Source of the DNA: a virus
Reading direction: 5' to 3' (one strand)
IMG/VR virus record: IMGVR_UViG_3300036790_000425
Span: 62,001-126,000 of that record
Length of the DNA: 64,000 bases
Shown: positions 1-64,000 of the stretch, one piece after another
How positions within the stretch are numbered: position 1 is the first letter of the stretch
How the letters are laid out: every line of letters starts with the position of its first letter
Notes under the pieces: generated by a model
Seen by the model: the letters and a program-made list of their open reading frames with translations, nothing else
The model's database searches: none
What the model was told of the DNA's origin: nothing
Program-made: the position numbers and the translations under genes

Positions 1-147
1 TCGAAAAGGGCCTCGAAACTCTGGAGATGCCGGAATAGCTCTCTCAGATCACGGTGGTCTACAGCGCACCCCCAGAAACGGCCCGGGAAAAACCAGGGCG
101 GCGGCTTTCTGTCGGGATGATAGAGCATGGAAGGGAGGGAACGGGAA

Positions 148-180
148 GCACGCCCCGCAGCAATCTGCCGCAGGGCGTGC
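148..180 (-). terminator. hairpin downstream of the leftmost gene
   Basis: An inverted repeat (arms GCACGCCCCGC and GCAGGGCGTGC, one mismatch) lies just past the stop of the minus-strand gene ending at 195. There is no clean T-run, as with many actinobacterial hairpins. The rest of 1-194 shows no convincing gene; it is visibly less GC-rich than the coding DNA. Confidence 0.4.
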
Positions 181-194
181 CAAGGAACCCGGTT

Positions 195-890
195 TTACTC
201 GGCGGATACGTCCGAGAGCAGCCGCTGGAGCCTTGTCAGGCTCCTGACCAGGGCATCTGCCTTCCGCGAGAGGATTGCCTGGAACACGGCGAAGTACCTG
301 TTGTCGATGCTGTGGCGGTGACCTGCCTGAGTTCGGTCAGCTTCCGTGGGCTTGCCCGAGATGCTAACTCCGGGCAGGTTCAGGAACCCTGCGGCGAATT
401 TCTCCTCCCACTGCACTTTCGCGAACATTGCCTCACCCCACAGAGTTACGGAGTGCTGCTCCCATTCATACAGGTGCGTGGTAATGGCGAACAGGAATCG
501 GCTCCGCAGCTGAGGGGTCAGCCGCGACCAGTCGTCGTCCGGGTTCCCGTCCTCGTCACACACCCACAGCAGCCGTCCGCCGGGGCCGCGGGCAGGCATG
601 CCGTCGTCGTCGGTGCGCGGCGTCCGGATCGTCTCGTAGAGCTGGTCCATGAGATCGAGCGCGACCTTGAACTGGTCCCGCATGAGCCGCTCGGCCTGGT
701 ACTTGACCTCCTCCAGCCGGACAGCGTCCTCGCCCTGCCAGGTGGTGCGCATCCGGCTGAAGCTGGTCCGGGTCAGGTTCTTCGTCCGGTCCGGCGGCGG
801 GTCCGGGGTCAGCGGGCTCTCCTCGCCGGGATCCAGCGGGTTCTCGGAATCACCCAGAGCCCGCTGGATCCGGTCCTGCACGTCTGTCAT
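195..890 (-). CDS. conserved-looking phage protein of unknown function
   Basis: This is a 231-residue soluble protein that I do not recognise. It has an acidic, proline-rich N-terminus (about residues 15-40), then a charged helical body with several Trp/Tyr residues (WEQHSVTLWGEAMF around 140). There are no membrane segments and no obvious catalytic motif. The ATG overlaps the stop of the RuvC-like gene by 4 nt (ATGA), so it is the last member of the replication/recombination operon and is probably translationally coupled to it. The position suggests a role in DNA metabolism, but that is inference only. A hairpin follows its stop. Confidence 0.75.
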   Translation of the reverse strand: MTDVQDRIQRALGDSENPLDPGEESPLTPDPPPDRTKNLTRTSFSRMRTTWQGEDAVRLEEVKYQAERLMRDQFKVALDLMDQLYETIRTPRTDDDGMPARGPGGRLLWVCDEDGNPDDDWSRLTPQLRSRFLFAITTHLYEWEQHSVTLWGEAMFAKVQWEEKFAAGFLNLPGVSISGKPTEADRTQAGHRHSIDNRYFAVFQAILSRKADALVRSLTRLQRLLSDVSAE

Positions 891-1504
891 GTCTGCTCCC
901 TCGCCAGCGCCAGGCGGCGCTTCTGCTCATCGTGGAGGTAAGTGAGGCCGACCGAGGCCCCGTCCCGCTGGTGCTCATTCCAGTCCCGGCCGGCTGCCGC
1001 GGGGATCAGCCGGATGATGGCCTCCCGGATGGCCTTCTTGCGATTCTCGGACAGGATCCGGGAGTTGCCCAGCAGGACCGCGGAGACGTGCATGGCGCTC
1101 ACCGGGATCACCCGCGGCCGGGACTGGTGGATCATCAGGCCGGCGATCAGGCTCGACTCGGTCCGGCTGCCGCCGCCCGTGACGTAGGGAGCCTCGACCA
1201 CCGTCTCGTAGCCGTGCCGGGCGACCGCGCTGTAGACCCCGGTCAGGGCATCCCGCAGGTAGGTCGCCTTGTCCCAGGTCTCCAGGAAGCTGGCCCGGGT
1301 GGTCTTCGGGTTGATCGTCCCCCTGTCCAGGACGTGCACCAGGCCGTAGCGGACCTCCAGCAGCACCCAGCCGGTGTGGCTGAGCGTGGCGTCGAAGGCC
1401 AGCACCGGCTGGCAGGCCAGGAACTCGCTGACGTGCGGGAAGCGCCAGGGCTCCGGTTCCGGGCGGCGCCTGCGGCTGCGGAGCTGTTCGCGGATGTCGT
1501 TCAC
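887..1504 (-). CDS. RuvC-like Holliday-junction resolvase (RNase H fold)
   Basis: This is a 205-residue protein with the RuvC/RNase H-fold pattern. The first acidic strand is VLAFDATLSHTGW (about residues 33-45, compare D-x-G/T-x-x-x-T-G). A second acid lies in ETVVEAPYV (about 108), and a late helix (NEHQRDGASVGL) takes the place of the usual DxxDA motif. RuvC enzymes cut four-way junctions in recombination intermediates. The GTG start overlaps the upstream nuclease stop by 4 nt, and it sits with RecA-like and nuclease genes, which fits processing of recombination or replication branches before packaging. A much longer reading frame runs through this frame to 2344, but its upstream part is a shadow of the next gene. 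The fold is fairly sure, the exact substrate is not. Confidence 0.75.
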   Translation of the reverse strand: MNDIREQLRSRRRRPEPEPWRFPHVSEFLACQPVLAFDATLSHTGWVLLEVRYGLVHVLDRGTINPKTTRASFLETWDKATYLRDALTGVYSAVARHGYETVVEAPYVTGGGSRTESSLIAGLMIHQSRPRVIPVSAMHVSAVLLGNSRILSENRKKAIREAIIRLIPAAAGRDWNEHQRDGASVGLTYLHDEQKRRLALAREQT

Positions 1505-2265
1505 GAGACGATCTCCACCCCTCGCCGCCAGTGGTCCAGGACCTCCAGGTACTTGGCCTCGGTCTGGGCCGCGAACCCGGCGTCGTAGTCGATGTGGAAC
1601 TCCCGGGTGGTCCAGGGGTTGCCCAGGCCCATGAAGTAGACGATGTACCGGCGCAGGCCGGTCATCCGCATGCACTCCTGCATCTGGGCCCAGTAGTGCG
1701 GCCACTTCTCCCGGAAGTGCCCGGCGTCCATGTCCGTGATCCCGGACAGCCCGAACGGCCGGATCGTCTTCAGGTCGAACCCGAACACGCCCTGCGGGCC
1801 GAAGTTGAGGATCGAGTCCAGGTGGCACCGGGACATCGACTCCGGGTGCACCGCGCCGTGCTCCATGCACCATTTCGAGGCCTGCCGGGCGCGGGCCGGC
1901 TTGTAGGGCCGGCCGCAGGCCGGGCAGTCGCCCTCGGGCAGCGGCACGGTGACGCCCATCCGGTCCAGGGCGGCCTCCACGACGCCGTGCGTGACGGTGC
2001 CCATCATGGTGGACATCCAGCTGATGTAGTCCATCTGGCGGCCGGGCAGCAGCTGCGACCGGGCCAGGTAGAGCCACAGCTCCCGGTGACTCATCAGCGG
2101 GTGCGTGCTGGCGTGGAACCAGCCGTCCGGCTCCCGGTTGCCCGAGCGGGTCAGGTGCAGGTTGAACTCGAAGTTCACGGCCGGGTCCTGGAAGAACTGG
2201 AGCAGGACCGGCTTGACCAGGCAGCCGGATGCAGCCGACTCGGTGACCTTGCCGAGGACCGGCAT
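1501..2265 (-). CDS. Cas4/RecB-like PD-(D/E)XK exonuclease
   Basis: This is a 254-residue nuclease of the PD-(D/E)XK superfamily. A conserved His lies at HGVVEAALDRMG (about residue 92). The catalytic core follows as an Asp in RCHLDSILNF and the (D/E)xK in GVFGFDLKT (about 150-170). Between them are four cysteines (CPACGRPY, then KWC and SRC), suggesting a zinc or Fe-S site as in Cas4-like proteins. Phage Cas4/RecB-like enzymes resect DNA ends for recombination. The ATG overlaps the upstream stop by 1 nt (TGATG) and its own stop overlaps the RuvC-like start. No other cas gene or CRISPR array is present, so a recombination role is much likelier than adaptation. Confidence 0.78.
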   Translation of the reverse strand: MPVLGKVTESAASGCLVKPVLLQFFQDPAVNFEFNLHLTRSGNREPDGWFHASTHPLMSHRELWLYLARSQLLPGRQMDYISWMSTMMGTVTHGVVEAALDRMGVTVPLPEGDCPACGRPYKPARARQASKWCMEHGAVHPESMSRCHLDSILNFGPQGVFGFDLKTIRPFGLSGITDMDAGHFREKWPHYWAQMQECMRMTGLRRYIVYFMGLGNPWTTREFHIDYDAGFAAQTEAKYLEVLDHWRRGVEIVS

Positions 2266-3056
2266 CAGCCGACCTCCCGGTCGGGGTAGTCCGGCCACAC
2301 CCGGACCCGCAGTATTCCGTCCTGGTACAGGTCGCCACGCTCAACCAGGCGCTCGTTGACGATCAGGCGCGGCCGATTACCGGACCCGATGGACCGCTCA
2401 ACCAGGACTGTCTCCACCTCGAACTGGACCAGCTGCCCGTCCGCCAGGTAGCGCATCCCGGCACGGTCCGACTTGCCGCCGGGCCTCAGGGCCACCGTGA
2501 CCACGGTCCAGGGCAGCTCCGGGACGTACTGCGGCACCTCGGGGAGGCAGGCCTCACGCCTGTCCTGCGCGGCCCCCGGCAGCTCCGTGGCGGCCTCCAG
2601 GGCGGCTCGCAGCTCGTCCCGCTCCTGGCGCAGGCTCTCGATGTGCTCAGCGGAGACCTGCTCGTGCTCCCGGGCGCGCTTCAGCTGCTCACGCAGGCTC
2701 GCGGTCTCCCTGGCATCAGCCAGCAGCCCGGTCATGATGTCGTCGGGGACTGCCGACCACTCCTCCAGGACGCTGGTCAGGGTCTCGTTGCCGTACCAGC
2801 GCAGGCCCAGCGCCGGCATCCGGGTGCCGGCCTGCTCGCGGGCCTTGGCGATCATGCCCAGGCTGACGGGGATCTGCTTGCTTTTCGTGGACTTGCCGTC
2901 CACCCGGAACGGCCAGGGCAGGTCCGCGTGATTCTTGGTGTCCATCGGGTCAGACCACTGGTTCCCGCTGGACTTGGTCTTGGTGGCGGCGAACACCTCG
3001 GCCAGGTGGATCTCGTGCAGCTCGCCCATGCGCTGGCTGGTGGGGGTGGCGGGCAT
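2265..3056 (-). CDS. putative resolvase-type nuclease with coiled coil
   Basis: This is a 263-residue protein. Its N-terminal 75 residues (GELHEIHLAEVF, SSGNQWSDPMD, FRVDGKSTKSK) match the pattern of small phage proteins often considered restriction-endonuclease or Holliday-junction-resolvase-like: E, then D, then D-x-K-S. A coiled coil of about 45 residues follows (RAREHEQVSAEHIESLRQ onward), then a beta-rich tail. It starts 2 nt after the RecA-like stop and ends in a TGATG overlap with the Cas4-like gene, so it belongs to the recombination operon. Nuclease activity is inferred from spacing of acidic/Lys residues and from context only. Confidence 0.55.
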   Translation of the reverse strand: MPATPTSQRMGELHEIHLAEVFAATKTKSSGNQWSDPMDTKNHADLPWPFRVDGKSTKSKQIPVSLGMIAKAREQAGTRMPALGLRWYGNETLTSVLEEWSAVPDDIMTGLLADARETASLREQLKRAREHEQVSAEHIESLRQERDELRAALEAATELPGAAQDRREACLPEVPQYVPELPWTVVTVALRPGGKSDRAGMRYLADGQLVQFEVETVLVERSIGSGNRPRLIVNERLVERGDLYQDGILRVRVWPDYPDREVG

Positions 3057-3058
3057 GC

Positions 3059-4132
3059 TCAGGCCTCCTGTAGCTCGGGGAGGACGGGCTCCGGGGCGGC
3101 GAAGTTGCAGGCCGCCCGGATCTCGTCCAGGGCCCGGAGGTTCTTGGTCAGGTACTGCCGGACGGCGTCCTTGCCATTCAGCCTGGTGCCGTCCGGCATG
3201 GTGTAAGTGCTGCCGCCGCGCTGGACCGCGCCCAGCTTCGGGGCCAGGCTGACTACCTCGGTCACCACGTCGATCCCGGCCGGGCCGAATTCCGGGGTGG
3301 CCTGGTTCATGACGTAGTACTCGGCCGTGCGGCCGGGCGGGAAGTTCTTGCACCGGGTGACCTTCGCCCGCATCTCGACGCCCGCGACCTGGTCATTGCC
3401 GTAGGCCTTGATGACGCGGGTGTGATCAGCGCCGCCCAGGTGCCGGAACTCGATCTTGGCCGTGGTGGCGTGCTGCATGGCCTTCGGGCCGGCCGAGACG
3501 TCGGCCCCCATGCCGCCCAGGTTGGCCCGCGGCTGGTTGATCAGCAGCACCAGGCAGTTCGCGGTCCGGGCCTCGGTAGCCAGGGCCTTGGTCAGCTGGG
3601 TGATCAGCTTGGCGTTGCGGCCCATCGCGTCGGCTGCCTTGTCGGCATCCTTGGCCATCACCCGGGCGCTCTCCAGCGCCCCGACGGAATCCAGGACCAG
3701 GATCGAGTACAGGCCGCTGGACACGTAGTCCCGGGCCATGTCGCTGGCCTCCTCGGTGCTCTGCGGCACCAGCGGCTGCCACCGCCCGGAGGCAAGCGCG
3801 GCCGGGGAGCAGTCCAGGCCGAGCCCGGTGGCCCAGCCCAGGCTGAAAGTGCGCTCCATGTTGACGTAGGCCACGCCCCGGTCCGGGAACATCTGCTGGC
3901 AGACGGCCATCGCCCGGATGCCGACCGTGGACTTGCTGGAGTCCTTCGGTCCCAGCAGCTCGTAGATCCGGCCCAGCTGGTAGCCGCCGACGCCCGTGGC
4001 GAAGTCCAGGCCCAGCGAGCCGGTCGGCACGATGACCGGCGGCGGCTCGTTCGAGATCCGGTCCTGCCCGTGCTTGGTCGTCATCCTGGCCGCGAAATTA
4101 GCCAGCCCCCTCGGGCTTGCTGCTGCCATCAT
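3059..4132 (-). CDS. RecA/UvsX-like strand-exchange recombinase
   Basis: This is a 357-residue RecA-family ATPase. The order is right: Walker A GPKDSSKST (about residues 56-64), catalytic-Glu strand YVNMERTFSLGWA (about 83), Walker B SILVLDSVGAL (about 132) and an L2-like segment LLINQPRANLGGMG with the conserved Gln. The Walker A Gly before Lys is replaced by Ser (SSKS instead of SGKT), a deviation also known from T4-like UvsX. It would form filaments on ssDNA and drive strand exchange in recombination-dependent replication and repair. The ATG overlaps the upstream small gene by 4 nt (ATGATG). The C-terminal 60 residues are shorter than in bacterial RecA. Confidence 0.85.
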   Translation of the reverse strand: MMAAASPRGLANFAARMTTKHGQDRISNEPPPVIVPTGSLGLDFATGVGGYQLGRIYELLGPKDSSKSTVGIRAMAVCQQMFPDRGVAYVNMERTFSLGWATGLGLDCSPAALASGRWQPLVPQSTEEASDMARDYVSSGLYSILVLDSVGALESARVMAKDADKAADAMGRNAKLITQLTKALATEARTANCLVLLINQPRANLGGMGADVSAGPKAMQHATTAKIEFRHLGGADHTRVIKAYGNDQVAGVEMRAKVTRCKNFPPGRTAEYYVMNQATPEFGPAGIDVVTEVVSLAPKLGAVQRGGSTYTMPDGTRLNGKDAVRQYLTKNLRALDEIRAACNFAAPEPVLPELQEA

Positions 4133-4383
4133 TCCTCCTGTCGTCCGCACCCGGTGCACAGCCAGCCGCCGTCTCCGTCGGCACGGATCTGATCGCCCTC
4201 CCGGATCGGGTGCCGGCTGCTGGCCGAGCACCGTCCCGGGTACCTCGCGGTGATCCAGGGGCCCTGTGCGTTAGCTTGTTTCATTGTATCGGATAGCGTC
4301 CGGGAGCCGGTGCGGCAGTGATCGCAGGAGTCCGCGGGCAGATCCGAGATCACGCAGTACTCGACTGGCCTGAGCTGCGGCAT
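4129..4383 (-). CDS. small zinc-binding-type protein
   Basis: This is an 84-residue protein coded between the replicase and the recombinase. It carries CDHC near residue 20 and CTGC near the end, with IREGDQIRAD before the latter. That C-terminal half resembles the short phage proteins built on CxxC...REGD...CxxC zinc ribbons, but the pair at CSASS is degenerate. The long start (ATG 4383, or GTG 4386) overlaps the replicase stop as GTGATG, which favours it. A shorter in-frame start near 4284 (MKQANAQ) would leave only the C-terminal ribbon. Its function is unknown; replication-operon membership suggests a DNA-associated role. Confidence 0.65.
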   Translation of the reverse strand: MPQLRPVEYCVISDLPADSCDHCRTGSRTLSDTMKQANAQGPWITARYPGRCSASSRHPIREGDQIRADGDGGWLCTGCGRQEE

Positions 4384-7300
4384 CACAGTCCCCAGATCTC
4401 ATCGAGGCGCCACCCCATCCGGGTCGCGCCGGCCGGCGTGGTGTAGGTCCGCTTGACCAGCTGGGCCCCGACCAGGGTGCCCGCCCGGATGGCCCGCACC
4501 CGGGCGGGCAGGTCCTCGTCCTCGTCGCGCAGCGGGGAGAAGCAGGCCACGTCGAAAATGGTCACCTCGGTCACCAGGGTGACCCACCACATGGTGCTCC
4601 CGCGGCGTGTCCGGCGGGCCCTGCTGCCGGCGTACACCGCGGCCACCGGATAGCTGCCCGGCGGGGCCGCCGCGACCGCCAGGGCCATCTCCCGGGCCTG
4701 GGCCCGCAGGCCCGCCGAGCGGGTCTCCAGGGCCTCGAACACGGCCGGGGTCATCCAGGTGCCGTAGGTATCGGTCTCCATCCGGAACAGCGCGGCGGGC
4801 GGGTACTCGGGCCCGTTCAGGTCCGGCGCGGGCGGCGGGGTGTACCGGCGGCAGGCGGCCGTGCAGCGCCGCGGCGGCGGCCTGGTGATGATCTTCAGCG
4901 CGCGGCCGGACTTGCCGGTCCGGGCCGGCGGCTGCGGCTCGGCCGCCCAGTCGAAGGTGCACGGCAGGCCGCCCGGGCCCTTTGCCCCCGGGTCCTTGTG
5001 CACGCAGGTCACCGAGGAGCCGTCCCGGTCGGCCTCGATCATCCCGACCAGCCCGCGGCGCGAGGGCACCAGGGCATCCAGGGCGCCGGCCTTGGCCAGC
5101 GCGTACAGCACCCCGGCATCGGACCCGCTGCGCTCCCGGAAGTCATCCAGGGTGCGGTAGGGCTGGCCGGCCTGGATCTTGATGATCGCGGCCGGCCCGA
5201 CCTTCGGGATGGCCTTCAGCCCGTACCGGATCGAGATGCCCTCGGCCCCGAAGTCGGACCCGGAGAACCGGGCGTCCGGCGGCAGCACCAGGATGCCCAG
5301 CCGGCGTGCCTCGGTGGCGAAGTCCGCCATCCGGTCCATGTCCTTCAGGGTGGACAGGATGGCCGTGATCATCTCGACCGGGTAGTGCACCTTCATCCAC
5401 GCGGTCCAGTAGCTCAGGGTGGCGTAGCTGTAGCCGTGCGCCCGGTTGAAGGCGTACTTCCCGAACTCAGCCATCGCAGTCCACAGCTCGCGGATCTGCT
5501 CCTCGTCGTGGCCCCTCTCGGTGCACCTCCGGATGAACGTCTCGCCCGCGGCAGCGATCTTGTCGGTCAGTTTCTTGCCCAGGATCTTGCGGACCCCGTC
5601 GGCCTCCAGGTCGCTGTAGCCGCCCAGGATGCGGCAGGCCTGGAGGATGTCCTCCTGGTACAGCAGCAGCCCGTAGGACCGGCTCAGGGCCTCCTCCAGC
5701 AGCGGGTGCGGGTACACGACCTCCTCGGTGCCGGCCCGGCGGCGCAGGTAAGCCTCGGCTGCCCCGGAGTTGCGCGGGCCCGGCCGGATGTAGGTGGTCA
5801 GGTCGGCCAGGTCACTGATCGTGCGAGGGCGCATCCGGCCGCAGTAGTCCTTGCACAGGCTGGTCTCGATCTGGAACATCCCCAGGGTGTTACCAGCCCC
5901 GATCTCGTCGTAGACCTGCGGGTCGGCGTGCTCGGTCTCCCACTCCCGCGGGTCGATCCGCTGGCCGGTGCGGTGCTCGACCAGCTCGATGGCCCGCTGG
6001 AGGGAGTCCAGGTTGCGGATGGTCAGCAGGTCCAGCTTCAGCAGGCCCAGCTCCTCGGCCTCCCGGTAGCCCCACTCGCTCACCAGCAGCCGGCTTCCGG
6101 TGTCCCAGCGCATCGGCATGGTCCCTGTCAGCGGCGCGCCGGGCGAGATGATCAGCCCGGCCGGGTGCTGGCCGTAGGAGTAGATCCGGCCGTGCAGCGC
6201 CGCGGCGATGTCGAACACATTGCGGTACCGGGCGGCGAACTCCGCGATCTGCTTGTCCGAGATGATCTCGTCCCAGGGCAGGCCCAGCCCCGCGGTGCCC
6301 GCCTCGGCCTCGTCGATCATCTTGGCGATCGCCCTGGAGTCAGCCTCGGCCTCCGGCGGCAGCCGGTCCCGCAGGGTGGAGAACAGCTTGTTCAGGATGC
6401 CCTTGGCCCCGAAGCGCATGACCGTGCCGACCCGGACCACGTGGTCCTCGCCGTACAGGTGCGCCGAGCGCTGCTGGAGCGCGTCCCGCTTCGAGCTGGG
6501 GAAGTCCAGGTCGAAGTCCGGCAGCGCAGCGCGGCCCGGGGTCAGGAAGCGCTCGAACAGCAGCCCGGCGCGCAGCGGGTCGGTGGAGGTGATGCCCAGC
6601 AGGTAGCTCATCAGCGACCCGGCGGCCGACCCGCGGCCGGGGCCGACCAGCCAGCCGTGCGAGCGGACCCAGGTGACGATGTCCTCGACGATCAGGTAGC
6701 AGCCGGCCAGCCCCTTGCCCGCCACGACCTCGAACTCCCGGTCGAAGCGGTCCCGGCAGGCACGCTCCCCGGCGGGACTCCCGGCCACCTTGCCCCAGTT
6801 CGCCTCGCACATCTGGCGCAGCTGCCGGGCGTCGTCATCGGCGGTGCCGCCGCGGGTGAACACGGGCGGCTCGAAGTGCCCGCCGATCCGCGCGCTGCAC
6901 CGGTCCGCGATCTCGGTGGTGGCCGCGATCGAGGCCTCGACGACGGCCGGGTCCAGGTAGCCCAGGACCTCCCGGACCTGCTCCTCGGCCAGCATCGCGG
7001 TGTAGTTCCAGTAGTCGTCCTTGCCGCTGCCGGCCTGGCACAGCATCCACAGCTTGTGCATCGCCGCGTCGGACTCGGCCGGGTAGTGCGCATCACAGGC
7101 GGCGGCCAGCGGGATGCCCATCTCGTCCCCGACCTCGGCCAGCATCTTGTTCAGCCGGACCTGGTCGGGCAGCCGGTTGGCCTGGATCTCCAGGTAGAGC
7201 CGGTCCCCGAAGATGTCCTTCAGCCGGCTCAGCTTGCGGAACGCGGTGTCGAACCGCCCGGCCAGCAGGTCCTTCGAGACGATGCCGCCCAGGCACGAGG

Positions 7301-7721
7301 TAGTGGCGATCAGCCGGGAGCCGTACTGCTCCAGGACCTGCCAGTCCATCCGCGGCTTGTAGTAGTAGCCGGTCGCGTGCGCCTCGGTGCCGGCCTTCCA
7401 CAGGTCCCGCAGGCCGTCGTTGTCAGTGGCCAGCAGGATCAGGTGATCACCGTGGGCCAGGGCCTTCTGGGCGGCCTTGTCGCCCGCGGCCGGGCGGATG
7501 ACCCGGTCCTCGCGGAAGTAGGCCTCGGTGCCGAACACGGGCTTGATGCCCGCGGCATCGCAGGCGGCCTGGTGATCCCAGCAGCCGGCGTTGGTGCCGT
7601 GGTCGGTCTGGGCCAGCGCAGGATTTCCGAGCGCCGCCGCACGCTGGGCAGCCTCGGTGGCCGAGGACAGACCGTCAAGCGGCGAGTACTCGGTGTGATT
7701 ATGAATCTGGACGAACGACAT
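4383..7721 (-). CDS. dnaE: DNA polymerase III alpha subunit (C-family replicase)
   Basis: This is a 1112-residue C-family replicase, slightly shorter than bacterial DnaE (about 1160). The N-terminal PHP domain looks intact: HNHTEYS (7-13), AQTDHG, GTEAYF, DHLILLA, SCLGG and CDAHY supply the usual metal ligands, so PHP 3'-5' proofreading is possible. The palm contains GRGSAAGS (about 360) and the catalytic PDFDLDF (about 400). The fingers include FNRAHGYSYA (about 760), and a helix-hairpin-helix-like stretch (KVGPAAIIKI) lies near 850. The C-terminal 200 residues are divergent. It heads an overlapping operon with RecA-like, nuclease and RuvC-like genes, implying that the element replicates with its own polymerase. 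Confidence 0.95.
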   Translation of the reverse strand: MSFVQIHNHTEYSPLDGLSSATEAAQRAAALGNPALAQTDHGTNAGCWDHQAACDAAGIKPVFGTEAYFREDRVIRPAAGDKAAQKALAHGDHLILLATDNDGLRDLWKAGTEAHATGYYYKPRMDWQVLEQYGSRLIATTSCLGGIVSKDLLAGRFDTAFRKLSRLKDIFGDRLYLEIQANRLPDQVRLNKMLAEVGDEMGIPLAAACDAHYPAESDAAMHKLWMLCQAGSGKDDYWNYTAMLAEEQVREVLGYLDPAVVEASIAATTEIADRCSARIGGHFEPPVFTRGGTADDDARQLRQMCEANWGKVAGSPAGERACRDRFDREFEVVAGKGLAGCYLIVEDIVTWVRSHGWLVGPGRGSAAGSLMSYLLGITSTDPLRAGLLFERFLTPGRAALPDFDLDFPSSKRDALQQRSAHLYGEDHVVRVGTVMRFGAKGILNKLFSTLRDRLPPEAEADSRAIAKMIDEAEAGTAGLGLPWDEIISDKQIAEFAARYRNVFDIAAALHGRIYSYGQHPAGLIISPGAPLTGTMPMRWDTGSRLLVSEWGYREAEELGLLKLDLLTIRNLDSLQRAIELVEHRTGQRIDPREWETEHADPQVYDEIGAGNTLGMFQIETSLCKDYCGRMRPRTISDLADLTTYIRPGPRNSGAAEAYLRRRAGTEEVVYPHPLLEEALSRSYGLLLYQEDILQACRILGGYSDLEADGVRKILGKKLTDKIAAAGETFIRRCTERGHDEEQIRELWTAMAEFGKYAFNRAHGYSYATLSYWTAWMKVHYPVEMITAILSTLKDMDRMADFATEARRLGILVLPPDARFSGSDFGAEGISIRYGLKAIPKVGPAAIIKIQAGQPYRTLDDFRERSGSDAGVLYALAKAGALDALVPSRRGLVGMIEADRDGSSVTCVHKDPGAKGPGGLPCTFDWAAEPQPPARTGKSGRALKIITRPPPRRCTAACRRYTPPPAPDLNGPEYPPAALFRMETDTYGTWMTPAVFEALETRSAGLRAQAREMALAVAAAPPGSYPVAAVYAGSRARRTRRGSTMWWVTLVTEVTIFDVACFSPLRDEDEDLPARVRAIRAGTLVGAQLVKRTYTTPAGATRMGWRLDEIWGL

Positions 7722-7760
7722 CAGCAGCGCCCCGGGTCAGAATGAGGAGTGGCGGCCGGA

Positions 7761-7789
7761 CCTGCCGGGGGATTCGCACCCCCGGCAGG
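7761..7789 (-). terminator. hairpin between the ssDNA-binding-type gene and the replicase
   Basis: A perfect 11-bp stem (CCTGCCGGGGG with CCCCCGGCAGG) has a 7-nt loop. It lies between the stop at 7818 and the replicase start at 7721 and would separate the two units. There is no T-run. The loop superficially resembles a tRNA T-arm, but no tRNA body surrounds it. Confidence 0.6.
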
Positions 7790-7817
7790 CCCGACGTCTT
7801 TGGCGGCCGTGCTGCTG

Positions 7818-8831
7818 CTACTGCGCGGCCGGGGCGGTCTCCGTCGCGGTCCCGCGGTTCTCCAGGCGGGCCCGGAAGCTGGCCTGGAGTGCCGGGTCCA
7901 CGTCGGGAGTGACCGGCGTGGTGGCGGACGCCGCGGCCGTGCCGGCGGCGCTCTCCTGACCGCTGTCCTCGCCGTCCTTACTGTCCTTCCGGCGGCCGTA
8001 GCCGCCCTCGGGGACGACACCGGGGACGAAATACCGGGCGTAGTGGTCCGGGGTAGCGTGGGCCAGCAGGTACTCACCCATGTCGAACCCGATGACCTTC
8101 AGCGAGTCGGCGAAGGTCTGCGCCAGCTTGCCGCTAGCCCACTCCGGGTCGGTCCAGGCCGGGACGATGGTGTAGTCCATGTCCGTGCGCTTGATCGTGA
8201 AGACCTTGTCGCAGACCGTGTCCGGGCCCATGTACGAGGCCGCCTTGACGGCTCCGTAGAAGTTGTCCCAGGCCTGGTTGACCAGGACCAGGGCCGGGAC
8301 CGTCACGGTCTCGCCACTGGAGTCCTTCCACTCCATCAGCTTCTCGCGGAAGCGCACCCCGCGCTCGCCGGGAGCGGCGACGGTGCCGTCCTCCTTGACC
8401 GGCTCGCACTCCGCGAAGATGCCGTAGACGCGCCGCTTCGGCTTGCTCAGGTCCTTGGTGAAGCCCTGAGACACGCCGGCATACTGCGGGGCGGTGTCGA
8501 TGTAGCACTCCCCGTAGCCGGGCTCGAAGGCCGCCGGCTCGATGATCTGGCCGGAGCCGTCACGCAGCCGGAAGGCCTTGTCGCCCTGGCAGATCCCCCA
8601 CATGGTGTCAGCCCACTTGGCCTTCTCGTCCAGCTCCGCCGGGCGGGCCTTGCGGGGGATGAACGAGTGAACCAGGATCGAGACCCAGTCCTTGTGGTCG
8701 GTGACCGGCCGCAGGAAGTAGACCTCGTTGTTCTTGAACTTCATGTCAGGGATGAAGGAGCGGTTCCCGCTGGTCCGGCCCTCGTTGGCCATCTCCTCCG
8801 CGGCGGCGGCTCCGGTTGACAGCTGTGGCAT
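7818..8831 (-). CDS. putative ssDNA-binding protein
   Basis: This is a 337-residue protein. A beta-rich body (FLRPVTDHKDWVSILVHSF around 45; EKLMEWKDSSGETVTV around 170; VFTIKRTDMDYTIVPAW around 215) is followed from about residue 275 by a low-complexity Ala/Asp/Glu/Pro tail. A core plus disordered acidic tail, upstream of the replicase, is the usual plan of phage ssDNA-binding proteins, but I see no diagnostic OB-fold motif. The start has a good Shine-Dalgarno (GAGAGGAAG, 3-4 nt before ATG). A hairpin follows the stop. A scaffold or other replication accessory protein is the alternative. Confidence 0.5.
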   Translation of the reverse strand: MPQLSTGAAAAEEMANEGRTSGNRSFIPDMKFKNNEVYFLRPVTDHKDWVSILVHSFIPRKARPAELDEKAKWADTMWGICQGDKAFRLRDGSGQIIEPAAFEPGYGECYIDTAPQYAGVSQGFTKDLSKPKRRVYGIFAECEPVKEDGTVAAPGERGVRFREKLMEWKDSSGETVTVPALVLVNQAWDNFYGAVKAASYMGPDTVCDKVFTIKRTDMDYTIVPAWTDPEWASGKLAQTFADSLKVIGFDMGEYLLAHATPDHYARYFVPGVVPEGGYGRRKDSKDGEDSGQESAAGTAAASATTPVTPDVDPALQASFRARLENRGTATETAPAAQ

Positions 8832-8878
8832 GTGCTTCCTCTCTTGGTACCTGGACGTAAGTGCTTGCTCTGGCGTTC

Positions 8879-9868
8879 CTAGATCCCCAGGTACTCGCGC
8901 ACCAGGCGGTCGGCCTGGGCCCGGTCCGGGAGATCGTCTCCTGTGAAGAAGATACAGGGTTCATTGCTATCTTGCCAACTCACCGGCCGGGTGATCCCGG
9001 GGGCGTAGCCGACCGCGAACCGCACCGTAGCGCCGGCCTCCGACAGTGCCGCGGAGATCAGCTGCTGCCAGGCCTCCAGGAAGCCCCCCAGGGCGTCGGC
9101 CCGCTGGCCGGCCTCCGCGAGCACCCAGAAGCTCCAGGCGCGCTCCCAGGACCCTTCGAGGGTGGAGCCCAGGACCGAGGAGGCCAGCCGCTCACGGGCG
9201 TCCTCAGGGCTGACGCCGCTCTTGTCCAGGCCCCAGCCGCGCAGGATGTCCTCCTGCCTCACCGGCTCCTCCCAGCCGTCCGGGTCGTGCAGGCGGGCCT
9301 CGGCCGTCATCCGGGAGGCCTCCCGGGCAGCCAGCTGCTCCAGCCGCTGCCGGACGCCCCGGTCCCCCAGGAACAGGCCGCCGAGCGGCTGGGCGTCGTA
9401 GGCCCGCCGGATCAGCGGGTCCAGCAGCTGGGTGGCCGCGTAGAACAGCTCCTCGATCTCCTGGCGCGGGTCCAGGGTCAGGTAGCGCTCCCGGATCTGC
9501 TTCGGACCGATACTGCGCCACTCCCGCCAGTCGAAGCACAGGTTCCGGTAGTAGTGACACACGTCCCAGATGACCGCCGGGTAGCGGGCCAGCACCTGAG
9601 TGCTGACGGCGTCGTCCGGGCCGGTGCCCTCGCGCAGCAGGAAGCGGCCGTCTACCATCCGGCCGGCGGGGTCGGGCTCCTGCCAGGCGTACCAGGCGGT
9701 CCCGGCGTCCTCCGGCGGGGCCTCCACGGCCGCCGCCAGCTGCATGGCCCGGAACTGCTCGCTGGACGAGCTGAGGATTCCGGTGTAGTGCTTCACGTAC
9801 CGCTCGCCCAGCAGCTCGTCCAGCCGCAGGTTCCCCTGCTCGTCCCGGTACTGGAAAGGCTCAGTCAT
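8879..9868 (-). CDS. protein of unknown function
   Basis: This 329-residue acidic soluble protein is not recognised. It is rich in Trp, Tyr and Arg, with long predicted helices (RQRLEQLAAREASRMTAEAR about 200; WERAWSFWVLAEAGQRADAL about 255) and an Ala/Leu-rich start. No membrane segment or cofactor motif is visible. The ATG overlaps the stop of the upstream gene by 8 nt, so the two are co-transcribed. An in-frame upstream extension to 9919 exists but reads as low-complexity Pro/Thr/Arg and is a shadow of the upstream gene. Confidence 0.7.
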   Translation of the reverse strand: MTEPFQYRDEQGNLRLDELLGERYVKHYTGILSSSSEQFRAMQLAAAVEAPPEDAGTAWYAWQEPDPAGRMVDGRFLLREGTGPDDAVSTQVLARYPAVIWDVCHYYRNLCFDWREWRSIGPKQIRERYLTLDPRQEIEELFYAATQLLDPLIRRAYDAQPLGGLFLGDRGVRQRLEQLAAREASRMTAEARLHDPDGWEEPVRQEDILRGWGLDKSGVSPEDARERLASSVLGSTLEGSWERAWSFWVLAEAGQRADALGGFLEAWQQLISAALSEAGATVRFAVGYAPGITRPVSWQDSNEPCIFFTGDDLPDRAQADRLVREYLGI

Positions 9869-10286
9869 CGTCCTGGTCGGGCTCGCCGTCGGCCGCGGTG
9901 TTCTCGGCATCCAGGGCATCCTGGTCCCGGCCGTCCCACTCCTGCCGGGCCGCCTCGCTGGTGATGCCGTCCTGCTCGACCCCGGTCACCTGCCCGGTAG
10001 CCTGGCCCGTCTTCCTGATCGTCATGTCTCCTCCTCGGTTGCCGGCCGGGCCAGCGTAAGACAGCCCGTCCGGCACGGTCTCCATCCAGGCGTATCCGCA
10101 TCCGGCGCAGCGCACGCACAGGTGGTCCTGCACCCGGCGCTGCATCTCCGCGCCCCCGCAGGGCCACTGCGGGGCCTTCCCGAACACGATGAGCACAGGC
10201 GCGGAGTGCCGCTCCGGCTCGCCGCCGGGCTGGAAGCAGGCCGGGCAGAAGTGCTCCTGGTCAAAAGGGAGTACCTGTCCGGGCAT
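9861..10286 (-). CDS. zinc-ribbon protein with acidic tail and possible internal start
   Basis: This is a 141-residue protein. Cysteine pairs CPAC (about residue 14) and CVRCAGCG (about 63) suggest a zinc ribbon, and the last 55 residues are acidic. The ATG at 10286 has GAGAGGAG upstream. A second in-frame ATG at 10025 is preceded by an even better Shine-Dalgarno (GAGGAGG, about 4 nt upstream) and would give a separate 54-residue acidic protein (MTIRKTGQ to DQDDD). No stop separates them, so the locus may make both a full-length and a short product, or may be a recent fusion. Function unknown. Confidence 0.6.
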   Translation of the reverse strand: MPGQVLPFDQEHFCPACFQPGGEPERHSAPVLIVFGKAPQWPCGGAEMQRRVQDHLCVRCAGCGYAWMETVPDGLSYAGPAGNRGGDMTIRKTGQATGQVTGVEQDGITSEAARQEWDGRDQDALDAENTAADGEPDQDDD

Positions 10287-10338
10287 GCCCGGATTCTCCT
10301 CTCGCGTGCATTCCGGCTCCCGGATCCGGCGATTCCTA

Positions 10339-10437
10339 GTGCACGTAGTGCACACAGACTGGCCAGACCCGGGATCCGAACAAGTGTTCCGCACTTTTTG
10401 TGCACGGCTAGTGCACTTCCGTGCCCTCGCTGTGCAC
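10339..10437. repeat. five GTGCAC palindromes in a 150-bp gap
   Basis: GTGCAC occurs at 10339, 10348, 10400, 10411 and 10432, most with a T or TA before it (TAGTGCAC). The cluster fills the gap between the primase-helicase stop (10438) and the next minus-strand start (10286). This is a candidate operator or replication-origin array for a dimeric binding protein. Low counts make chance possible. Confidence 0.5.
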
Positions 10438-12951
10438 TTATCCGGGCGCCTCGGTGTTCACCTCCCCGAAGGTCGTGCGGACCGCGAGCGTGGGGAAGCC
10501 GTTCCAGCCGCCGCCGCGGTAGGGCTCGTGGCCCTTTTTCTTCAGCCGGGTGCTCAGGCCGCGCTGCGCGGTCGGGGTGTGCCCGTTCTGCTTGCACCAG
10601 GCCACGTAGACCGCGTAGATCTCATGCGCGGCCCGGCCGATGGCGCCGCGCTGCGGGTCATCATCCTTGATCACCAGGCAGTCGTCGATGAACTGGCCGA
10701 CAGTGTCCTCCTCCTCCTGGTACCGGCGCAGGGCATCGAGCACCGGCTGCGGCGGGTTCAGCCCGTCGCGCTGCCAGGCCAGGGCGCCCTCGACGATCCA
10801 GGCCAGGATGCCGTCCGCCTCGTCGCGGATCAGGGTGTCCTGGAGGTAGCCGTCCCGCTGGTCCTCGGGGATGATCACCGGCCAGGTGATCAGCTGGATC
10901 CGCCGCCAGGTGGCGGAGTCGTCGCTCATCCGGGGCAGGTGATTGGTGGTCAGCAGGATCTTGCCGACCGGCCGGAAGTCGAAGTACTCCCCGCGCATGA
11001 ACCGGGCCGAGATCGTGTCCCCGCCGGTCAGCTGCTTCAGCCGCTGCTCGTCCAGGGACTTGCCGGCCTTGGTCTCGCTGGCCTGGAGGAACCGCTTGCC
11101 GGCCATCCGGGCCACGTCGTTGGGGATCCGGCCGTCCACCGAGCTGGCCATCAGGGTCTCGACCGGCATGGTCTGGGCATAGGTGCCCAGGACGTGCGCC
11201 AGGACGCTGATGAACACCGACTTGCCGTTGGCCCCGGTGCCGTGCAGCAGGAACGCTGCCTGCTCCGAGGTCTGGCCGGTGGCGCAGTAGCCCGCCACCC
11301 GCTGGAGGTAGGCCCGCATCGCCGGGTCCGGCTGGACCTGCTTCAGGAACTCCTGCCAGCGGGTAGCCGGCTCGCCCGGGTAGTAGCTCGCAGCGGCCTG
11401 GAGCGTCATCCGCTGCTCCGGGTCGTGCGGGCTCAGCTCGCCCGTGCACAGGTCCACCACGCCGTTCCGGGCGTTGATCACCAGCGGGTTGCCGTCGAAC
11501 GTGGACTGGCTCATCCGCATCAGCGGCAGCCCGGTAGCCAGGTCGGCTGCCACGGATACCGCCTTGCGGGTGTGCTGCTTGGCCACCCAGTCCGTGAACC
11601 GGTCGTAGGGCGAGGGCATCATCTCCCCGTCCAGGGCGACCTCGGGCTCGGTCTCATACGACCTGCCCTCGGTGTCCAGCAGGTTGCGGATCATGATCTG
11701 CGCGGCCCACAGCCCTTCCTGCTTGGTGGCCGGCATCCAGACGCCGCCGAGATAGGTCATCCAGGTGCCCAGCTCCGGGCACCAGCGCATCCGGTCGCCC
11801 CAGTGATCGGCCATCCGGTCGGCCAGGCCGAACTCGGTGCGCGGGCGGCAGGGCCAGCTGGCCTGCATGATGCCCCACTGGACATTCCGCGGGCGGTTCA
11901 TGCCCGCCCGCCAGCCCGAGATGAACGTGCCCCGGATCTCGCCCTCGGTCAGCCCGGCCGCCATCGCCGCGTCCCGCAGGCCGGCGAAGGCCGCGTCCTC
12001 GGACAGGATCCCGGCGCCGCCGAGCTGGCCCAGGCTGAAGGCGCAGTTGTTCAGCGTCTCATTGCGCGAGCCGGACTCGGCCGAGCGCATCGTCAGGCAC
12101 TCGCTCTCCAGGGCGCGCTCGGCATAAGCCCGGGTCTGCCCGTTGGGAGCGACCGGCGGCTCCGCCGACAGAGTCTCGCCGGCCTGCTCCTTGTCGTGGT
12201 TGCGCAGCAGGGCCAGCAGCCAGTCCGGGGCGGGAGCCGGGGTGATGTCGTGCGCCGGGTTCAGGTCGTAGGGGCCGCCCTCGTTAACCGAGGGCGGCAC
12301 CAGGACGAAGCCGTTCTCGCCGCGGACGTCCAGGCCGGTGCCGAGCACCCGCTTGGCTGAGTTGCGCACCTCGAAGCCGGGGTGCTCGAACACGTAGTGC
12401 GTGCCCCCGCGGCCGGTCTGGTGCACCCGGGTGACGGGCATCGGCCCGTGCCGGCGCTCGTAGGCACCCAGGGTCTGGCTGCCGCCGGCGTAGGTGTCCT
12501 CGTCCAGGACGAAAATGCCCGAGCGCCGCCCGGTGACCACCCCGACATTGGAGAACGGGTACCACTGGGTAGCCGGGATCTGCGGCTCCGCGCGCCACCA
12601 GTGGCCGACCACGGCGGGATCGTCGGATGAAACGCCGGGCCAGTCGTCGTGCATCGGGTGCTTGCCCGGGGAAGGGCACTCCGCGCCGCGGTGGCAGGAG
12701 CAGATCCTGTCCTTGTCCAGCCAGCGGACGGGGATCACCTTCATCCCCAGGGCGGCGTACTTCAGTGCTGCGGTCAGCAGCTCCGCCCGGCGCGCGTCAT
12801 CATCAGGCCCCAGAATGGACGGAGCCCGTTGCGCCTGGTCAGCGCCCCCGGTAATCTCAGGAACTGAACGACTCTCGGCAGCGTCGTCCGCATCCAGGCC
12901 CCCCGCATTGTCCTCAGCAGCATTTGCGGGGGGTCCGCCGATATCAGTCAC
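10438..12951 (-). CDS. primase-polymerase / D5-like superfamily 3 helicase
   Basis: This is an 837-residue bifunctional replication protein. Residues about 45-250 form an archaeo-eukaryotic-primase domain (prim-pol): the DxD-type FVLDEDTYAG, and HQTGRGGTHYVF with the catalytic His. After a D5-N-like linker comes an SF3 helicase with Walker A LHGTGANGKSVF (about 575), a KSLDEQRLKQLTGGD segment and sensor-type KILLTTNHLPRM (about 675). A conserved WRRIQLITWPV follows. Such proteins prime and unwind at the origin of phages and integrative plasmids. The start is GTG with GGGGG upstream; the gene ends beside the GTGCAC array. Confidence 0.92.
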   Translation of the reverse strand: MTDIGGPPANAAEDNAGGLDADDAAESRSVPEITGGADQAQRAPSILGPDDDARRAELLTAALKYAALGMKVIPVRWLDKDRICSCHRGAECPSPGKHPMHDDWPGVSSDDPAVVGHWWRAEPQIPATQWYPFSNVGVVTGRRSGIFVLDEDTYAGGSQTLGAYERRHGPMPVTRVHQTGRGGTHYVFEHPGFEVRNSAKRVLGTGLDVRGENGFVLVPPSVNEGGPYDLNPAHDITPAPAPDWLLALLRNHDKEQAGETLSAEPPVAPNGQTRAYAERALESECLTMRSAESGSRNETLNNCAFSLGQLGGAGILSEDAAFAGLRDAAMAAGLTEGEIRGTFISGWRAGMNRPRNVQWGIMQASWPCRPRTEFGLADRMADHWGDRMRWCPELGTWMTYLGGVWMPATKQEGLWAAQIMIRNLLDTEGRSYETEPEVALDGEMMPSPYDRFTDWVAKQHTRKAVSVAADLATGLPLMRMSQSTFDGNPLVINARNGVVDLCTGELSPHDPEQRMTLQAAASYYPGEPATRWQEFLKQVQPDPAMRAYLQRVAGYCATGQTSEQAAFLLHGTGANGKSVFISVLAHVLGTYAQTMPVETLMASSVDGRIPNDVARMAGKRFLQASETKAGKSLDEQRLKQLTGGDTISARFMRGEYFDFRPVGKILLTTNHLPRMSDDSATWRRIQLITWPVIIPEDQRDGYLQDTLIRDEADGILAWIVEGALAWQRDGLNPPQPVLDALRRYQEEEDTVGQFIDDCLVIKDDDPQRGAIGRAAHEIYAVYVAWCKQNGHTPTAQRGLSTRLKKKGHEPYRGGGWNGFPTLAVRTTFGEVNTEAPG

Positions 12952-12962
12952 GGTCTGCCCCC

Positions 12963-13271
12963 TTACCTGGTGTTGTTCCCTGATGCCCCCAGCTCCGCCC
13001 GCAGCGGAATAGCGAAGAAGTCATCCTGGGAGTGGTGGAATCGGCGCACCGTCACCGGGGCGCTCATCCAGAAGCCATTGTGAGTGCCGAACACCTGACG
13101 GCAGATATCCATTGCCTGGTCGCCCCACCGGTCTGCGAAGCCGGCCAGGATCAGATCCTGTCCGGGACATGGCAGCTGGGGCCCGCAGCAGCGGGTGATC
13201 TCCGCGAGGACGTAATCGGCCAGCGACGTATCCGTCACCGATGGTGCCGTTAGAGGGGATGCCAAAGTCAC
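12963..13271 (-). CDS. small protein of unknown function
   Basis: This 102-residue protein is encoded 11 nt upstream of the primase-helicase and is probably co-transcribed. It has a CCGPQLPCPGQD segment (about 28-40) and a hydrophobic, aromatic C-terminal half (GFWMSAPVTVRRFHHSQDDF). A GTG start has GGAAGG upstream. An overlapping frame (13021-13329) has poorer codon structure and was not chosen. No function can be assigned. The 120-bp gap upstream (13272-13391) contains no gene and no recognisable element. Confidence 0.6.
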   Translation of the reverse strand: MTLASPLTAPSVTDTSLADYVLAEITRCCGPQLPCPGQDLILAGFADRWGDQAMDICRQVFGTHNGFWMSAPVTVRRFHHSQDDFFAIPLRAELGASGNNTR

Positions 13272-13391
13272 GGGCGTCCGCCTTCCGCTTTGAGGAGTGA
13301 AGGGACGTTGACCTGCGATGGGCTGCCATTCGATGGCCCTCAGGCAGCAGCCCGTCCGTTGAGGCTAGAACCCGGCGGGTCGCCGGTCAAG

Positions 13392-14387
13392 CTATGACCG
13401 GGACCGCCAGAAGCCTCCTCTCTCCACGCGCCGCAGGACGCTGGTCAGCTCGTACTCACGCAGGAAGCCGGCCAGGTGCTCAGTCGGCTCTCCGGCCCAT
13501 ACGCACGAAACGTCAGGCTGGAAGTAGTTCCGCCCGGTAACTTCCTCCGGGGGCCTCGACGGAATGACGAGGTCTATGATGTCTCGCCACAATACCGCCA
13601 TTTCACGATGCTGCGGATCAGTTATCCCGTTCAGCACGTCCCGCCACATCCAGCCCGCGGACCGCAGCATCCGGGCGGCCTTCACCGGCCCGGTGCCCCG
13701 CAGCCCGGGGATGCTGTCGCTCGGGTCCCCGGCCAGGGCGCGCAGCTTCGGCAGCATGATCGGCGGCACGCCCGTGCGCGACTCCACGTCCGCGGCGTCC
13801 TCCAGGCCGTCCCGCGACAGCCCGGCCAGCCGGACGGTGGCGAAGGCGGTCAGCTGCTCCATGTCCGCGTCGTCGGAGGCGATGATGACCCGCCTCCCGG
13901 TCAGGCAGCACGCCGGGTGTGCGCGGCGCGCCAGGGCGGCCATCAGGTCATCCGCCTCGAAGCCGTCCACGCAGAACTGAGGAACCCCGGCCGCGCGGCA
14001 GAAGGCCACCGTCCGGTCCATCAGGGTCTCGCGGTGCGGCGTCAGCACGGGCGCGGGCGCCCGGCCGGACTTGTAGGCGGGGTACCGCTGCCGGCGCCAC
14101 TCCAGGGCCCCGGGGCCGTCCCAGCAGACGGCCAGCCACTCAGGATCGTGCTGGCGGGTCAGCCGGGCCAGTGAGGTGATGAACATCAGCAGGGCCCCGG
14201 TCGGCACCCCGGCCGCCGTGGTCAGGGCACGGTGCTGCGCGGCCCGCTGGCAGCGCACCATCAGGCCCGTGGCGTCCACGACCAGGAACGGCCGCGGGCG
14301 GCCCTCAGCTGGCCCGTGCGGGCACAGCGGGCCCAGGCGGGCCCAGTGCTTCCCGGTCACCTCCCGGGTCGCCACGGCAGCGGTCAC
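13392..14387 (-). CDS. 5'-3' exonuclease (FEN/PolA N-terminal type)
   Basis: This is a 331-residue structure-specific 5' nuclease. The metal-binding carboxylates appear in order: FLVVDATGLMVR (about 35), RYPAYKSGR (about 105), GFEADDLMAAL (about 142), IIASDDADMEQL (about 170) and the helix-hairpin-helix LAGDPSDSIPGLRGTGPV (about 215). It would remove RNA primers and flaps, complementing the C-family replicase, which lacks this activity. An N-terminal extension of about 33 residues precedes the domain. GTG start; the HTH gene upstream ends 6 nt away, so they form an operon. Confidence 0.9.
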   Translation of the reverse strand: MTAAVATREVTGKHWARLGPLCPHGPAEGRPRPFLVVDATGLMVRCQRAAQHRALTTAAGVPTGALLMFITSLARLTRQHDPEWLAVCWDGPGALEWRRQRYPAYKSGRAPAPVLTPHRETLMDRTVAFCRAAGVPQFCVDGFEADDLMAALARRAHPACCLTGRRVIIASDDADMEQLTAFATVRLAGLSRDGLEDAADVESRTGVPPIMLPKLRALAGDPSDSIPGLRGTGPVKAARMLRSAGWMWRDVLNGITDPQHREMAVLWRDIIDLVIPSRPPEEVTGRNYFQPDVSCVWAGEPTEHLAGFLREYELTSVLRRVERGGFWRSRS

Positions 14388-14393
14388 GGTCCC

Positions 14394-14795
14394 TCAGGCC
14401 TTCTTCGCCGGGGGCTCGTTCTGGATCAGGCCGAACATCTTCGCCTGAACCACGACGAGCTGCATGATCAGGTCCAGCCGCTCGTCGCTGATGTCCCCGA
14501 ACGAGCGCAGGCTGCGGGCCATCGGCTCGAAGTCGGCCAGGGTGAAGACCCGCGCCGAGACCTCGTCCTCCGGGTCGCGCCGCAGGAAGGTCATCGCCTG
14601 GCCGCCCGCGTCCACGAACGAGGTCATCGGCCGCTCGGGCTTGGCCGTCATCTTCAGCCGCAGCCAGGACGGCGACATGCCGAAGACAACCTTGGCCACC
14701 TCGTGCACGCTGTAGAACGGCCCCTGGCGGCGCTCCCACTTCTGATCAAAGATCATCTTCTCGGTGACCAGGGGATGCGGGGTCTTTCGGGTCAT
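14394..14795 (-). CDS. helix-turn-helix DNA-binding protein
   Basis: This is a 133-residue protein. The segment FYSVHEVAKVVFGMSPSWLR (about 27-46) has the MerR/excisionase-like winged-helix pattern common in actinophage DNA-binding proteins. The C-terminal half is helical (FEPMARSLRSFGDISDERLD) and may dimerise. The start is ATG 14795, supported by GAGGAAGG 6 nt upstream; an earlier ATG at 14816 lacks one. It lies just before the FEN gene and behind a strong hairpin. It could be a regulator of this unit, or a recombination/replication accessory. Confidence 0.7.
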   Translation of the reverse strand: MTRKTPHPLVTEKMIFDQKWERRQGPFYSVHEVAKVVFGMSPSWLRLKMTAKPERPMTSFVDAGGQAMTFLRRDPEDEVSARVFTLADFEPMARSLRSFGDISDERLDLIMQLVVVQAKMFGLIQNEPPAKKA

Positions 14796-14818
14796 GTCGG
14801 GCCTTCCTCGGCTCATGC

Positions 14819-14852
14819 GCAGGGCCCCGGGCTCCTGTCCCCGGGGCCCTGC
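14819..14852 (-). terminator. hairpin between 14866 and 14795 genes
   Basis: A perfect 13-bp stem (GCAGGGCCCCGGG with its complement) has an 8-nt loop between the stop at 14866 and the next start at 14795. There is no T-run. Confidence 0.6.
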
Positions 14853-14865
14853 GCCGTCTGGGCTG

Positions 14866-15645
14866 CTACTTCGTCGGCGGGTAGAGCGAGGCCCCGGCCC
14901 GGCCGCGGGCGGTGATCGCCTTCAGGATCTGGAGTCCCCGTCCCGGGGCCCTCCGGATCGCGGCGGCGATCTTCTCGTCATCCAGCACCCGGGTCTCCCG
15001 GGTGAAGGACAGGTACTCGGCGCGGGTGACCGTGCCGTCCTGCTCCAGCTGCTCCAGGGCGGACAGGTCCTTGGTGACCTTCCCGGACACGAAGCGCTGC
15101 TGCCAGCTGTGCTCGAAGCCCTCGACCCCGGTCTCGTAGGGAGCCTCGGGACGGGCCAGCAGGTAGTGGCCGGCCGCGATGCCGCTCGGCACCCGCTGGG
15201 TGGCGGGCCTCAGGATGGCGCCCCCGCGCTGCTGCGCGGCGGCCAGTGCGATGCCCCTGCCCTCGGCGTCCACGTCCATGTGCATCCGGATCAGCTCAGC
15301 GATCTCGTCGGCACGCTTGCCCAGGGGCTTGGTGACGGCGCTGATCGCCTCGTGCTCGCGGGTGACGACCTTCAGCTCCTCCTCGGTCAGCACGCGCCGC
15401 TTATCGGCGTGCACGGACCCGAACAGGGCGGGCAGGTCCTTCAGGGCACTGAGGACCTGCGGGGTGTCCTTGACCGGCTTGGGCGGGCTCGGGAACGACT
15501 CGGCCTCCGGGGCCGGGACAGCCGGTCCGGCCAGGGCGTCAGCCAGCGTGGCTACCGTCCAGGCGTGTCCGCCCTCCACCAGTGCCAGATCGCCGGAGGC
15601 TACCTGCGCGAGGGCAGTGCCACGAGCGGTCTCGGTTGCGGTCAT
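14866..15645 (-). CDS. protein of unknown function under its own promoter
   Basis: This 259-residue soluble protein is not recognised. It has an Ala-rich start, a Pro/Glu linker (about 45-60), then a charged helical domain (EEELKVVTREHEAISAVTKP around 88) and a basic end. The start is ATG with AAAGGA upstream and a 5' leader of about 40 nt from the promoter at 15688-15717. A hairpin follows the stop, so this is a single-gene unit. Confidence 0.7.
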   Translation of the reverse strand: MTATETARGTALAQVASGDLALVEGGHAWTVATLADALAGPAVPAPEAESFPSPPKPVKDTPQVLSALKDLPALFGSVHADKRRVLTEEELKVVTREHEAISAVTKPLGKRADEIAELIRMHMDVDAEGRGIALAAAQQRGGAILRPATQRVPSGIAAGHYLLARPEAPYETGVEGFEHSWQQRFVSGKVTKDLSALEQLEQDGTVTRAEYLSFTRETRVLDDEKIAAAIRRAPGRGLQILKAITARGRAGASLYPPTK

Positions 15646-15687
15646 GATCTTCGGTCCTTTCGGTCGCGGTGTGGTGCGTGTGTCTCC

Positions 15688-15717
15688 AGATTAGCAAGAA
15701 AACCTGTATCACGTCAA
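15688..15717 (-). promoter_or_regulatory. promoter with shared 19-bp element
   Basis: On the minus strand TTGACG and TAATCT are 18 bp apart and surround ATACAGGTTTTCTTGCTAA (15709 to 15691), the best copy of the repeated element. It drives the 14866-15645 gene. Confidence 0.75.
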
Positions 15718-15750
15718 GCAGGGCGGGACACGCGCCGTGTCCCGCCCTGC
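15718..15750 (-). terminator. strong hairpin terminator
   Basis: A perfect 15-bp stem (GCAGGGCGGGACACG with its complement) and 3-nt loop lies after the stop at 15760 and touches the -35 box of the next promoter, insulating the two units. Confidence 0.75.
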
Positions 15751-15759
15751 TAGCTGTCC

Positions 15760-16134
15760 TCAGCCACTGAACTGGCGGCCCTTCCGGGGCGCGAAGCCGA
15801 GGCGGACCGCGTTGGCGGACTCGGGGATCACGATCATCCGCTCTCCCGAGCCCTCGTTGCCCTTGACGTACAGCTCGCCCTCCAGCATCCGGACGTTGAA
15901 GGTGCTGTCGAACCCCATCCCGCCGAAGCGGACATCGGCGGCCCGGCCGAGCGGCCGGGGGACAGCGCCGTAGGCGTCCGCGAAGGTGTCGCTGTCCGCC
16001 GGGCCGGCAGCCAGGGTGGCCCTAGCGTGCGCCAGGTCCTGCTCCAGACGCTGGATGTAGAAGCGGACCTGCCGGGGCAGCCGCGCGATCGCGTCCTCGC
16101 TGAGAGCGCCCTCGGGGCGCTGGTACTGAGTCAT
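15760..16134 (-). CDS. protein of unknown function
   Basis: This is a 124-residue protein with a helical N-terminal half (ARLPRQVRFYIQRLEQDLAH, 17-36) and a compact beta-rich C-terminal half (FNVRMLEGELYVKGNEG). It has a very good ribosome site (AGGAGG, 6 nt before ATG) and its own promoter at 16177-16205 with a leader of about 40 nt. No known family is recognised. Placement in the run of small early units suggests a host-takeover or regulatory gene; this is inference. Confidence 0.7.
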   Translation of the reverse strand: MTQYQRPEGALSEDAIARLPRQVRFYIQRLEQDLAHARATLAAGPADSDTFADAYGAVPRPLGRAADVRFGGMGFDSTFNVRMLEGELYVKGNEGSGERMIVIPESANAVRLGFAPRKGRQFSG

Positions 16135-16176
16135 GGCCGGCCTCCTGAGCCTGTTTCGTCTTCCCTTGCTCTGCCG

Positions 16177-16205
16177 ACCTTAGCAAGAAAAGCTGTATTG
16201 AGCAA
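16177..16205 (-). promoter_or_regulatory. promoter with shared 19-bp element
   Basis: On the minus strand TTGCTC-N17-TAAGGT, with the element ATACAGCTTTTCTTGCTAA (16198 to 16180) between and over the -10. It drives 15760-16134. Confidence 0.75.
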
Positions 16206-16206
16206 G

Positions 16207-16422
16207 CTACCGGCAGCGCTGCCGGTGCAGCCTCCGGGCTTCCCCGGTCATCCGGATGGCGTTGCCGGAGGCCACGCCCAGGATGATGAGGGAGAACCCG
16301 AGGACGCCCAGCGTGCTGCCGGCCTGGTGCCAGATGATCATGCGCCAGATGATGACACCCGTCCCGGCCAGGGACAGTGCCGCCATGTAAGCCCAGACCA
16401 TCAGGGCTGTCCGGTTGCGCAC
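16207..16422 (-). CDS. small two-helix membrane protein
   Basis: This 71-residue protein has two hydrophobic helices (about residues 6-28, ALMVWAYMAALSLAGTGVII, and 37-54, TLGVLGFSLIILGVASG) and a basic C-terminus. GTG start with GAGGGAGGGG upstream; its start lies within the 3' end of the upstream gene (22-nt overlap). A perfect 18-bp palindrome at 16209-16226 overlaps its last codons and could act as terminator before the next promoter. Function unknown; small phage membrane proteins of this size can be holins or exclusion proteins, but nothing here decides it. Confidence 0.65.
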   Translation of the reverse strand: MRNRTALMVWAYMAALSLAGTGVIIWRMIIWHQAGSTLGVLGFSLIILGVASGNAIRMTGEARRLHRQRCR

Positions 16423-16706
16423 GTGACCCCCTCCCTCAGCAGGGCGGCGGCCCGGCAGGCCCGCAGGTACCCGGGGCTGTCACTGTCGTGCATCCGGCGG
16501 ATCGCGATGTCTCCCCACAGGCCCGCCAGCCGCTCGCTCACGCCGGCCTCCCCGGCCTTGTCCTCCAGGTCGGCCTGAGCCTCCTCCAGCTGGCACACGA
16601 CCTCCTCGAACTTCTCCCGGGCCCACTTCGGCAGCCGGGTGAACTTCCGGCGCTCATCAGCGGTCAGGATGGCCAGCACGCTCTCGTCGATGTAGACCTC
16701 AGCCAC
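16401..16706 (-). CDS. small coiled-coil protein
   Basis: This is a 101-residue protein. FTRLPKWAREKFEEVVCQLE (about 20-39) starts a coiled-coil-like helix, followed by a cysteine-containing, Ala/Arg-rich tail. The GTG start overlaps the upstream stop by 8 nt, which fixes it; a longer frame to 16814 is a shadow. It belongs to the 17.9-16.2 kb unit. Function unknown. Confidence 0.65.
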   Translation of the reverse strand: MAEVYIDESVLAILTADERRKFTRLPKWAREKFEEVVCQLEEAQADLEDKAGEAGVSERLAGLWGDIAIRRMHDSDSPGYLRACRAAALLREGVTCATGQP

Positions 16707-17517
16707 CGGGCTCGTCCTCCCGCAGGCCGTTGTGCCCGGGCTGCTCGCAGTCGGGGTCGCCGCAGGACGGCATCCGCCTGCCGGCGGGCAGGGCGGCCCG
16801 GACGATGGCATCATCCAGGACCGACTCGATGGCAGACTCCGCGCTGACCCGCATGGCCAGCACCCGGTCGCTGGGGGTAGCAGCGGCCGGGTGCTCCGCG
16901 CTCATCGCGTCGTAAAGCGAGTCGTCGTGACGGAGCAGGCGGCCGATGACGGCGTCATCGGAGGCCCGGTGAACGCTGACGACGGCCAGGCCGTCACCGC
17001 CCCAGGACAGCCGGGCCACGACGGTGCCGCCGCGCAGCACCTGGGACCGGCGGATGGTGATGGTCACGGGCTCTCCTCTCGTGGTGTACCGGCCGGCGCT
17101 GTCACGCAGCGCCTCGGCCAGCGGGATGATGCCGCAGCTCGGGCAGCAGCGGCTGGCGCCGCCCATGACCTTGTGGCGGCGCTCCTCGGCCCGGTCGCCG
17201 GGCCAGGTGCGGGCCAGGTGCCAGGTGGCGCCGTGACTGCGGGCGATCCGCAGGAACTTCGCGCCGCCGCTGGTCCGGTGGTCGATCATGCGCTGCTCCA
17301 GCCGGCCCTGTCGGCAGTGCCCGTAGTAGTGCCGCAGGGCCAGGTGACCGCGCAGGTCCTCGCCCGGCCGGGCCAGCCGCACGCGCTGGCCCCTGTCGAA
17401 CAGCAGCGCGCGGTCCAGGTGGATCAGGTAGACGGTGCCGCGCGGGTCCTCCTGGGGCACCAGTGCCGGGTCCAGGCCGCGGAGGCACGGGACGGGGTCC
17501 AGCAGGACGGCGGCCAC
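16699..17517 (-). CDS. GIY-YIG-like nuclease domain joined to a small C-terminal protein
   Basis: This is a 272-residue frame. Residues about 28-130 match the GIY-YIG-like nuclease pattern seen in small actinobacterial proteins: VYLIHLDRALL, then HYYGHC with EQRMIDHRTSGGAKFLRIA, and WHLARTWPGDRAEERRHK, ending in GGASRCCPSCG. The remaining 120 residues are unrelated. At 17067 an in-frame GTG follows a strong Shine-Dalgarno (GAGAGGAG), so a separate 122-residue protein may also be made (VTITIRRSQV onward, ending in a CGDPDCEQPGHNG cysteine motif). No stop divides the two. The nuclease call is moderate; DNA processing or homing-like activity is plausible. Confidence 0.65.
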   Translation of the reverse strand: MAAVLLDPVPCLRGLDPALVPQEDPRGTVYLIHLDRALLFDRGQRVRLARPGEDLRGHLALRHYYGHCRQGRLEQRMIDHRTSGGAKFLRIARSHGATWHLARTWPGDRAEERRHKVMGGASRCCPSCGIIPLAEALRDSAGRYTTRGEPVTITIRRSQVLRGGTVVARLSWGGDGLAVVSVHRASDDAVIGRLLRHDDSLYDAMSAEHPAAATPSDRVLAMRVSAESAIESVLDDAIVRAALPAGRRMPSCGDPDCEQPGHNGLREDEPGG

Positions 17518-17520
17518 GGC

Positions 17521-17856
17521 TCAGGCCTCCTGGCCCTGCTCGATGCGGGTCCACTCGCCGTCCGCCAGGTGCAGCAGGGGCGCCAGCTCGCGGGTGACGG
17601 TGTGGGCGAAGGGCAGCTTCAGCAGCCGGCCGCAGCTGACGGCCGCGCTCTTGCTGGCCTGCGTCAGGTCCGCGGCCGAGGTGCCGTTCAGCATGCCCGG
17701 CTGCTGGGTCCCGTGAGTCAGGCAGCGGGTGCTCGCCCAGCCGCTCACGTGGTAGGGCAGCAGCTCGATGACGTGGCGCTCGCGGCGGCCGGACCCCTGG
17801 TACTTCACGATCACAGTCTGCTGGTGGTTCTTCCCGTGCATCCCGGCCTTGGTCAT
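17521..17856 (-). CDS. leaderless small protein of unknown function
   Basis: This is a 111-residue protein, first gene of its unit. The ATG at 17856 lies exactly 6 nt after the -10 hexamer TAAGCT, so the mRNA should begin at or next to the A of the start codon; no Shine-Dalgarno is present. Sequence features are a Lys/Gln/His-rich N-terminus (MTKAGMHGKNHQQTVIVK), a central VIELLPYHVSGW, and an acidic end. No family recognised. Confidence 0.65.
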   Translation of the reverse strand: MTKAGMHGKNHQQTVIVKYQGSGRRERHVIELLPYHVSGWASTRCLTHGTQQPGMLNGTSAADLTQASKSAAVSCGRLLKLPFAHTVTRELAPLLHLADGEWTRIEQGQEA

Positions 17857-17862
17857 AGGGAC

Positions 17863-17891
17863 AGCTTAGCAAGGAAAGCTGTATTAAGCAA
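17863..17891 (-). promoter_or_regulatory. promoter with shared element; leaderless start
   Basis: TTGCTT-N17-TAAGCT on the minus strand, containing ATACAGCTTTCCTTGCTAA (17884 to 17866). The -10 ends 6 nt before the ATG at 17856. Confidence 0.8.
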
Positions 17892-17920
17892 GAGGCCCCG
17901 GCAGGATCGCCGGGGCCTCT
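17891..17920 (-). terminator. hairpin after the ArdC-like gene
   Basis: A perfect 12-bp stem (AGAGGCCCCGGC with complement), 6-nt loop, lies between the stop at 17932 and the next promoter, whose -35 it abuts. Confidence 0.7.
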
Positions 17921-17931
17921 CGGAGAGCTGG

Positions 17932-18870
17932 TCAGGCCGCGGCGTCCTCCGCGATCCCGGCACTGGCCGGGGCGATGCCGGCGGCCTGCGCGGGCATCCC
18001 GTCCACGATCTGGCGGGCGGCCTTCTGGATGCGCGAGCCGGACTCCCTGATCATCTTGCGGGCCTGCCCGGGGTCGCCGCGCATCCAGCTCAGCACGTAG
18101 CCGAAGCTGTAGTCCGAGGTGTCGGCGCCGAGCGCGGCAGCCGCGATGTAGGCAACCGACTCGGCCTCCAGCTCCTTCAGCCCGGCGGGAGCCTCGCTGC
18201 TCTCGTGCAGCAGGACGTGCCCGGCCTCGTGCAGCAGGGTCTTCAGCTGGCCCATCGTGGACCGGCCATCGGTGGCGATCCGGACCCGGCGCAGGCTCCA
18301 GGTCGTGTCGCCGTTCTTGGAACCGGACTCGAAGCGGTCCACGAACTCCACGTCATAGCCGGCCGAGTTAATGAAGGCGACCGCGCGGGCGATCATGCCC
18401 TCGGGCGCCTCGCCCGTCAGCTTGCGGACCGGCCCGGGCAGCGGCTCGCCCTCGGTCTGGCTGATGTCGAATACCGGCACCGGGACGAAGAACGGGATGC
18501 GCCGGGTCTCGCCGGTCTCCTCGTCCTCGACCTTGCGGGAGGACGGGGCCCAGATCCAGATCGCGCGCTGGCGCTGGCCGGTCTCGTCCGGGCCCTTGAC
18601 GTGGCGGCCCAGGAGCAGCCAGCCCGACTTCGGCTTGCCGGTGACCTTGTCGGTCGTGCCGAAGCTGGTGACCCGGGTGGCGTGCGGGCACTGGGCCATG
18701 ATCAGCATCGAGTTGCCGAAGCTGTAGGTGTGGAAGCGGGCCTGCACGTCCAGGTAGGCCTGCCAGGTCGCGGAGGTAGCCAGCGCGTCGATGCCGGCGG
18801 CCAGCTTCTCGGTGATCTCCGCGCGGTGGTCGGTCTTGGCGCGGGCGGGCTTGCGGGTCGTCTTGGTCAT
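17932..18870 (-). CDS. ArdC-type antirestriction protein
   Basis: This is a 312-residue protein with the two-domain ArdC plan. An N-terminal ssDNA-binding domain contains YLDVQARFHTYSFGNSMLIM (about 39-58). A C-terminal zinc metalloprotease-like domain has LLHEAGHVLLHE (HExxH, about 215) and the downstream ligand region ELEAESVAYIAA. ArdC proteins come from conjugative plasmids and protect entering DNA from restriction. The ATG is 6 nt after TAAGCT, so the message appears leaderless and could be made immediately on entry. It sits next to the TraB/Spd-like genes, supporting a plasmid-derived entry module. A hairpin follows the stop. Confidence 0.82.
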   Translation of the reverse strand: MTKTTRKPARAKTDHRAEITEKLAAGIDALATSATWQAYLDVQARFHTYSFGNSMLIMAQCPHATRVTSFGTTDKVTGKPKSGWLLLGRHVKGPDETGQRQRAIWIWAPSSRKVEDEETGETRRIPFFVPVPVFDISQTEGEPLPGPVRKLTGEAPEGMIARAVAFINSAGYDVEFVDRFESGSKNGDTTWSLRRVRIATDGRSTMGQLKTLLHEAGHVLLHESSEAPAGLKELEAESVAYIAAAALGADTSDYSFGYVLSWMRGDPGQARKMIRESGSRIQKAARQIVDGMPAQAAGIAPASAGIAEDAAA

Positions 18871-18876
18871 AAGGAC

Positions 18877-18905
18877 AGCTTAGCAAGGAAAGCTGTATTG
18901 AGCAA
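18877..18905 (-). promoter_or_regulatory. promoter with shared element; leaderless start
   Basis: TTGCTC-N17-TAAGCT on the minus strand around ATACAGCTTTCCTTGCTAA (18898 to 18880). The -10 ends 6 nt before the ArdC-like ATG (18870). Confidence 0.8.
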
Positions 18906-18913
18906 GTACCTGA

Positions 18914-18948
18914 GAGAGGCCCCCGGCGGCGGCTGCCGGGGGCCTCTC
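18914..18948 (-). terminator. hairpin after the Arg-rich membrane protein gene
   Basis: A perfect 14-bp stem (GAGAGGCCCCCGGC with complement), 7-nt loop, lies between the stop at 18959 and the ArdC promoter. Confidence 0.75.
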
Positions 18949-18958
18949 CGCGGGACCT

Positions 18959-20866
18959 TTACTGATCGCTGACCGTGTCCCACAGATCCTCGCTGGGCCG
19001 CGGGTTCTCGATCCGTTCGATCTCCTCGGCATGCTCGGAGTTGAACATGGCCCTGATCTCCTCGGCCTGCTGCACGGCCGAGGTGAACAGCCCGGTGAAC
19101 TGCTCCATCGCCTGCTTGGTCCCCGGCCCGATCGGCAGGCCGTCGGCGCTGTCCTTCAGCCCGCTGAAGGCCGCGGCGACCTCAGTCATTGACTCCGGCA
19201 TGCCGTCGAAGATGTCCCGCATCTCGCGGGTCGTGGTCGGCTGGTGGGTGGCAACGGCCGAGCTGAACTGCTCGGCCGCCGAGTGGATGACTCCTGCCAT
19301 GCCTGCTCCTCCTCCTGAGAATGCTGCGGCCGTGCCCGGCCGGCGGCGGCCGGCGAGCGGGATGCTGCCCGGGACCGTGCCCGCGGGCTCCGGCATGCGG
19401 CCGTCCTCCGGGTCCGCCCGGGTAGTCACGGGGCGCTCGGGCGGCCTGGTCCAGTACGTAGGCGGCGCCTGCCTCGCGCGGCTCCGCTTCCTCCAGAATA
19501 GCAAGAAACCTGCCAGGCCCGCGCCTGTCGCGGCGGCGGTGCCCGTCCGGCCGCCCCAGGCGCGCATCCGGGCCCTCAGCGGGGTCCGGCCGCTCCACCG
19601 GCCGGCGATGCGCCGGGCCAGCGGCGGGACGCCGCCCGGGTAGCGCTTCGCCAGCCTCGCCACGCGCCGCGCCCGGAGCCTGCTCGTCTGGGCCCGGGAC
19701 TTCCGCCGGGTCCAGGCATAGCTGTCCCGGGTCTTGATGCACGTGATGGTGCGCCACTTCCGGGCATGCCGCCACCTGCCCCCGGCTGCTGCCCTCCGGG
19801 CGTTATTAGCGGTCTTGCGGCCCTGGGCCGCCGCTACCCGGGCGTCCTTGCGCCGCTGGCGCGAGGCGTGCCTGTAGTCCCTGCGGCCCTGCCGCCCGCC
19901 GCCCTTTCCTGCCTTCCGGTTGTGCCGTGCCAGGCGGGCCGCCTGAGCGCGCTGGCGGCCGGCGGCGGTGGGGTGGCGCAGGAACCGGCCCGCGGCACGG
20001 GTGCGCCGGAGCCTCGGCGCGCCGCCGAGCGCGCCTGGCGCGGCGGCGGCAGCGGCACGGCGCGCGGTCCGGGCGGCGCGGCCCTGCGCCTTCTGGCTGC
20101 GCCGGTACTGGCGCCGCTGGCCCGGGTGGCGCATGCCCGGCCGCCCGCCGGGGAAGCCTGGCGCAGAGGTGCCGCGCCGGCCGAAGACACTGCGCCTGCC
20201 GGTCTTCGCGCCAGCGCCCGTGCCACTGCGCCGGCGGCCGGCCTGGCCCGTGGCGCGCCGTCCCGTGCCGGCTGTCCCGGCACGGCTGCGCCGGCCTCCG
20301 CCGAGCGGGTGGCGCATGGTGCGCTTGCCGCGGGCGCCGGCTCCGCCGGGGACGGAGTGACGGCCGCGCCGGGCGCCTGCCCCGGCGGCGGCGCTGCCCT
20401 TGCGGCCGGAGAACGGGTTGAGCCGGGCCAGGCCCTTCCTGCCCGCGGCGGCGGTCCCGGCGCCCTTCCTGCCGCCGGCCGCGGCGCTCAGGCGGCCCTT
20501 ACGGCCGCCCAGTCCCGCTCCGCCCCGGCCGCTGCCGAGACGGCCGCGCATGGCGCCGCCCAGCCGGCCGCGCTGCCCGCGGGTGATGGTCCGGGTCGTC
20601 CGGGTACGCCGCATCCCCGGCTTGCGCCGGTTGGCGTTGAAGTGCTGCCGGATATGCGGCAGGTAGCGGAGCACCAGGAAGCCGGCGAACAGGGCGGCAG
20701 CCGCGACGATGATGATGATCGCCGTGCCGCCGCCTGCCTTGTGAACCAGGGCGGCGACCCCGGCGACGATGAGCAGCAGGACGGTCCCGCCGCGGCGCCA
20801 CATGTGCGACCGCGGGCGGGATTCCGCCTGCTGGGCGGGGACTGTTTCCTCAGCCAACTGGGACAC
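18959..20866 (-). CDS. Arg/Gly-rich membrane protein of a plasmid-transfer-like module
   Basis: This is a 635-residue protein of odd composition. Two hydrophobic helices near the N-terminus (about 28-45 and 47-66) are followed by some 370 residues very rich in Arg, Gly, Ala and Lys (repeated GRKG, GRR and ARR patterns), a third hydrophobic stretch (GAGLAGFLLFW, about 455), a Pro-rich linker, and an ordered acidic C-terminal domain of about 115 residues starting at HSAAEQFSSAV and ending in PRPSEDLWDTVSDQ. That C-terminal pattern resembles proteins encoded beside FtsK/TraB genes in actinobacterial plasmids. The GTG start overlaps the DUF2637 gene by 17 nt. The basic part may bind DNA or the negatively charged wall. 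This role is inference. Confidence 0.7.
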   Translation of the reverse strand: MSQLAEETVPAQQAESRPRSHMWRRGGTVLLLIVAGVAALVHKAGGGTAIIIIVAAAALFAGFLVLRYLPHIRQHFNANRRKPGMRRTRTTRTITRGQRGRLGGAMRGRLGSGRGGAGLGGRKGRLSAAAGGRKGAGTAAAGRKGLARLNPFSGRKGSAAAGAGARRGRHSVPGGAGARGKRTMRHPLGGGRRSRAGTAGTGRRATGQAGRRRSGTGAGAKTGRRSVFGRRGTSAPGFPGGRPGMRHPGQRRQYRRSQKAQGRAARTARRAAAAAAPGALGGAPRLRRTRAAGRFLRHPTAAGRQRAQAARLARHNRKAGKGGGRQGRRDYRHASRQRRKDARVAAAQGRKTANNARRAAAGGRWRHARKWRTITCIKTRDSYAWTRRKSRAQTSRLRARRVARLAKRYPGGVPPLARRIAGRWSGRTPLRARMRAWGGRTGTAAATGAGLAGFLLFWRKRSRARQAPPTYWTRPPERPVTTRADPEDGRMPEPAGTVPGSIPLAGRRRPGTAAAFSGGGAGMAGVIHSAAEQFSSAVATHQPTTTREMRDIFDGMPESMTEVAAAFSGLKDSADGLPIGPGTKQAMEQFTGLFTSAVQQAEEIRAMFNSEHAEEIERIENPRPSEDLWDTVSDQ

Positions 20867-21983
20867 CTCCGGGGATGAAGGGCTGAGCAGGGGCGATCAG
20901 GTCGCCCTGCCCGTTCGCGTGCCGGGCCGGCGGCAGCGGCCGGAGGCGCTGGGCTCGCTCGGCTCGCTCGGCGTTCAGCAGCCTCGTGCCCCAGCGCCGC
21001 TGATCGGACTCCTCGGGCGGGGCGATCATGCGGGCGACCTGGCGGTAGGTCGTGGCCGCCAGGTCAGTGTCGGACAGGCCGGCCAGCTGATCGGCCACCT
21101 CGCGCCGGCGCTCGGCGCTGACCCCGGCGGGGACCCGGGCATCGGCGCTCAGCTCAGCCGCCGCGCTGTGCACGGCGGGCACCAGGCTCAGGCGGCCTGG
21201 CGCGGCGTCCTCGTGCGCCATCGCTGGCACGTCCTCGTGCGCCATCGCTGGCGCGGCTGGCGCGGCTGGCGCGGCTGGCGCGCTCTCGATCGCTGGCACG
21301 TCCTCGCGCGCCACCACCTCCGGCACGGATGGCGCGGGCAGTGATGGCGCGGGGATGGCGCGGCGCGGCGCGTCCTCCTGGCGCGGGGGCTTGATCACGG
21401 CCGGGCCCTCGGTCATGTAGTCGCTGATGGCACGCTGCGGGCTGGTCTCGCCGTACCAGGTGGCGCGGCGCATCACCCGGAACGAGCCGACCGGGTGCCA
21501 GGCCACGCGGGTGGCTCCGAGCCGGACAGCGTGCTTCTCGATCAGGCCCTGGGCCATCAGCTTGTCGCGGCTGACCCGGCGCGAGTGCACCGACCACAGC
21601 CACGGCGAGATCGAGGACATCAGGCCGAAGATCAGCGCGGCCACGGTCGGCCGCCAGTGACTCGCGAAGTGGCTGTAGTTCATGGCGCCGACGATCAGGG
21701 CCAGCGCGTAGGACGACAGCCGCAGCCGGGCGGTCGAGTCGTTCTTCAGCTGCGCCTCGTGCGCCTGGTAGGCCAGCACGACGGCAATCAGCTCCAGGAT
21801 GACCGCCACCAGGATGACCGACCAGCGCGGCACCGGCAGGTGATCCCGCAGGTAGGCGTACTGACCGATGAAGGCCGCGATGTTCACGCCCACGATCGGG
21901 ACAGCGGTCAGGACAGCGCTCACACCATGCCGGAAGCGGTCACTCCTGATCACTTCCAGGACCTCGGCAGACCCGTCACGCAT
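20850..21983 (-). CDS. DUF2637/Spd-like membrane protein
   Basis: This is a 377-residue protein. Four hydrophobic helices in the first 135 residues (GVSAVLTAVPIVGVNIAAFI; SVILVAVILELIAVVLAYQA; LSSYALALIVGAMNYSHFA; TVAALIFGLMSSISPWLWSV), with SRRVSRDKL after the last, match the DUF2637 family found beside transfer genes of actinobacterial plasmids (Spd, plasmid spreading). The tail contains a tandem-repeat segment (EDVPAM and APAAP units; DNA 21207-21280). ATG 21983 is preferred (AGGAGG 8 nt upstream); ATG 21989 is also possible. It is transcribed from 22020-22048, divergent from the TraB/FtsK gene. Confidence 0.75.
   Translation of the reverse strand: MRDGSAEVLEVIRSDRFRHGVSAVLTAVPIVGVNIAAFIGQYAYLRDHLPVPRWSVILVAVILELIAVVLAYQAHEAQLKNDSTARLRLSSYALALIVGAMNYSHFASHWRPTVAALIFGLMSSISPWLWSVHSRRVSRDKLMAQGLIEKHAVRLGATRVAWHPVGSFRVMRRATWYGETSPQRAISDYMTEGPAVIKPPRQEDAPRRAIPAPSLPAPSVPEVVAREDVPAIESAPAAPAAPAAPAMAHEDVPAMAHEDAAPGRLSLVPAVHSAAAELSADARVPAGVSAERRREVADQLAGLSDTDLAATTYRQVARMIAPPEESDQRRWGTRLLNAERAERAQRLRPLPPARHANGQGDLIAPAQPFIPGGVPVG
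21207..21280. repeat. tandem repeats inside the Spd-like gene
   Basis: Two copies of a 24-bp unit (core TCCTCGTGCGCCATCGCTGG) are followed by about four copies of GGCGCGGCT. They encode repeated EDVPAMAH and APA peptides in a probable flexible linker. Confidence 0.75.
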
Positions 21984-22019
21984 CGTCATCTCCTCCTCGC
22001 AGTTGTCCTCAGCACATCC

Positions 22020-22048
22020 ACATTATCAAGAAAACCTGTAATCGTCGA
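22020..22048 (-). promoter_or_regulatory. promoter with shared element for the Spd-like operon
   Basis: TCGACG-N17-TAATGT on the minus strand with a TTACAGGTTTTCTTGATAA copy (22041 to 22023). A leader of about 30 nt with GAGGAGG precedes the start. Confidence 0.7.
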
Positions 22049-22049
22049 G

Positions 22050-22302
22050 GATCACACCTGCGGAACCCCGGTTTCCGGGGGTCAGGGACCCGCTTCGATC
22101 ACAGTCACAGTTCCTGACCTGCCCGTCCTCGAAACTGTGATCGAGTAGTGATCCGGCAGACCGTGACTGTGACTTAGCGGGGTTCCTTGCCAGGGTCAGG
22201 GGCCCCGGATCACAGCGATCTTTGTTTAGACACGGACACGATCGGTGATCACTAGCAATGAAACTGATATTTTCGACGTTATCCATAACAATGACTGATC
22301 AC
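22050..22302. repeat. repeat-rich divergent gap, candidate clt/oriT or origin
   Basis: The 330-bp gap (21990-22319) carries GATCACAG at 22097 and 22208 and inverted at 22135, further GATCAC/GTGATC at 22050, 22148, 22245 (as GTGATCAC) and 22297, a 9-bp inverted pair GGAACCCCG (22062) / CGGGGTTCC (22178), and GGGTCAGGG twice (near 22079 and 22194). An 86-codon frame inside it (22026-22286) is not convincing. Adjacent TraB-like genes make a transfer locus with repeated 8-mers plausible; an origin or partition site is the alternative. Confidence 0.55.
22252..22270 (+). promoter_or_regulatory. degenerate copy of the shared element before the TraB/FtsK gene
   Basis: CTAGCAATGAAACTGATAT is a weak match to the plus-strand form TTAGCAAGAAAACCTGTAT, about 50 bp upstream of the GTG start at 22320. 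GATATT at its end could be the -10. Confidence 0.45.
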
Positions 22303-22319
22303 TACCGGAGGAGCCGCAG

Positions 22320-24281
22320 GTGAGTGCCCCGACGACCAAGACCTGGGAGCACGTCGCGGAGTGGACAGCGCTGCTCAGCGCTGCCGTGCTCACCGCCGTG
22401 GCTTACCTGCCCGGCATGGGCGCGCCCGCGTGGTGCGTCCCGGTGCTGTCCGCGGTGCTCGGCCTGATCGCGGCGGGCGTGGCCGCTGCCGTGGCCGGCG
22501 GGAGGTTCGCCGCCTGGTGCGCCGCCTACGGCGCATGGTGCGCCGCCTGGAGCTACTGGGCCGGCACGCGCGGCCTGTGGCACCCTGTTGTCGTGATCGC
22601 CTGGATCCTGGGGGCCGTCGCCTTCGTCGCGGCCGGCGCGCTCCTCCTGGCACACCGCCGGCCGGCGCAGCTGGCCATCGAGGCCGCGCCGGACCCCGAG
22701 GAGGCCAGCCGCCTGGAGGTCCTGGCGCAGTGGGACCACCTGTTCGCCTCGGTGGACTGCGAGGGCGTCCGGACGGTCGAGGTCATCGACGACAAGGCCA
22801 CGCCGGGCCGGGTGATCCGGGCCGAGCTGCCGCGCAAGGGGCACCTGACCATCCGCAGCCTGGAGACCCAGGCGCACCGGATGGAGGTCGCGCTGCGGCT
22901 GCGGGAGAACAGCATCACCTTCGCCACCCTGGCGAACGCCGCGGACATCGAGCTGCGGCTGCGGGAGCGGGACCTCATGACCAAGGCCGTCCCGCTGACC
23001 CCGGCGCACTACGCCACCACCATCAACAAGCCGTTCGCCGTCGGCGTGGGCGAGGACGGCAAGATCAAGTCGCTGACCCTGCGCCAGGTCCACATGATGC
23101 TGGTCGGCACGACCGGCGCGGGCAAGTCGAACCTGATCAACGTCCTGACCGGGCAGATGGGCCGGATGGTGGACACCGTCATCTGGTGCATCGACATGAA
23201 GGGCGGCCGGGTCGCCCGGCCGTGGCTCCTGCCGTGGATGAACAACGAGACCGATCAGCCGGTCTTCGACTGGGTGGCTACCAGCCGGAAGGAGGCCGCG
23301 CTGATGATGGACTGCTTCGTGATGGCCATCACCAGCCGGATGAACTCCGGCCGGGGCGGGTCGAAGATCACCCCGAAGGCCAATATCCCGCAGATCATCC
23401 TGCTGGTGGACGAGGCGGCCGACCTGATCGGCCAGGACAAGGGCCCGACCCTGGCCGAGGCCGAGCGGCTCGGCGTGCTGACCAACCGGCAGTTCGCCAA
23501 GCGCTTCGGAGAGATCACCCAGAAGGGGCGGTCCGAGGCTGCCTCCGCAGTGATCGCCACCCAGCGGGGCACCAACAGCATGTCCGGTGACGGCGACATC
23601 AAGGGTCAGTGCAAGACCCGGATCCTGCTGGGCACGGTCAACGAGAATGAGGCCCGCTACGTGCTGAACGACGACCCGCAGGCCTGGCGGCTGGCCACGA
23701 TGGCCTCCGCCATCCCGGGTGCCGGGGTCATCGGCGTCGGCCGGGACACCTCGCTGCTGGTCAAGTTCTTCCTGCTGGACCACCCGGAGGTGCCGGGCAC
23801 CGAAACCGGCGAGACGCTGTGTGATGACGGCTGCGTGCCGGAGTGCGCGGTCCGGATGACCGCGATCGAGACCGGCCGGGTCCGCCCGGCGCTGGACCAG
23901 GAGACCGCCGCCAGCATGGGCGAGACCTACGCCGACCGGTGGGCCCGGGCCCGGGACGCTGGCGTCATCACCCGGGTGCCTGCCCGGCGCCAGGTGGCCG
24001 CGGTCAGCACCGCCGGGTTCGAGCAGATCATGTCCGACTCGGGGATGACCGACCCGGACCAGGACGTGGACCCGCGGCGGCTGCGGATGCGCGAGCTGCT
24101 GGCCTCCCGGGGGCCGGCAGGCGGCACACCCAACTTCCTGTGGACCAAGATGGCGGAGGAGGGCATCACCGTGGCCCGGGAGACCCTGTCCCGGTGGCTG
24201 CGCGCCGACGCCGACCGCGGCCTGTGCCACTCGGCTGATGAGCATGGCCGCTGGCGGATCGGCCAGAAGCCGGCCGCCTAG
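22320..24281 (+). CDS. TraB/FtsK-like DNA translocase
   Basis: This is a 653-residue membrane-anchored motor. The N-terminal 115 residues hold about four hydrophobic helices. The FtsK/SpoIIIE ATPase follows with Walker A VGTTGAGKS (about 262-270) and Walker B ILLVDEAADL (about 360-369). The last 75 residues (RRLRMRELLASRG, WTKMAEEGITVARETLSRWL) look like a winged-helix DNA-binding domain. This is the architecture of actinobacterial TraB, which moves double-stranded plasmid DNA between mycelial cells by recognising 8-bp repeats; chromosome-type FtsK is the alternative. GTG start with GGAGGAG 6 nt upstream. It is divergent from the Spd-like and Arg-rich membrane genes, and convergent (4-nt overlap) with the DivIVA-like gene. 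Confidence 0.85.
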   Translation: MSAPTTKTWEHVAEWTALLSAAVLTAVAYLPGMGAPAWCVPVLSAVLGLIAAGVAAAVAGGRFAAWCAAYGAWCAAWSYWAGTRGLWHPVVVIAWILGAVAFVAAGALLLAHRRPAQLAIEAAPDPEEASRLEVLAQWDHLFASVDCEGVRTVEVIDDKATPGRVIRAELPRKGHLTIRSLETQAHRMEVALRLRENSITFATLANAADIELRLRERDLMTKAVPLTPAHYATTINKPFAVGVGEDGKIKSLTLRQVHMMLVGTTGAGKSNLINVLTGQMGRMVDTVIWCIDMKGGRVARPWLLPWMNNETDQPVFDWVATSRKEAALMMDCFVMAITSRMNSGRGGSKITPKANIPQIILLVDEAADLIGQDKGPTLAEAERLGVLTNRQFAKRFGEITQKGRSEAASAVIATQRGTNSMSGDGDIKGQCKTRILLGTVNENEARYVLNDDPQAWRLATMASAIPGAGVIGVGRDTSLLVKFFLLDHPEVPGTETGETLCDDGCVPECAVRMTAIETGRVRPALDQETAASMGETYADRWARARDAGVITRVPARRQVAAVSTAGFEQIMSDSGMTDPDQDVDPRRLRMRELLASRGPAGGTPNFLWTKMAEEGITVARETLSRWLRADADRGLCHSADEHGRWRIGQKPAA

Positions 24282-25012
24282 CCTGCCGCGGCGGGGGCCT
24301 CGGCCGGGGCGATCTCGGGCGGGGCCTCCACTGCTGCTACCGAGGGAGTCGCGGGCAGCGGCGGCTGGCCCGCGGCCGAGAGCGTCTGCTCCACGTCCGC
24401 GCCCAGCGTGCCGCGGTCGGCGTCGGCGCTCAGGATCTTCCCGGTGGTGTCGTGGTACTGCTGCATCCGGCGCCGGGCCTCCCCGAGCCGGCCCTCCATG
24501 TCCTGGAGCCGCTGCGCGGCGCCCTCGCTGACCGCCGCGGAGTGCGCGGCGGCCTGGTCGGTCATCCGCTTGGCCTCCGCCCGCGCGCCCTCCAGGGCGA
24601 TCTCGGCCTGCTCCCGTGCCCCGGCCGCGACCTTGTCGGCCTCCTCGCGGGCGTCGGCCAGGAGCTGGCGGGCGGCGTCCTCCGCGTCTGATCTCAGCTG
24701 CGCCGCGGACTGGTCGGCCTCGGCCTTCTGGCCGGCCAGCTCCTCGGCCGCCATCCTCATCAGGTCGGCCACCAGCCTGGTCGCCTGCGGAGACTCGGCC
24801 GCCTTCGCCAGGGTCTGCTCGGCGTCGTGGCCGAAGTGAGCCACCTGCCGCTCGGCGTCGTGCAGGCGTGTCAGGATCCGGGCGATCCAGGAGTCCACCT
24901 GCTTCGGGTGATAGCCGCCGGCCCCCTGGACCTGGTCGAACCGGGGATCCAGGTCGGGGTCGGCAGCCGGGCCGAGGTCGGTCACCGGGTACTGCTGGGT
25001 GTCGCTGGTCAT
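24278..25012 (-). CDS. DivIVA-domain coiled-coil protein
   Basis: This is a 244-residue protein. Residues about 24-50 (RFDQVQGAGGYHPKQVDSWI) match the DivIVA N-terminal domain (F...GY....VD.f). A long Ala/Glu/Arg coiled coil runs from about 50 to 195, and the tail is Pro/Ala-rich. Host DivIVA/Wag31 marks cell poles and hyphal tips and recruits wall-synthesis and segregation factors. A phage copy could target DNA entry, a TraB-like motor, or lysis to the pole; this is inference from the neighbour. It is the last gene of a minus-strand unit of small proteins. Confidence 0.72.
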   Translation of the reverse strand: MTSDTQQYPVTDLGPAADPDLDPRFDQVQGAGGYHPKQVDSWIARILTRLHDAERQVAHFGHDAEQTLAKAAESPQATRLVADLMRMAAEELAGQKAEADQSAAQLRSDAEDAARQLLADAREEADKVAAGAREQAEIALEGARAEAKRMTDQAAAHSAAVSEGAAQRLQDMEGRLGEARRRMQQYHDTTGKILSADADRGTLGADVEQTLSAAGQPPLPATPSVAAVEAPPEIAPAEAPAAAG

Positions 25013-25034
25013 GAGGAGTCCTCCGCGGGATGAG

Positions 25035-25217
25035 TCAGGTGTCGTAGACCCCGTCAGCCACGGCCGGGACCTGAACCCAGGAGGACGTGGCGATCGGGCC
25101 CGTAACGCCCGTGCCTGGCAGAACGGTACCCGGCGCGACGGTGATGCGCTGGGACATCGCCGTGGCCGCCAGAACCGCCCGGGCCGCCAGGGCCGCGCTC
25201 CCGCTCACCGTGGCCAT
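25035..25217 (-). CDS. small Ala/Thr/Val-rich protein
   Basis: This is a 60-residue protein whose ATG overlaps the upstream stop by 1 nt (TGATG), which supports translation. It is rich in Ala, Thr, Val and Gly, with no charged cluster, like small virion or fibre-associated proteins. No family recognised. Confidence 0.5.
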   Translation of the reverse strand: MATVSGSAALAARAVLAATAMSQRITVAPGTVLPGTGVTGPIATSSWVQVPAVADGVYDT

Positions 25218-25495
25218 CAGGCCCCCATCAGGCTCCCGGCCGCGATCTGGGACGCGGTGAGCGTGTAGGTCGTGTCGGTGAAGCCCTGGTCGGTCCCGTC
25301 AGCCAGCTGGCACTCGTACTGGTTGCCCGGGTCCCGGGTGGCGTCAGCCGCGTCCGAGAGCACCACGGCGCCGGTCCCCGGCACCCAGCCCTCCCAGGTA
25401 GCCGGATCCCCGACCACGGTGAAGGCCGAGCCGCCGGTCAGCTGATCAGCTGAGGTCTCCACCGGGTAGGTCAGCGTGGTCACGTCCTCCGCCAT
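25217..25495 (-). CDS. small protein, possibly virion-associated
   Basis: This is a 92-residue acidic, Thr/Gly/Ala-rich, beta-type protein (TGGSAFTVVGDPATWEGWVP) between two similarly composed small genes and 1-2 nt from each. The composition resembles tail or fibre components. No known domain is visible. Confidence 0.55.
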   Translation of the reverse strand: MAEDVTTLTYPVETSADQLTGGSAFTVVGDPATWEGWVPGTGAVVLSDAADATRDPGNQYECQLADGTDQGFTDTTYTLTASQIAAGSLMGA

Positions 25496-25496
25496 C

Positions 25497-25889
25497 TCAG
25501 GCCGCCAGCGTGAGCGATCCCGAGGCGATGGTGAAGGTGTCGCCCGAGTTCGTGGTCTTGGCCGCGGTGAGCGCGCCCCACCAGGTGCGGATAGGCGAGC
25601 CGGCCGAGTCCCACAGCTCTACGCCGTTGATCGTGGTCGCCGGCATGTTGGTCACCGTGACCGCGACATTGGAGGCCTTCGAGCCGGCCGAGGCCGCAGC
25701 GAAGGTGACCGTCGGGGCGCCCGTGCCGGAGGTGTACCCGCCGCCGGTCGCCAGCTCGGTGCCGTTGCTGGTATTGCTGCCGTTGGCCGTCATCAGCCGG
25801 CAGGTGATGGGCGTGGTCGGTGAGGTAAGCGTGCCGCCGACGCTGGCGTCCAGCAGCTTGTTCGAGAACGTCTGGTCGAGGCTAGACAC
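25497..25889 (-). CDS. phage tail-fibre-type structural protein
   Basis: This is a 130-residue Ser/Thr/Gly-rich beta protein. CRLMTANGSNTSNGTELATG, then TVTNMPATTINGVELWDSAG and WWGALTAAKTTNSGDT follow a pattern I associate with a small structural-protein family of tailed phages (NG..N..GTE..., WDS.G.P..WWG.L). The GTG start overlaps the upstream zinc-type gene by 8 nt. It sits far from the main tail cluster, near the lysozyme. Confidence 0.6.
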   Translation of the reverse strand: MSSLDQTFSNKLLDASVGGTLTSPTTPITCRLMTANGSNTSNGTELATGGGYTSGTGAPTVTFAAASAGSKASNVAVTVTNMPATTINGVELWDSAGSPIRTWWGALTAAKTTNSGDTFTIASGSLTLAA

Positions 25890-26085
25890 TGGTCGGGCTC
25901 CCGTTCAGGATGGTGAGGCAGCTTCCGTCGGGGCACCCTGCCTGAGCGCAGCACCTGAAGTGGCGGCTGATCATCTCCAGGCCCTGGTCCGCGGGGACCA
26001 CGATCTGGTGGTGACCTTCGGTATCCACCTCATGACAGCCTTCGCACTCGCGCTCCACCCGCGCCGGGGCCTGCGGGTCGCTCAT
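25882..26085 (-). CDS. small cysteine-rich (zinc-type) protein
   Basis: This is a 67-residue protein with CEGC (about 14-17), HFRCCAQAGC (about 43-52) and a further Cys near 56, consistent with a zinc-binding knuckle. ATG 26085 has a strong AGGAGG 5 nt upstream; the longer frame to 26376 is a shadow of the lysozyme gene. Function unknown. Confidence 0.65.
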   Translation of the reverse strand: MSDPQAPARVERECEGCHEVDTEGHHQIVVPADQGLEMISRHFRCCAQAGCPDGSCLTILNGSPTSV

Positions 26086-26114
26086 GGGCACCTCCTGATC
26101 CTTCTGGGGTTGGG

Positions 26115-27104
26115 TTACCAGGTGCGGAACACGGCAGAGGCGCCGACTGCCGCCCGGGTGTCGGTCCGCTTGACGTCCACCGCGGTGACGGCGGACCAGC
26201 CGTGCGCCGGCACGACGTGCACGGCCTTGCCCGTGGTGAGTGCGCGGGCAAGGGTCTGGGGTCCGTGCTTGACGTCGTGCAGCGTGACGTGCACGACCGC
26301 GCCGGTCTGGCCGGCCAGGCCCAGGGAGCAGCTCGCGTAGGCGGCCGGCTCCTTGTACTCGGCCGCGTCGGCCCACACCGGGAAGCTGACCGGGGGCTGT
26401 CCCGGCACCAGCGGAATGATCATTTCGTCTCCCTGGGCAGTCGGCTTCGGCTGGGCGGCGGCCGGGAGGACCCGGGCCGCGAGCTGGGCCTCAGTGCCGT
26501 GGAAGGCAGAGCAGTCCACGGGTCCGGAGATCCCGCTGATCGAGGCCTTGTCGGTGAACTGGAGCAGTACCGGGGTCCGGCCGCCGTAGGGTGCCCACCA
26601 GGACGCCGGGACGTGGCCGTACAGGGCCGCGGGGTCGCCGCCGCCGGACACGTAGGAGCTGGCCCACAGCCAGTCCGCGAAGGTCAGCGACTGGCCGCCC
26701 GTGTACCAGTGCGGGGCGTAGCCGCCGACGGGGTGCCGGGGGTACAGCTTCCGCAGCTCGGCCACGGCGTCGGCGGCCTGGGCGTGCGTCGGGCTGCCGT
26801 CGGGGGCCCGCTCGTAGTCCACGGCGATGCCGAACCGGGACAGGTCCCCGGCGTGCTCGGCGAAGAACGAGGCCTGCGCGGAGCCGCTGCCCTTAGCGTC
26901 CAGGAACAGGTAGGCCAGCGGCACGAACCCGTGCCCGGCGATCCGCAGCATGGCCGTCCTGGAGGCCGCCCAGCGGGGGTTGACGTAGCCCGTGCCCTCG
27001 GTGACCTTCTCCGCGCCGAATCGGCAGCTGGCGCTCACGCGGGCCCAGTCGGGGCTGCCCTGGAAGGACGAGCAGTCCGGCCCGTAGATAACTTTCCCGG
27101 TCAC
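26115..27104 (-). CDS. GH25-type lysozyme (endolysin candidate)
   Basis: This is a 329-residue protein. The first 200 residues have the GH25 muramidase pattern: GPDCSSFQGSPDW (catalytic-strand Asp), EKVTEGTGYVNPRWA, then GIAVDYERAP with the catalytic acid pair. ADWLWASSY and PVLLQFTDKA complete the barrel, and the remainder may be a wall-binding region. It would cut the glycan backbone of peptidoglycan for host lysis. No signal peptide. The GTG start directly follows a GGAAGATGT leader within a late-type CCCCGGAAG element. It lies downstream of the DinG gene and a strong hairpin. Confidence 0.8.
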   Translation of the reverse strand: MTGKVIYGPDCSSFQGSPDWARVSASCRFGAEKVTEGTGYVNPRWAASRTAMLRIAGHGFVPLAYLFLDAKGSGSAQASFFAEHAGDLSRFGIAVDYERAPDGSPTHAQAADAVAELRKLYPRHPVGGYAPHWYTGGQSLTFADWLWASSYVSGGGDPAALYGHVPASWWAPYGGRTPVLLQFTDKASISGISGPVDCSAFHGTEAQLAARVLPAAAQPKPTAQGDEMIIPLVPGQPPVSFPVWADAAEYKEPAAYASCSLGLAGQTGAVVHVTLHDVKHGPQTLARALTTGKAVHVVPAHGWSAVTAVDVKRTDTRAAVGASAVFRTW

Positions 27105-27108
27105 ACAT

Positions 27109-27120
27109 CTTCCGGGGGCC
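27109..27120 (-). repeat. GCCCCGGAAG-type late intergenic element
   Basis: Minus-strand GGCCCCCGGAAG ends next to the lysozyme start and provides its GGAAG ribosome-binding bases. Confidence 0.6.
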
Positions 27121-27184
27121 CGAGGCCATCGTGATACTCTCGGCCACGAGGAGTGAGGACCCGGCCATGCCTGCGTCTCCACAT

Positions 27185-27227
27185 AAAGAGAGCCGCTCCC
27201 GGCGCAGGGGAGCGGCTCTCTTTTTTT
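27185..27227. terminator. strong bidirectional rho-independent terminator
   Basis: A 16-bp perfect stem (AAAGAGAGCCGCTCCC with complement), 7-nt loop and a run of seven T on the plus strand; CTCTCTTTAT follows in the minus direction. It ends the DinG unit. The better T-run points along the plus strand, where no gene is evident upstream. The DinG stop at 27242 is followed by another CCCCGGAAG (27228-27236). Confidence 0.85.
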
Positions 27228-27241
27228 CTTCCGGGGAAGGC

Positions 27242-29284
27242 TTACCGGAGGATCTTCAGGTAGGCGGCGGCGTCCTGCGGGCTGGCCAGCTCGGCCGCCG
27301 GGGGCAGGGCCTTCATGATCTGCCTGCCGTACTGCTTGCTCCGCAGCCGCGGGTCCAGGATGGCGACCAGGCCGTTGTCATCGGCGTGCCGGATCAGCCG
27401 GCCGAAGGCCTGGGTCAGGACCAGGATCATGGCCGGGATGGTCAGCCGGTCGAAGCCCGCCCACCTGTTGTTGTACTTCTTGATCATCGCGTCCACCCGG
27501 GCCTGGTTCAGCAGGTCAGTGGGGACCGCGAACGGCAGCTTGTCGATGACGACCAGCCGCAGCGCCCTGCCCGGGATGTCGATGCCCTCGAAGAACGTCC
27601 GCAACCCGAACATCACCGCGTGACCGTTCTCGCGGAACTGGCGGACCATCTCGGGCGGCGGGTAGTCGTCCTGCCTCAGGACCAGCAGGCCCTGCGACCG
27701 GAAGTGGGCGGCCAGCGCCTGGTGAGACTCGTTCATGGCGCTGCGCGAGGTGAACAGCAGCAGGGCGCCGCCGCCGGAGGCGTCCACCAGCCCGCGGGTT
27801 GCCGCCTGGGCCGCTGCCCGCCACGACATCTGAGTCGGGCCGGCCGGCTCGGGGAAACCCTTGCCCGGAACGAACAGCCGGGACTGGACACGGAAGTTGA
27901 ACGGCGAGCCGGCGTCGAAGGTCAGCGCCTCGCCGGCGCTCAGGCCCAGGGTCTCGGCCAGGTAGCCGAAGTCCGGGCTGCCGTCGCGGAGCTGGCCGGT
28001 GGTCAGGGTCGCGCTGGACATGATGACCGGGAAGTTGTCCCACATGGCCGCCCGCAGGAACGGGGCCACGCTGACCGGGGCGGAGCGCAGGATCGACCTG
28101 GTGACCTGCCGGCCGCGGGACTCATACGTCATCCGCTCTACCCAGCGGACGGTCTTGCTGGCCTCGTCAGCGCTGAAGGCGAGCAGCCGCTCCATCCAGG
28201 TGTCGGTGCGCCGCATCAGGCGGGACCGGGTGATCTTGACATCGTCCCCCAGCGGGCGGGTGTTCTTGACCTCGGTGCGGGCGTTCTCGATGGCCTGGTA
28301 GACCGCGGCGATGCCGTCGCCCAGCTCGGTGATGATCCGGCTCGGGCTCAGCGGCATCGGGTCAGCCTTGCCGCGCTGCGACTCGATGAAATCGGCGTAA
28401 GCGTCGGTGATCGTGGCCCACAGACCGGTAACGGCTACCTCGATGTCCCGGCCGAAGTCGGTGTCCATGCCGGTCTCCATGCTCAGGTAGCCGTCAATCT
28501 CACGGGCCATCCGGATCAGGGTGCCGTCGGAGATCGTGTCCTCCAGGGCGCTGGTCGCAGCATCAGGCAGGGTGTGCCCCTCGTCCACGGCCAGCGCGCC
28601 GATCTCGCCCAGCAGCGCGACGTTGCCGCCGGACTTCAGCCGCAGCACCAGGTCCTGCATCAGCATGGCGGTGTTGGTGACCACGATGTCCGCGGTCTCG
28701 GCCCTGGCCTTGGCCCGCTCCGCGAAGCACGTCCGGGCGAAGGGGCAGTCCTTCTTGCCAGGGCACTCCGCGGACGACATCGAGAACGGGATCCAGTCCT
28801 GGTTGGACAGGGCAGGGAAGTCCTCGCGGTCGATGACCTCGCCGGCCTTCACGGCCTCGTCGGTGCTCAGCTCGGCCATCCGGGCGAGGACCCCGCGCTG
28901 CACGGCAGTCGGGGTCTTCATGCCGGCGGCCTTGGCCTGGCACGGGTAGTTGGCGCGGCCCTTCAGCGCGGCGAAGGTGAACTGGATGCCCAGGTGCTCG
29001 GCCAGGAACGGCAGGTCCTTGCCGGTGTACTGGTTCTGGAGCGCCTTGGTGGCGGTCGCCACGACCGAGCGCATGCCGGTCTCCCGGGCGCGGATGATCA
29101 GCGGGATCAGGATGGCCAGCGACTTGCCGGTGCCGGTGCCCGCCTGCATCAGGCCGGGGCACTCACCGGACAGGGCCTGCTCGATCTGCTCCGCCAGCGC
29201 AAGCTGGGTGGCGCGGGGCGAGTAGCCCGGAAGGCTTGCCGCGAGGGCATCCTGGGCGTCTGCGAAATTCCTGGGCGTATCCAT
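27242..29284 (-). CDS. DinG/XPD-like superfamily 2 helicase
   Basis: This is a 680-residue helicase. Walker A is AGTGTGKSLA (about 49), the DEAH-type box is AVDEGHTLP (about 235), and an XPD-type Fe-S cysteine cluster lies between them (NYPCQAK, AECPGKKDCPFARTC). The C-terminal domain has AFGRLIRHADDNG (motif VI, about 640). DinG enzymes unwind forks, R-loops and D-loops 5'-3'. ATG 29284 has GGGAGGA upstream; the frame runs further to 29350 but crosses the promoter. It is divergent from the SNF2-like helicase. Confidence 0.88.
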   Translation of the reverse strand: MDTPRNFADAQDALAASLPGYSPRATQLALAEQIEQALSGECPGLMQAGTGTGKSLAILIPLIIRARETGMRSVVATATKALQNQYTGKDLPFLAEHLGIQFTFAALKGRANYPCQAKAAGMKTPTAVQRGVLARMAELSTDEAVKAGEVIDREDFPALSNQDWIPFSMSSAECPGKKDCPFARTCFAERAKARAETADIVVTNTAMLMQDLVLRLKSGGNVALLGEIGALAVDEGHTLPDAATSALEDTISDGTLIRMAREIDGYLSMETGMDTDFGRDIEVAVTGLWATITDAYADFIESQRGKADPMPLSPSRIITELGDGIAAVYQAIENARTEVKNTRPLGDDVKITRSRLMRRTDTWMERLLAFSADEASKTVRWVERMTYESRGRQVTRSILRSAPVSVAPFLRAAMWDNFPVIMSSATLTTGQLRDGSPDFGYLAETLGLSAGEALTFDAGSPFNFRVQSRLFVPGKGFPEPAGPTQMSWRAAAQAATRGLVDASGGGALLLFTSRSAMNESHQALAAHFRSQGLLVLRQDDYPPPEMVRQFRENGHAVMFGLRTFFEGIDIPGRALRLVVIDKLPFAVPTDLLNQARVDAMIKKYNNRWAGFDRLTIPAMILVLTQAFGRLIRHADDNGLVAILDPRLRSKQYGRQIMKALPPAAELASPQDAAAYLKILR

Positions 29285-29337
29285 CAGATGTCCTCCCGAA
29301 GTGTCACTTCCGCCCTTCCGGCCGGAGCGGTAGTCCC

Positions 29338-29367
29338 ATTCTATTGGCAAGGAACCCTATAGCGCAA
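29338..29367 (-). promoter_or_regulatory. promoter with shared element for the DinG-like gene
   Basis: TTGCGC-N18-TAGAAT on the minus strand, around CTATAGGGTTCCTTGCCAA (29362 to 29344), a degenerate copy of the element. A leader of about 45 nt follows. Confidence 0.65.
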
Positions 29368-29377
29368 GCTGAATGAG

Positions 29378-29399
29378 GTAGCAACCAACCTTGTATCAT
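29378..29399 (+). promoter_or_regulatory. plus-strand promoter with reversed shared element; leaderless start
   Basis: GTAGCAACCAACCTTGTAT (29378-29396) is the element in the opposite orientation. TATCAT at 29394-29399 is the -10 and ends 6 nt before GTG 29406. No clear -35 is seen. Confidence 0.65.
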
Positions 29400-29405
29400 C
29401 AGAGG

Positions 29406-30992
29406 GTGACAGCCGTGGCGGAGGCAGAGACGGGCTGGCCGGACGGGGTGCTGTTCTGGCCCCCGCGCCAGATTCCCTACCAGACCGACTACATCACCCG
29501 CATGTACCTCATGCGCCAGGCCCTGCTCGCGGCCGACCTCGGGACCGGCAAGACCGTGATGTCCCTGGGGGTGGCCGGCCTGGCGATGGAGGACGGCGAC
29601 ATCGACCTGGTGCTGGTCGTCTGCGAGCGCAACAAGCTCAGCGAGTGGAAGGCCGACTTCGGTACCTTCACCCGGATCCCGGCCGAGGTCTACCACGGCC
29701 CCCGCCGCAGGCGGCTGCTGGAGGGCCCGCTCCCGGCCGCGGTGATCACCACCTACGAAACCTGCCGCGACGACGTGGCCGTCTTCCCGCCGAGGAAGTC
29801 CAGGGCCCGGACCCTGTCCCCCGGGCCGCTCATGGACGCGCTGCGGGGCCGCCGGGTGCTGGTCATCTACGACGAGGTGACTAAGCTCGGCAACCGGTCG
29901 AGCAACCTCTACAAGGGGCACTTCTGGATGCTCGGTCAGCTCCGGAAAGAGGACCCGGGCCTGCGGGTCATCGGGATGAGCGCCACGCCGATGGACACCG
30001 GGTTCGAGAACATCTTCAACGAGATGCGGGTGATCGCGCCGCAGGCCATGCCGAAAGTCACCGAGTTCAGCCGGCGCTGCATCCGCAGCCGGCACCCGAA
30101 ATACGGCACCCCGAGCTACAGCGATGAGGGCGTGGCCTGGTTCCGGTCGCTGGCCGAGCCGTGGATCCTGCGCAAGCGCAAGAGCGACCCGGACGTACGC
30201 GAGTTCTTCCCGCCGCTCACCGAGCGGTTCATCCGGCTGGACATGGGACCGCGGCAGCTGGACGCCTACCGGGCGCTGGAGGACCTGTCCTGGGACGAGG
30301 AGGGGAACTTCCGCGACGTGCCGGGGCTGGCCACGGCGCTGCGCCAGCTGGCCGGGGATCCCTGGGCCATCCTGGAGGGCGCCCGGACCGGCAGCTCACC
30401 GCTGACGAAGATGGTGGCTGAGCAGGACGTGATGGGCGCGGAGCTGGAGCGCTGCTCATCCGCCAAGGCCGACGAGCTGGCCCGGCTGTGCGACCTGGTG
30501 ATGTCCTCGGGCGGCAAGCTGCTGGTGTTCACGTTCTTCGGCCAGAGCGTGCTGCCCGCGCTCGCCCGCCGGCTGGGAGACCGGCCGGTCTGGACCTACC
30601 ACGGCGGCCAGTCCACCAGGGAGCAGGACCGGAGCCGGCTGGCCTTCCGCGGGCACCACGGAGGCGGGATCCTGCTCGCCTCTGACGCCGGGGCGCGGGG
30701 CATCAACCTCCCCGAGGCGTCCTACGTCGTCAATTACGACGTGCCCCGCACGCACGCGCTGGCCCAGCAGCGGGCCGGCCGGGGGCACCGGCTGGGGAAG
30801 GAGGACCCGCTGACCGTGATCACCTTCATCCTGGAGCACACGCTGGAAACCCGGTCCTCGATCCCGACCCTGCTGCGGCGCAACCGGCAGCAGGACTACA
30901 TTCTCGGGGACGAGGGTGCCGAGGGCCACGTGAGCGCCGCGGACCGCGCCCTAATGTTCGCCCAGTCCCGCCCCAGGAGGCCCCTCGCATGA
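29406..30992 (+). CDS. SNF2-like DEAD/DEAH helicase
   Basis: This is a 528-residue SF2 ATPase. Walker A is AADLGTGKTVMS (about 45), the DExx box reads VLVIYDEVTKLGN (about 155), motif III is GMSATPM (about 192) and motif VI is QQRAGRGHRLGKED (about 455), with an SNF2-style GSS/VYHG-type second lobe. Related phage proteins remodel replication forks or displace proteins from DNA. GTG 29406 is chosen because it lies 6 nt after TATCAT, i.e. a leaderless message; TTG 29391 would fall inside the promoter. It overlaps the next gene by 4 nt (ATGA). Confidence 0.85.
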   Translation: MTAVAEAETGWPDGVLFWPPRQIPYQTDYITRMYLMRQALLAADLGTGKTVMSLGVAGLAMEDGDIDLVLVVCERNKLSEWKADFGTFTRIPAEVYHGPRRRRLLEGPLPAAVITTYETCRDDVAVFPPRKSRARTLSPGPLMDALRGRRVLVIYDEVTKLGNRSSNLYKGHFWMLGQLRKEDPGLRVIGMSATPMDTGFENIFNEMRVIAPQAMPKVTEFSRRCIRSRHPKYGTPSYSDEGVAWFRSLAEPWILRKRKSDPDVREFFPPLTERFIRLDMGPRQLDAYRALEDLSWDEEGNFRDVPGLATALRQLAGDPWAILEGARTGSSPLTKMVAEQDVMGAELERCSSAKADELARLCDLVMSSGGKLLVFTFFGQSVLPALARRLGDRPVWTYHGGQSTREQDRSRLAFRGHHGGGILLASDAGARGINLPEASYVVNYDVPRTHALAQQRAGRGHRLGKEDPLTVITFILEHTLETRSSIPTLLRRNRQQDYILGDEGAEGHVSAADRALMFAQSRPRRPLA

Positions 30993-31321
30993 ATCAGCGC
31001 CTGATGGATATCGGTGCCGAGAAGGTCAGGACCGCGATCGAGAACCTGCCGGTCATGCAGGTGGTCCGTGACCAGATCGAGTGGGAGGTCATCCCGCTGG
31101 TCGGCGCGAGCGGCCTGCTGCTGTGCATCCCGATGATCTGCATGCCGATCCCTGGCTCCGAGGACTACGTGCTGCACACCGGGATGCCGGGCTTTGACCC
31201 GCACACCGACCAGGCCGAGGTGGATCACGTCATCCGGACGGTCACCGAGGGCGTGCAGAAGGACTGCGACCAGCGCCGGGCCCGGACCAACGGGTCCGGG
31301 CTGTGGAAGCCGGGCAGCTAG
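30989..31321 (+). CDS. small protein co-transcribed with the SNF2-like helicase
   Basis: This is a 110-residue protein coupled to the helicase by an ATGA overlap. It has an amphipathic N-terminal helix, a hydrophobic stretch with cysteines (SGLLLCIPMICMPIPGSEDY, about 43-62) and an acidic/basic C-terminal half (DQAEVDHVIRTVTEGVQKDC). Not recognised; a single hydrophobic segment could be membrane-associated. It is convergent with the fibre gene at 31318 (4-nt overlap). Confidence 0.65.
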   Translation: MNQRLMDIGAEKVRTAIENLPVMQVVRDQIEWEVIPLVGASGLLLCIPMICMPIPGSEDYVLHTGMPGFDPHTDQAEVDHVIRTVTEGVQKDCDQRRARTNGSGLWKPGS

Positions 31322-32919
31322 TCCACCAGGTACTGGATGACCTGGCCAGCTGAGCCCGCCGCGCCCGCCGAGCCCGTGCCGTGACCGGAGCCCGCCGCGC
31401 CGGGGGCCACCGTGACCGAGCCGCCGCCGGAGATCACGGCCGTGGTGATCAGCACGGCGACACCGCCGCCGCCCCCTCCGCCGCCCCCGACGTTTCCGGT
31501 GATCGGGGTCGCCCCGCTGCCGCCCTGGGCCGAGATGACGCCGTTGTTCAGCAGGGTCCTGGCCAGGATTACCAGCGCTCCGCCGCCTGATCCCCCGCCG
31601 CCTCCGGAGTTGGTCCCGTCACCCGAGCCGGCCCCGCCGCCCGCGCCGCCACCGAGGAGGGCGAGCTGGCCGGCCCACAGCGCCAGGCCGCTCAGGGCGT
31701 TGTAAGGGATCTGCCACGGCGTGTTCGAGGGCGAGCCCGCCACGGTGCCGCCGGCGCCTCCTGCGCCCTTTGCGGGACTCGATCCGCCGTGGCCGCCGGC
31801 GCCGGCGGCCAGCGAGGCCATTGCCGCTGCCGCCGCCCCGGCATTGACAGTCCCGGACGCAGCCGCTCCGGCCAGGTACATCAGCGAGCCGGCGAGGCTG
31901 CCCGGGCTGGACCCGGACCCGTTCGCGCCGGAGTTGGTGATCGTGCCGTTGTTGACCACCGGCCCGTTCACCTGGAGCGGCAGCCCGGCGGTGTCCAGGG
32001 TGACACCGGAGTTGACCGTCAGGCCGGACGGCGGGTTGGCCAGGAAGGCCGCCGTCAGCGTGTAGGTGCTGCCGGCCAGGGTCATGCCCGAGTGCGTGGT
32101 AGTGCCGTCCAGGGTGATGGCCCCGGCCGAGCCGGACCCGAAGATCCCGTAGAACGAGATGGCGTTCGGGGCGTCCAGCGTGCCCGGGACGACGACGGTA
32201 TCCCCGGGCGTGCCCAGCACCACCGTGCCCGGAGTCGGGGCGCTGGCGCCCGCTCCGACAGCCGTGGAGCCGTCCCCGGAGGCGTTGGCCCCGGCACCGA
32301 GCGCGGTCGAGCTGTCGCCGGCCACCGTGGCGCCGTTGCCGATCGCGGTCGAGCCCGTGCCGTTCGCCTGGGTCGCCGCCCCGAGCGCGGTGCCCTGGGC
32401 GCCCGGCGCGGTCGCCCGCTGGCCGAGTGCGACCCCGCTGGCCCCGGCTGCCTGGGCCGCCTGGCCGACGGCCGTGGCGTTGGCGCTGCTCGCTGACGCT
32501 CCCTGGCCGATCGCGGTGGCCGCTGCCGCGCTCGCGGCCGAGGTGTCCCCGAAGGCCGAGGAGGCCGCGCCCGCGGCGGTCGCCGCGTTGCCGAGCGCGG
32601 TCGAGCTAGTCCCGCTGCCCGGGAAGGTCAGCTGTACCGAGGTAGCACCGGAAACCTGCACGTCGATATCGGAGAAGACCTTCGAGGACTCACCGGACGG
32701 CTGCGCCTGGACGTCCACCCGCTGCGGGGCGTCCAGGTAGAAGTCGATGATGCCGTCCGGGGTGATCCACGGATTGGCCAGCAGGCTCGCGCCCTGGTCA
32801 TCGGAGTAGACGGGCATCCCGATCGGGCTGGTCGTGCCGCTCTCGAACACCGTGACAGTGGTACCCGGCAGCAGGTTCCCCTCGTCGTCCTGGACCGGGG
32901 CCCGGTAGTGCGCAAGCAT
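31318..32919 (-). CDS. tail fibre with YadA-head-like repeats and Gly-rich tip
   Basis: This is a 533-residue fibre. Residues 1-100 resemble phage tail-attachment domains (EGNLLPGTTVTVFESGTTSP). About 105-225 consists of some eight to ten repeats of the form [ST]A[ILV]G..A.A.G..S (TAIGQGASASSANATAVGQ), the left-handed beta-roll head repeat of YadA-type adhesins. After a beta-rich linker, the last 150 residues are Gly/Ala/Ser-rich with GGGAGGGAG and GGGGGGGGG runs, like the glycine-rich tips of some phage adhesins. It is probably a trimeric receptor-binding fibre. ATG with GGAGG upstream; it is distal to the giant fibre gene. Confidence 0.8.
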   Translation of the reverse strand: MLAHYRAPVQDDEGNLLPGTTVTVFESGTTSPIGMPVYSDDQGASLLANPWITPDGIIDFYLDAPQRVDVQAQPSGESSKVFSDIDVQVSGATSVQLTFPGSGTSSTALGNAATAAGAASSAFGDTSAASAAAATAIGQGASASSANATAVGQAAQAAGASGVALGQRATAPGAQGTALGAATQANGTGSTAIGNGATVAGDSSTALGAGANASGDGSTAVGAGASAPTPGTVVLGTPGDTVVVPGTLDAPNAISFYGIFGSGSAGAITLDGTTTHSGMTLAGSTYTLTAAFLANPPSGLTVNSGVTLDTAGLPLQVNGPVVNNGTITNSGANGSGSSPGSLAGSLMYLAGAAASGTVNAGAAAAAMASLAAGAGGHGGSSPAKGAGGAGGTVAGSPSNTPWQIPYNALSGLALWAGQLALLGGGAGGGAGSGDGTNSGGGGGSGGGALVILARTLLNNGVISAQGGSGATPITGNVGGGGGGGGGVAVLITTAVISGGGSVTVAPGAAGSGHGTGSAGAAGSAGQVIQYLVD

Positions 32920-32942
32920 GTCGCCTCCTACTGCTTCCCCGG

Positions 32943-35900
32943 CTACAGCGCCACGGCGATCTGCTGATAGACCGCGACCAGCCCGCTCGCGCCGGACCCG
33001 CCGCCGGCCTCGATGGACCTCCAGGTCCCGATCGTGGCCGCGTCAGTGAACTGCGAGCTGGGGAGGGGCGGGGTGGTATCCGCGTGCCACCAGTACATCC
33101 ACGCCTCAACCGGGTAGGGAGAGACCGCGCCGCCGCCTGGCGGGAAGGCCGTGGTCAGGTAGGCCGCGTCCAGCTGAAGCCGGGCGTTGCGGGCCGCGTC
33201 TCCCACCGCGTCGGAAATGCCGTACTCGTAGATCCCCAGCGGCCTGACGGTGCCGACCACCGAGGTGCTGGTCACCACCGAGAGCCACGCTGCCCACTCG
33301 CTGTTATTGGCCAGTCCCCTGCTGGTCCAGTTCGATCCCGAGGGGCCGTCCTGACCCTGGTAGATGTCCACGGAGAAGTAATCGACATACGGGCCGAGCC
33401 CGCGCAGGTAGTTCCCGGCCGCCGTGTCCGCCGACCGCCCGGGGCCGTACTTGTAGGCCTCCGCGCACATGGCGATCTTGACGTTGGACCCGGCATGCGC
33501 ACGAATCAGCGTGCTCTGGCTCTTGAACTCGCTGACGAAGACCGAGCCCGAGCTGTAGTCGTTCTCCGGCTCGTGGTGGTAGATCATGACTACCTGGCGG
33601 CCAGCCGGGATCGAGGCGATGTAGCTGGCCACGTTGGTGTTCTGGGTCTTGTAGGAAACCAGGATGACCACGCCGGAGGGCGTGCCGTCCGGGTCGAACG
33701 TGGCCGGCAGGGCACCCGGGTAGTACATCCGGTGCGTCTGACCCGGGCCGATCGCGCTGTTCGCTGCCGTCCAGCCGCCCTTAGGCACGTCAAACCCGAT
33801 GAGCTGGGCGGCCCGGGCCCCCTGGGTAGCCCCGATCAGCGAGTAGCCGCCCGTGCCCAGGTAGATCAGGTCCGTGACGGCCTTGCGCGCTGCCCGGCGG
33901 GCAGCGAAGAACTGGAGGACATAGCTCAGGAACGCCTGGCCCTGCGCGGCGGTGTACTTCGAGCGGTCCACCCCGAAACCCGCCAGGCCCAGCGGCTTCC
34001 CGTGCGCGTCCGCGAAGTTGCTGACCACGGCGAGCGTGTCGCCGCCGGACCCCGGCGCCGGGCCGGTGCACCAGAAGTACGGCATGATCACGTCCGCCAG
34101 GCCGTCGCCCGGGTACCAGGCGGCCAGGGCGCCGGCCGTGATCGAGGCGTTGTCGATCGTGAAGACGTGCTCATAGCCGGCCTGACGGATGGCGGTGACG
34201 TAGTCCGGCAGGATCGCGAGGTAGGCCGCCGGGCTGGTGAAGGACTTGTCAGGCCCGGCCCAGATCGAGACTGAGCACTCCAGCTCGCCGTCCTGGCAGG
34301 AGTTGAGGAACGCGGTCAGCTTCTGCGGGGTAGTCGTGGCGTCCGGCCGGAAGTCAATCAGCACCCGGCGGCCGGCGGCGGCATCGGCGGCGAACGGGGA
34401 CGCGGCCAGGCTGGCCGGGACCTGGTTGCCCAGGGCGTAGCGCCGGGCCGGCACCGGCTCGCCGGTCGCTGCCGCCCAGGCGGCGATCGAGGGGTCACTG
34501 CCGGGCACCGGGCCGAGGTCCACGCCGAGAGCCGGGGCCGGGGCGGCGATAGTGAGCCCCGCCGCGGTGAGACCGAAGCCCGCTGTAAGCGCCGCGGCGC
34601 CCGAGAACGTGGTGCCGGTCGCGGCCGGGTAGTCATCGCCGTAGGTGTCGCAGTAGGTGTCGGTGTAGATGTCGCCGCCGTCGGCCAGGGCGTAGGTCTC
34701 GGTGTAGATGTCGGTGTAGATGTCGGTCCAGGTCTGCGGGCCGGGCAGCGCCGGGGCCGGAGGATGCCAGACCAGGGCGCTGCCCAGGGTGGCGTCCGGC
34801 GGGGGCAGCGGGGGCCCGGGGAAGTCGCCGGCCGGGTTCTGGATGCCGATGGCCTGGCGCACGCGGAAGAACCAGGTCTCCGGGACCGGGGAGCCGGACA
34901 TCTGCCAGCGGGGGTCGCCCTCTACCACGGTGTAGTGGTCCTGGGGCGCGATGTTCGGGCCGTGGCCGATCCCGGACGGCCGCGGGATGATGCCGTGCGG
35001 CCAGGTGACGTACCACGGCCGGATGGCCAGCGCGCCGACGGATACGCCCGGCCGGTAGGCCGACACCCGCCAGCACAGCTGGGTGCCCTGCCCGGGATCA
35101 GGCGGCGGGAAGGTGATCGCGCCGCGGGGGTTGTTGCGGATGTCGTAGGCCGCCTGCCAGTCCTGCCCGCCGTCGTTGGAGAACTCCCACACCAGCGCGT
35201 CCTCGAAGACGCTGATGTTGTCCACGTCCCAGGTGTCGGATGTCGAGTCCTTCTGGATCAGCCGGACGCTCACGGTCGAGCCCAGCGGGATCACTGAGGT
35301 GTCCATCTCGTCCCACGTCGGCGCCGCCGCGGCGATCGCCGCCCAGGTGGCGTAGGCGGTCTCCTCGTCCGCCCAGGTGTTGGCGGACAGCTCGCCCGTG
35401 CCCAGCGTGAAGCCGGCGAACCACTCGGTGACCGTGCCGCCGGCCACCATCTGCTCCTCTTCCGCGATGACCGCGCCGGTCGCGCCGTCCAGGAGCTGGA
35501 GGTACAGCGGGGCGGTCAGCGCGACCGGCGAGAATACCCGGGCCGCGACGTAGAGCCGGCCGGCGGCGGTGGTAGGCACCGGGTCCCCGGCGTAGGCGAT
35601 GCCGCCCATCGCGGAGGTAACCGGCGGCAGCCCGAAGTCATACCAGGACGGGAACTGGGCCTCGACGTCGGCCCAGCTGGCGTAGGTGCTCTCCAGCCAC
35701 GCCCAGCTGGCTGGCTGGAAGACGGTGTCCTGGCTGGGCGAGCCCTGGCCGCGGGAGACGGCGACCATGCTGCCGAGCTGCGAGCTGACCTGGCTCGGCG
35801 CGAGCGGCAGCGCGTCCCCGACCGGGATCCACCCGGCGAAGCCGCCCTGGCTGAAGTCCGGGTCGCTCAGCAGCTGCACCGGGTCGGACTGAACGGTGGC

Positions 35901-38282
35901 GAACTGCACCCCCGTCACGCCGTGCAGCGAGTTGAGCACCTGCGACTGGACCCGGGCCACGCCAGCCAGGTTGCTGGGCACGGTCAGTCCGGAGCCGGGC
36001 ACCAGCTCCCAGCCGCCCGGGGTCAGCGTGCTGCCGTCGATGAAGGCCGCGTCAGCGAAGGTCTCCAGGTACATCTCGGTGTCGTCGCTGGCGGTGTAGT
36101 CGATCCGGTACATCTCCAGCCCGGCGATCGCCACGAAGTAGGCGACCCGGCTGGACATCCTGACCTCAGCCGACCGGTAGGCGTGCGTGCCCGCGACGGG
36201 CTGCTTCGCCGCGGCGGCCGGGACCTGCCACGGCTGGAAGTTCAGCAGCGCCCCGCCCTGGCTGGCCAGTACCCCGACGCCCTCCGGCAGGGTGGCGAAC
36301 AGCGCCTCCGTGGCCGGGATCTGGTCCGGGTCCGGGGCCGGAGACTGCGCCGGCGCATCACTGAAGTTCACTGAGGGGGCGACGTTCTGGTTGACTGCCA
36401 GGCCGGCATCGAGCACGGCCGGGGTAGACGGGTTCGCCTGCTGAGCGGTCGGCTGAGCGGCCGACGGCATGAAGGCCGCGGTGACTCCCTGCACCCTCGC
36501 GTACTCATACGGCTCGGCCTGGAGGCTGGTGAACTCGAACTTCCAGGCCGAGGCCAGCACCGGGTCGAACTCCACATAGCCGCGGGCCAGCCGGTAGTCG
36601 CGCTGCACCGGGATCCAGGAGCAGGCCGCGTAGGCCTGGCCCAGGCCGCCGACGAACCCCCACGGGCAGGTGCCGCCCAGCAGGTACTGCGGGCTGAACC
36701 GGATCACCGCGTTGTCGGTGGTGGCGCTCTCGGCGGCCAGCGGGGGGTACACGTAGCCGGTGGCGTCCGCGGCGAAGGCCGCGAAGTCGTCCGGGATCTG
36801 CGCCGGGGTACCGGTGGTCGCGGAGATGACCTGCTGCTTCAGCACGAAGGCGGTCAGCGTGTAATTGCCCGCCAGGACCTGGCCGGCAGGGTCCTGGCCC
36901 AGCAGGCCGCCGAAGCGGAACTCCGGCGCCGGGGGCACCTCGCCCTGTGCCGGGGCCAGGTACATGGTGGCCTGCGGGGACCAGGCGAAGAAGCTGGCGC
37001 CGTCATAGCCGGCCACGAACTGGATCCGGTCCCCGGCCGCGAAATCGAACGCCCAGCTGCCCAGCACCGCGCCGGACGGGGCGTTCGAGGGGCCGCCGGC
37101 GGGATCGGCGGCCGGGATGGTGACCTGCCAGGTGCCGGACACGTAGGCGAGCTGGAGTACCCCGGCGTCGGCCACCACGTAAGTGCCGTCATCACCGGAT
37201 CCGAAGCCGGGCATGATCTCGATGCCGGCCCACCACGGCTCGCCCGCGGAGGTGCCCGCGCTCTGGTTGGCCAGGGTCAGCCAGCCGGGCTGGTCGGTGA
37301 AGACGATGCCCGAGGCGCTGATCGCGGGGAACGTAGTGCCGTCGGCCACGATCAGCTCGGGCAGCAGCGGGTCATCCAGGCCGGCGAAGGACGCCCCGGC
37401 GGGCGGCGGCAGCGGAGCGTAGTAGAGGCTGAACCGGACGCCGCTGGTCACCGGGTTGACGTAGAACCGGTCGATCAGCTGAGCGTTCCCGGCCGGATCC
37501 CGGCCGTCCAGGTAGAGATTCACCACGGCATCGGTGTGGGGCTGCGGGGCGCACCGCCAGACCTCGCCCCGCAGCAGGTCGCAGGCCCGGTTCTCGCGCA
37601 GCGCCACCTGGACGGGACTGCCGTTGATGTCCACCGTGGTGGTGAAGGGCTGGCGCTGGCTGAGGGTGACGGGGTCGCGCGGGGTAGCCGGGACGTCGGA
37701 GGACGACAGCATCCGCGAGCCGAAGTCCAGGTTGCGGACCCCCAGCGGGTACGGGGTGAACTTCTTCTGCGGGCTGACCGGGAACTTCTGGCTGCCGGTG
37801 GTCCGGGCCAGCCGCTTCAGCCGCAGCAGCAGCCGGGTGGTGGTGACCGGGACCACGGACTCATCATGATGCGCCCAGTGGCCGGCGCCATAGTGCCACG
37901 GATTGAGCCCGACCGAGCGGGCGGCCGGGTTGTCCACCACCGACGGGACCGATCCGGTGGTGATCACCCGGAAGGGCGTGCCCGGGTTGGCCATCAGCGG
38001 CGACCAGGCAGCGCCGGTCCACCAGTAGGCCTGGAGGGTGTGCGGGAAGTGCGCCACGTCGAAGGAGATGTAGTTGATCAGCCGGGCCTGGCCGAGGGTG
38101 ACCGTCAGCTGCTCGGCATGCGGGTCCCCGGCCTCCCGGGCGGGGGAGGACCAGAAGTCCGAGGCGCTGATCTTGGGAATCGGCGTCGGGATGATCTTCT
38201 CGGCGGGAATGCCGTCCACGTAGAGCGGGGCCACCGAGGGGATGGCAAAGGCACCCGGGAGCCGGACGGCCGGGGTGGTCAT
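32943..38282 (-). CDS. giant fibre/baseplate protein with glycoside-hydrolase-like domains
   Basis: This is a 1779-residue structural protein, the largest in the window. The N-terminal 1250 residues are beta-rich, with repeated Trp/Tyr motifs (TYASWADVEAQFPSWYDFG; TYATWAAIAAAAPTWDEM; TWTDIYTDIYTETYA). From about 1285 there are two TIM-barrel-like segments. The first has GRRVLIDFRPD and AGYEHVFTIDN with AAWYPGDGLADVIMPYFW. The second has VVMIYHHEPENDY, VDYFSVDIYQGQDG and LGIYEYGIS, the layout of GH26-like hydrolases with both catalytic Glu. It probably degrades a surface polysaccharide during adsorption. It overlaps the upstream gene by ATGA. Confidence 0.78.
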   Translation of the reverse strand: MTTPAVRLPGAFAIPSVAPLYVDGIPAEKIIPTPIPKISASDFWSSPAREAGDPHAEQLTVTLGQARLINYISFDVAHFPHTLQAYWWTGAAWSPLMANPGTPFRVITTGSVPSVVDNPAARSVGLNPWHYGAGHWAHHDESVVPVTTTRLLLRLKRLARTTGSQKFPVSPQKKFTPYPLGVRNLDFGSRMLSSSDVPATPRDPVTLSQRQPFTTTVDINGSPVQVALRENRACDLLRGEVWRCAPQPHTDAVVNLYLDGRDPAGNAQLIDRFYVNPVTSGVRFSLYYAPLPPPAGASFAGLDDPLLPELIVADGTTFPAISASGIVFTDQPGWLTLANQSAGTSAGEPWWAGIEIMPGFGSGDDGTYVVADAGVLQLAYVSGTWQVTIPAADPAGGPSNAPSGAVLGSWAFDFAAGDRIQFVAGYDGASFFAWSPQATMYLAPAQGEVPPAPEFRFGGLLGQDPAGQVLAGNYTLTAFVLKQQVISATTGTPAQIPDDFAAFAADATGYVYPPLAAESATTDNAVIRFSPQYLLGGTCPWGFVGGLGQAYAACSWIPVQRDYRLARGYVEFDPVLASAWKFEFTSLQAEPYEYARVQGVTAAFMPSAAQPTAQQANPSTPAVLDAGLAVNQNVAPSVNFSDAPAQSPAPDPDQIPATEALFATLPEGVGVLASQGGALLNFQPWQVPAAAAKQPVAGTHAYRSAEVRMSSRVAYFVAIAGLEMYRIDYTASDDTEMYLETFADAAFIDGSTLTPGGWELVPGSGLTVPSNLAGVARVQSQVLNSLHGVTGVQFATVQSDPVQLLSDPDFSQGGFAGWIPVGDALPLAPSQVSSQLGSMVAVSRGQGSPSQDTVFQPASWAWLESTYASWADVEAQFPSWYDFGLPPVTSAMGGIAYAGDPVPTTAAGRLYVAARVFSPVALTAPLYLQLLDGATGAVIAEEEQMVAGGTVTEWFAGFTLGTGELSANTWADEETAYATWAAIAAAAPTWDEMDTSVIPLGSTVSVRLIQKDSTSDTWDVDNISVFEDALVWEFSNDGGQDWQAAYDIRNNPRGAITFPPPDPGQGTQLCWRVSAYRPGVSVGALAIRPWYVTWPHGIIPRPSGIGHGPNIAPQDHYTVVEGDPRWQMSGSPVPETWFFRVRQAIGIQNPAGDFPGPPLPPPDATLGSALVWHPPAPALPGPQTWTDIYTDIYTETYALADGGDIYTDTYCDTYGDDYPAATGTTFSGAAALTAGFGLTAAGLTIAAPAPALGVDLGPVPGSDPSIAAWAAATGEPVPARRYALGNQVPASLAASPFAADAAAGRRVLIDFRPDATTTPQKLTAFLNSCQDGELECSVSIWAGPDKSFTSPAAYLAILPDYVTAIRQAGYEHVFTIDNASITAGALAAWYPGDGLADVIMPYFWCTGPAPGSGGDTLAVVSNFADAHGKPLGLAGFGVDRSKYTAAQGQAFLSYVLQFFAARRAARKAVTDLIYLGTGGYSLIGATQGARAAQLIGFDVPKGGWTAANSAIGPGQTHRMYYPGALPATFDPDGTPSGVVILVSYKTQNTNVASYIASIPAGRQVVMIYHHEPENDYSSGSVFVSEFKSQSTLIRAHAGSNVKIAMCAEAYKYGPGRSADTAAGNYLRGLGPYVDYFSVDIYQGQDGPSGSNWTSRGLANNSEWAAWLSVVTSTSVVGTVRPLGIYEYGISDAVGDAARNARLQLDAAYLTTAFPPGGGAVSPYPVEAWMYWWHADTTPPLPSSQFTDAATIGTWRSIEAGGGSGASGLVAVYQQIAVAL

Positions 38283-39649
38283 GATGCCCTCATGATCGGG
38301 ACGCGCGGGCCGGAGTACGGCGCGGACTTAACCGTGACCGGCGAGCTGGTGCGGGCCGAGGCGGCCTGCGGGGGCGGCATGATCGCCTGCGGCGGCAGGT
38401 AGGTGACCTTCCGGCCGACCGGGAAGACCACCGTCTGCCAGTCGGTGCCGTCGGTCACGACGGCGGTGTTGGGATCATCCCCGGTGACCGCCCGGGCCGT
38501 CACCGTGGTCACGTTGCCCGAGTAGCTGTACTGGCTGCCCTGGCTGCGGCTGAGCGGCGGCACGGGAGTCTGGATGGTGGGCCCCGGGGTCCGGCCGCGG
38601 CGCTGGTAGGCCGCCAGGGCCATGTCGTAGGCTGCGTCGTCCGAGGGCGGGGTGACCAGCTGGGTCAGCTCCCAGTACTCGCTGTCGGACCAGGCCGCCG
38701 AGACCGGCACCGGGATCACGATTCCGGGCCCCGTCATGTCCACCGAGATGATCGAGGCGGCGGGCTTCAGCACCTCGACGACGGACAGGATGCCGTACAT
38801 GTCCGAGCCCAGCTGAGCCTGGTCGGCGGCCGAGCCGGAGTAGGTCTTCCTCGGCCGGATGACCACCTCGTTCATCGCCCCGTTACCCAGCAGCCCGGAG
38901 TAAGTCACCACGCCCTCGATGCCCTGCCATGTCTCGGTAGCCGGGATCGAGTCCCAGTTGGCGTAGGTGCTCATCACCTCCGCCCAGGTGTTGAAGCCCG
39001 GCGCCGGGCTCAGCGGGTCGGTGACCAGCCGCCACATCTCATACACCTGGCAGGGCACCCCGGTGATCGCCTCCGCCAGGGCCTGCATGCCCGGCGCGGT
39101 CGCGCCCAGGGTGATCGCCCGGGCCAGGGCGATCACCCGCTCCCGGAAGACCGCGTCAATGGTCTCGATCTCGTCCCAGCCGTCGGGGCTGGCCAGCTCG
39201 GTATACGGGTTGACCGGGTTGCCGGTGGACGGGTTGACCGGCAGCGAGCCGGCCGGCCCGCGGGTTGCGCCGAACAGTGCTCCGTAGAAGCTGTCCAGGT
39301 CGTAGAAGTGCGTGCTGGTGACGTCCTGCTGGAGCCGGGCGATCAGCTGCCGGTTCCGCAGCTGCCCGGTGCCGGCAGCCCCCAGCAGGGCCTGCATGAA
39401 GTGCACCAGCACCGAGGTCGGCGCCAGGTCGTAGACCGTGGGCGGGAAGTTCCTCAGCTGGTCGGTGACCGACAGCGGCGGGTTGAGCAGGTTGACGGCC
39501 GTGCTCGTGCCGGGCGGCAGCGGCGCGGTCGGGTCAGTCTGGAGACTGATGATCGAGGCTGCCTGGGTGCTCGGGTAGGCGAACAGGTCGATGCCGCCGT
39601 TGAGGATGATCCCCGAGGTCTGGCCGGGGTCAGCGAGTACCTGGGGCAT
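38279..39649 (-). CDS. baseplate/tail structural protein
   Basis: This is a 456-residue protein between baseplate J and the giant fibre, where a gpI/tail-collar or fibre-connector protein is usual. N-terminal 80 residues are extended (LFAYPSTQAASIISLQ). The middle is helical and includes a segment like those in the giant fibre (FNTWAEVMSTYANWDSIP, about 222). The C-terminal 100 residues are Ser/Thr/Pro-rich. ATG with GAGGAGG upstream. The precise baseplate role is not determined. Confidence 0.65.
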   Translation of the reverse strand: MPQVLADPGQTSGIILNGGIDLFAYPSTQAASIISLQTDPTAPLPPGTSTAVNLLNPPLSVTDQLRNFPPTVYDLAPTSVLVHFMQALLGAAGTGQLRNRQLIARLQQDVTSTHFYDLDSFYGALFGATRGPAGSLPVNPSTGNPVNPYTELASPDGWDEIETIDAVFRERVIALARAITLGATAPGMQALAEAITGVPCQVYEMWRLVTDPLSPAPGFNTWAEVMSTYANWDSIPATETWQGIEGVVTYSGLLGNGAMNEVVIRPRKTYSGSAADQAQLGSDMYGILSVVEVLKPAASIISVDMTGPGIVIPVPVSAAWSDSEYWELTQLVTPPSDDAAYDMALAAYQRRGRTPGPTIQTPVPPLSRSQGSQYSYSGNVTTVTARAVTGDDPNTAVVTDGTDWQTVVFPVGRKVTYLPPQAIMPPPQAASARTSSPVTVKSAPYSGPRVPIMRAS

Positions 39650-39668
39650 CAGGCCACCTCCTCGGTGA

Positions 39669-41489
39669 TCATGCGAATGAGCCCATCGTGTTCCCGGCCT
39701 TGGCGATGATGTTGGTGTCCCCGAAGACCGGGATGGTCATGGCGCCGAACTCGATGTCCACCGGATTGCCGGCGGAGTCCACGTAGGATGTCGTGGCCAC
39801 GCCATCAAAGGTCTGCTGGATGCCCACCCCGAAGTCGCTGGCGGCGGCCGGGTTGTAGCCGGGCCAGTCGCTGCCGACCAGGAACCGGGAGGCGATCACG
39901 CCCGGTGTGTTCTCCACTACCTGGAGCACGCTGGAGGGGTACAGCCGCGAGCTGAAGCCGAGCTGACTGAGGTAGGTGGCCAGCGCCGTGTTGATCGCCT
40001 GCTGGGTCACCTGCGGCGAGATCGTCGGGTCATACATCACGGCCAGGTTGAATCGCAGGTCCGCGGCTACGCCCTGGTGGGCCTGCACGTCAGTGCCGGC
40101 CAGCCGCCAGGACTCCAGGCTGCCCTGGATGGCGTAGGGCACGTCGTTGTAGGTGTAGTCCTCGCTGATCACCAGCGGGCTGCCCGCACCCGGGCCGAAA
40201 GCCATGTCCCACTCCAGGCCGAAGTCGGAGTAGGGGCTCCAGCCGAAGGCGCCGGTCCGGTGCACGATCTGGTAGGCGTAGGTGACCCCGCCGGTCACGG
40301 TGCCCATCGGGTTGGTCAGGCTGGCCAGCCCGTAGGTGGTGCCGCCGGCCACCAGGGTCGGGGGCACCGTGATGATCGGCCCGTAGGGCAGCGCGATGAA
40401 GGCATTGCCGGTGGCCGGGGAGCTGCCGTCGGGCCGGACGAAGTCGCCCGCGTACCAGCTCGACCCCGGGCTGGCCTGGAACAGCACCGCGTCACTGAAC
40501 TTCACCGTGGCCGCCGCGTTGACCGCCCGGGTGCCCTGGCACCAGACGTCCACCCGGGCGTAAATGCCCTGGGCCGGGTTGTTCCGGCTGGCCGTGTCAA
40601 GGTACAGGAAGCTCACGTCGATGAGCTGGCCCTCGGGGAAGTAGGTCGCGTCGATGACCTGCACCTCAGGCGGATTGGCCGCGGAGTCCCAGGTGTACTG
40701 GATGCCCGGCGCCGCCACGTCGCCGTCGTCGATGTTGTTGCCGACCACCTGGCCCGAGGGGTAGGTGTACTGGGCATCGGAGACCGTGCTCGCGGCCGAG
40801 CCCGAGCTGATCTGGAGCTGCTCGCGCCGCCGGGTAGCCGAGTCCACCACGTTGGCCGAGGTGCAGTCCGGGTCGTTCAGCGCGATGCCCAGGAACATCT
40901 GGCTGGTCCCGGCCATGTTCTTGAAGACCGTGGCCTTCCAGCGGGCCTGGAGCTGGGTGTCGGTCTCCTGGTTGGCCCCGCCGCTCAGGGGGCTGACGTT
41001 GGTCACCCCGGTCACCTCGCTGACCGGGGTCATCAGCAGGGTGAGCTGGCCGCTGGCCAGGTCGCCGTCCGGTCCGGCCACCACGGCCTGGACCGGGACG
41101 GTTACCGAGAGAGCCCCGGCGTCCATGATCCCGGTGGTCACCGTCTGCACTACGACAGTCCCGTCAGCGGAGGCGACCTGGGAGTTGACCGGGATGGTCA
41201 CGGTATCGCTGGCGGCCGAGCGGGTGAAGGTGACCGTGCCGCCCGCGCGGGTGGCCGGGTAGCGGGTCATCCCGAACAGCTGCACGAAGGCATCCAGGGC
41301 GGCGCCCTGCATCGAGTTGATGTCGTACTGGTAGGCCAGCATCTGGCTGTCCAGGCTGGCGGCCGAGATGCTGGCCGCTACCGCGTCGATGATCTTGCGG
41401 GTAACCGAGCCGGTGGTGGTATCCAGGTCGGGCTCGCTGGCCGCCAGCGCCGCCACGATCTGGCTGGAGATGTCGCTCTGGCTGGCCAC
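39669..41489 (-). CDS. baseplate J-like protein (gp47/JayE family)
   Basis: This is a 606-residue protein. The N-terminal part has the baseplate J signature: helices ending in DINSMQGAALDAFVQLFGM (about 55-75), then AGGTVTFTRSAASDTVTIP (about 83) and the conserved SPLSGGANQETDTQLQARW (about 172). The second half is a beta-rich insertion with a DWPGYNPAAASDFGVG-type end. It forms the wedge of contractile baseplates. It starts 1 nt from the gp25-like stop, in the usual gp25-J order. Confidence 0.88.
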   Translation of the reverse strand: MASQSDISSQIVAALAASEPDLDTTTGSVTRKIIDAVAASISAASLDSQMLAYQYDINSMQGAALDAFVQLFGMTRYPATRAGGTVTFTRSAASDTVTIPVNSQVASADGTVVVQTVTTGIMDAGALSVTVPVQAVVAGPDGDLASGQLTLLMTPVSEVTGVTNVSPLSGGANQETDTQLQARWKATVFKNMAGTSQMFLGIALNDPDCTSANVVDSATRRREQLQISSGSAASTVSDAQYTYPSGQVVGNNIDDGDVAAPGIQYTWDSAANPPEVQVIDATYFPEGQLIDVSFLYLDTASRNNPAQGIYARVDVWCQGTRAVNAAATVKFSDAVLFQASPGSSWYAGDFVRPDGSSPATGNAFIALPYGPIITVPPTLVAGGTTYGLASLTNPMGTVTGGVTYAYQIVHRTGAFGWSPYSDFGLEWDMAFGPGAGSPLVISEDYTYNDVPYAIQGSLESWRLAGTDVQAHQGVAADLRFNLAVMYDPTISPQVTQQAINTALATYLSQLGFSSRLYPSSVLQVVENTPGVIASRFLVGSDWPGYNPAAASDFGVGIQQTFDGVATTSYVDSAGNPVDIEFGAMTIPVFGDTNIIAKAGNTMGSFA

Positions 41490-41490
41490 G

Positions 41491-41928
41491 TCAGCTGCTC
41501 ACCGTCCGGGTCACCGCGACCTGCTGGCCGCCCTGCGTGGTCAGGATGACCGACACCTGGACGGTGTCCGGGCGCTGGCTCACCGCGGCGCTGACCGAGT
41601 CCACCGAGCCGATCACGTCATCAGTGCCGAGCTGGCTGCGGGTGCCCGCCAGGGCCGCCGCGGTGATCTGCTGCTGCTGGGCTGCCACCAGCTGGGCCAG
41701 CACGCGCGAGACCTCCGAGCTGATCAGGGCCGGGGTCGAGTCGGCGCTCACCGGCATGCCGAGATAGCTCAGCAGTGCCGACCCCCAGTCCGGGTGATAG
41801 GGGTCGAAGCCGTAGGGCTCGGCCAGCACAGTCGCCACGCGCTGCCGGATGTAGTCGGTCCCGGTGACGGTGGCGAATCCGCGGCCGGCCGGGAGGAGAT
41901 CTCCCCCGGTCAGCTGCAAGTCCTTCAT
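41491..41928 (-). CDS. gp25-like baseplate wedge protein
   Basis: This is a 145-residue protein of the gp25/W family type: DLLPAGRGFATVTGTDYIRQ, RVATVLAEPYGFDPYHPDWG (about 30-49), and a C-terminal helix plus beta hairpin (VSVILTTQGGQQVAVTRTV). Directly followed by baseplate J, as in contractile phages and injection systems. ATG 41928 has GGGAGGAGGG upstream and sits after a GCCCCGGAAG element (41944-41956). Confidence 0.82.
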   Translation of the reverse strand: MKDLQLTGGDLLPAGRGFATVTGTDYIRQRVATVLAEPYGFDPYHPDWGSALLSYLGMPVSADSTPALISSEVSRVLAQLVAAQQQQITAAALAGTRSQLGTDDVIGSVDSVSAAVSQRPDTVQVSVILTTQGGQQVAVTRTVSS

Positions 41929-41943
41929 CGGCCCTCCTCCCTT

Positions 41944-41956
41944 CTTCCGGGGCGGC
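41944..41956 (-). repeat. GCCCCGGAAG late intergenic element
   Basis: Minus-strand GCCGCCCCGGAAG lies in the 32-bp gap between the fibre stop (41961) and gp25-like start (41928). Confidence 0.6.
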
Positions 41957-41960
41957 CGAC

Positions 41961-44900
41961 TCAGGGCGTCGTGTAGTTGATCGTGAGGTAGGGCCCCTGG
42001 CCGCTGCCGGTGCCTGCGAACGAGCACTGCGCCGATCCGGGCTCGCCCTCGCCGCCGATCACCAGGGCGACGGCCGCCCCCGACTGGAAGGCCGTGGCCA
42101 CCGAGTTGGGCAGCGTGATCGTCTTGGTCTGCCCGGCGCCGATCGTGAAGGTGCCGACGTGGGTGACCCCGCTGGTCGATGAGGCCTTTTTGGCGCTCGC
42201 GCTGTAGCCGACGTACAGGGTGGCGCCGGAGCTGAACGCCCCGCCGAAGGCCGAGACGGTGAGCTTGATCGAGTTGATCGTGGCCCCGGCCAGCACCGTG
42301 GCCAGGCTGGAGTTGGTGAAATCCAGGTAGCTGTAGCAGTTGCCCGGCGTGCCGGTCTGGACGCCGCTGCCGACCGGGACCGGGCCCTCATAGAAGACGT
42401 TGTTGTGCCGTCGCAGCGAGTTGGGGGCCGCGGCCGTGGCCTGGGCTCCGTAGTAGCTCCAGGTCGCATCCGCGAAAGTCTTGTCGGTAATGGTCTGGCC
42501 GCCGCCGGTACCCGAGGTGCCGGACCCGATGTAGACGCCAGTGTTGGGCACTGTGTCGCCCAGGTCGTAAACGATGATCGCGTCCTGCTGGGTGAAGAAA
42601 TCGCCCGTGTCAGCCGTGCCGTTGATCTGAGCAGTCGTGCTGGTGGTGGTCCCGTTGATCGTGCCGCTGACCGGCTGGAGGGTGAGCAGCATCCGCAGGG
42701 TGACCGGCGATGAGCCGGTCTGGAAGGCCCGCACGCCGCTGGGCGTGATGCTGAGGTGATTCGAGAACGCGGTATCCGTGTAGAACACCATGAAATTGTC
42801 AGAGGACGTCGTCGGAGTCGAGCCGTCGTCAGTGGCGCGAATCCGGAGCTGCGCGCGGCCGGGATTCGACAGCACGACCAGGAAGCTCGACAGCATGATC
42901 ATGTAGCAGCGGTCGGGCAGGAGGTCTACGTCCAGTTCCAGGATCGCCGTCTCGGTCCCGGCCGTGATTGGCGTGGCCGGGGCAGGCAGGTGACCGTCCA
43001 GCGACCCGATCGCGATGATGCCCTGGGCCAGTCCGGGCAGGATCTCGTCCTCGAAGGACTGCCCGGCGATCAGGATGTCCTCTGCCGCCGCGATCACCTG
43101 GCCGGCGACGTTGCCGCTGGAGTCGATGGTGGCCAGGGCCTGCCCGTAGGGCGAGATGACCTGGAAGATGTTCTCCTGGAGCGGCAGCCCGATGAAGCTC
43201 GTGCCCGGCGTGTAGATGTTCCCGAACTCATCCATCCCGCCGGCGGCGGAGTTGGAGTAGACCAGGCCGCCCGGGGCGACCACGGTGTCCGCGTTCATGA
43301 TCAGGCCGGACGTGGTCGTGGTGCTGGAGACCACCACGGCGGCCTGGGTGGCGCCGACCGGGGCGATCGCGCCGGTCACGGTGAAGATCTGCTCTGCCCC
43401 GGCGGCGATCGCCGTGGCGCCCTGGTCGCAGACCGTGGAGGACAGCAGCGTGCCGGATGAGTTGTACCAGGCCAGCGCGATCTGCGCGGTCAGCGCCGAC
43501 GGGGCCTGGACGGTAGCCGACATGGTCAGCGGGGACCCGGCGGTGACCGGGAACTTGGGCGAGGTGGTGCCCCACGGCTGGGTCGTGTTCGAGTGCGTCA
43601 CGCCCAGGCTGAAGCTGCCGGTGGAGGACCAGGACGCGGTACCCATCAGGGTGGCGTTCTGCGCCGTCCAGGCGGGCACCCCGACCCCGGGGCCCGTGAA
43701 GCCGATCATCACCGCTGACCAGGTGCAGGACGCCCCGAATGCCCCCGATCCGGTCAGCGAGGCCAGCGCCTGCGCCGAGCCGATCAGCACCGAGGTGTAC
43801 TGGTTACTGCCGCTGTGCACCTGGCTCAGCAGCTCCCACTGAGCCGGGAACACCGGCACCCCGCCGGCCAGCCCGTTGGCCACGATCAGCACGATCAGGT
43901 CGTTGATGTTCGAGGGCACCGCGCTGACCGAGGCGGCGGCCGAGCTGCCGGAAGCCGGGATGGCGAAGTCCGTGCCGGTGATGCCGGGCATGACCAGGTG
44001 GACGATGTTCTTGCACTGGGCGTTGGTGGCCGCGAAGCCGACGGTGATGGTGTCGGTGCCGAGCACGGTCAGCGCCGTGGTGGTGGCCGCGCAGACCCAG
44101 ACCTGGACTTCCTCGCCGGAGGTCTCCTGCGTCAGCAGGCTGTAGAGATTGCCCTTCGAGTCGGTGCAGGAGTTAGCGACCGTGGAGCCGGAGGCGTTGG
44201 CGATCACCTGGACGTAGGAGCCGGCCGGGACGTCCTGGGTAACCGCTGCGGCGTAGCTCGCCGCGCTGGTCGTGGAATTGACCGGGGCGGCGATCAGCTG
44301 CGGGATGCCGGGCGGCTCGAAGTCCCAGGACTGGGGGCCCTGCGGGGACTGGTAGACCAGGAAGTCGCCTGCCGGGGTGATCGCGGCCTGGAGCTGGCCG
44401 GTTGAGGAGAACCAGCTCGTGGTGCCATCCGGGCCGACCTTGAAGATCACCGTGCCGCCGGAGTCGGTGATCGTGATCGAGCCGTCCGGGTGGATGGCGG
44501 TGCGCGGGTCGGTGGTCGAGTTCTGGAGGGTGGCGCCGGTCACCACGGTGCCGTCGATGATCCCGGCCACGACGAGCCCGGCGGCCAGCTGGGCCACCGT
44601 GATAGTGCCGGAGGCGATCTGCGTGGCAGTGATCGTCCCGGCCGCGATCTGGGCTGCCGCGATGGTGCCGGCCTCGATGATCCCGCCGTCCATCGGGCTT
44701 AGCACGAGCACGGCCTGGGCCAGCAGGGTGGTGGTCGGCGGCGGGGTGCCGGACAGGCCGGCCCGGGGGATGCCGAAAGCCGCCCCCGCGGGCGCGGTCT
44801 GGATGGTGGACGTCACCGACCAGGTAGCCGGGGTGACCGTCTGGGACGGGGCCGAGGTGGACAGGTATGACCCGGCCGAGTTGTACCAGTCGAAGCCGAG

Positions 44901-46532
44901 CGTGACGGCGCCCGCCGGGGTGTTGACGATGGCCGAGACCAGGTAGGGCTGGCCGGGGATGACTGGCACCCAGCCGCTGCCGCTGGTGCCCTCGATCGCC
45001 GGGGTTGAGCCGGTCCCTGACGGCGTCAGCTGGGCTGCCCAGGGGTAGGGCGCCCCGCTGGGCTGGACTGCTGCCAGCGTGCCCTGGAAGGCCGTCCAGC
45101 CGGTCAGGGCGCCGCCGGCGAAGTACGGGTTCAGGTTCGCGTTGCCGCCGATGGCGAGGTTCTTCGCCGTGATCGTCCCGGCGGCGATCTGGGAGGCGGT
45201 GATGGTCCCGGCAGCGATCTGCGCGGCCGTGATCGTGTTGGCAGCGATCAGCGCGGCCGTGATCGTGTTGGCAGCGATCTGGGTGGCCGTGATCGTCCCG
45301 GCGGCGATCTGCCCGGCCGTGATGGTGGCCGAGGCGATCTGGGTGGCGGTGATGGTGCCCGCGGCGATCTGGCTGGCAGTGATGGTGTTGGCCGCGATCA
45401 GCGCGGCGGTGACCGAGCCCGCCGCGATCGCCCCGGTGCCGTACTGGTAGGGATTCCAGGCCGCGCCGTCGAACTGGTTGAGCAGGAAGCCGTTGCTGGC
45501 GTCGTACCAGAGGTCCCCGGCCACCGGGGAGGCCGGCTGGACCGGTCCCACGGTGGTGGTGATGCCACCGATGTCGCGGGCGGTGAAGTCCACGTTCGAG
45601 GTGCCGATCGAGTCCGGTGCGATCGCCTGGCCGCCGAACTGGAAGGGGGCCCAGGCTGAGCCGGTCCACTGCTTCAGCTCGTACTCGCTGGTCCCGTCGA
45701 ACCACAGGTCCCCGATGACCGGGTCCGCCGGCGGGGTATCGGAGATCGAGACGCCGACCGCGCCGATGTCGCTGGCGGTGAAGTTCACCTGGGTCGAGCC
45801 GATGGTGGGCGCGTCGGAGAGCTGGGCGCCTGTCAGGCTGCCCGGCTGGATGGCCCCGGCCCCGAACTGGTACGGCACCCAGGCGTTGCCGTTCCAGATG
45901 GACATCATGTTCCCGGCGTCCGGGTCGAACCAGATGTCCCCGAAGTCCGGGTCACGCGGCTGGGTCGTGCCGGTGGTGACCTTGACCCCGCCGATGTCGG
46001 TCACGCTGAAGGCGACCTGCTGAGCGGTGATCCCGGCGTGCGCGGCAAGCTGGGCCGAGGTGATCGAGCCCGGCAGGATCTTGGGTGCGGTGACGGCCGA
46101 GTCCGCCAGCGCCGTGGTGCCCCACTGGGTACCGATCCAGGACGATCCGCCCCACCTGAACAGCTCGTTGCCCGCGGCCGAGTTGATCCACAGCTGCCCC
46201 GGCACGGGGCTAGCCGGGGGAGCCGGGGCGACGATGATCTCGGCCGGCCCGGAGGCTCCCGCGGAGCCGCCGACGAACTGGTCATCGCTGCTGGCGCTGA
46301 TGGCGGCGAACGTCCAGGCTCCCAGCGCCTGGTCGATCAGCCAGGACTCGCCCACCTGCGGCAGCGGCCCCTTCGAGCGCTGCACCAGCATCGGGACCCG
46401 GGTCTCGGTGTTCATCCGGTCGGTGGTGAGCGCGGTCTGGCCGTCCTCGGTGATGGAGCTGACAGTGACCAGCTTGGCCAGGAACCCGACCGAGTTGGTG
46501 GCCTTGTTGACGGCCTGCTTGGCGGCGGCCAC
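41961..46532 (-). CDS. large tail protein with repeat-built shaft
   Basis: This is a 1523-residue fibre or minor tail protein. Residues about 90-370 contain four related modules, each with P..GDLWFD....  ..W.G..W.P.QFG..AI, alternating with DIGG/DIGA strands. About 365-455 is a run of ten-residue units (ITATQIAAGT, ITAALIAANT) encoded by a 30-bp tandem repeat, expected to form a trimeric beta-helix. A second shorter run lies near 620-650. The C-terminal 850 residues are Ser/Thr-rich beta domains ending in a beta-sandwich-like region. GTG start overlaps the hub stop by 1 nt. It is probably a baseplate-attached host-binding fibre. Confidence 0.78.
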   Translation of the reverse strand: MAAAKQAVNKATNSVGFLAKLVTVSSITEDGQTALTTDRMNTETRVPMLVQRSKGPLPQVGESWLIDQALGAWTFAAISASSDDQFVGGSAGASGPAEIIVAPAPPASPVPGQLWINSAAGNELFRWGGSSWIGTQWGTTALADSAVTAPKILPGSITSAQLAAHAGITAQQVAFSVTDIGGVKVTTGTTQPRDPDFGDIWFDPDAGNMMSIWNGNAWVPYQFGAGAIQPGSLTGAQLSDAPTIGSTQVNFTASDIGAVGVSISDTPPADPVIGDLWFDGTSEYELKQWTGSAWAPFQFGGQAIAPDSIGTSNVDFTARDIGGITTTVGPVQPASPVAGDLWYDASNGFLLNQFDGAAWNPYQYGTGAIAAGSVTAALIAANTITASQIAAGTITATQIASATITAGQIAAGTITATQIAANTITAALIAANTITAAQIAAGTITASQIAAGTITAKNLAIGGNANLNPYFAGGALTGWTAFQGTLAAVQPSGAPYPWAAQLTPSGTGSTPAIEGTSGSGWVPVIPGQPYLVSAIVNTPAGAVTLGFDWYNSAGSYLSTSAPSQTVTPATWSVTSTIQTAPAGAAFGIPRAGLSGTPPPTTTLLAQAVLVLSPMDGGIIEAGTIAAAQIAAGTITATQIASGTITVAQLAAGLVVAGIIDGTVVTGATLQNSTTDPRTAIHPDGSITITDSGGTVIFKVGPDGTTSWFSSTGQLQAAITPAGDFLVYQSPQGPQSWDFEPPGIPQLIAAPVNSTTSAASYAAAVTQDVPAGSYVQVIANASGSTVANSCTDSKGNLYSLLTQETSGEEVQVWVCAATTTALTVLGTDTITVGFAATNAQCKNIVHLVMPGITGTDFAIPASGSSAAASVSAVPSNINDLIVLIVANGLAGGVPVFPAQWELLSQVHSGSNQYTSVLIGSAQALASLTGSGAFGASCTWSAVMIGFTGPGVGVPAWTAQNATLMGTASWSSTGSFSLGVTHSNTTQPWGTTSPKFPVTAGSPLTMSATVQAPSALTAQIALAWYNSSGTLLSSTVCDQGATAIAAGAEQIFTVTGAIAPVGATQAAVVVSSTTTTSGLIMNADTVVAPGGLVYSNSAAGGMDEFGNIYTPGTSFIGLPLQENIFQVISPYGQALATIDSSGNVAGQVIAAAEDILIAGQSFEDEILPGLAQGIIAIGSLDGHLPAPATPITAGTETAILELDVDLLPDRCYMIMLSSFLVVLSNPGRAQLRIRATDDGSTPTTSSDNFMVFYTDTAFSNHLSITPSGVRAFQTGSSPVTLRMLLTLQPVSGTINGTTTSTTAQINGTADTGDFFTQQDAIIVYDLGDTVPNTGVYIGSGTSGTGGGQTITDKTFADATWSYYGAQATAAAPNSLRRHNNVFYEGPVPVGSGVQTGTPGNCYSYLDFTNSSLATVLAGATINSIKLTVSAFGGAFSSGATLYVGYSASAKKASSTSGVTHVGTFTIGAGQTKTITLPNSVATAFQSGAAVALVIGGEGEPGSAQCSFAGTGSGQGPYLTINYTTP
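45169..45438. repeat. nine-copy 30-bp tandem repeat in the fibre gene
   Basis: Units begin GTGATCGTC or GTGATGGTG and contain GCGGCGATCTG; the period is exactly 30 bp, encoding ten-residue beta-helix rungs. A shorter related run lies near 44590-44690. It is coding, not a CRISPR. Confidence 0.85.
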
Positions 46533-49117
46533 TACGACCCCCCGGTGCCCAGGCCGGGAATCGGCAGGTTAGTCCCGCTAGTCAGTCCTCCTGCTATGGG
46601 AAGGCCGATCAGCTGGCCGCCGGACTTGTTGCCCTTGCCCGGCAGCCGGGCCGGGGCCGCGATGTTGATGCTCGTGCTGAAGAAGCCGCCCGGCCCCATC
46701 TTGAAGCTGTGCGTGACCGTGGTGACGTAGGCCTGGAAGCCGAAGGCCGGGATCTGGGCCAGCATCCCGGGCCACAGCTCGGGCATGAAGGTGATCGGGA
46801 TGTCCGCCGAGTACTGGTAGGCCCAGGACCGCATGAACAGGAACAGCGCGCTGAAGAACTCGCCCTGCGGGCCGATCACGCCGGGCAGCTGCTGGAGATC
46901 CGGGCGGGCGCCGAACCGGTTGTAGATGTAGCTGATGAACTTCTGTGCCTGGGCCTTGGTCGGCTCCAGGCCGAATAGCGCGTACATGATCGCCGGGATG
47001 TCGATGCTGGCAATCCCGTCGGTGGTCATGGCGAAGATCACGTCGATCGGCAGCGTCTGGCCGGTGCCGGGGATCGAGATGCCGGAGGTCTGCCCGGTGC
47101 CCAGGTCGATCTGCTGGGCCGGCGGCGCCACGGTGTACTGATGGGTAACCAGGTTGGTGTCGTCCCAGTAGACGGTGAAGTCCTGTAGCTCGATCGGCTC
47201 GATCCGCATGATCGCGGCGGTGCCCCAGATCCCGTAGTAGTCCGGGAACCAGGCGATCAGGTCCCCGTTGGGCGCCGAGGAGTAGCTCCGCATGGTCGAG
47301 CCGAACAGGTTCTTCAGGTACGGCAGCAGCGGCTGGTCGTTGAGCAGGGCGCGCGGGCCGGTGAAGACGGCCGAGATCTGCGCGGCCTCCTCGTCGAAGA
47401 TCGGGAACCAGGGGTTGTTCCCGAATAGCTTGTCGAACGGGTCATGCGGGTTGAACCAGGGCTCCTGGCTGGCCGTGGACAGCTGGAGGCCGCTGGCCGC
47501 GCCGCCCCCGCCGCCCGATGTCAGGGTGCCGCCGCCCGGCACCTTCTTGAACGGCGGGGAGTCGCCGTTGTAGCCGGAGTAGTCCACGCCCGGTACCAGG
47601 CCCGCGCAGTTCCAGTAGCTCGCGGTGTTGTCCACCACGCCGGCGAAGGTGCCGGAGTGATGCGCGCCGACGGTCTGCTTCCCCGTGCCGCAGGAGATCT
47701 CCACGTGCGGCGCGGCTCCCGGCGGTCCCATGAACATCAGGGCGCCGGGGATGTTCATGCCCTTCTCGGCGGACACGATCCGGCCGCTGCCCTGGCACCA
47801 GGCGCTCTGCTCCTGGCTGGTCCGCGGGCAGCCGTTCAGCGAGCCCGTAGCGTGGTAGACGGACCACTGCACGAAGCTGGAGCAGTCCAGCAGCTTCGGG
47901 TGCGAGCTGTCGGGCGCGGAGTCGCCGCCCTCCTGGTAGGGGATCTTGAACGACTCGGTGACGCCGAGCGCGGTGCCCAGCAGGTCATTGGCCGTGGCCT
48001 TGCCGGACTTCCCGGCGGCGGCGGTCTGGCTGAAGCCAGCCGAGTTGGAGACCGAGCTGGCCCCCTGGCCGTTAGCCAGGATGTTGACGATCTGCGTGGC
48101 GAAGGTGTCGAACCTCTGGTAGTTCGAGCCGTCGGAGGTGGCGCTGCGCTGGACGGTCTGAGCCTCCATGCCCAGGGTCATCGAGTTGCGGTTCTTAATC
48201 GCCAGCAGCCGGCTGTAGAACTCCCTGAAAGCGTGCGTCGGGTTCATGATCTGGGCCAGCGTGCCCCAGCCCATCCCGGTCTCCTGCTGGAGCACGCCGT
48301 GGCTGGTGCCGGTGCCGCCCGCCAGGTTGCGCAGGCCGGACTCGTCATAGCCGGCCATGATGCCGACCACCGCGTCCCGGGCGGTGCCGCCCATCTGCAT
48401 CACGATGTTGTAGGCCAGCACCGCCATGTTGGCCTGGCTCTGGTCGATCGCGAAGCCGGCGTAGGTCCCGGACTTCAGCGCGCCCGTCGGCACCGTGGTG
48501 CCGCCGCCCGTGGTGCCGCCGACAGTGCCCCCGGCACCGAGCGTGGCGTAGAACTGCTGGGCCAGCTGGTCGGCCTTGGCCGTGTCAGCCTCGACTGCCT
48601 TGGCGATCTTGTAGGCCCAGGTCATCCAGGACTGCGGGATGCCGGCGATGTGCACCTTGCTTGCCGGCCAGCCCACCACGTTCTGGAGGATGGTCAGCAC
48701 CGCGTTGGTGACCCCGCCGTCGTCGGGGTTCTTCACCGCCGCCATCGCCTGGGCCACCAGGTTCTGGGAGGCGGCCAGGCCGGGGTCCCAGTACCACATC
48801 TGGAGCCGCTTCAGCGAGCACGAGGCGTTCAGCTTGACCGTGGATGGCCAGGCCGTGACCAGCGGCACCTGGTTCAGGTAGCCGGTGAAGCAGCGCAGCC
48901 AGCTGACCCGCTTCAGCATCACGATGATGCGGTCATTGGGGGTGAAGATCCCGTCGTACTTGCGGCGCGGGTTCATCAGGGAGAAGTTGAAAGTCGAGAT
49001 CCCGTCCGAGCGCCGGACCATGTTGCCCTCGGTCAGGTCATCGGAGATGTCGATGATCCCGTTGGACTGGGTCGAAATGTACACTTTTATGCCTGGGCTA
49101 TAGAGAAACACCGCCAC
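46532..49117 (-). CDS. tail hub with transglycosylase-like and NlpC/P60-like domains
   Basis: This is an 861-residue protein. About 1-150 resembles a hub/gpD-type N-terminus (GIKVYISTQSNGIIDISDDL; NPRRKYDGIFTPNDRIIVML). About 215-340 looks like a lytic transglycosylase or tail-lysozyme domain (VGIMAGYDESGLRNLAGGTG, with the ES pair, then THAFREFYSRLL). About 390-510 is NlpC/P60-like: LLDCSSFVQWSVYHATG with the catalytic Cys, and PGALMFMGPPGAAPHVEISC with His. The C-terminal 300 residues return to structural sequence (FQAYVTTVTHSFKMGPGGFF). It would cap the tube and open the wall during injection. Confidence 0.8.
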   Translation of the reverse strand: MAVFLYSPGIKVYISTQSNGIIDISDDLTEGNMVRRSDGISTFNFSLMNPRRKYDGIFTPNDRIIVMLKRVSWLRCFTGYLNQVPLVTAWPSTVKLNASCSLKRLQMWYWDPGLAASQNLVAQAMAAVKNPDDGGVTNAVLTILQNVVGWPASKVHIAGIPQSWMTWAYKIAKAVEADTAKADQLAQQFYATLGAGGTVGGTTGGGTTVPTGALKSGTYAGFAIDQSQANMAVLAYNIVMQMGGTARDAVVGIMAGYDESGLRNLAGGTGTSHGVLQQETGMGWGTLAQIMNPTHAFREFYSRLLAIKNRNSMTLGMEAQTVQRSATSDGSNYQRFDTFATQIVNILANGQGASSVSNSAGFSQTAAAGKSGKATANDLLGTALGVTESFKIPYQEGGDSAPDSSHPKLLDCSSFVQWSVYHATGSLNGCPRTSQEQSAWCQGSGRIVSAEKGMNIPGALMFMGPPGAAPHVEISCGTGKQTVGAHHSGTFAGVVDNTASYWNCAGLVPGVDYSGYNGDSPPFKKVPGGGTLTSGGGGGAASGLQLSTASQEPWFNPHDPFDKLFGNNPWFPIFDEEAAQISAVFTGPRALLNDQPLLPYLKNLFGSTMRSYSSAPNGDLIAWFPDYYGIWGTAAIMRIEPIELQDFTVYWDDTNLVTHQYTVAPPAQQIDLGTGQTSGISIPGTGQTLPIDVIFAMTTDGIASIDIPAIMYALFGLEPTKAQAQKFISYIYNRFGARPDLQQLPGVIGPQGEFFSALFLFMRSWAYQYSADIPITFMPELWPGMLAQIPAFGFQAYVTTVTHSFKMGPGGFFSTSINIAAPARLPGKGNKSGGQLIGLPIAGGLTSGTNLPIPGLGTGGS

Positions 49118-49779
49118 TAGAACTCACCCGCCCCGGGCGGGACCGGGCCGCCGCCGCGCAGCGGCGGGGGCGGGGTGGGCACCACCGGGGTGCCGGGGTC
49201 CGGGACCGAGCCCGCCGGCGGGATGACATGCGTGTAGCTCTGCGGCACCCTGGTGCCCTGGAGCTGGGTGCCGAACGGGTAGAAGTACTGGATCGCCTTG
49301 TCCGACCTGAACGCCGTCCACTTGTTGATCACCGTGCTGACCGGCGGAGTCGGGTCCTGCTGGCTCGGCCCGAAGGCGGCCTCAAACAGGAACACCGGGC
49401 TGAACATCATCATCCCGGTGTGGGCGCCCCACTCGTACCCCTGAAGCGGCACCCCGCGCTGGTAGAAGTCCCGCCGCGGCACGCTGACGGTCAGGTACGG
49501 GTACTGGGTACGGACGATGTTCGGATCCAGGGCCCACTGCGCGTAGTCGCTCAGCCAGTTGGTGAGGTGCGCCCGCTCGGTCCAGTCCTTCAGCAGGATC
49601 TGCACGCTGAACTGCTGGTTCGCGGTCTTGTGCGGGTAGTAGGACCGGTGGATCCGGGCCACGTCCTCCGCGGCCACCATCTGGGTGCCGAAGGACAGGT
49701 CCCCGGCGCGGACCTTGTAGGTGTGCCGGGTGCCGCCGCGGGCGTAGCCCAGCGTGCAGTTAAGACCGGCCCGGGTCAT
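49117..49779 (-). CDS. tail/baseplate protein of unknown specific role
   Basis: This is a 220-residue protein just upstream of the hub gene. It has an ordered domain (GDLSFGTQMVAAEDVARIHR, then FSVQILLKDWTERAHLTNWL) and a Pro/Gly-rich tail (VVPTPPPPLRGGG). Similar small proteins adjoin hubs in other phages, but no family is named here. The ATG overlaps the upstream gene by 20 nt and the stop abuts the hub start. Confidence 0.65.
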   Translation of the reverse strand: MTRAGLNCTLGYARGGTRHTYKVRAGDLSFGTQMVAAEDVARIHRSYYPHKTANQQFSVQILLKDWTERAHLTNWLSDYAQWALDPNIVRTQYPYLTVSVPRRDFYQRGVPLQGYEWGAHTGMMMFSPVFLFEAAFGPSQQDPTPPVSTVINKWTAFRSDKAIQYFYPFGTQLQGTRVPQSYTHVIPPAGSVPDPGTPVVPTPPPPLRGGGPVPPGAGEF

Positions 49780-50017
49780 CGGTGCTCACCTGCCCGGCGT
49801 CCAGGTCGGAGTCGTCGGCCACGCTGTCTGCCGGGGCGGCCTCGGGGGCGTAGACGGGCACGCCCAGGGTCTCCAGCTCAGTCGCGGTCACGTCGTGCAC
49901 GAGCCGGTACTGAGTCATGCCGAAGCCCATCATCGGCACCATCACGGCCTCGGGGGCCGCGACCGGCATCGAGATCGGCACGTCTGAGCCCCAGACGGGG
50001 CGGTCGGTGATCGCCAT
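49760..50017 (-). CDS. small acidic protein in the tail cluster
   Basis: This is an 85-residue protein with a Pro/Met-rich N-terminal half (VPISMPVAAPEAVMVPMMGF) and an acidic C-terminus (ADSVADDSDLDAG). ATG 50017 (GTG 50020 possible) follows GGAAG of a GCCCCGGAAG element. Function unknown. Confidence 0.6.
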   Translation of the reverse strand: MAITDRPVWGSDVPISMPVAAPEAVMVPMMGFGMTQYRLVHDVTATELETLGVPVYAPEAAPADSVADDSDLDAGQVSTDDPGRS

Positions 50018-50022
50018 CACTG

Positions 50023-50033
50023 CTTCCGGGGCC
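50023..50033 (-). repeat. GCCCCGGAAG late intergenic element
   Basis: Minus-strand GGCCCCGGAAG fills the gap between the stop at 50033 and the start at 50017. Confidence 0.6.
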
Positions 50034-50698
50034 TACGCATGCGGGGAGAAGTTGCCGGGCGGCGAACCCTTCACGGGATGACCGCCGCCGGTCTTCTTCT
50101 TCGGCAGCGTGCCGGTGGCCTGGCCGTTATAAGCCGTGAAGTGCCAGCCGACGCCGGCCGAGATCCGGGCCATGTACGCGCTGATCGCGTCATAGGCCTT
50201 CTGGCTGAACACGCCGTTGGAGCTGCCCGCCTTGACCAGCGCGGTGCTGGCGTCCTGGACGATGAACAGGGTCAGCGTGTAGCGCTGGTTGAGCTTGCCC
50301 GGGGTCATGATCACCGAGTTGCCGCCGTCGGGGTCGGTGAGCGCCTTGACATAGACCTGGAAGCGCCAGTTCTTCGGCGGGTAGCTGAAGATCGCAGGCC
50401 GGTGCATGACGGCCTGGGCAGTGGCATCCCGGCTCTGGAACTCCATGATCCGGGTGACCACGTCCAGGAACTGGCTAGCCTGCTGCCAGCTCTCGCCGTG
50501 CTTCGCGTCCTGGTGGTCCTGGCCGAGGCTGCCGGTTACGGTCAGGTCATCGAGATAGGCGCCGATGACCTGGATCACCCGGCCGCCGATGGTCTCGACG
50601 ACGTTGGTGATCACCTGCCAGTTCCAGCTGATGTTCTCGGGATCAAGCCGGAAGGCCACCGCGGGGCCGCCGGGGTAACCGAGAGTTGCCGTGCCCAA
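50033..50698 (-). CDS. tail structural protein
   Basis: This is a 221-residue protein with a TTG start (50698) supported by GAGGAGG 4 nt upstream and by the loss of plausible sequence further upstream. Beta/alpha body: NISWNWQVITNVVETIGGRV and VIGAYLDDLTVTGSLGQDHQ, then FQVYVKALTDPDGGN; the end is Lys/Gly/Pro-rich. Position between tape measure and hub fits a tail-tip or tube-initiator protein. No family recognised. A GCCCCGGAAG element lies upstream at 50719-50729. Confidence 0.65.
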   Translation of the reverse strand: MGTATLGYPGGPAVAFRLDPENISWNWQVITNVVETIGGRVIQVIGAYLDDLTVTGSLGQDHQDAKHGESWQQASQFLDVVTRIMEFQSRDATAQAVMHRPAIFSYPPKNWRFQVYVKALTDPDGGNSVIMTPGKLNQRYTLTLFIVQDASTALVKAGSSNGVFSQKAYDAISAYMARISAGVGWHFTAYNGQATGTLPKKKTGGGHPVKGSPPGNFSPHA

Positions 50699-50718
50699 CC
50701 TGCCTCCTCGCCTCACGC

Positions 50719-50729
50719 CTTCCGGGGCC
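50719..50729 (-). repeat. GCCCCGGAAG late intergenic element
   Basis: Minus-strand GGCCCCGGAAG lies 20 nt upstream of the TTG start at 50698, just beyond the bidirectional promoter element. Confidence 0.6.
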
Positions 50730-50744
50730 GGGACAGGTAGCACG

Positions 50745-50767
50745 TTAGTAAGAAACCCTGTTATGAT
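50745..50767 (+). promoter_or_regulatory. plus-strand promoter with reversed shared element; leaderless start
   Basis: TTAGTAAGAAACCCTGTTA (50745-50763) is a copy of the element. TATGAT at 50762-50767 is the -10 and ends 6 nt before ATG 50774. On the minus strand TAACGT could serve the 50698 gene. Confidence 0.7.
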
Positions 50768-50773
50768 GAGGTC

Positions 50774-51187
50774 ATGAGCAGACGAGGCACCCACCGCAGC
50801 GGTCACGAGAAGGACCTGAAGGCACTCGCCGGCGTCACCTCGTTCTGCCTGGGGGTGCCCCTGCTGATCTCCAGCGTCACCGAGCTGCTGCGGTACTCCC
50901 CCTACGAGGACCCGGGCGCCGGGACCGCCGGCCTGTGGCTGGGCATCGCCGCGGTGCTGGCCATCTGCATCCCGGTGCTCGCGCTGGTCATCCTGATCGT
51001 CCGGCTGGCCGCGGCGGACTACCTGGCCTGGAGGCGGTCGCTGTCTCCCGTGCAGCGGGCCCTGGTCGGCTGGGGCGAGTTCGCTGCCCTGCTGGGCGCG
51101 CACCTGCTCATCCGGCACCACCACCGCGAGACCAGCGCGCGGCTGACCGCCAGCGTCATGGGCGACACGCCCGAGGTGCCCTCTTGA
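50774..51187 (+). CDS. two-helix membrane protein, leaderless
   Basis: This is a 137-residue protein. After a basic N-terminus (MSRRGTHRSGHEKDLK) it has two hydrophobic helices (about 20-36, VTSFCLGVPLLISSVTEL, and 52-78, GLWLGIAAVLAICIPVLALV) and a basic soluble tail with RHHHRE. ATG 50774 is 6 nt after TATGAT. It is the first gene of a plus-strand pair inserted against the direction of the tail operon, and coupled to the SLOG gene by a TTGA overlap. Superinfection or defence functions fit such inserts, but nothing proves one. Confidence 0.7.
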   Translation: MSRRGTHRSGHEKDLKALAGVTSFCLGVPLLISSVTELLRYSPYEDPGAGTAGLWLGIAAVLAICIPVLALVILIVRLAAADYLAWRRSLSPVQRALVGWGEFAALLGAHLLIRHHHRETSARLTASVMGDTPEVPS

Positions 51188-51696
51188 CCAGCATGCGGGT
51201 CCTGGTCTTCGGCTCGCCCGGCTACGACGATGAGCTGTCGCTGCGGGCTGCGCTGGACGAGCTGTTCGACAAGGCGCCGATGAACGGGGACCTGGTCGTG
51301 CTGGCCGGGCGTGAGGGGTGCGAGGGACCTGAGGCGATCGCCAGGTCCTGGGCTCAGGAGATGATCGCGGACAAGATGCCGGTACTCCTGGAGGACCGCC
51401 CGGAGATCCCGGAGGCGACCTTCGCGGAGGGCTGCCTGGTGGCAATCCGGACCGGGGACCCGATGCTGGACCCGGCCTCCCGGCGCGAGCTGACCGAGCT
51501 GGCCCGGATCCTGATGGCCCGGGGCCTCCGGGTGCGGGTCGTGGTCCAGGGACACGCCCAGGGGCTGCCGGAGGACCTGGCCGGCGGACCGGGCGGGCGC
51601 GTCCTGGGTACCGTTACCCGGCGCAGCGGGATGAACCGCGGAAACGATGCCAGTCCCGGCCGTCCCGGCTCAAAGCCACCGCATCACGGGCGCTAG
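51184..51696 (+). CDS. SLOG/YspA-like (DUF2493-type) protein
   Basis: This is a 170-residue protein. MRVLVFGSPGYDDELSLRAA and GDLVVLAGREGCEGPEAIA match the SLOG/YspA Rossmann-type fold, in which the second motif is usually GGARGAD and binds a nucleotide-derived ligand. The TTG start overlaps the membrane-protein stop by 4 nt; ATG 51193 is an alternative. Its last 83 nt are antisense to the convergent gene at 51614. SLOG proteins bind or process nucleotides and appear in stress and defence contexts; together with a membrane partner this could be a small sensor-effector pair. Confidence 0.6.
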   Translation: MTSMRVLVFGSPGYDDELSLRAALDELFDKAPMNGDLVVLAGREGCEGPEAIARSWAQEMIADKMPVLLEDRPEIPEATFAEGCLVAIRTGDPMLDPASRRELTELARILMARGLRVRVVVQGHAQGLPEDLAGGPGGRVLGTVTRRSGMNRGNDASPGRPGSKPPHHGR

Positions 51697-52111
51697 CCGA
51701 CGGGCTGCCGCTGATCAGGATCTGAGTGCCGCCGATCGTCCTCCCGTCGTCGGCCGCCGGGATCCGCCACAGCCCGCGGGCCGGCACGTCCCGCGACTCA
51801 TACCACGCGATGCACTCGGCGGTCGCCTGTGCCGCGGCGGATCCCCCGGCAGCGATCCACAGGGCGCCGATCTGAGCGGCGCTGAGAGGCACGGAGAGAG
51901 CCGGGATACCCGGCAGTGCCAGCGGAGCACGGTCATGGCCGTGGCGCGCCGGGGAGAGCGCCACGGAGGCACTCAGGGCGGGCAGCGCTGCTGCTGCCGC
52001 GGACGGGCGGGCAGCTGGCGGGGAGCCCGGGACGATGACCAGGATGGCGGACGCGATGGCGAGGAAGGCCAGGACGGCCGCCTTCCTGCGCCAGGTGACC
52101 TGAGGGAGCAT
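51614..52111 (-). CDS. membrane-anchored transglycosylase-like protein
   Basis: This is a 165-residue protein. A basic start and hydrophobic helix (about 10-28, KAAVLAFLAIASAILVIVPG) form a signal or anchor. About 75-160 resembles small actinophage transglycosylase domains: LSAAQIGALWIAAGGSAAAQ, then IAWYESRDVPARGLWRI with the likely catalytic Glu, and DAVALSRDGRDWHRF. The usual ESG and GLWQI are altered, so activity is uncertain. It follows the tape measure and its 3' end overlaps the SLOG gene on the other strand by 83 nt. Confidence 0.6.
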   Translation of the reverse strand: MLPQVTWRRKAAVLAFLAIASAILVIVPGSPPAARPSAAAAALPALSASVALSPARHGHDRAPLALPGIPALSVPLSAAQIGALWIAAGGSAAAQATAECIAWYESRDVPARGLWRIPAADDGRTIGGTQILISGSPSASARDAVALSRDGRDWHRFRGSSRCAG

Positions 52112-52222
52112 GAGTCTCCAGAGCTGGCAGGAGCGCCCTCGGGCAGTACGTACAGGCCTGTGCCTAGGCGCCTGGCATCCCGGAAAGTAACACGATGGTC
52201 ACGCCGGGAAGTGCGATTCACA

Positions 52223-54595
52223 TCACCTCGAAGCCTGGGCCGGGTAGGGGTTGGCCGGGGCCGAGCTGGTCGCCGCAGCCTCGTCGTTGTAGTCCGGCAG
52301 CAGCTTCAGCAGCTTCTGGGCCTCGCTGTTCAGGCCGATCGTGACGGACTTGCCGCCGCCCGCCGGGGTCGTGACCGCGCCGGGGTGCGACTTCTGGAAC
52401 TGCTGGAGTGAGGTGCCGAGCTGGCCGGGGGCCTTGCGCTTCTTCTCGGCCGCGGTCTGCGCGCCGGAGTTGATCAGGCCGTGCGTGATGGCGGAGGTGT
52501 CCCCGATCGCGGTGCCCTTGGAGTTGTAGAACTCGACCTGGCCGGCCTCCAGCTCGTTCGGGTAGTAGCGCATCGCGTCGGCCAGCGACATCACCCGCGA
52601 GCCGTTGCTGGTGGACACCTTCACCGAGTCGGCCTGGCCGGTGTTCTGGAGCAGGGCCTCCAGCACGGGGCTGCGCTGGCCGGCCGTCTTCTCGTTGCGC
52701 AGGTAAGCCGAGGCCGCCGTGCCGCCGGAGGACATCAGGTTCTGCTGCCAGGTCCGGCCCGGGGTCATCATCCCGGTGTGAACTCCCTGACCCGAGGAGG
52801 TCGGCCCGGTCGGCAGCGCCAGGCCGTACCGCCCGGTCGGGGCGCCGCCCTGGCCGGGACGGACGTTCGCCCCGGACGGGGTGCCCAGCGCGGAGTTGTG
52901 GCTGGCCTCGTTCACGCCCGCGGACTGGCTGACGATCCACTGGAACGCCTGGTCCGGGTTCATGCTGACGCCGGTCAGCCCGGAAATCTCCTGGGCCCAC
53001 AGCTGCTCGTTGATGTTGCCCTTCAGCTGCCACTGGTTCAGGAACTGCTGGGCCACCTGGTCGCGGATGGTCGGGTTCGACATGATCGCCTTGCCGCCGC
53101 CGACGCCGGAGATCATCTGGTTCAGCGAGGACTGCATCTGCTGGGTCATCAGCCCGCCGGCGGACAGGAACTGCATGTTCTGGCCGGCCAGCAGCTGGTT
53201 GTAGGCCTTCGGGTTGTTCCGGGCGGTGTACTGGAGCTGGGACGGGTTGATCCCGCTCATCCCGCTCAGCAGGTACTGGCGGGCGCTGGACAGCTCGCCG
53301 CTGAAGTTGACCCCGGAGAACTCCTTACCCATCGAGGCCTGCATCGAGGCGACCCCGCCGGCGATCGCGGGAGACCCGCCCCCGGCGCCCATCTGCTGGG
53401 CCCCGGCGAAGTACTGGATGAAGTTCTGCCGGGCGGCGTTGGCGTTGGTGCCCGCCTGGCCGGCCGTGTCAGACACCGACTTGAGCGCGTCAGACACGTT
53501 ATTCAGGTTGGTCACCGCGTTCTGGCTGGCCACCTGGAGTGCCTGCGCCGACTGGTTCACGTCCATGCCCGTGGAGGTGTAGTTGTGGTAGATGAAGTCC
53601 AGGGCGCTCTGCCGGTTCTGCATCTGCCCGGACTCACCCACGGCCGCCTGGTTGTAGCCCATCGAGGTGACCGCCCCGAAGGCAGCCGAGGCAGCCCCCT
53701 CGGGCATCCGGCCGAACATGGACAGCCCGTAGGCCGCCGCATGCAGCCGCTCGGTCTGGGCGCCCAGGTTCGAGCCGCCCTCGATCTCCTGGTAGGTCCG
53801 CCCGGCCTCGCGCTGGTTCAGGTAGAAGTTGGCGATCCCGCTGCCAGCGTCGGCCGCCAGGCCGATCACCGGGAGCTGGCGCAGCTGGCTGCCCAGCCCG
53901 CTGAGGCCGCCGGACATGGCAACCCGGGCGCCGACCTGCTGGAGCACCGCGGCACTCTGGAGTCCGCCGCGGCCGGGCGTGGCATGGCGGCCGGTACCGG
54001 AGATGAGCCCGGCCAGTCCGGTCCGGCCGGCGATCGGGTTGACGGGGGCGTTCGCGGCCGGGGCCCCGGCGGAGGCCGAGCCCGCGGCGGCGGCAGCGGC
54101 AGCACCCGAGCCAGCCGGTGCCGAGGCTGACGACGGCGTGCCAGCGGGGGTGCCGCCGGGCGGCTGCGCGGGGGTGGCCCCGGCCGAGGAGGGAGTTCCG
54201 GCCGGGGTCCCGCCGCCCCCGGAGCCGCCGCCGGGAGTCTCGTAGAGCGGCATGCCGGCTACCCACTGGCCGAGCTTCTGGGCGCCGTATGCCTGGAGGT
54301 TCTGCATGCTCGACAGCGCGCCCATCGGGGACACCTGGGTCTGCCGGGTGCCGTGCAGGCTGCCGCCCGCCCCGGCGACCTGCTGGAGCACGTCCTGGCG
54401 CAGCTGCGGCTGGCCCGCCATCTGGTAGCGCGAGTCAGCGCTGATGATGCGCTCCTGCATCGCGGTCTGGGCCTGGATGACCCGCTCCAGGCTGGCGATC
54501 GAGCGCGCCATGACCTGGAAGCCCTGAGTCATCTGCACGCCGGGATCCTGCCGGACCGACTGGTCCGGCTGGCCGTCGGGGAACGGGATCGTCAT
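52223..54595 (-). CDS. tape measure protein
   Basis: This is a 790-residue protein directly after the tail-assembly chaperone pair. The N-terminal 60 residues are helical (MARSIASLERVIQAQTAMQE), a Gly/Pro/Ala/Ser low-complexity linker spans about 110-190, and the rest is helical with Gln/Asn/Ser/Ala richness (SAQALQVASQNAVTNLNNVS), typical of tape measures that set tail length. It is on the short side for a contractile phage. No lytic domain is embedded; the wall hydrolases are in separate genes. ATG overlaps the small upstream gene by 4 nt. Confidence 0.8.
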   Translation of the reverse strand: MTIPFPDGQPDQSVRQDPGVQMTQGFQVMARSIASLERVIQAQTAMQERIISADSRYQMAGQPQLRQDVLQQVAGAGGSLHGTRQTQVSPMGALSSMQNLQAYGAQKLGQWVAGMPLYETPGGGSGGGGTPAGTPSSAGATPAQPPGGTPAGTPSSASAPAGSGAAAAAAAGSASAGAPAANAPVNPIAGRTGLAGLISGTGRHATPGRGGLQSAAVLQQVGARVAMSGGLSGLGSQLRQLPVIGLAADAGSGIANFYLNQREAGRTYQEIEGGSNLGAQTERLHAAAYGLSMFGRMPEGAASAAFGAVTSMGYNQAAVGESGQMQNRQSALDFIYHNYTSTGMDVNQSAQALQVASQNAVTNLNNVSDALKSVSDTAGQAGTNANAARQNFIQYFAGAQQMGAGGGSPAIAGGVASMQASMGKEFSGVNFSGELSSARQYLLSGMSGINPSQLQYTARNNPKAYNQLLAGQNMQFLSAGGLMTQQMQSSLNQMISGVGGGKAIMSNPTIRDQVAQQFLNQWQLKGNINEQLWAQEISGLTGVSMNPDQAFQWIVSQSAGVNEASHNSALGTPSGANVRPGQGGAPTGRYGLALPTGPTSSGQGVHTGMMTPGRTWQQNLMSSGGTAASAYLRNEKTAGQRSPVLEALLQNTGQADSVKVSTSNGSRVMSLADAMRYYPNELEAGQVEFYNSKGTAIGDTSAITHGLINSGAQTAAEKKRKAPGQLGTSLQQFQKSHPGAVTTPAGGGKSVTIGLNSEAQKLLKLLPDYNDEAAATSSAPANPYPAQASR

Positions 54596-54768
54596 GGTGC
54601 CTCCGCATCTTCCGGGGGCCAGCCGTCGGAGTTATCAGTGGCCAGGTCAGCCAGCGGGTCGGCGCCCTGGTCCCGGTCGCTGCGGTAGCCGAGCCGCTGG
54701 CGCAGCCACCAGGCGTCCCGGCACGAGTTATAGCCCTGGCAGCGCAGGTGATCGCAGTCCGTGTTCAC
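54592..54768 (-). CDS. 58-residue cysteine-containing protein
   Basis: This short gene begins with GTG 54768: MNTDCDHLRCQGYNSCRDAW, then WLRQRLGYRS and an acidic end. The DCDH..C...NSC pattern suggests a small metal site. Its TGA overlaps the tape-measure ATG (ATGA), and GC-rich third positions stop upstream of the GTG, which sets the start. Function unknown. A CCCCGGAAG element lies within its last codons (54609-54620). The 90-bp gap upstream has no gene. Confidence 0.6.
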   Translation of the reverse strand: MNTDCDHLRCQGYNSCRDAWWLRQRLGYRSDRDQGADPLADLATDNSDGWPPEDAEAP

Positions 54769-54860
54769 TGGTCCGGGACTCCCGTCCGCGAGGGGTTCTG
54801 TTAATCCCTCATATGCGAAGAGAGTCCGGTTACCCCACGCGGCGTGAGGCCACGGTCTGG

Positions 54861-55795
54861 TTACGTCCAGTTCACGTCGGGCAGGTCCCGGTCCATGCCG
54901 GGCGGCGGCTCGGGGTCAGGCTCCTCGCGGACACTGACCCGGGCGTACGCGGCGGCCATCGCCTCCATGTCCGCCTCGAAGGAGGACGCGGTCGCCTCCT
55001 CCAGCCGGAAGCCGCTCATGTCCGCGCCGGCTGAGGGGAAGGCCGGGTCGCCCTCGTCACCGATCGCGAAGTACTCCGGCCAGGCGTCCGCCGGAGTCTG
55101 CCAGCCGGCGGCGACAGCAGCAGCCCGGGCGGCATCGCGGCGCCGGGCGCGCTGCGCCTGGCCGTCCAGGAAGTACAGGATCTCCAGGCCCGCCTGCGCG
55201 GGCGCCGACAGTGACGGGCCGGTCAGGAGTCCCCTGCGCTCGGCAAGCCGGAGCTGGCGCTCCACCCAGGGATCGCAGGTCCCCCCGGGCCCGAGGCTTT
55301 TCCCAGGCCGTCCATGACAGCCCGCTGCCGGACCTCCAGCTGGAAGTAGGCGTCCATGATCGCGTCGATGGTGGGCGGGTACCAGCGCTGGGCGTAGTTG
55401 AACCGCTCCAGGGCCCACTTCCACGGCCGGGCCGGGTCCTCCCCGAGCGGGACGGGCATCGGCTGGCCGTCGATGCCGGTAACAGCCAGCGCCGCAGTCG
55501 CCGTGGCATAGGCCTTCATGCCTCCCATCGAGCCCTCGTACTCCTTGATCAGGGCGGCGACCAGCAGCTCCTCATTGGTGCGCAGGGTCCTCAGCGCGAC
55601 CCGGTGGCCGCACCAGCTGAACGAGGCATGCAGCTCACCGAGTTTCAGCAGGCCGATGAAGTCATCCCGCCAGGGGCCGGTGTCGGGATCCTCGATATCG
55701 AGATCAACGCTCTCCCGGCTGCCCTGGAGCGTGCTGGCAGCCGGGACAGCCTCGTCCGGGAACGGGGCCGGGGTCTCCTGTTCCGCGGTAGTCAC
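54861..55795 (-). CDS. tail assembly chaperone, frameshifted long form
   Basis: The upstream frame (55795 to 55298) joins the downstream frame (55298 to 54861) by a -1 slip at GGGAAAA, predicted to give 311 residues (166 + 145). The downstream frame begins SLGPGGTCDPWVERQLRLAE and ends PPGMDRDLPDVNWT; it has no ribosome site of its own. This is the G/GT arrangement of lambda-like and many other tailed phages, in which the long form binds the tape measure during tube assembly. Location between tube and tape measure agrees. Confidence 0.82.
55223..55795 (-). CDS. tail assembly chaperone, short form
   Basis: This is a 190-residue zero-frame product. It has an acidic N-terminus (ESVDLDIEDPDTGPWRDDF) and a helical domain (LRTNEELLVAALIKEYEGSM, then WKWALERFNYAQRWYPPTID), the usual character of G-type chaperones. 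The GTG start overlaps the previous stop as GTGA. It stops at 55223 after about 24 residues past the slip site. Confidence 0.82.
   Translation of the reverse strand: MTTAEQETPAPFPDEAVPAASTLQGSRESVDLDIEDPDTGPWRDDFIGLLKLGELHASFSWCGHRVALRTLRTNEELLVAALIKEYEGSMGGMKAYATATAALAVTGIDGQPMPVPLGEDPARPWKWALERFNYAQRWYPPTIDAIMDAYFQLEVRQRAVMDGLGKASGPGGPAIPGWSASSGLPSAGDS
55298..55304 (-). promoter_or_regulatory. -1 programmed frameshift site GGGAAAA
   Basis: Zero frame reads CTG GGA AAA GCC; slipping back one base gives GGG AAA AGC, entering the downstream frame. The heptamer is of the X XXY YYZ class, one base from lambda's GGGAAAG. GC-rich sequence just downstream (CGGGCCCGGGGGGACC) could form a stimulatory structure. 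Confidence 0.8.
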
Positions 55796-55968
55796 TTCTC
55801 GGGGATCTCCTCGCGCTGGCCGTCGGCGGCCTCCTCCATCACCTCGGTGATCACGTCATGACCGGTGAAGATGACGACGGCATGCTGGCCGTTGCAGCGG
55901 ATCTTGCACTCAACATGGCCCCGCTGAGTGCGCCTCGCCTCAACCCTGACATTGATCTGACCGCTCAT
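55792..55968 (-). CDS. 58-residue small protein
   Basis: A short gene: MSGQINVRVEARRTQRGHVE, then CKIRCNGQHAVVIFTGHDV and an acidic helix. ATG 55968 has AGGAGG 5 nt upstream, overlaps the upstream stop by 4 nt, and its own TGA overlaps the chaperone GTG by 4 nt, so it is firmly inside the tail operon. A CxxxC pair is present. Function unknown. Confidence 0.65.
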   Translation of the reverse strand: MSGQINVRVEARRTQRGHVECKIRCNGQHAVVIFTGHDVITEVMEEAADGQREEIPEK

Positions 55969-56159
55969 CGGGTCCTCCTGCGTGCCTGCGCTCGCTGCCG
56001 GGCACGCCGGGCGGCCAGGTCAGGTCCGGCCGCCGGAGCGGGGGCAGGAGCTGCCGCGAGGGCAGCCTGCTGCTCAGGCGGGTCGTTGACGATAACGGAC
56101 ACGGAGCCGGTCAGCACCTGACCCGGCCCCGTGACCGTCACGTCGATCTGAAGGATCAC
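55965..56159 (-). CDS. small protein with basic tail
   Basis: This is a 64-residue protein: a beta-type start (LQIDVTVTGPGQVLTGSVSV), an Ala/Pro linker and an Arg-rich end (AARRARQRAQARRRTR). GTG 56159 overlaps the Ig-like gene stop (GTGA). Not recognised; possibly a virion or decoration component. Confidence 0.6.
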   Translation of the reverse strand: MILQIDVTVTGPGQVLTGSVSVIVNDPPEQQAALAAAPAPAPAAGPDLAARRARQRAQARRRTR

Positions 56160-56467
56160 GCGCCCGGCGGGGTCCCGACCGTGCCGGTGAACACGGCGGT
56201 GCCGGGCTCGCTGCTGGACTGGGTGTACTGGTCACCCAGGCCGTCGGTCACCGCGACATTGAGCGGCGCAGCCGGGGTGCCGCCGACTGTCACGTCCACC
56301 GTGCCCTCGGCGGTTGAGCCGTCGGGGTTGGTGACCACGGCGGTCACGGTCAGGGTGGTCCCCGGGTTGTCGGGGTCCTGGTACTCCACCGTGACCGTGA
56401 TCGGGTCGCCGGGGTTGTAGTTGCTCTTGTCGGTCGTGACTACGACCGGCGGAGTGGGGCTGCTCAA
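56156..56467 (-). CDS. Ig-like domain virion protein
   Basis: This is a 103-residue single beta-sandwich: YNPGDPITVTVEYQDPDNPG, then LTVTAVVTNPDGSTAEGTVD and GTAVFTGTVGTPPGA. Such bacterial Ig-like folds decorate phage tails and capsids and aid weak binding to cell surfaces. A TTG start with GGGAGGAACC upstream. It is located between Lsr2 and the chaperone genes. Confidence 0.7.
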   Translation of the reverse strand: MSSPTPPVVVTTDKSNYNPGDPITVTVEYQDPDNPGTTLTVTAVVTNPDGSTAEGTVDVTVGGTPAAPLNVAVTDGLGDQYTQSSSEPGTAVFTGTVGTPPGA

Positions 56468-56503
56468 GGCGGTTCCTCCCGGAAGTCAGAGTGGTCCTCT
56501 CAC

Positions 56504-56515
56504 CTTCCGGGGGCC
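56504..56515 (-). repeat. GCCCCGGAAG-type late intergenic element
   Basis: Minus-strand GGCCCCCGGAAG in the gap between the Lsr2 stop (56525) and the Ig-like start (56467). An inverted CCCGGAAG lies at 56478-56485. Confidence 0.6.
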
Positions 56516-56524
56516 GCCGGGCGG

Positions 56525-56890
56525 TCAGGCAGCGAGGCCGGGCTTGCCAGCCTTCTCCCAGTCCTCCAGCGCCTGCTCCGGGATGCGGCCCCGGTCCTTG
56601 ACCCGGTAGCCCTGGCTCCGGGCCCAGGCCCGGGCGGCGGCGCGCTCCTCGCGCTGCGCCTGCGGGCGCTTCCTGGCCTTCCCGGTGCGCGTGGCGGGGA
56701 TGCGCCGGGCAACCTCGCTGAAGGGCTCCAGGGCACCCCGCATGAGGTCCAGGTGCTGCTGGCTCAGGTCGATCTCGTACTCCTGGCCGTCCAGGGCGAA
56801 GGAGACGGTGGCCACGGCCCCGGTCTCCCGGGGCGGGGTGAGGCCAAGATCCAGGTCATCGAGCATCTGAATTTCCACGTGCCGGGCCAT
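56525..56890 (-). CDS. lsr2: Lsr2-like nucleoid-associated protein
   Basis: This is a 121-residue homologue of actinobacterial Lsr2, the H-NS analogue that silences AT-rich DNA. The N-terminal oligomerisation region is recognisable (VEIQMLDDLDLG; ATVSFALDGQEYEIDLSQQH, about 28-47). After a basic linker, the DNA-binding end has ARAWARSQGYRVKDRGRIPE with the RGR minor-groove motif. Phage Lsr2 copies are known and may silence phage or host genes or counter the host protein. It is unusual here in lying between tube and Ig-like tail genes. Confidence 0.88.
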   Translation of the reverse strand: MARHVEIQMLDDLDLGLTPPRETGAVATVSFALDGQEYEIDLSQQHLDLMRGALEPFSEVARRIPATRTGKARKRPQAQREERAAARAWARSQGYRVKDRGRIPEQALEDWEKAGKPGLAA

Positions 56891-56954
56891 TATCGGTCCT
56901 TCTGATCCGGGGATTGGACGAAAGGAACGATAACATGCTCAGTCGTTTATTGGA

Positions 56955-57476
56955 TCACTTGCTGGCCTTGTTGCTGTTCAGCGGAACGTAGTGCGTATAG
57001 GCGAAGGTAATGCCCTTGGTGACGGCCAGGGCGCCCACGGTCACGGTCTCGCCGTCGTTGATGTCCACCACGGTGACGTTCTGGTAGGCCTTCCCGCGCC
57101 ACTTCGAGGGGGTGCTCTCGGTGCCCGGCGGCTTGATCACCATGCTGGCCGTGACGTAGTTCGGGTCAGCGGCCAGGGCCTTGAAGATGTCCACCATGTT
57201 CCAGGTGCCGGTCAGCCCGGCCAGCTGCCACCACACCGGCTGGTTCCACAGCTCCCGGATGGTGATCATCACGGTGCCGCCGCTGATCACGCGCGAGGTG
57301 GCGATCTCGGCCGGCCGGGTCCAGCCGATCGGCTGGATGAACTGGTACGGCTGGCCGATATCGGAGAACGCCCGCTGGCCGCTGTCCTCCCAGCCCTCGC
57401 AGTAGGCGATGGGCTTCTTGTTATAGCTCAGGACGGTATAACCCGAGCCAACTACCCTGGCCTTGGTGGCCGCCAT
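56955..57476 (-). CDS. tail tube protein
   Basis: This is a 173-residue protein directly downstream of the sheath gene, with the size and beta-rich character of contractile tail tubes (VISGGTVMITIRELWNQPVW, about 64-83; GKAYQNVTVVDINDGETVTV). It should stack as hexamers inside the sheath. ATG 57476 is preferred to 57482 because of its spacing from GAGAGG. The stop is followed by a gap of about 65 bp that is visibly less GC-rich and precedes lsr2. Confidence 0.82.
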   Translation of the reverse strand: MAATKARVVGSGYTVLSYNKKPIAYCEGWEDSGQRAFSDIGQPYQFIQPIGWTRPAEIATSRVISGGTVMITIRELWNQPVWWQLAGLTGTWNMVDIFKALAADPNYVTASMVIKPPGTESTPSKWRGKAYQNVTVVDINDGETVTVGALAVTKGITFAYTHYVPLNSNKASK

Positions 57477-57493
57477 GATCATTTACCTCTCGG

Positions 57494-59029
57494 TCAGGTC
57501 CCGGTCGCAGAAGCGTTCTGCTGCGACTGAGCGGCCACCAGGCCGGTGGACAGGTCCACCGACATCTGCACGGTGATGTAGTTCAGCGGCGCCGCCGGCA
57601 GGTACTGGAAGGTGACGGAGATCACCGTCGGGTTGCCAGTCGGGTAGGTCTGCTGGATCACGGACAGATTCGTGTAATCCACGATCACGTCATTGCTGAT
57701 CGCGGCCTCCAGGATGCCGAGCACGGCCTCCTGAACGGTGGTGACGGTATTGGCGGTGATCGGCTGGCCGATGAGCCCGGACCCCTGGAGGCCCTGCTTC
57801 ACCGCGACCAGGAGCGTGTCCGACTGGCGGACCAGGGAGATCTCCTGGAAATTCAGCGCGCTCATATCGGTCGTGAGTCCCTGCCGGCAGGCCAGGGCCC
57901 CGGCGAAGTTGATGTAGCAGATGCTCACGCCCGAGGACGCCAGGCTGTTCATGAAGGCGTTGGTCATCCGGGCGATGTCAGCCTGGGCCAGCCCGGGGAA
58001 GCCCGACAGCGGCTGGTTGGTCAGGCCGGTGTTGACCGGCAGCGAGGTCAGGATGGCGCCCAGGGCGACAGCCAGGTAACAGCCGGCCGCCTGGAAGGTC
58101 TGGCCGGTGACCGAGTTGAACATCGGCACGACCTCGGGGAAGGCCAGGATCGTGCGCCGGCTGGCCAGCCCGGCCGCGAACGTCGGGACCGACTCGTCAG
58201 TCTCGGAGTAGTTCCGGGGGAAGCCGAAGAAGCCCTGCCGGGGGAAGCCGTCGCTGTAGGCGCTCCACATGGCCGCGTCCAGGCCGGCCGCCAGGCTCGA
58301 TGCCAGCGCGGCCACGGTGCCGGAATTGACGGTCAGGTCGTCAGTGAAGACCGGGACCACCACGGTGGCAGCGCCCTGGGTGGCAACCCGGCTATAGGCC
58401 GCGCTGAACTGCTCAGGCAGGCCCCCGTCAGCCGGGTTGAGCGCCACGCAGATCAGGGTGGTCGCCCCGTTGGTGAAAGCCACCAGCGCGGCAGCCGTCA
58501 GCGGGTTGTCGATCTGGGAGGCGTTCGCCGCGCCCGGCGCCGTGGCCAGGAAGGCCTGGCCGTAGGCGGTCACCACCGACTGGTAGTCAGTGAAGACCTG
58601 CGGCTGGTAGTAGCCCGAGTCAGCGTAGTTGTAGGTGACCGTGACCTGCTGGCCGTCGGAGACCGCCGTGGAGTCGCTGACCCGCACGATGCTCGTGGTG
58701 GCCAGGCCGGGATCGCCTGAGGGATCAGTGACCGTGGTCAGGCTGTAGTCCGTGCCGGGAGTCAGCACCGTGCCGTCCAGCAGGGTCACCACCGGGGCCG
58801 TGATCAGCGGCGGGCCGGATACCTCGGTGGTGAACACGCCCATGTAGGTCAGCGGCACCGAGGACGCGGCCGAGATCAGCAGGCCCTGCACGGCGGTCCG
58901 GAAGCCCAGGGCCGGGCCCACCAGGGTGAGCACCTGGGATGGCACCAGGGTCGGCACCACGATAGGCGTGCTGACGTCCTCCACAAAGACGCCCGGAGGC
59001 TGGTATGTGCTGAAAGACGGGATGGTCAC
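57494..59029 (-). CDS. tail sheath protein
   Basis: This is a 511-residue sheath: N-terminal YQPPGVFVEDVSTPIVVPTL (about 9-28), a variable surface domain, and the conserved C-terminal fold (RMTNAFMNSLASSGVSICYI about 355; QEAVLGILEAAISNDVIVDY about 435; PAAPLNYITVQMSVDLS near the end). Contraction of this sheath drives the tube through the envelope. GTG start; tube gene follows 17 nt later. Confidence 0.93.
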   Translation of the reverse strand: MTIPSFSTYQPPGVFVEDVSTPIVVPTLVPSQVLTLVGPALGFRTAVQGLLISAASSVPLTYMGVFTTEVSGPPLITAPVVTLLDGTVLTPGTDYSLTTVTDPSGDPGLATTSIVRVSDSTAVSDGQQVTVTYNYADSGYYQPQVFTDYQSVVTAYGQAFLATAPGAANASQIDNPLTAAALVAFTNGATTLICVALNPADGGLPEQFSAAYSRVATQGAATVVVPVFTDDLTVNSGTVAALASSLAAGLDAAMWSAYSDGFPRQGFFGFPRNYSETDESVPTFAAGLASRRTILAFPEVVPMFNSVTGQTFQAAGCYLAVALGAILTSLPVNTGLTNQPLSGFPGLAQADIARMTNAFMNSLASSGVSICYINFAGALACRQGLTTDMSALNFQEISLVRQSDTLLVAVKQGLQGSGLIGQPITANTVTTVQEAVLGILEAAISNDVIVDYTNLSVIQQTYPTGNPTVISVTFQYLPAAPLNYITVQMSVDLSTGLVAAQSQQNASATGT

Positions 59030-59050
59030 GCTGGCTCCTCTGCCTCGTTT

Positions 59051-59060
59051 CTTCCGGGGC
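59051..59060 (-). repeat. GCCCCGGAAG late intergenic element
   Basis: Minus-strand GCCCCGGAAG in the 30-bp gap between the stop at 59060 and the sheath start. A shorter GGCCCGGAAG (59691-59700) precedes the next gene and another (61977-61985) precedes the PPOX gene. Confidence 0.6.
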
Positions 59061-59686
59061 TAGCTGGTGATGTCGATGACCGAGGTCTCATCCGGGGCGC
59101 CGCCGTTGGTGGCGACCACCTGGATCTCGGTCAGGTTGACCAGCTCGGTGCTGTTCGGGTCGGACACGAACTCCCCGATGACCTGGATGGCGAAGCCGCG
59201 CTCGTAGATCACGTCCATCGTGGCCCAGGGCGTCCCCGGGGCGGCGGCGGACGGCCGGTCTTCCACGGTGTCAAAGGACCAGACGCTGGCGATCAGCGGC
59301 GCAGCCTCGACCACCTGGCGGAACTTCGAGGGGAACTCCGACTGGGCCGCGTAGGCCGTCATCGCGATCAGCTGGTCATAGATCAGGTCGCGCTCGTTCG
59401 AGCTGAGCGCCACCACGGTGAAGGTCACGTGCCCGGCGAACCGCCAGCGCGCGTAGGCGTTGCCGTCGGCGTCCATCTCGGTGTAGGCGATGCCGACCGT
59501 GCGCAGCTCGCTGCCCTCGTAATCCACCCAGACGGCCGGGTAGCTGGCCTCCTCGACCGGGTACTCGATCGAGACGTAGACGGGCTTCTGGCCGCCGTCA
59601 GCATCAGGCGCGGGGTAGCGGGCCAGGAACGACTGCTGGATGGCATCGACAGCCGTCGTCTTGATCGTCCGGAGAAACCCGCTCAC
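59060..59686 (-). CDS. tail terminator/completion-type protein
   Basis: This is a 208-residue protein immediately upstream of the sheath, where a tail terminator or neck-to-tail adaptor is usual. The N-terminus is helical (FLRTIKTTAVDAIQQSFLAR) and the body mixes strands and helices (FAGHVTFTVVALSSNERDLI; LIASVWSFDTVEDRPS), in keeping with terminator folds. GTG 59686 is preceded by GGAAGTAGT; the longer frame to 59791 crosses a repeat region. The role is inferred from order. Confidence 0.65.
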   Translation of the reverse strand: MSGFLRTIKTTAVDAIQQSFLARYPAPDADGGQKPVYVSIEYPVEEASYPAVWVDYEGSELRTVGIAYTEMDADGNAYARWRFAGHVTFTVVALSSNERDLIYDQLIAMTAYAAQSEFPSKFRQVVEAAPLIASVWSFDTVEDRPSAAAPGTPWATMDVIYERGFAIQVIGEFVSDPNSTELVNLTEIQVVATNGGAPDETSVIDITS

Positions 59687-59698
59687 ACTACTTCCGGG

Positions 59699-59755
59699 CC
59701 GGGCATGCAGAAGGGCCCTCGGCAGGCAGTGTCCGGATACACACCGGGCATGCAG
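59699..59755. repeat. direct repeat CCGGGCATGCAG in a divergent gap
   Basis: Two copies (59699-59710 and 59744-59755, 45 bp apart) lie in the 200-bp gap between the minus-strand tail gene and the plus-strand flavohaemoglobin. Candidate regulatory site; no clear promoter seen in the remaining gap (59756-59885). Confidence 0.5.
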
Positions 59756-59885
59756 GAGGCCCGGCACTCGCGCACCGGGCCGTCCCGTCACTGGCGGAGC
59801 AACGGCATGTGACTCCGCTGATCAGGGTAACCCGGGAGAGCGCGGCTGAGTAGTCTGTGCGATTGCGGCAGCAGAAGGGTGACTC

Positions 59886-61301
59886 TTGAGCCAGCGTTCC
59901 CGCGCGCCAGTGCACAGAGACCGCTCGGGCCCCGCTGCCTGGTGGCGGGCCCGCACGTCGGCCATCGACCTGTCTCTCCTGGAGCGCGTCCTAGGCGGCC
60001 TGCGGCGGATCCCGGAGGACCCGCCCCCGGCACAGTCCAACGGTCATGTCCCGCTGCCCCGGAGGCAGCTGTCCAGGGCAGCGCCGCGAGGGGAGCACGC
60101 CCGGCTGCCCGTGAGCACCCCGGAGCCGCCGCTCCCGCCGGAGCCCGGGCCCGCGGACCCGGCTATCGTCGCGGTGCGCGCCTCGTTCGACGCCCTGGGC
60201 GATAACGAGGACAAGGCGACCAACTACTTCTACAGCTGCCTGTTCGTCGCCCACCCCGAGCTGCGGCAGATGTTCCCGCCCGCGATGGATGAGCAGCGGG
60301 ACCGGCTGTTCCGGGCCATCCGCAAGATCGTGGACACGATGAGCACGCCCGCCGAGCTGGCGGACTACCTGGCGCAGCTCGGCCGCGATCACCGCAAGTA
60401 CGGGGTCACCCCGCAGATGTACGGCGCCCTGGGCGAGGCATTCAACCAGGCGCTGCGCAGGTACGCCGGGGCAGTGTTCACCCCGGCCGCGGAGGAGGCC
60501 TGGACGCAGGCTTACCTGGCGGCCTCCTCGATCATGATCCGGGCAGCCGAGTCCGATCCGGGGCCGGCATCCGTGACCGGGTACGTGATCGAGCACAGCT
60601 ACCGGGGCAACGGGATCGCGACCATGACCGTGGCCCCGGCCGGGCCGCTGCCCTACCTGGCCGGCCAGCACGTCACGATTGAGCACCCGCGCTGGCCGCG
60701 GGTGTGGCGGCCGTACTCGATCGCCAACCGGCCGCGCGACGACGGGATGCTGACCTTCCACGTCAGGGCGGTGTCCGGCGGCTGGGTCAGCAGCTCCCTG
60801 GTGCACTACACCAGCCCCGGCATGCAGCTGACCCTCGGGCCGGCGCTCGGCGGCATGACCCTGGGCCGGGCCGCCAGCCGGGATCTGGTGTGCATCGCCG
60901 GCGGCACCGGGCTGAGCCCGGTGAAGGCCATCGTGGAGCAAGCCGTCCGGGACTCCCTGAGCCGCGGGGAGGCCCGCTCGGTGCACCTGTACTGCGGTGC
61001 CCGGCACCGCGAGGAGCTGTACGACCTGGAGGGGCTGTGGAAGATCTCCGACGCCTATCCGGGCCTGATCGTCACCCCTGTCACCTCCGACGACGTGCTG
61101 TTCGAGGGCATGCAGGGCAACGTCGGCCGGGTGGCAGCCCGGTACCTGCCGCACGGTGACTGCGAGGTCTACGTGGCCGGCCCGGAGAAGATGGTCCGGG
61201 AGACGATCATCCTGCTGGCTGCTGCGGGAGTGCCGCCGGACCGGGTGCACTACGATGACGCGCTGCTGGCCGGGCGCGAGCGCGTCGGCTCAGGTACCTG
61301 A
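59886..61301 (+). CDS. flavohaemoglobin-like NO dioxygenase
   Basis: This is a 471-residue protein. After a Pro/Arg-rich N-terminal extension of about 90 residues comes a globin domain (about 92-225). It includes FASxx-like RASFDALGDNEDKATNYFYS and the proximal-His segment RDHRKYGVTPQMYGALGEAF. The ferredoxin-reductase half has WRPYSIANRPRDDG (FAD), CIAGGTGLSPVKAIV and VYVAGPEKMV (NAD(P)H). Such enzymes convert nitric oxide to nitrate. TTG 59886 has AGAAGGG 7 nt upstream. It stands alone on the plus strand inside the tail cluster and its 3' end overlaps the convergent PPOX gene by 12 nt. A phage-borne copy is unusual; a redox enzyme of another kind is possible. Confidence 0.88.
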   Translation: MSQRSRAPVHRDRSGPAAWWRARTSAIDLSLLERVLGGLRRIPEDPPPAQSNGHVPLPRRQLSRAAPRGEHARLPVSTPEPPLPPEPGPADPAIVAVRASFDALGDNEDKATNYFYSCLFVAHPELRQMFPPAMDEQRDRLFRAIRKIVDTMSTPAELADYLAQLGRDHRKYGVTPQMYGALGEAFNQALRRYAGAVFTPAAEEAWTQAYLAASSIMIRAAESDPGPASVTGYVIEHSYRGNGIATMTVAPAGPLPYLAGQHVTIEHPRWPRVWRPYSIANRPRDDGMLTFHVRAVSGGWVSSSLVHYTSPGMQLTLGPALGGMTLGRAASRDLVCIAGGTGLSPVKAIVEQAVRDSLSRGEARSVHLYCGARHREELYDLEGLWKISDAYPGLIVTPVTSDDVLFEGMQGNVGRVAARYLPHGDCEVYVAGPEKMVRETIILLAAAGVPPDRVHYDDALLAGRERVGSGT

Positions 61302-61952
61302 CACCCCGAAGAAGTCGCCGCCCTTGTGCCGGGGATTGTCGGTGCCCCAGTGCCGGACGCGAGGCCCGGGGACCAGCTTGGGGATGTGCTTGGAGCAGTG
61401 CACGTAGGCCTCCTCGACGCGCACCGCCACCCAGTGCTCGGCCCGCCGGCCGGGGCTCGTCTCATCCGGCACGCCCGGGTCCAGGAGCTGCATCTCCTGG
61501 CGGGTCAGGATGCGGGCCTCGCCGTTCACGTGCAGGCCGATCAGGTCCCGGGTGAAGTCCACCAGGAAGATTCCGATATGCGGGTTCTCCGCGATGTTCC
61601 CGAGGCTGGCCAGGACTCCGTTGCCCCGGTACTCGGGGTAGGCCAGCGTGCTGGTGCCGAGCACCCGGATGAAGCCTGGCGCTCCTGCCCGCATGCTGGA
61701 GTCGCACTCGCCCCGGGAGTCGGAGGTGGCGATGAAGGCCAGCTCCATCCGGCTGATGAACTCGATCATCCGCGGAGTCAGCGCGGTGGCGAACTGGGTC
61801 CGGTAGAAGCGCTCGGCCCGGTCCCGGGTATCGTCCCGGTCCTGGATCAGGTGCTCCCCGGCGGACCCGGGGCGGGTGTCCTGAGGCGATGCCGCGGGCG
61901 CGGCCAGGTGCTTAGGGGCACGGGTCCGCCGGAACGGGGAGAGCAGAGACAC
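61290..61952 (-). CDS. PPOX-fold flavin-binding oxidoreductase
   Basis: This is a 220-residue protein of the pyridoxamine-5'-phosphate-oxidase-like split-barrel fold. The core is ELAFIATSDSRGECDSSMRA, APGFIRVLGTSTLAYPEYRG and LASLGNIAENPHIGIFLVDF, then LIGLHVNGEARILT. It ends AYVHCSKHIPKLVPGP, as in the subfamily that in bacteria is sometimes fused to a ferredoxin-reductase module. Convergence with the flavohaemoglobin (12-nt overlap) suggests they travel together and may share a redox task. GTG start; extension of about 40 Pro/Ala-rich residues before the domain. Confidence 0.82.
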   Translation of the reverse strand: MSLLSPFRRTRAPKHLAAPAASPQDTRPGSAGEHLIQDRDDTRDRAERFYRTQFATALTPRMIEFISRMELAFIATSDSRGECDSSMRAGAPGFIRVLGTSTLAYPEYRGNGVLASLGNIAENPHIGIFLVDFTRDLIGLHVNGEARILTRQEMQLLDPGVPDETSPGRRAEHWVAVRVEEAYVHCSKHIPKLVPGPRVRHWGTDNPRHKGGDFFGVSGT

Positions 61953-61998
61953 GGGGATACCTTCCGCTTCCGGGCAATCCGGTCAGCGTAGCCCAGTA

Positions 61999-62700
61999 TC
62001 AGAAGCGGGCTCTCCAGCTGCGGTCGGCAGCGTAGATCCGCAGCGGGATGATCCCGGCCCGCTGGGCAGCCAGGGACATGGCATGATTCAGGAACAGCCG
62101 GGGGGCCAGCCCGGGGTGCCGCCAGCGGACCCCGATATTGCCTCTCGCCACTGCCCCGCCTGAGCGACCCGGGGTGGTGCCCGGGCGGCCGGCCTCACGG
62201 CGCCCGACCCGGCCGGGGGCACCGGGGTAGCTCGCCGGGACGGTGTACTCCTGGTAGGTCCCGTCCGCCACCTTGCGCCGCACCGTCCGGCGGGTGCCTG
62301 GCATCGCGGCCCGCCGGAAGATCAGGATCTGGGTCTTGCCCGAGAGGGTGAGCCGGGTCCGGGCCCTCGGGTTCTTCTGGCGCTCCTCGCCGGTCGGGTC
62401 GTCGATCCACATCGGGATCGTCTTGCCGGCCAGGGCGAACATCGTGAACGGCCGGATGCCCTGCTCCTGGAACCACACGTACGAATCCTGGAACCCGACC
62501 CCGAAGAAGCCGGTGCCGTACAGCGGGAACAGCCGGGAGGCGGCCGTGCCGGACAGTTTCGGCATCACCCGCCGGGCCTCCCGGACGGCCTCGTTGGCCA
62601 TCATCCGGGCCCGCTTCCCGGACAGTCCCGGGACTTTCATGATCAGCCGGTCAGGGTGCGGGCTGATCATCATCTCCTGGGTCTCCAGGAGCCCGGGCAC
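61999..62700 (-). CDS. virion structural protein (neck/tail completion type)
   Basis: This is a 233-residue protein, basic, with SGKRARMMANEAVREARRVM (about 27-46) and FGVGFQDSYVWFQEQGIRPF (about 66-85), then a long basic loop rich in Arg/Gly (about 135-195). FQDSYVWFQEQGI-type motifs occur in phage neck/minor tail proteins. The GTG start lies 3 nt after the upstream stop with GGGAG at good spacing. Exact role undetermined. Confidence 0.62.
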   Translation of the reverse strand: MPGLLETQEMMISPHPDRLIMKVPGLSGKRARMMANEAVREARRVMPKLSGTAASRLFPLYGTGFFGVGFQDSYVWFQEQGIRPFTMFALAGKTIPMWIDDPTGEERQKNPRARTRLTLSGKTQILIFRRAAMPGTRRTVRRKVADGTYQEYTVPASYPGAPGRVGRREAGRPGTTPGRSGGAVARGNIGVRWRHPGLAPRLFLNHAMSLAAQRAGIIPLRIYAADRSWRARF

Positions 62701-62703
62701 GAG

Positions 62704-64000
62704 TCAGCTCCCGGGCGGCAGGGAAGCCGGCGGCTGGTAGCTGCCCGATGCCGCCGGGGGCGGGCTCTCCTGCGGGATCAGCGGCCCGTTCAGCTGCTCG
62801 ATCCAGGCATAGCTCACCGGTACCCGGGTGTAAGTGCCGAGCGCGACGGCCAGCAGCTCTCCCGGCGGCGGGATGACGTAGGCCACCGAGGCGCGCGGAT
62901 CCTCCAGGCTGGCGTTCATCAGGTTGTAGGCGATGGCCGCCGTCTGCTGCCACGGCGTGGCGAAGCCGGTCCGCAGGGTGACCCGGCCGGGCACCGCGAG
63001 CTGGTAGCGGCGGCCGTCGGAGCGGAACATGTAGTCCAGTGTGTGAGCCCGGAAGTCCGGGGTGGCCTGGATGGAGACCGTGCCGGGATTGACCACGCCC
63101 TTGCGGCTGCGCTGGAGGTTCTGCTCGGTGTCGGTCAGGATGGCCGGCCGGATGATCAGCGCCCGCACGCCGGGAACCTGGACCGTGGCCGCCGCGATGA
63201 TCTGGGTGCCGAAGCACAGCGTGCACCGGTACTGGTTACCCTGCCCGTAGGCGGCAGCGATCGCTGCCTCCGGGCCGGTACCGTAATCGGGCTGGGCCGG
63301 GCTCAGCGGGATGACCCGGCCCGGCTCGAAGCACCTGGTGCAGCGCTGCGCGATGCCCGCGGCCAGGTCCTCGGGCCGCCACAGCAGGCAGAACATGACC
63401 AGCTCCCCGTACTGCCACAGGGCCTGGGCGTGCCGCTGCCGCTCCTGCTCGATCGTGAAGTGCTGGACGTCGCGCTGCCAGGCCGGCTGCTCGCGCGGCG
63501 GCGGCGCGGACCAGGGGGTGATCCGGGTCTCCGCGACCGTGGTCATCGAGGCGCTGGCGGCCATCACGGCCTGAGTGACGACAGTATTAAGCGGCACGGC
63601 GCTGAGAGCCGCCGCAGCGCTCAGCGGGGCACGGGCCAGGGCATCACCCGTGGCCGTCGCCCGCAGCGTCATGGCGGCCCGCAGGGACGCGCGGGCGGCC
63701 CTTGAGACGCCGGCCGCGGCGGCGAGGTGCGGGCTGGCGGCCAGGTGCGCCGCCGGGTGCACCAGCGGGATGGCCTGGAGGACCGGGGAGGCACTCAGGT
63801 GGGCGGCCGTGACAGCGGTCCGGCGTGCTGCCGCCTGGACGGCCGCAGCTGCGCTCAGGTGGGCCGCGGCGGGGATGACGCGGCCTCCGGTGACGGTCAG
63901 CCGGGGCTGGGCGCTCAGGCCCGCTGAGGCCCGCTGGGACCGGAAGCCGTCAGCTGTCAGCAGGGCGTGCGCCGTGAGCGCGGCAGCGGCCCGCCCGGTG
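62704..64000 (-). CDS. virion protein with zinc-type motif, partial at the window edge
   Basis: The frame is open from the right edge to the stop at 62704, so the start is outside the window (GTG 63762 is the nearest fully visible start). The visible N-terminal 130 residues are repetitive Ala/Leu/Ser (TAAHLSASPVLQA, PAAAHLSAAAAVQA, PAAHLAASPHLAA). Then come a helical segment and two cysteine pairs, RCTRCFEPG and RCTLCFGTQ (about 60 residues apart), and a beta-rich domain (HTLDYMFRSDGRRYQLAVPG) ending in a Pro/Ser tail. The order suggests a neck or tail-connector component; the repeats may form a linker. Confidence 0.65.
   Translation of the reverse strand, partial: TGRAAAALTAHALLTADGFRSQRASAGLSAQPRLTVTGGRVIPAAAHLSAAAAVQAAARRTAVTAAHLSASPVLQAIPLVHPAAHLAASPHLAAAAGVSRAARASLRAAMTLRATATGDALARAPLSAAAALSAVPLNTVVTQAVMAASASMTTVAETRITPWSAPPPREQPAWQRDVQHFTIEQERQRHAQALWQYGELVMFCLLWRPEDLAAGIAQRCTRCFEPGRVIPLSPAQPDYGTGPEAAIAAAYGQGNQYRCTLCFGTQIIAAATVQVPGVRALIIRPAILTDTEQNLQRSRKGVVNPGTVSIQATPDFRAHTLDYMFRSDGRRYQLAVPGRVTLRTGFATPWQQTAAIAYNLMNASLEDPRASVAYVIPPPGELLAVALGTYTRVPVSYAWIEQLNGPLIPQESPPPAASGSYQPPASLPPGS

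Follow-up and report, generated by a model that had tools for sequence, protein, structure and literature searches.

A locus homologous to actinobacterial plasmid DNA-transfer cassettes, with a DivIVA-domain gene, in a contractile soil phage

The locus described here (Table 1) lies in a 64,000-nucleotide stretch of a viral genome (the window), and its homology to the DNA-transfer cassettes of actinobacterial plasmids and phage-plasmids is well supported by sequence comparison. We read it as a phage-borne cassette of this kind to which a DivIVA-domain protein has been added, and suggest that it might pump unpackaged phage dsDNA into neighboring compartments during infection. We give this reading a probability of about 0.57; the DNA transfer, the polar or septal targeting, the use of the adjoining repeats and the mycelial host are the parts that we infer. 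The conserved core consists of four genes, which encode an Arg-rich membrane protein, a DUF2637 protein, an FtsK/TraB-type motor and a DivIVA-domain protein. The original prediction had listed an ArdC-type protein together with the first three of these. All four proteins are present at the positions it gave, but the list was incomplete, as the DivIVA-domain gene had been missed.

Table 1. Features of the locus, with positions in the window
Feature	Position	Strand	Basis
ArdC-like HExxH protein; accessory neighbor	17932..18870	-	PHROG, Pfam
Arg/Gly-rich basic membrane protein, 635 aa	18959..20866	-	composition, TM prediction, C-domain HMM
Conserved C-terminal domain of the Arg-rich protein	about 18962-19306	-	last ~115 aa
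DUF2637 membrane protein, C-terminal helical domain	20850..21989	-	Pfam PF10935, AlphaFold
Intergenic region with TCACA/TGTGA cluster, consensus GRTCACAS	21990..22319		repeat count
Membrane-anchored FtsK/TraB-type dsDNA translocase (predicted), 653 aa	22320..24281	+	PHROG, AlphaFold, Foldseek, tree
DivIVA-domain coiled-coil protein, 244 aa	24278..25012	-	Pfam PF05103

The genome of the window phage is 162 kb long and complete, with a 127-bp terminal overlap. The virus is a contractile phage from soil, distantly cluster-C-like and apparently lytic. Its contractile nature, already proposed, is confirmed by a tail sheath match (7e-45); there is also a portal match (3.2e-135), and a 681-aa terminase-like protein was recognized by reading alone. 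The portal is 35–38% identical to those of Finch, Pupper, Myrna and Phabba, the nearest cultured relatives. These cluster-C-like myoviruses have genomes of similar size but, unlike the window phage, gave no motor homolog in tblastn searches. Comparison with related phages, proposed as a check on the module, showed that the core order is kept in six viruses (the window virus and G002, G004, G011, G013 and G017), whose core proteins are 36–62% identical. The Arg-rich gene has the same position in the latter five, and of 23 related records it is precisely these 5 that contain the ATPase, DUF2637 (by sequence search) and DivIVA genes, with order and slot unchanged. This conservation and synteny indicate that the locus is more than a chance assembly. 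Two sisters with collinear genomes, of which one is complete, lack the core genes at this slot. Since these sisters are presumably viable, the module seems to be dispensable across the phage group. Core genes occurring separately in lytic phages and lacking plasmid homologs, which would have told against the original prediction, were not found.

The motor is predicted by AlphaFold to have four N-terminal helices, an FtsK-type motor and a C-terminal winged helix (residues 585–647, about 24072–24260), and its Walker A motif is GTTGAGKS (residues 263–270). It matches the FtsK/SpoIIIE-like PHROG (1.7e-28). Among solved structures, the best Foldseek match is TcpA, the conjugation coupling ATPase of Clostridium pCW3 (3.9e-15), and FtsK is also matched (3e-14). 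TcpA works with a T4SS-like apparatus; no genes for such an apparatus were recognized in the window phage. In the tree, the motor falls in a clade of 21 rows (support 97/82) that includes pZL12.71, pFQ12, pSQ10, Hiyaa and P1312. The clade comprises actinobacterial plasmid and phage-plasmid translocases and stands apart from E. coli FtsK; the motor does not group with chromosomal FtsK or packaging ATPases. Those of its relatives that were found in genomes of bacteria come without exception from actinobacteria, mostly of filamentous genera. The earlier name TraB holds for the architecture (membrane anchor, motor and winged helix) but not for an orthodox TraB: the protein scored 36.9 bits against NCBIfam plasmid_TraB (NF041214), below the 800-bit equivalog cut-off, while the positive control, pCQ3 TraB, scored 850.2 bits. 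Profiles from sister viruses were needed for homolog detection; single-sequence searches gave no match, whether by a pattern scan of the ATPase or by tblastn of plasmids and phages with the DUF2637 protein as query.

The Arg-rich protein contains 18% Arg and 15% Gly and has a net charge of about +101. Two predicted N-terminal TM segments are followed by a long basic linker, and the C-terminal domain has the signature H..(D/E)I.R..NPRP.E..W(D/N). An HMM of this domain, built solely from the six related viruses, picked out in the first round (E 8.9e-27 to 3.9e-9) the gene that directly precedes that of the FtsK-like motor. It did so in plasmids of Streptomyces, Frankia and Nocardiopsis, in phage-plasmids of ~90 kb, pZL12 among them, and in the phages Hiyaa and P1312. 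Among the matches are the linear plasmid of Streptomyces NBC_01178 (8.9e-27), Hiyaa (3e-14), P1312 (8e-13), pSQ10 (9e-13), S. anulatus 90-kb (9e-12), pFQ12 (2e-11) and pZL12.72 (2.6e-11). In the window, the Arg-rich gene is one gene away from the motor, across the divergent intergenic region. Judging from these matches, the Arg-rich protein is a recognizable component of transfer loci. The motor clade, and the Arg-rich and DUF2637 homologs beside the motor on plasmids, bear out the proposed homology of the module to plasmid transfer loci.

These neighborhoods also bear on a role confined to the infected cell, in which the motor, its membrane partners and the DivIVA-domain protein would act on phage genomes by organizing, positioning or segregating them, or would remove the host nucleoid, with no transfer from cell to cell. 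DivIVA proteins recruit chromosome-organizing factors, the motor domain matches FtsK as well as TcpA, and FtsK/SpoIIIE-like proteins without the cassette are found in phages of unicellular hosts (Bacillus BM15 and CM1). However, the closest relatives of the motor, with the basic partner, are on actinobacterial plasmids and phage-plasmids and not beside chromosomal FtsK, and the C-domain HMM had no match at the locus of Bacillus phage BM15. We consider a purely intracellular role unlikely.

The DUF2637 protein scored 25.5 bits against PF10935, over the gathering cut-off of 22.8. AlphaFold modeled four long helices (mostly pLDDT >90) and a small C-terminal helical domain, and the fold had no match in the PDB at E ≤ 0.001. 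In hhalign, the protein aligned at 98% with Hiyaa gp98 and with a Streptomyces linear-plasmid protein (L055); comparisons with pZL12.73 and with the annotated DUF2637 protein of NBC_01178 were negative, and that with pIJ101 SpdB gave a probability of 0.2%. The protein had been described as Spd/DUF2637, of which the DUF2637 part stands, while homology to SpdB of the TraB/clt/Spd system is not detectable. It is a candidate septal or pore partner of the motor. The TraB/clt/Spd systems of pSVH1, pIJ101 and pCQ3 likewise have a membrane-anchored FtsK-type motor with a C-terminal winged helix, and a short repeat cluster adjoining the motor gene. Unlike in those systems, the repeats in the window are of the TCACA type and lie 5' of the motor gene, and they are not GACCCGGA.

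The TCACA cluster comprises 7 copies in 330 bp, where 0.13 would be expected from the genome, and the next best interval has 3. It adjoins the motor gene and is unique in the genome. Comparable clusters of 6–12 copies were found in five of the six related viruses and one of 3 copies in G011; the module-less G015, G016 and G023 have none. By analogy with plasmid systems, the cluster is a candidate clt-like site for motor loading; it could also be an operator, since it is in a divergent promoter region. A phage-wide element, TATCAAGAAAACCTGTA, is inside the same intergenic region at about 22027, and other repeat clusters are present in these genomes. Two motifs were rejected. At the module there is no enrichment of the pSVH1 motif GACCCGGA such as a recognition site would show (58 copies are scattered genome-wide), and in the intergenic region it occurs only in G017, in two copies. 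CTGACCTGCGGTAAC, a core common to the phage and the plasmid/P1312 clusters, was considered as a conserved clt core, but equally good matches are found elsewhere in the genome, some of them in other non-coding repeat clusters. The CTGACCTGCGGTAAC hits at 101 and 162409 represent a single site within the terminal overlap.

The DivIVA gene is convergent with the ATPase gene and overlaps its end. Its product scored 31.4 bits against PF05103 (gathering cut-off 28), and all six orthologs have a DivIVA match (E ≤ 0.01). The ortholog alignment has an N-terminal GY..xQVD motif, and the protein has a coiled coil. It is a candidate factor for targeting to poles or septa, and in our reading would anchor the pump at the poles, branch points or septa of hyphae. 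Loading on the genome would be the task of the motor's winged helix, with the TCACA cluster next to the motor gene as a plausible site. Double-stranded phage DNA that has not been packaged would then be driven by the complex into neighboring compartments, across septal cross-walls or where hyphae touch. Pumping of replicating genomes would happen during an otherwise lytic infection. With a cassette of the transfer type and a candidate pole-targeting protein, the phage may thus also spread through filaments as naked DNA.

The ArdC-like protein has a HEAGH metallopeptidase motif, matches an anti-restriction PHROG (7.4e-6) and scored 21.2 bits (3.6e-4) against Pfam ArdcN, just below the cut-off of 22.6. 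Its gene is present in only three of the six module-bearing viruses (among the relatives, G002 and G004) and is thus not core; it also stands alone in the plaque-forming Gordonia phages Stormageddon and RedWattleHog. These matches make the protein ArdC-like; its place as part of the system could not be kept. Phages carry many genes for conflict between elements, and an ArdC-like gene next door in three genomes might suggest that plasmid-derived transfer proteins serve here to jam the spread of conjugative plasmids or superinfection, and not to move the phage's own DNA. A decoy would not need the Walker motifs, which are conserved in all motor members, and the whole machine is kept, with an intact motor, a winged helix, a conserved basic partner and an adjoining repeat cluster. 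We regard such interference as highly improbable.

In the Streptomyces plasmid-phage pZL12/phiZL12, the gene just before that of a motor of the same clade encodes a basic protein that shares the C-terminal domain (pZL12.72), and the motor is adjoined by a multi-TM membrane protein (pZL12.73), which is not detectably related to the DUF2637 protein of the window; pZL12.71–.73 are probably the three reported pZL12 genes. The pZL12 cassette is therefore a precedent for a phage genome with a conjugation locus. Homologous cassettes are also found on plasmids of ~86–90 kb, among them one that has genes for terminase and partition, and the pZL12-like plasmid pSLE1 has ParA/ParB (PMC4487206). These elements would suit a true pZL12-like phage-plasmid, an extrachromosomal prophage that is transferred by conjugation and also makes virions. 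However, pZL12 is a plasmid of ~90 kb that carries phage genes, while the window phage has a contractile tail, a 162-kb genome and its own replisome; its motor gene is oriented divergently, a DivIVA protein is added, and no genes for partition or integration were found. Six related records, two of them (G000 and G004) complete as judged by terminal overlap, had no tyrosine integrase (PF00589), resolvase-type recombinase (PF00239) or ParA-type AAA_31 protein (PF13614). For ParB (PF02195), nothing in them passed the threshold; the sole match, a partial one to ParB_N in G004, fell below it. Moreover, the phage encodes DnaE, RecA, a primase-polymerase/D5 protein and a 5'-3' exonuclease, and the large cluster-C-like myoviruses nearest to it are regarded as lytic. 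A true phage-plasmid is thus quite improbable. Of the proposed phage-conjugative-plasmid hybrid, for which pZL12 is a precedent, the transfer-locus homology is borne out, and an established plasmid lifestyle is not supported.

Five cultured phages, Hiyaa, Keanu, Spocter and Galactica of Streptomyces and P1312 of Thermobifida, have motors that belong to this family (gp102 in Hiyaa). In Hiyaa and P1312 the basic protein with the C-terminal domain is present as well, and Hiyaa gp98 is a DUF2637 homolog. The five differ from the window phage in their smaller genomes (60–83 kb), in having the cassette genes on one strand and in having no DivIVA-like match at the locus. The cassette is annotated in them as an FtsK translocase only, and the basic-protein ORF of Hiyaa (+ strand, about nt 67,218–69,281 of MK279841) is unannotated because an overlapping gene on the opposite strand was called. 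A wider claim, which we offer tentatively and at somewhat below even odds, is that the window phage has two routes of spread. Virions would carry it from colony to colony, while within a colony a DivIVA-docked translocator would pump genomes that are not packaged directly from septum to septum, so that infection would run ahead of lysis through a multicellular host. The cassette would then be a general, unrecognized module for 'infection by conjugation' in plasmids, phage-plasmids and plaque-forming Streptomyces phages.

Genes that stood apart as 'FtsK' or as hypothetical, on plasmids of actinobacteria, on phage-plasmids and in cultured phages, come together here as a single transfer cassette that can be recognized by its signature domain. 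As the cassette is present in the laboratory phages Hiyaa (S. lividans) and P1312 (Thermobifida), the question can be tested now. If our reading is correct, phages of multicellular bacteria would move genomes between compartments without virions, as plasmids do, and this would change the understanding of mycelial infection.

The original prediction had listed four genes, for an ArdC-like protein, an Arg-rich membrane protein, a DUF2637 protein and a TraB/FtsK-type motor. All four were real by sequence and profile checks, but a neighboring DivIVA-domain gene had been overlooked (Table). The best solved-fold matches of the motor were TcpA, the coupling ATPase of the conjugative plasmid pCW3 (E 3.9e-15), and then FtsK (3e-14). 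In a maximum-likelihood tree that had several long branches and did not include actinobacterial chromosomal FtsK, the phage motor grouped with translocases of plasmids, phage-plasmids, and phages in a clade of 21 members (97/82), apart from E. coli FtsK. The motor is not orthodox TraB, and we class it as a variant rather than a member. The DUF2637 protein was modeled confidently as a four-helix bundle followed by a flexible linker and a small helical domain at the C terminus, and a fold search found no known relative. Near the module, a 130-aa protein is 72-91% identical among the sister phages where it was found, far above the conservation of its neighbors.

Table. Positions of features in the window phage, its relatives, and Streptomyces phage Hiyaa
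Feature	Sequence	Position	Strand	Remark
Motor	Window	22320-24281	+	Four N-terminal helices, FtsK-type motor, C-terminal winged helix (AlphaFold model, mean pLDDT 82)
DivIVA-domain protein	Window	24278-25012	-	Window copy exceeds Pfam cut-off; 6/6 orthologues match
130-aa protein	Window	25497-25889	-	
Flavohaemoprotein-like gene	Window	60111-61301	+	Globin, FAD-, and NAD-binding domains
TTAGCAAGAAAACCTGTATC	Window	22027		Upstream of DUF2637 gene
TTAGCAAGAAAACCTGTATC, other sites	Source record	5419, 13474, 77695, 78184, 148428		Examples; nine in all
TGCACAA/AGTGCA clusters	Source record	142498-142795		Non-coding
TGCACAA/AGTGCA clusters	G013	80772, 109034, 142160		Non-coding
TGCACAA/AGTGCA clusters	G004	85705		Non-coding
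RtcB RNA ligase gene	Source record	135890-137074		
DUF397-like short protein	Source record	137628-137843		Resemblance by eye
Identical termini	Source record	1-127, 162309-162435		127 bp, largely CCGCCT tandem repeats
Second winged-helix protein	G004 (IMGVR 3300031718_000001)	50583-51314		243 aa
Basic-protein ORF	Hiyaa	L202:1186-3249 (about record nt 67,218-69,281)	+	Unannotated
Small extra ORFs	L127 (IMGVR 3300047160_013602)	10713-12356		Match basic protein's C-domain

A portal search yielded 44 related loci, and the 23 longer records among them were searched for the module genes. The motor, DUF2637, and DivIVA genes occurred in an identical set of five records and in constant order, only the motor being on the opposite strand. 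The slot is flanked by the conserved genes g119/g120 and g130/g131, and in two sisters (G015 and G016) it is filled by unrelated genes. The Arg-rich protein was at the equivalent position in all six viruses, the window phage included; in four of these the body of the protein had escaped gene calling and was recovered by later searches. A seventh virus (L125) has the motor, DUF2637, basic protein, and repeats at its contig end. ArdC had been predicted to belong to the transfer module, but it was found in only 2/5 module-bearing relatives and occurs on its own in Gordonia phages that form plaques; thus it is a frequent neighbor rather than a core part.

The Arg-rich protein is the key to the identity of the module. 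The C-terminal ~115 residues are conserved and carry the signature H..(D/E)I.R..NPRP.E..W(D/N). In its first round, a profile of this domain built solely from the six viruses matched the gene directly upstream of an FtsK-like motor in two phages, Hiyaa of Streptomyces (3e-14) and P1312 of Thermobifida (8e-13), in the plasmid-phage pZL12 (pZL12.72, 2.6e-11), and in several plasmids: a Streptomyces linear plasmid (8.9e-27), two further linear plasmids, Nocardiopsis pSQ10 (9e-13), Frankia pFQ12 (2e-11), and plasmids of S. anulatus (90 kb, 9e-12) and S. albidoflavus (86 kb, with a terminase, 3e-11). The reported transfer genes of pZL12 are presumably pZL12.71-.73. Those proteins that were measured are basic and Gly/Ala-rich, most with N-terminal TM segments. 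The DUF2637 profile also matched Hiyaa gp98 and large motor-adjacent linear-plasmid proteins. In the deposited Hiyaa record the basic-protein ORF is covered by gp100, called on the opposite strand, and in virus L127 several small ORFs look as if the C-domain had multiplied.

Upstream of the motor, the intergenic DNA contains seven TCACA/TGTGA copies in 330 bp versus 0.13 expected from the genome, the next best 330-bp stretch having three. Counts in the sisters were 12 (G004), 8 (G013), 8 (G017), 6 (G002), and only 3 (G011), and no comparable cluster was found in the module-less G015, G016, and G023. Simulations per intergenic region reached the observed counts in 0-5/5000 runs, except for G011 (73/5000). 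Characterized clt sites are repeats adjoining tra genes; pWTY27 TraA binds four TGACACC repeats, and pSVH1 TraB reads 8-bp repeats via its winged helix (PMC3583192). In pSQ10, pFQ12, pCQ3, and P1312, too, there are repeat clusters, placed directly 3' of the motor, and the one in P1312 shares GTCACA with the window phage. Since this is a divergent promoter region and these genomes have other repeat clusters, the repeats are a candidate clt-like site or, equally possibly, an operator. The non-coding TGCACAA/AGTGCA clusters, some containing CTGACCTG-type sequences, we read as separate regulatory or replication elements. In G004, a separate protein has a second copy of the C-terminal winged helix of the ATPase (40% over 55 aa) and may be a regulator that recognizes the repeats beside the motor gene. 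A phage-wide element, TTAGCAAGAAAACCTGTATC, has about ten sites, which lie on either strand and mostly 26-64 bp ahead of a start codon, and is a candidate phage promoter or regulator site. Its position upstream of the DUF2637 gene suggests that the module has been brought under the phage's own regulation.

The source record, of which the window is bases 62001-126000, is 162,435 bp long. Identical contig ends usually mark a closed circular assembly, and therefore the genome, though catalogued as linear, is essentially complete and probably circular; terminal overlaps also occur in the sisters G004 (127 bp, with module) and G015 (123 bp, without). The tail sheath (7e-45), portal (3e-135), and a terminase-like protein recognized by reading indicate a contractile-tailed phage, whose portal is 35-38% identical to those of cluster-C-like phages of Rhodococcus, Gordonia, and Mycobacterium. 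It encodes a primase-polymerase/D5 helicase, a 5'-3' exonuclease, and, by reading, DnaE- and RecA-like proteins. Between virion genes, on the opposite strand, is the flavohaemoprotein-like gene, unusual in a phage. The short protein resembling actinobacterial DUF397 hints at an actinomycete host. Searches of the window phage and five sister records found neither a tyrosine integrase nor a resolvase nor a ParA-type ATPase, and ParB_N gave a single partial sub-threshold match (G004). That maintenance genes are missing speaks against a stable plasmid phase and hence against the full phage-conjugative-plasmid hybrid that was proposed, which is only partly supported; the homology of the cassette to plasmid and phage-plasmid loci stands.

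Streptomyces TraB is a pump for double-stranded DNA; in vegetative septa it assembles with Spd proteins, and plasmids thereby spread through the mycelium. TraB also assembles at growing tips, where DivIVA organizes the polarisome (PMC5133688). The simplest reading of the cassette is a phage-borne, plasmid-type pump for double-stranded DNA. Positioned by the phage DivIVA protein, it would drive unpackaged genomes into adjoining compartments or hyphae of a presumably mycelial host during infection. For a phage genome that carries a conjugation cassette, pZL12 is a precedent. New, as far as we could establish, are the occurrence of the cassette in contractile, apparently lytic phages that form a family with genomes of ~160 kb; the DivIVA partner, not found at the plasmid or other phage loci examined, except that two linear-plasmid proteins gave weak coiled-coil matches; and a signature domain that connects the cassettes of plasmids, phage-plasmids, and plaque-forming phages. 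We also count as new that cultured Streptomyces phages offer a practical route for testing the function of the cassette.
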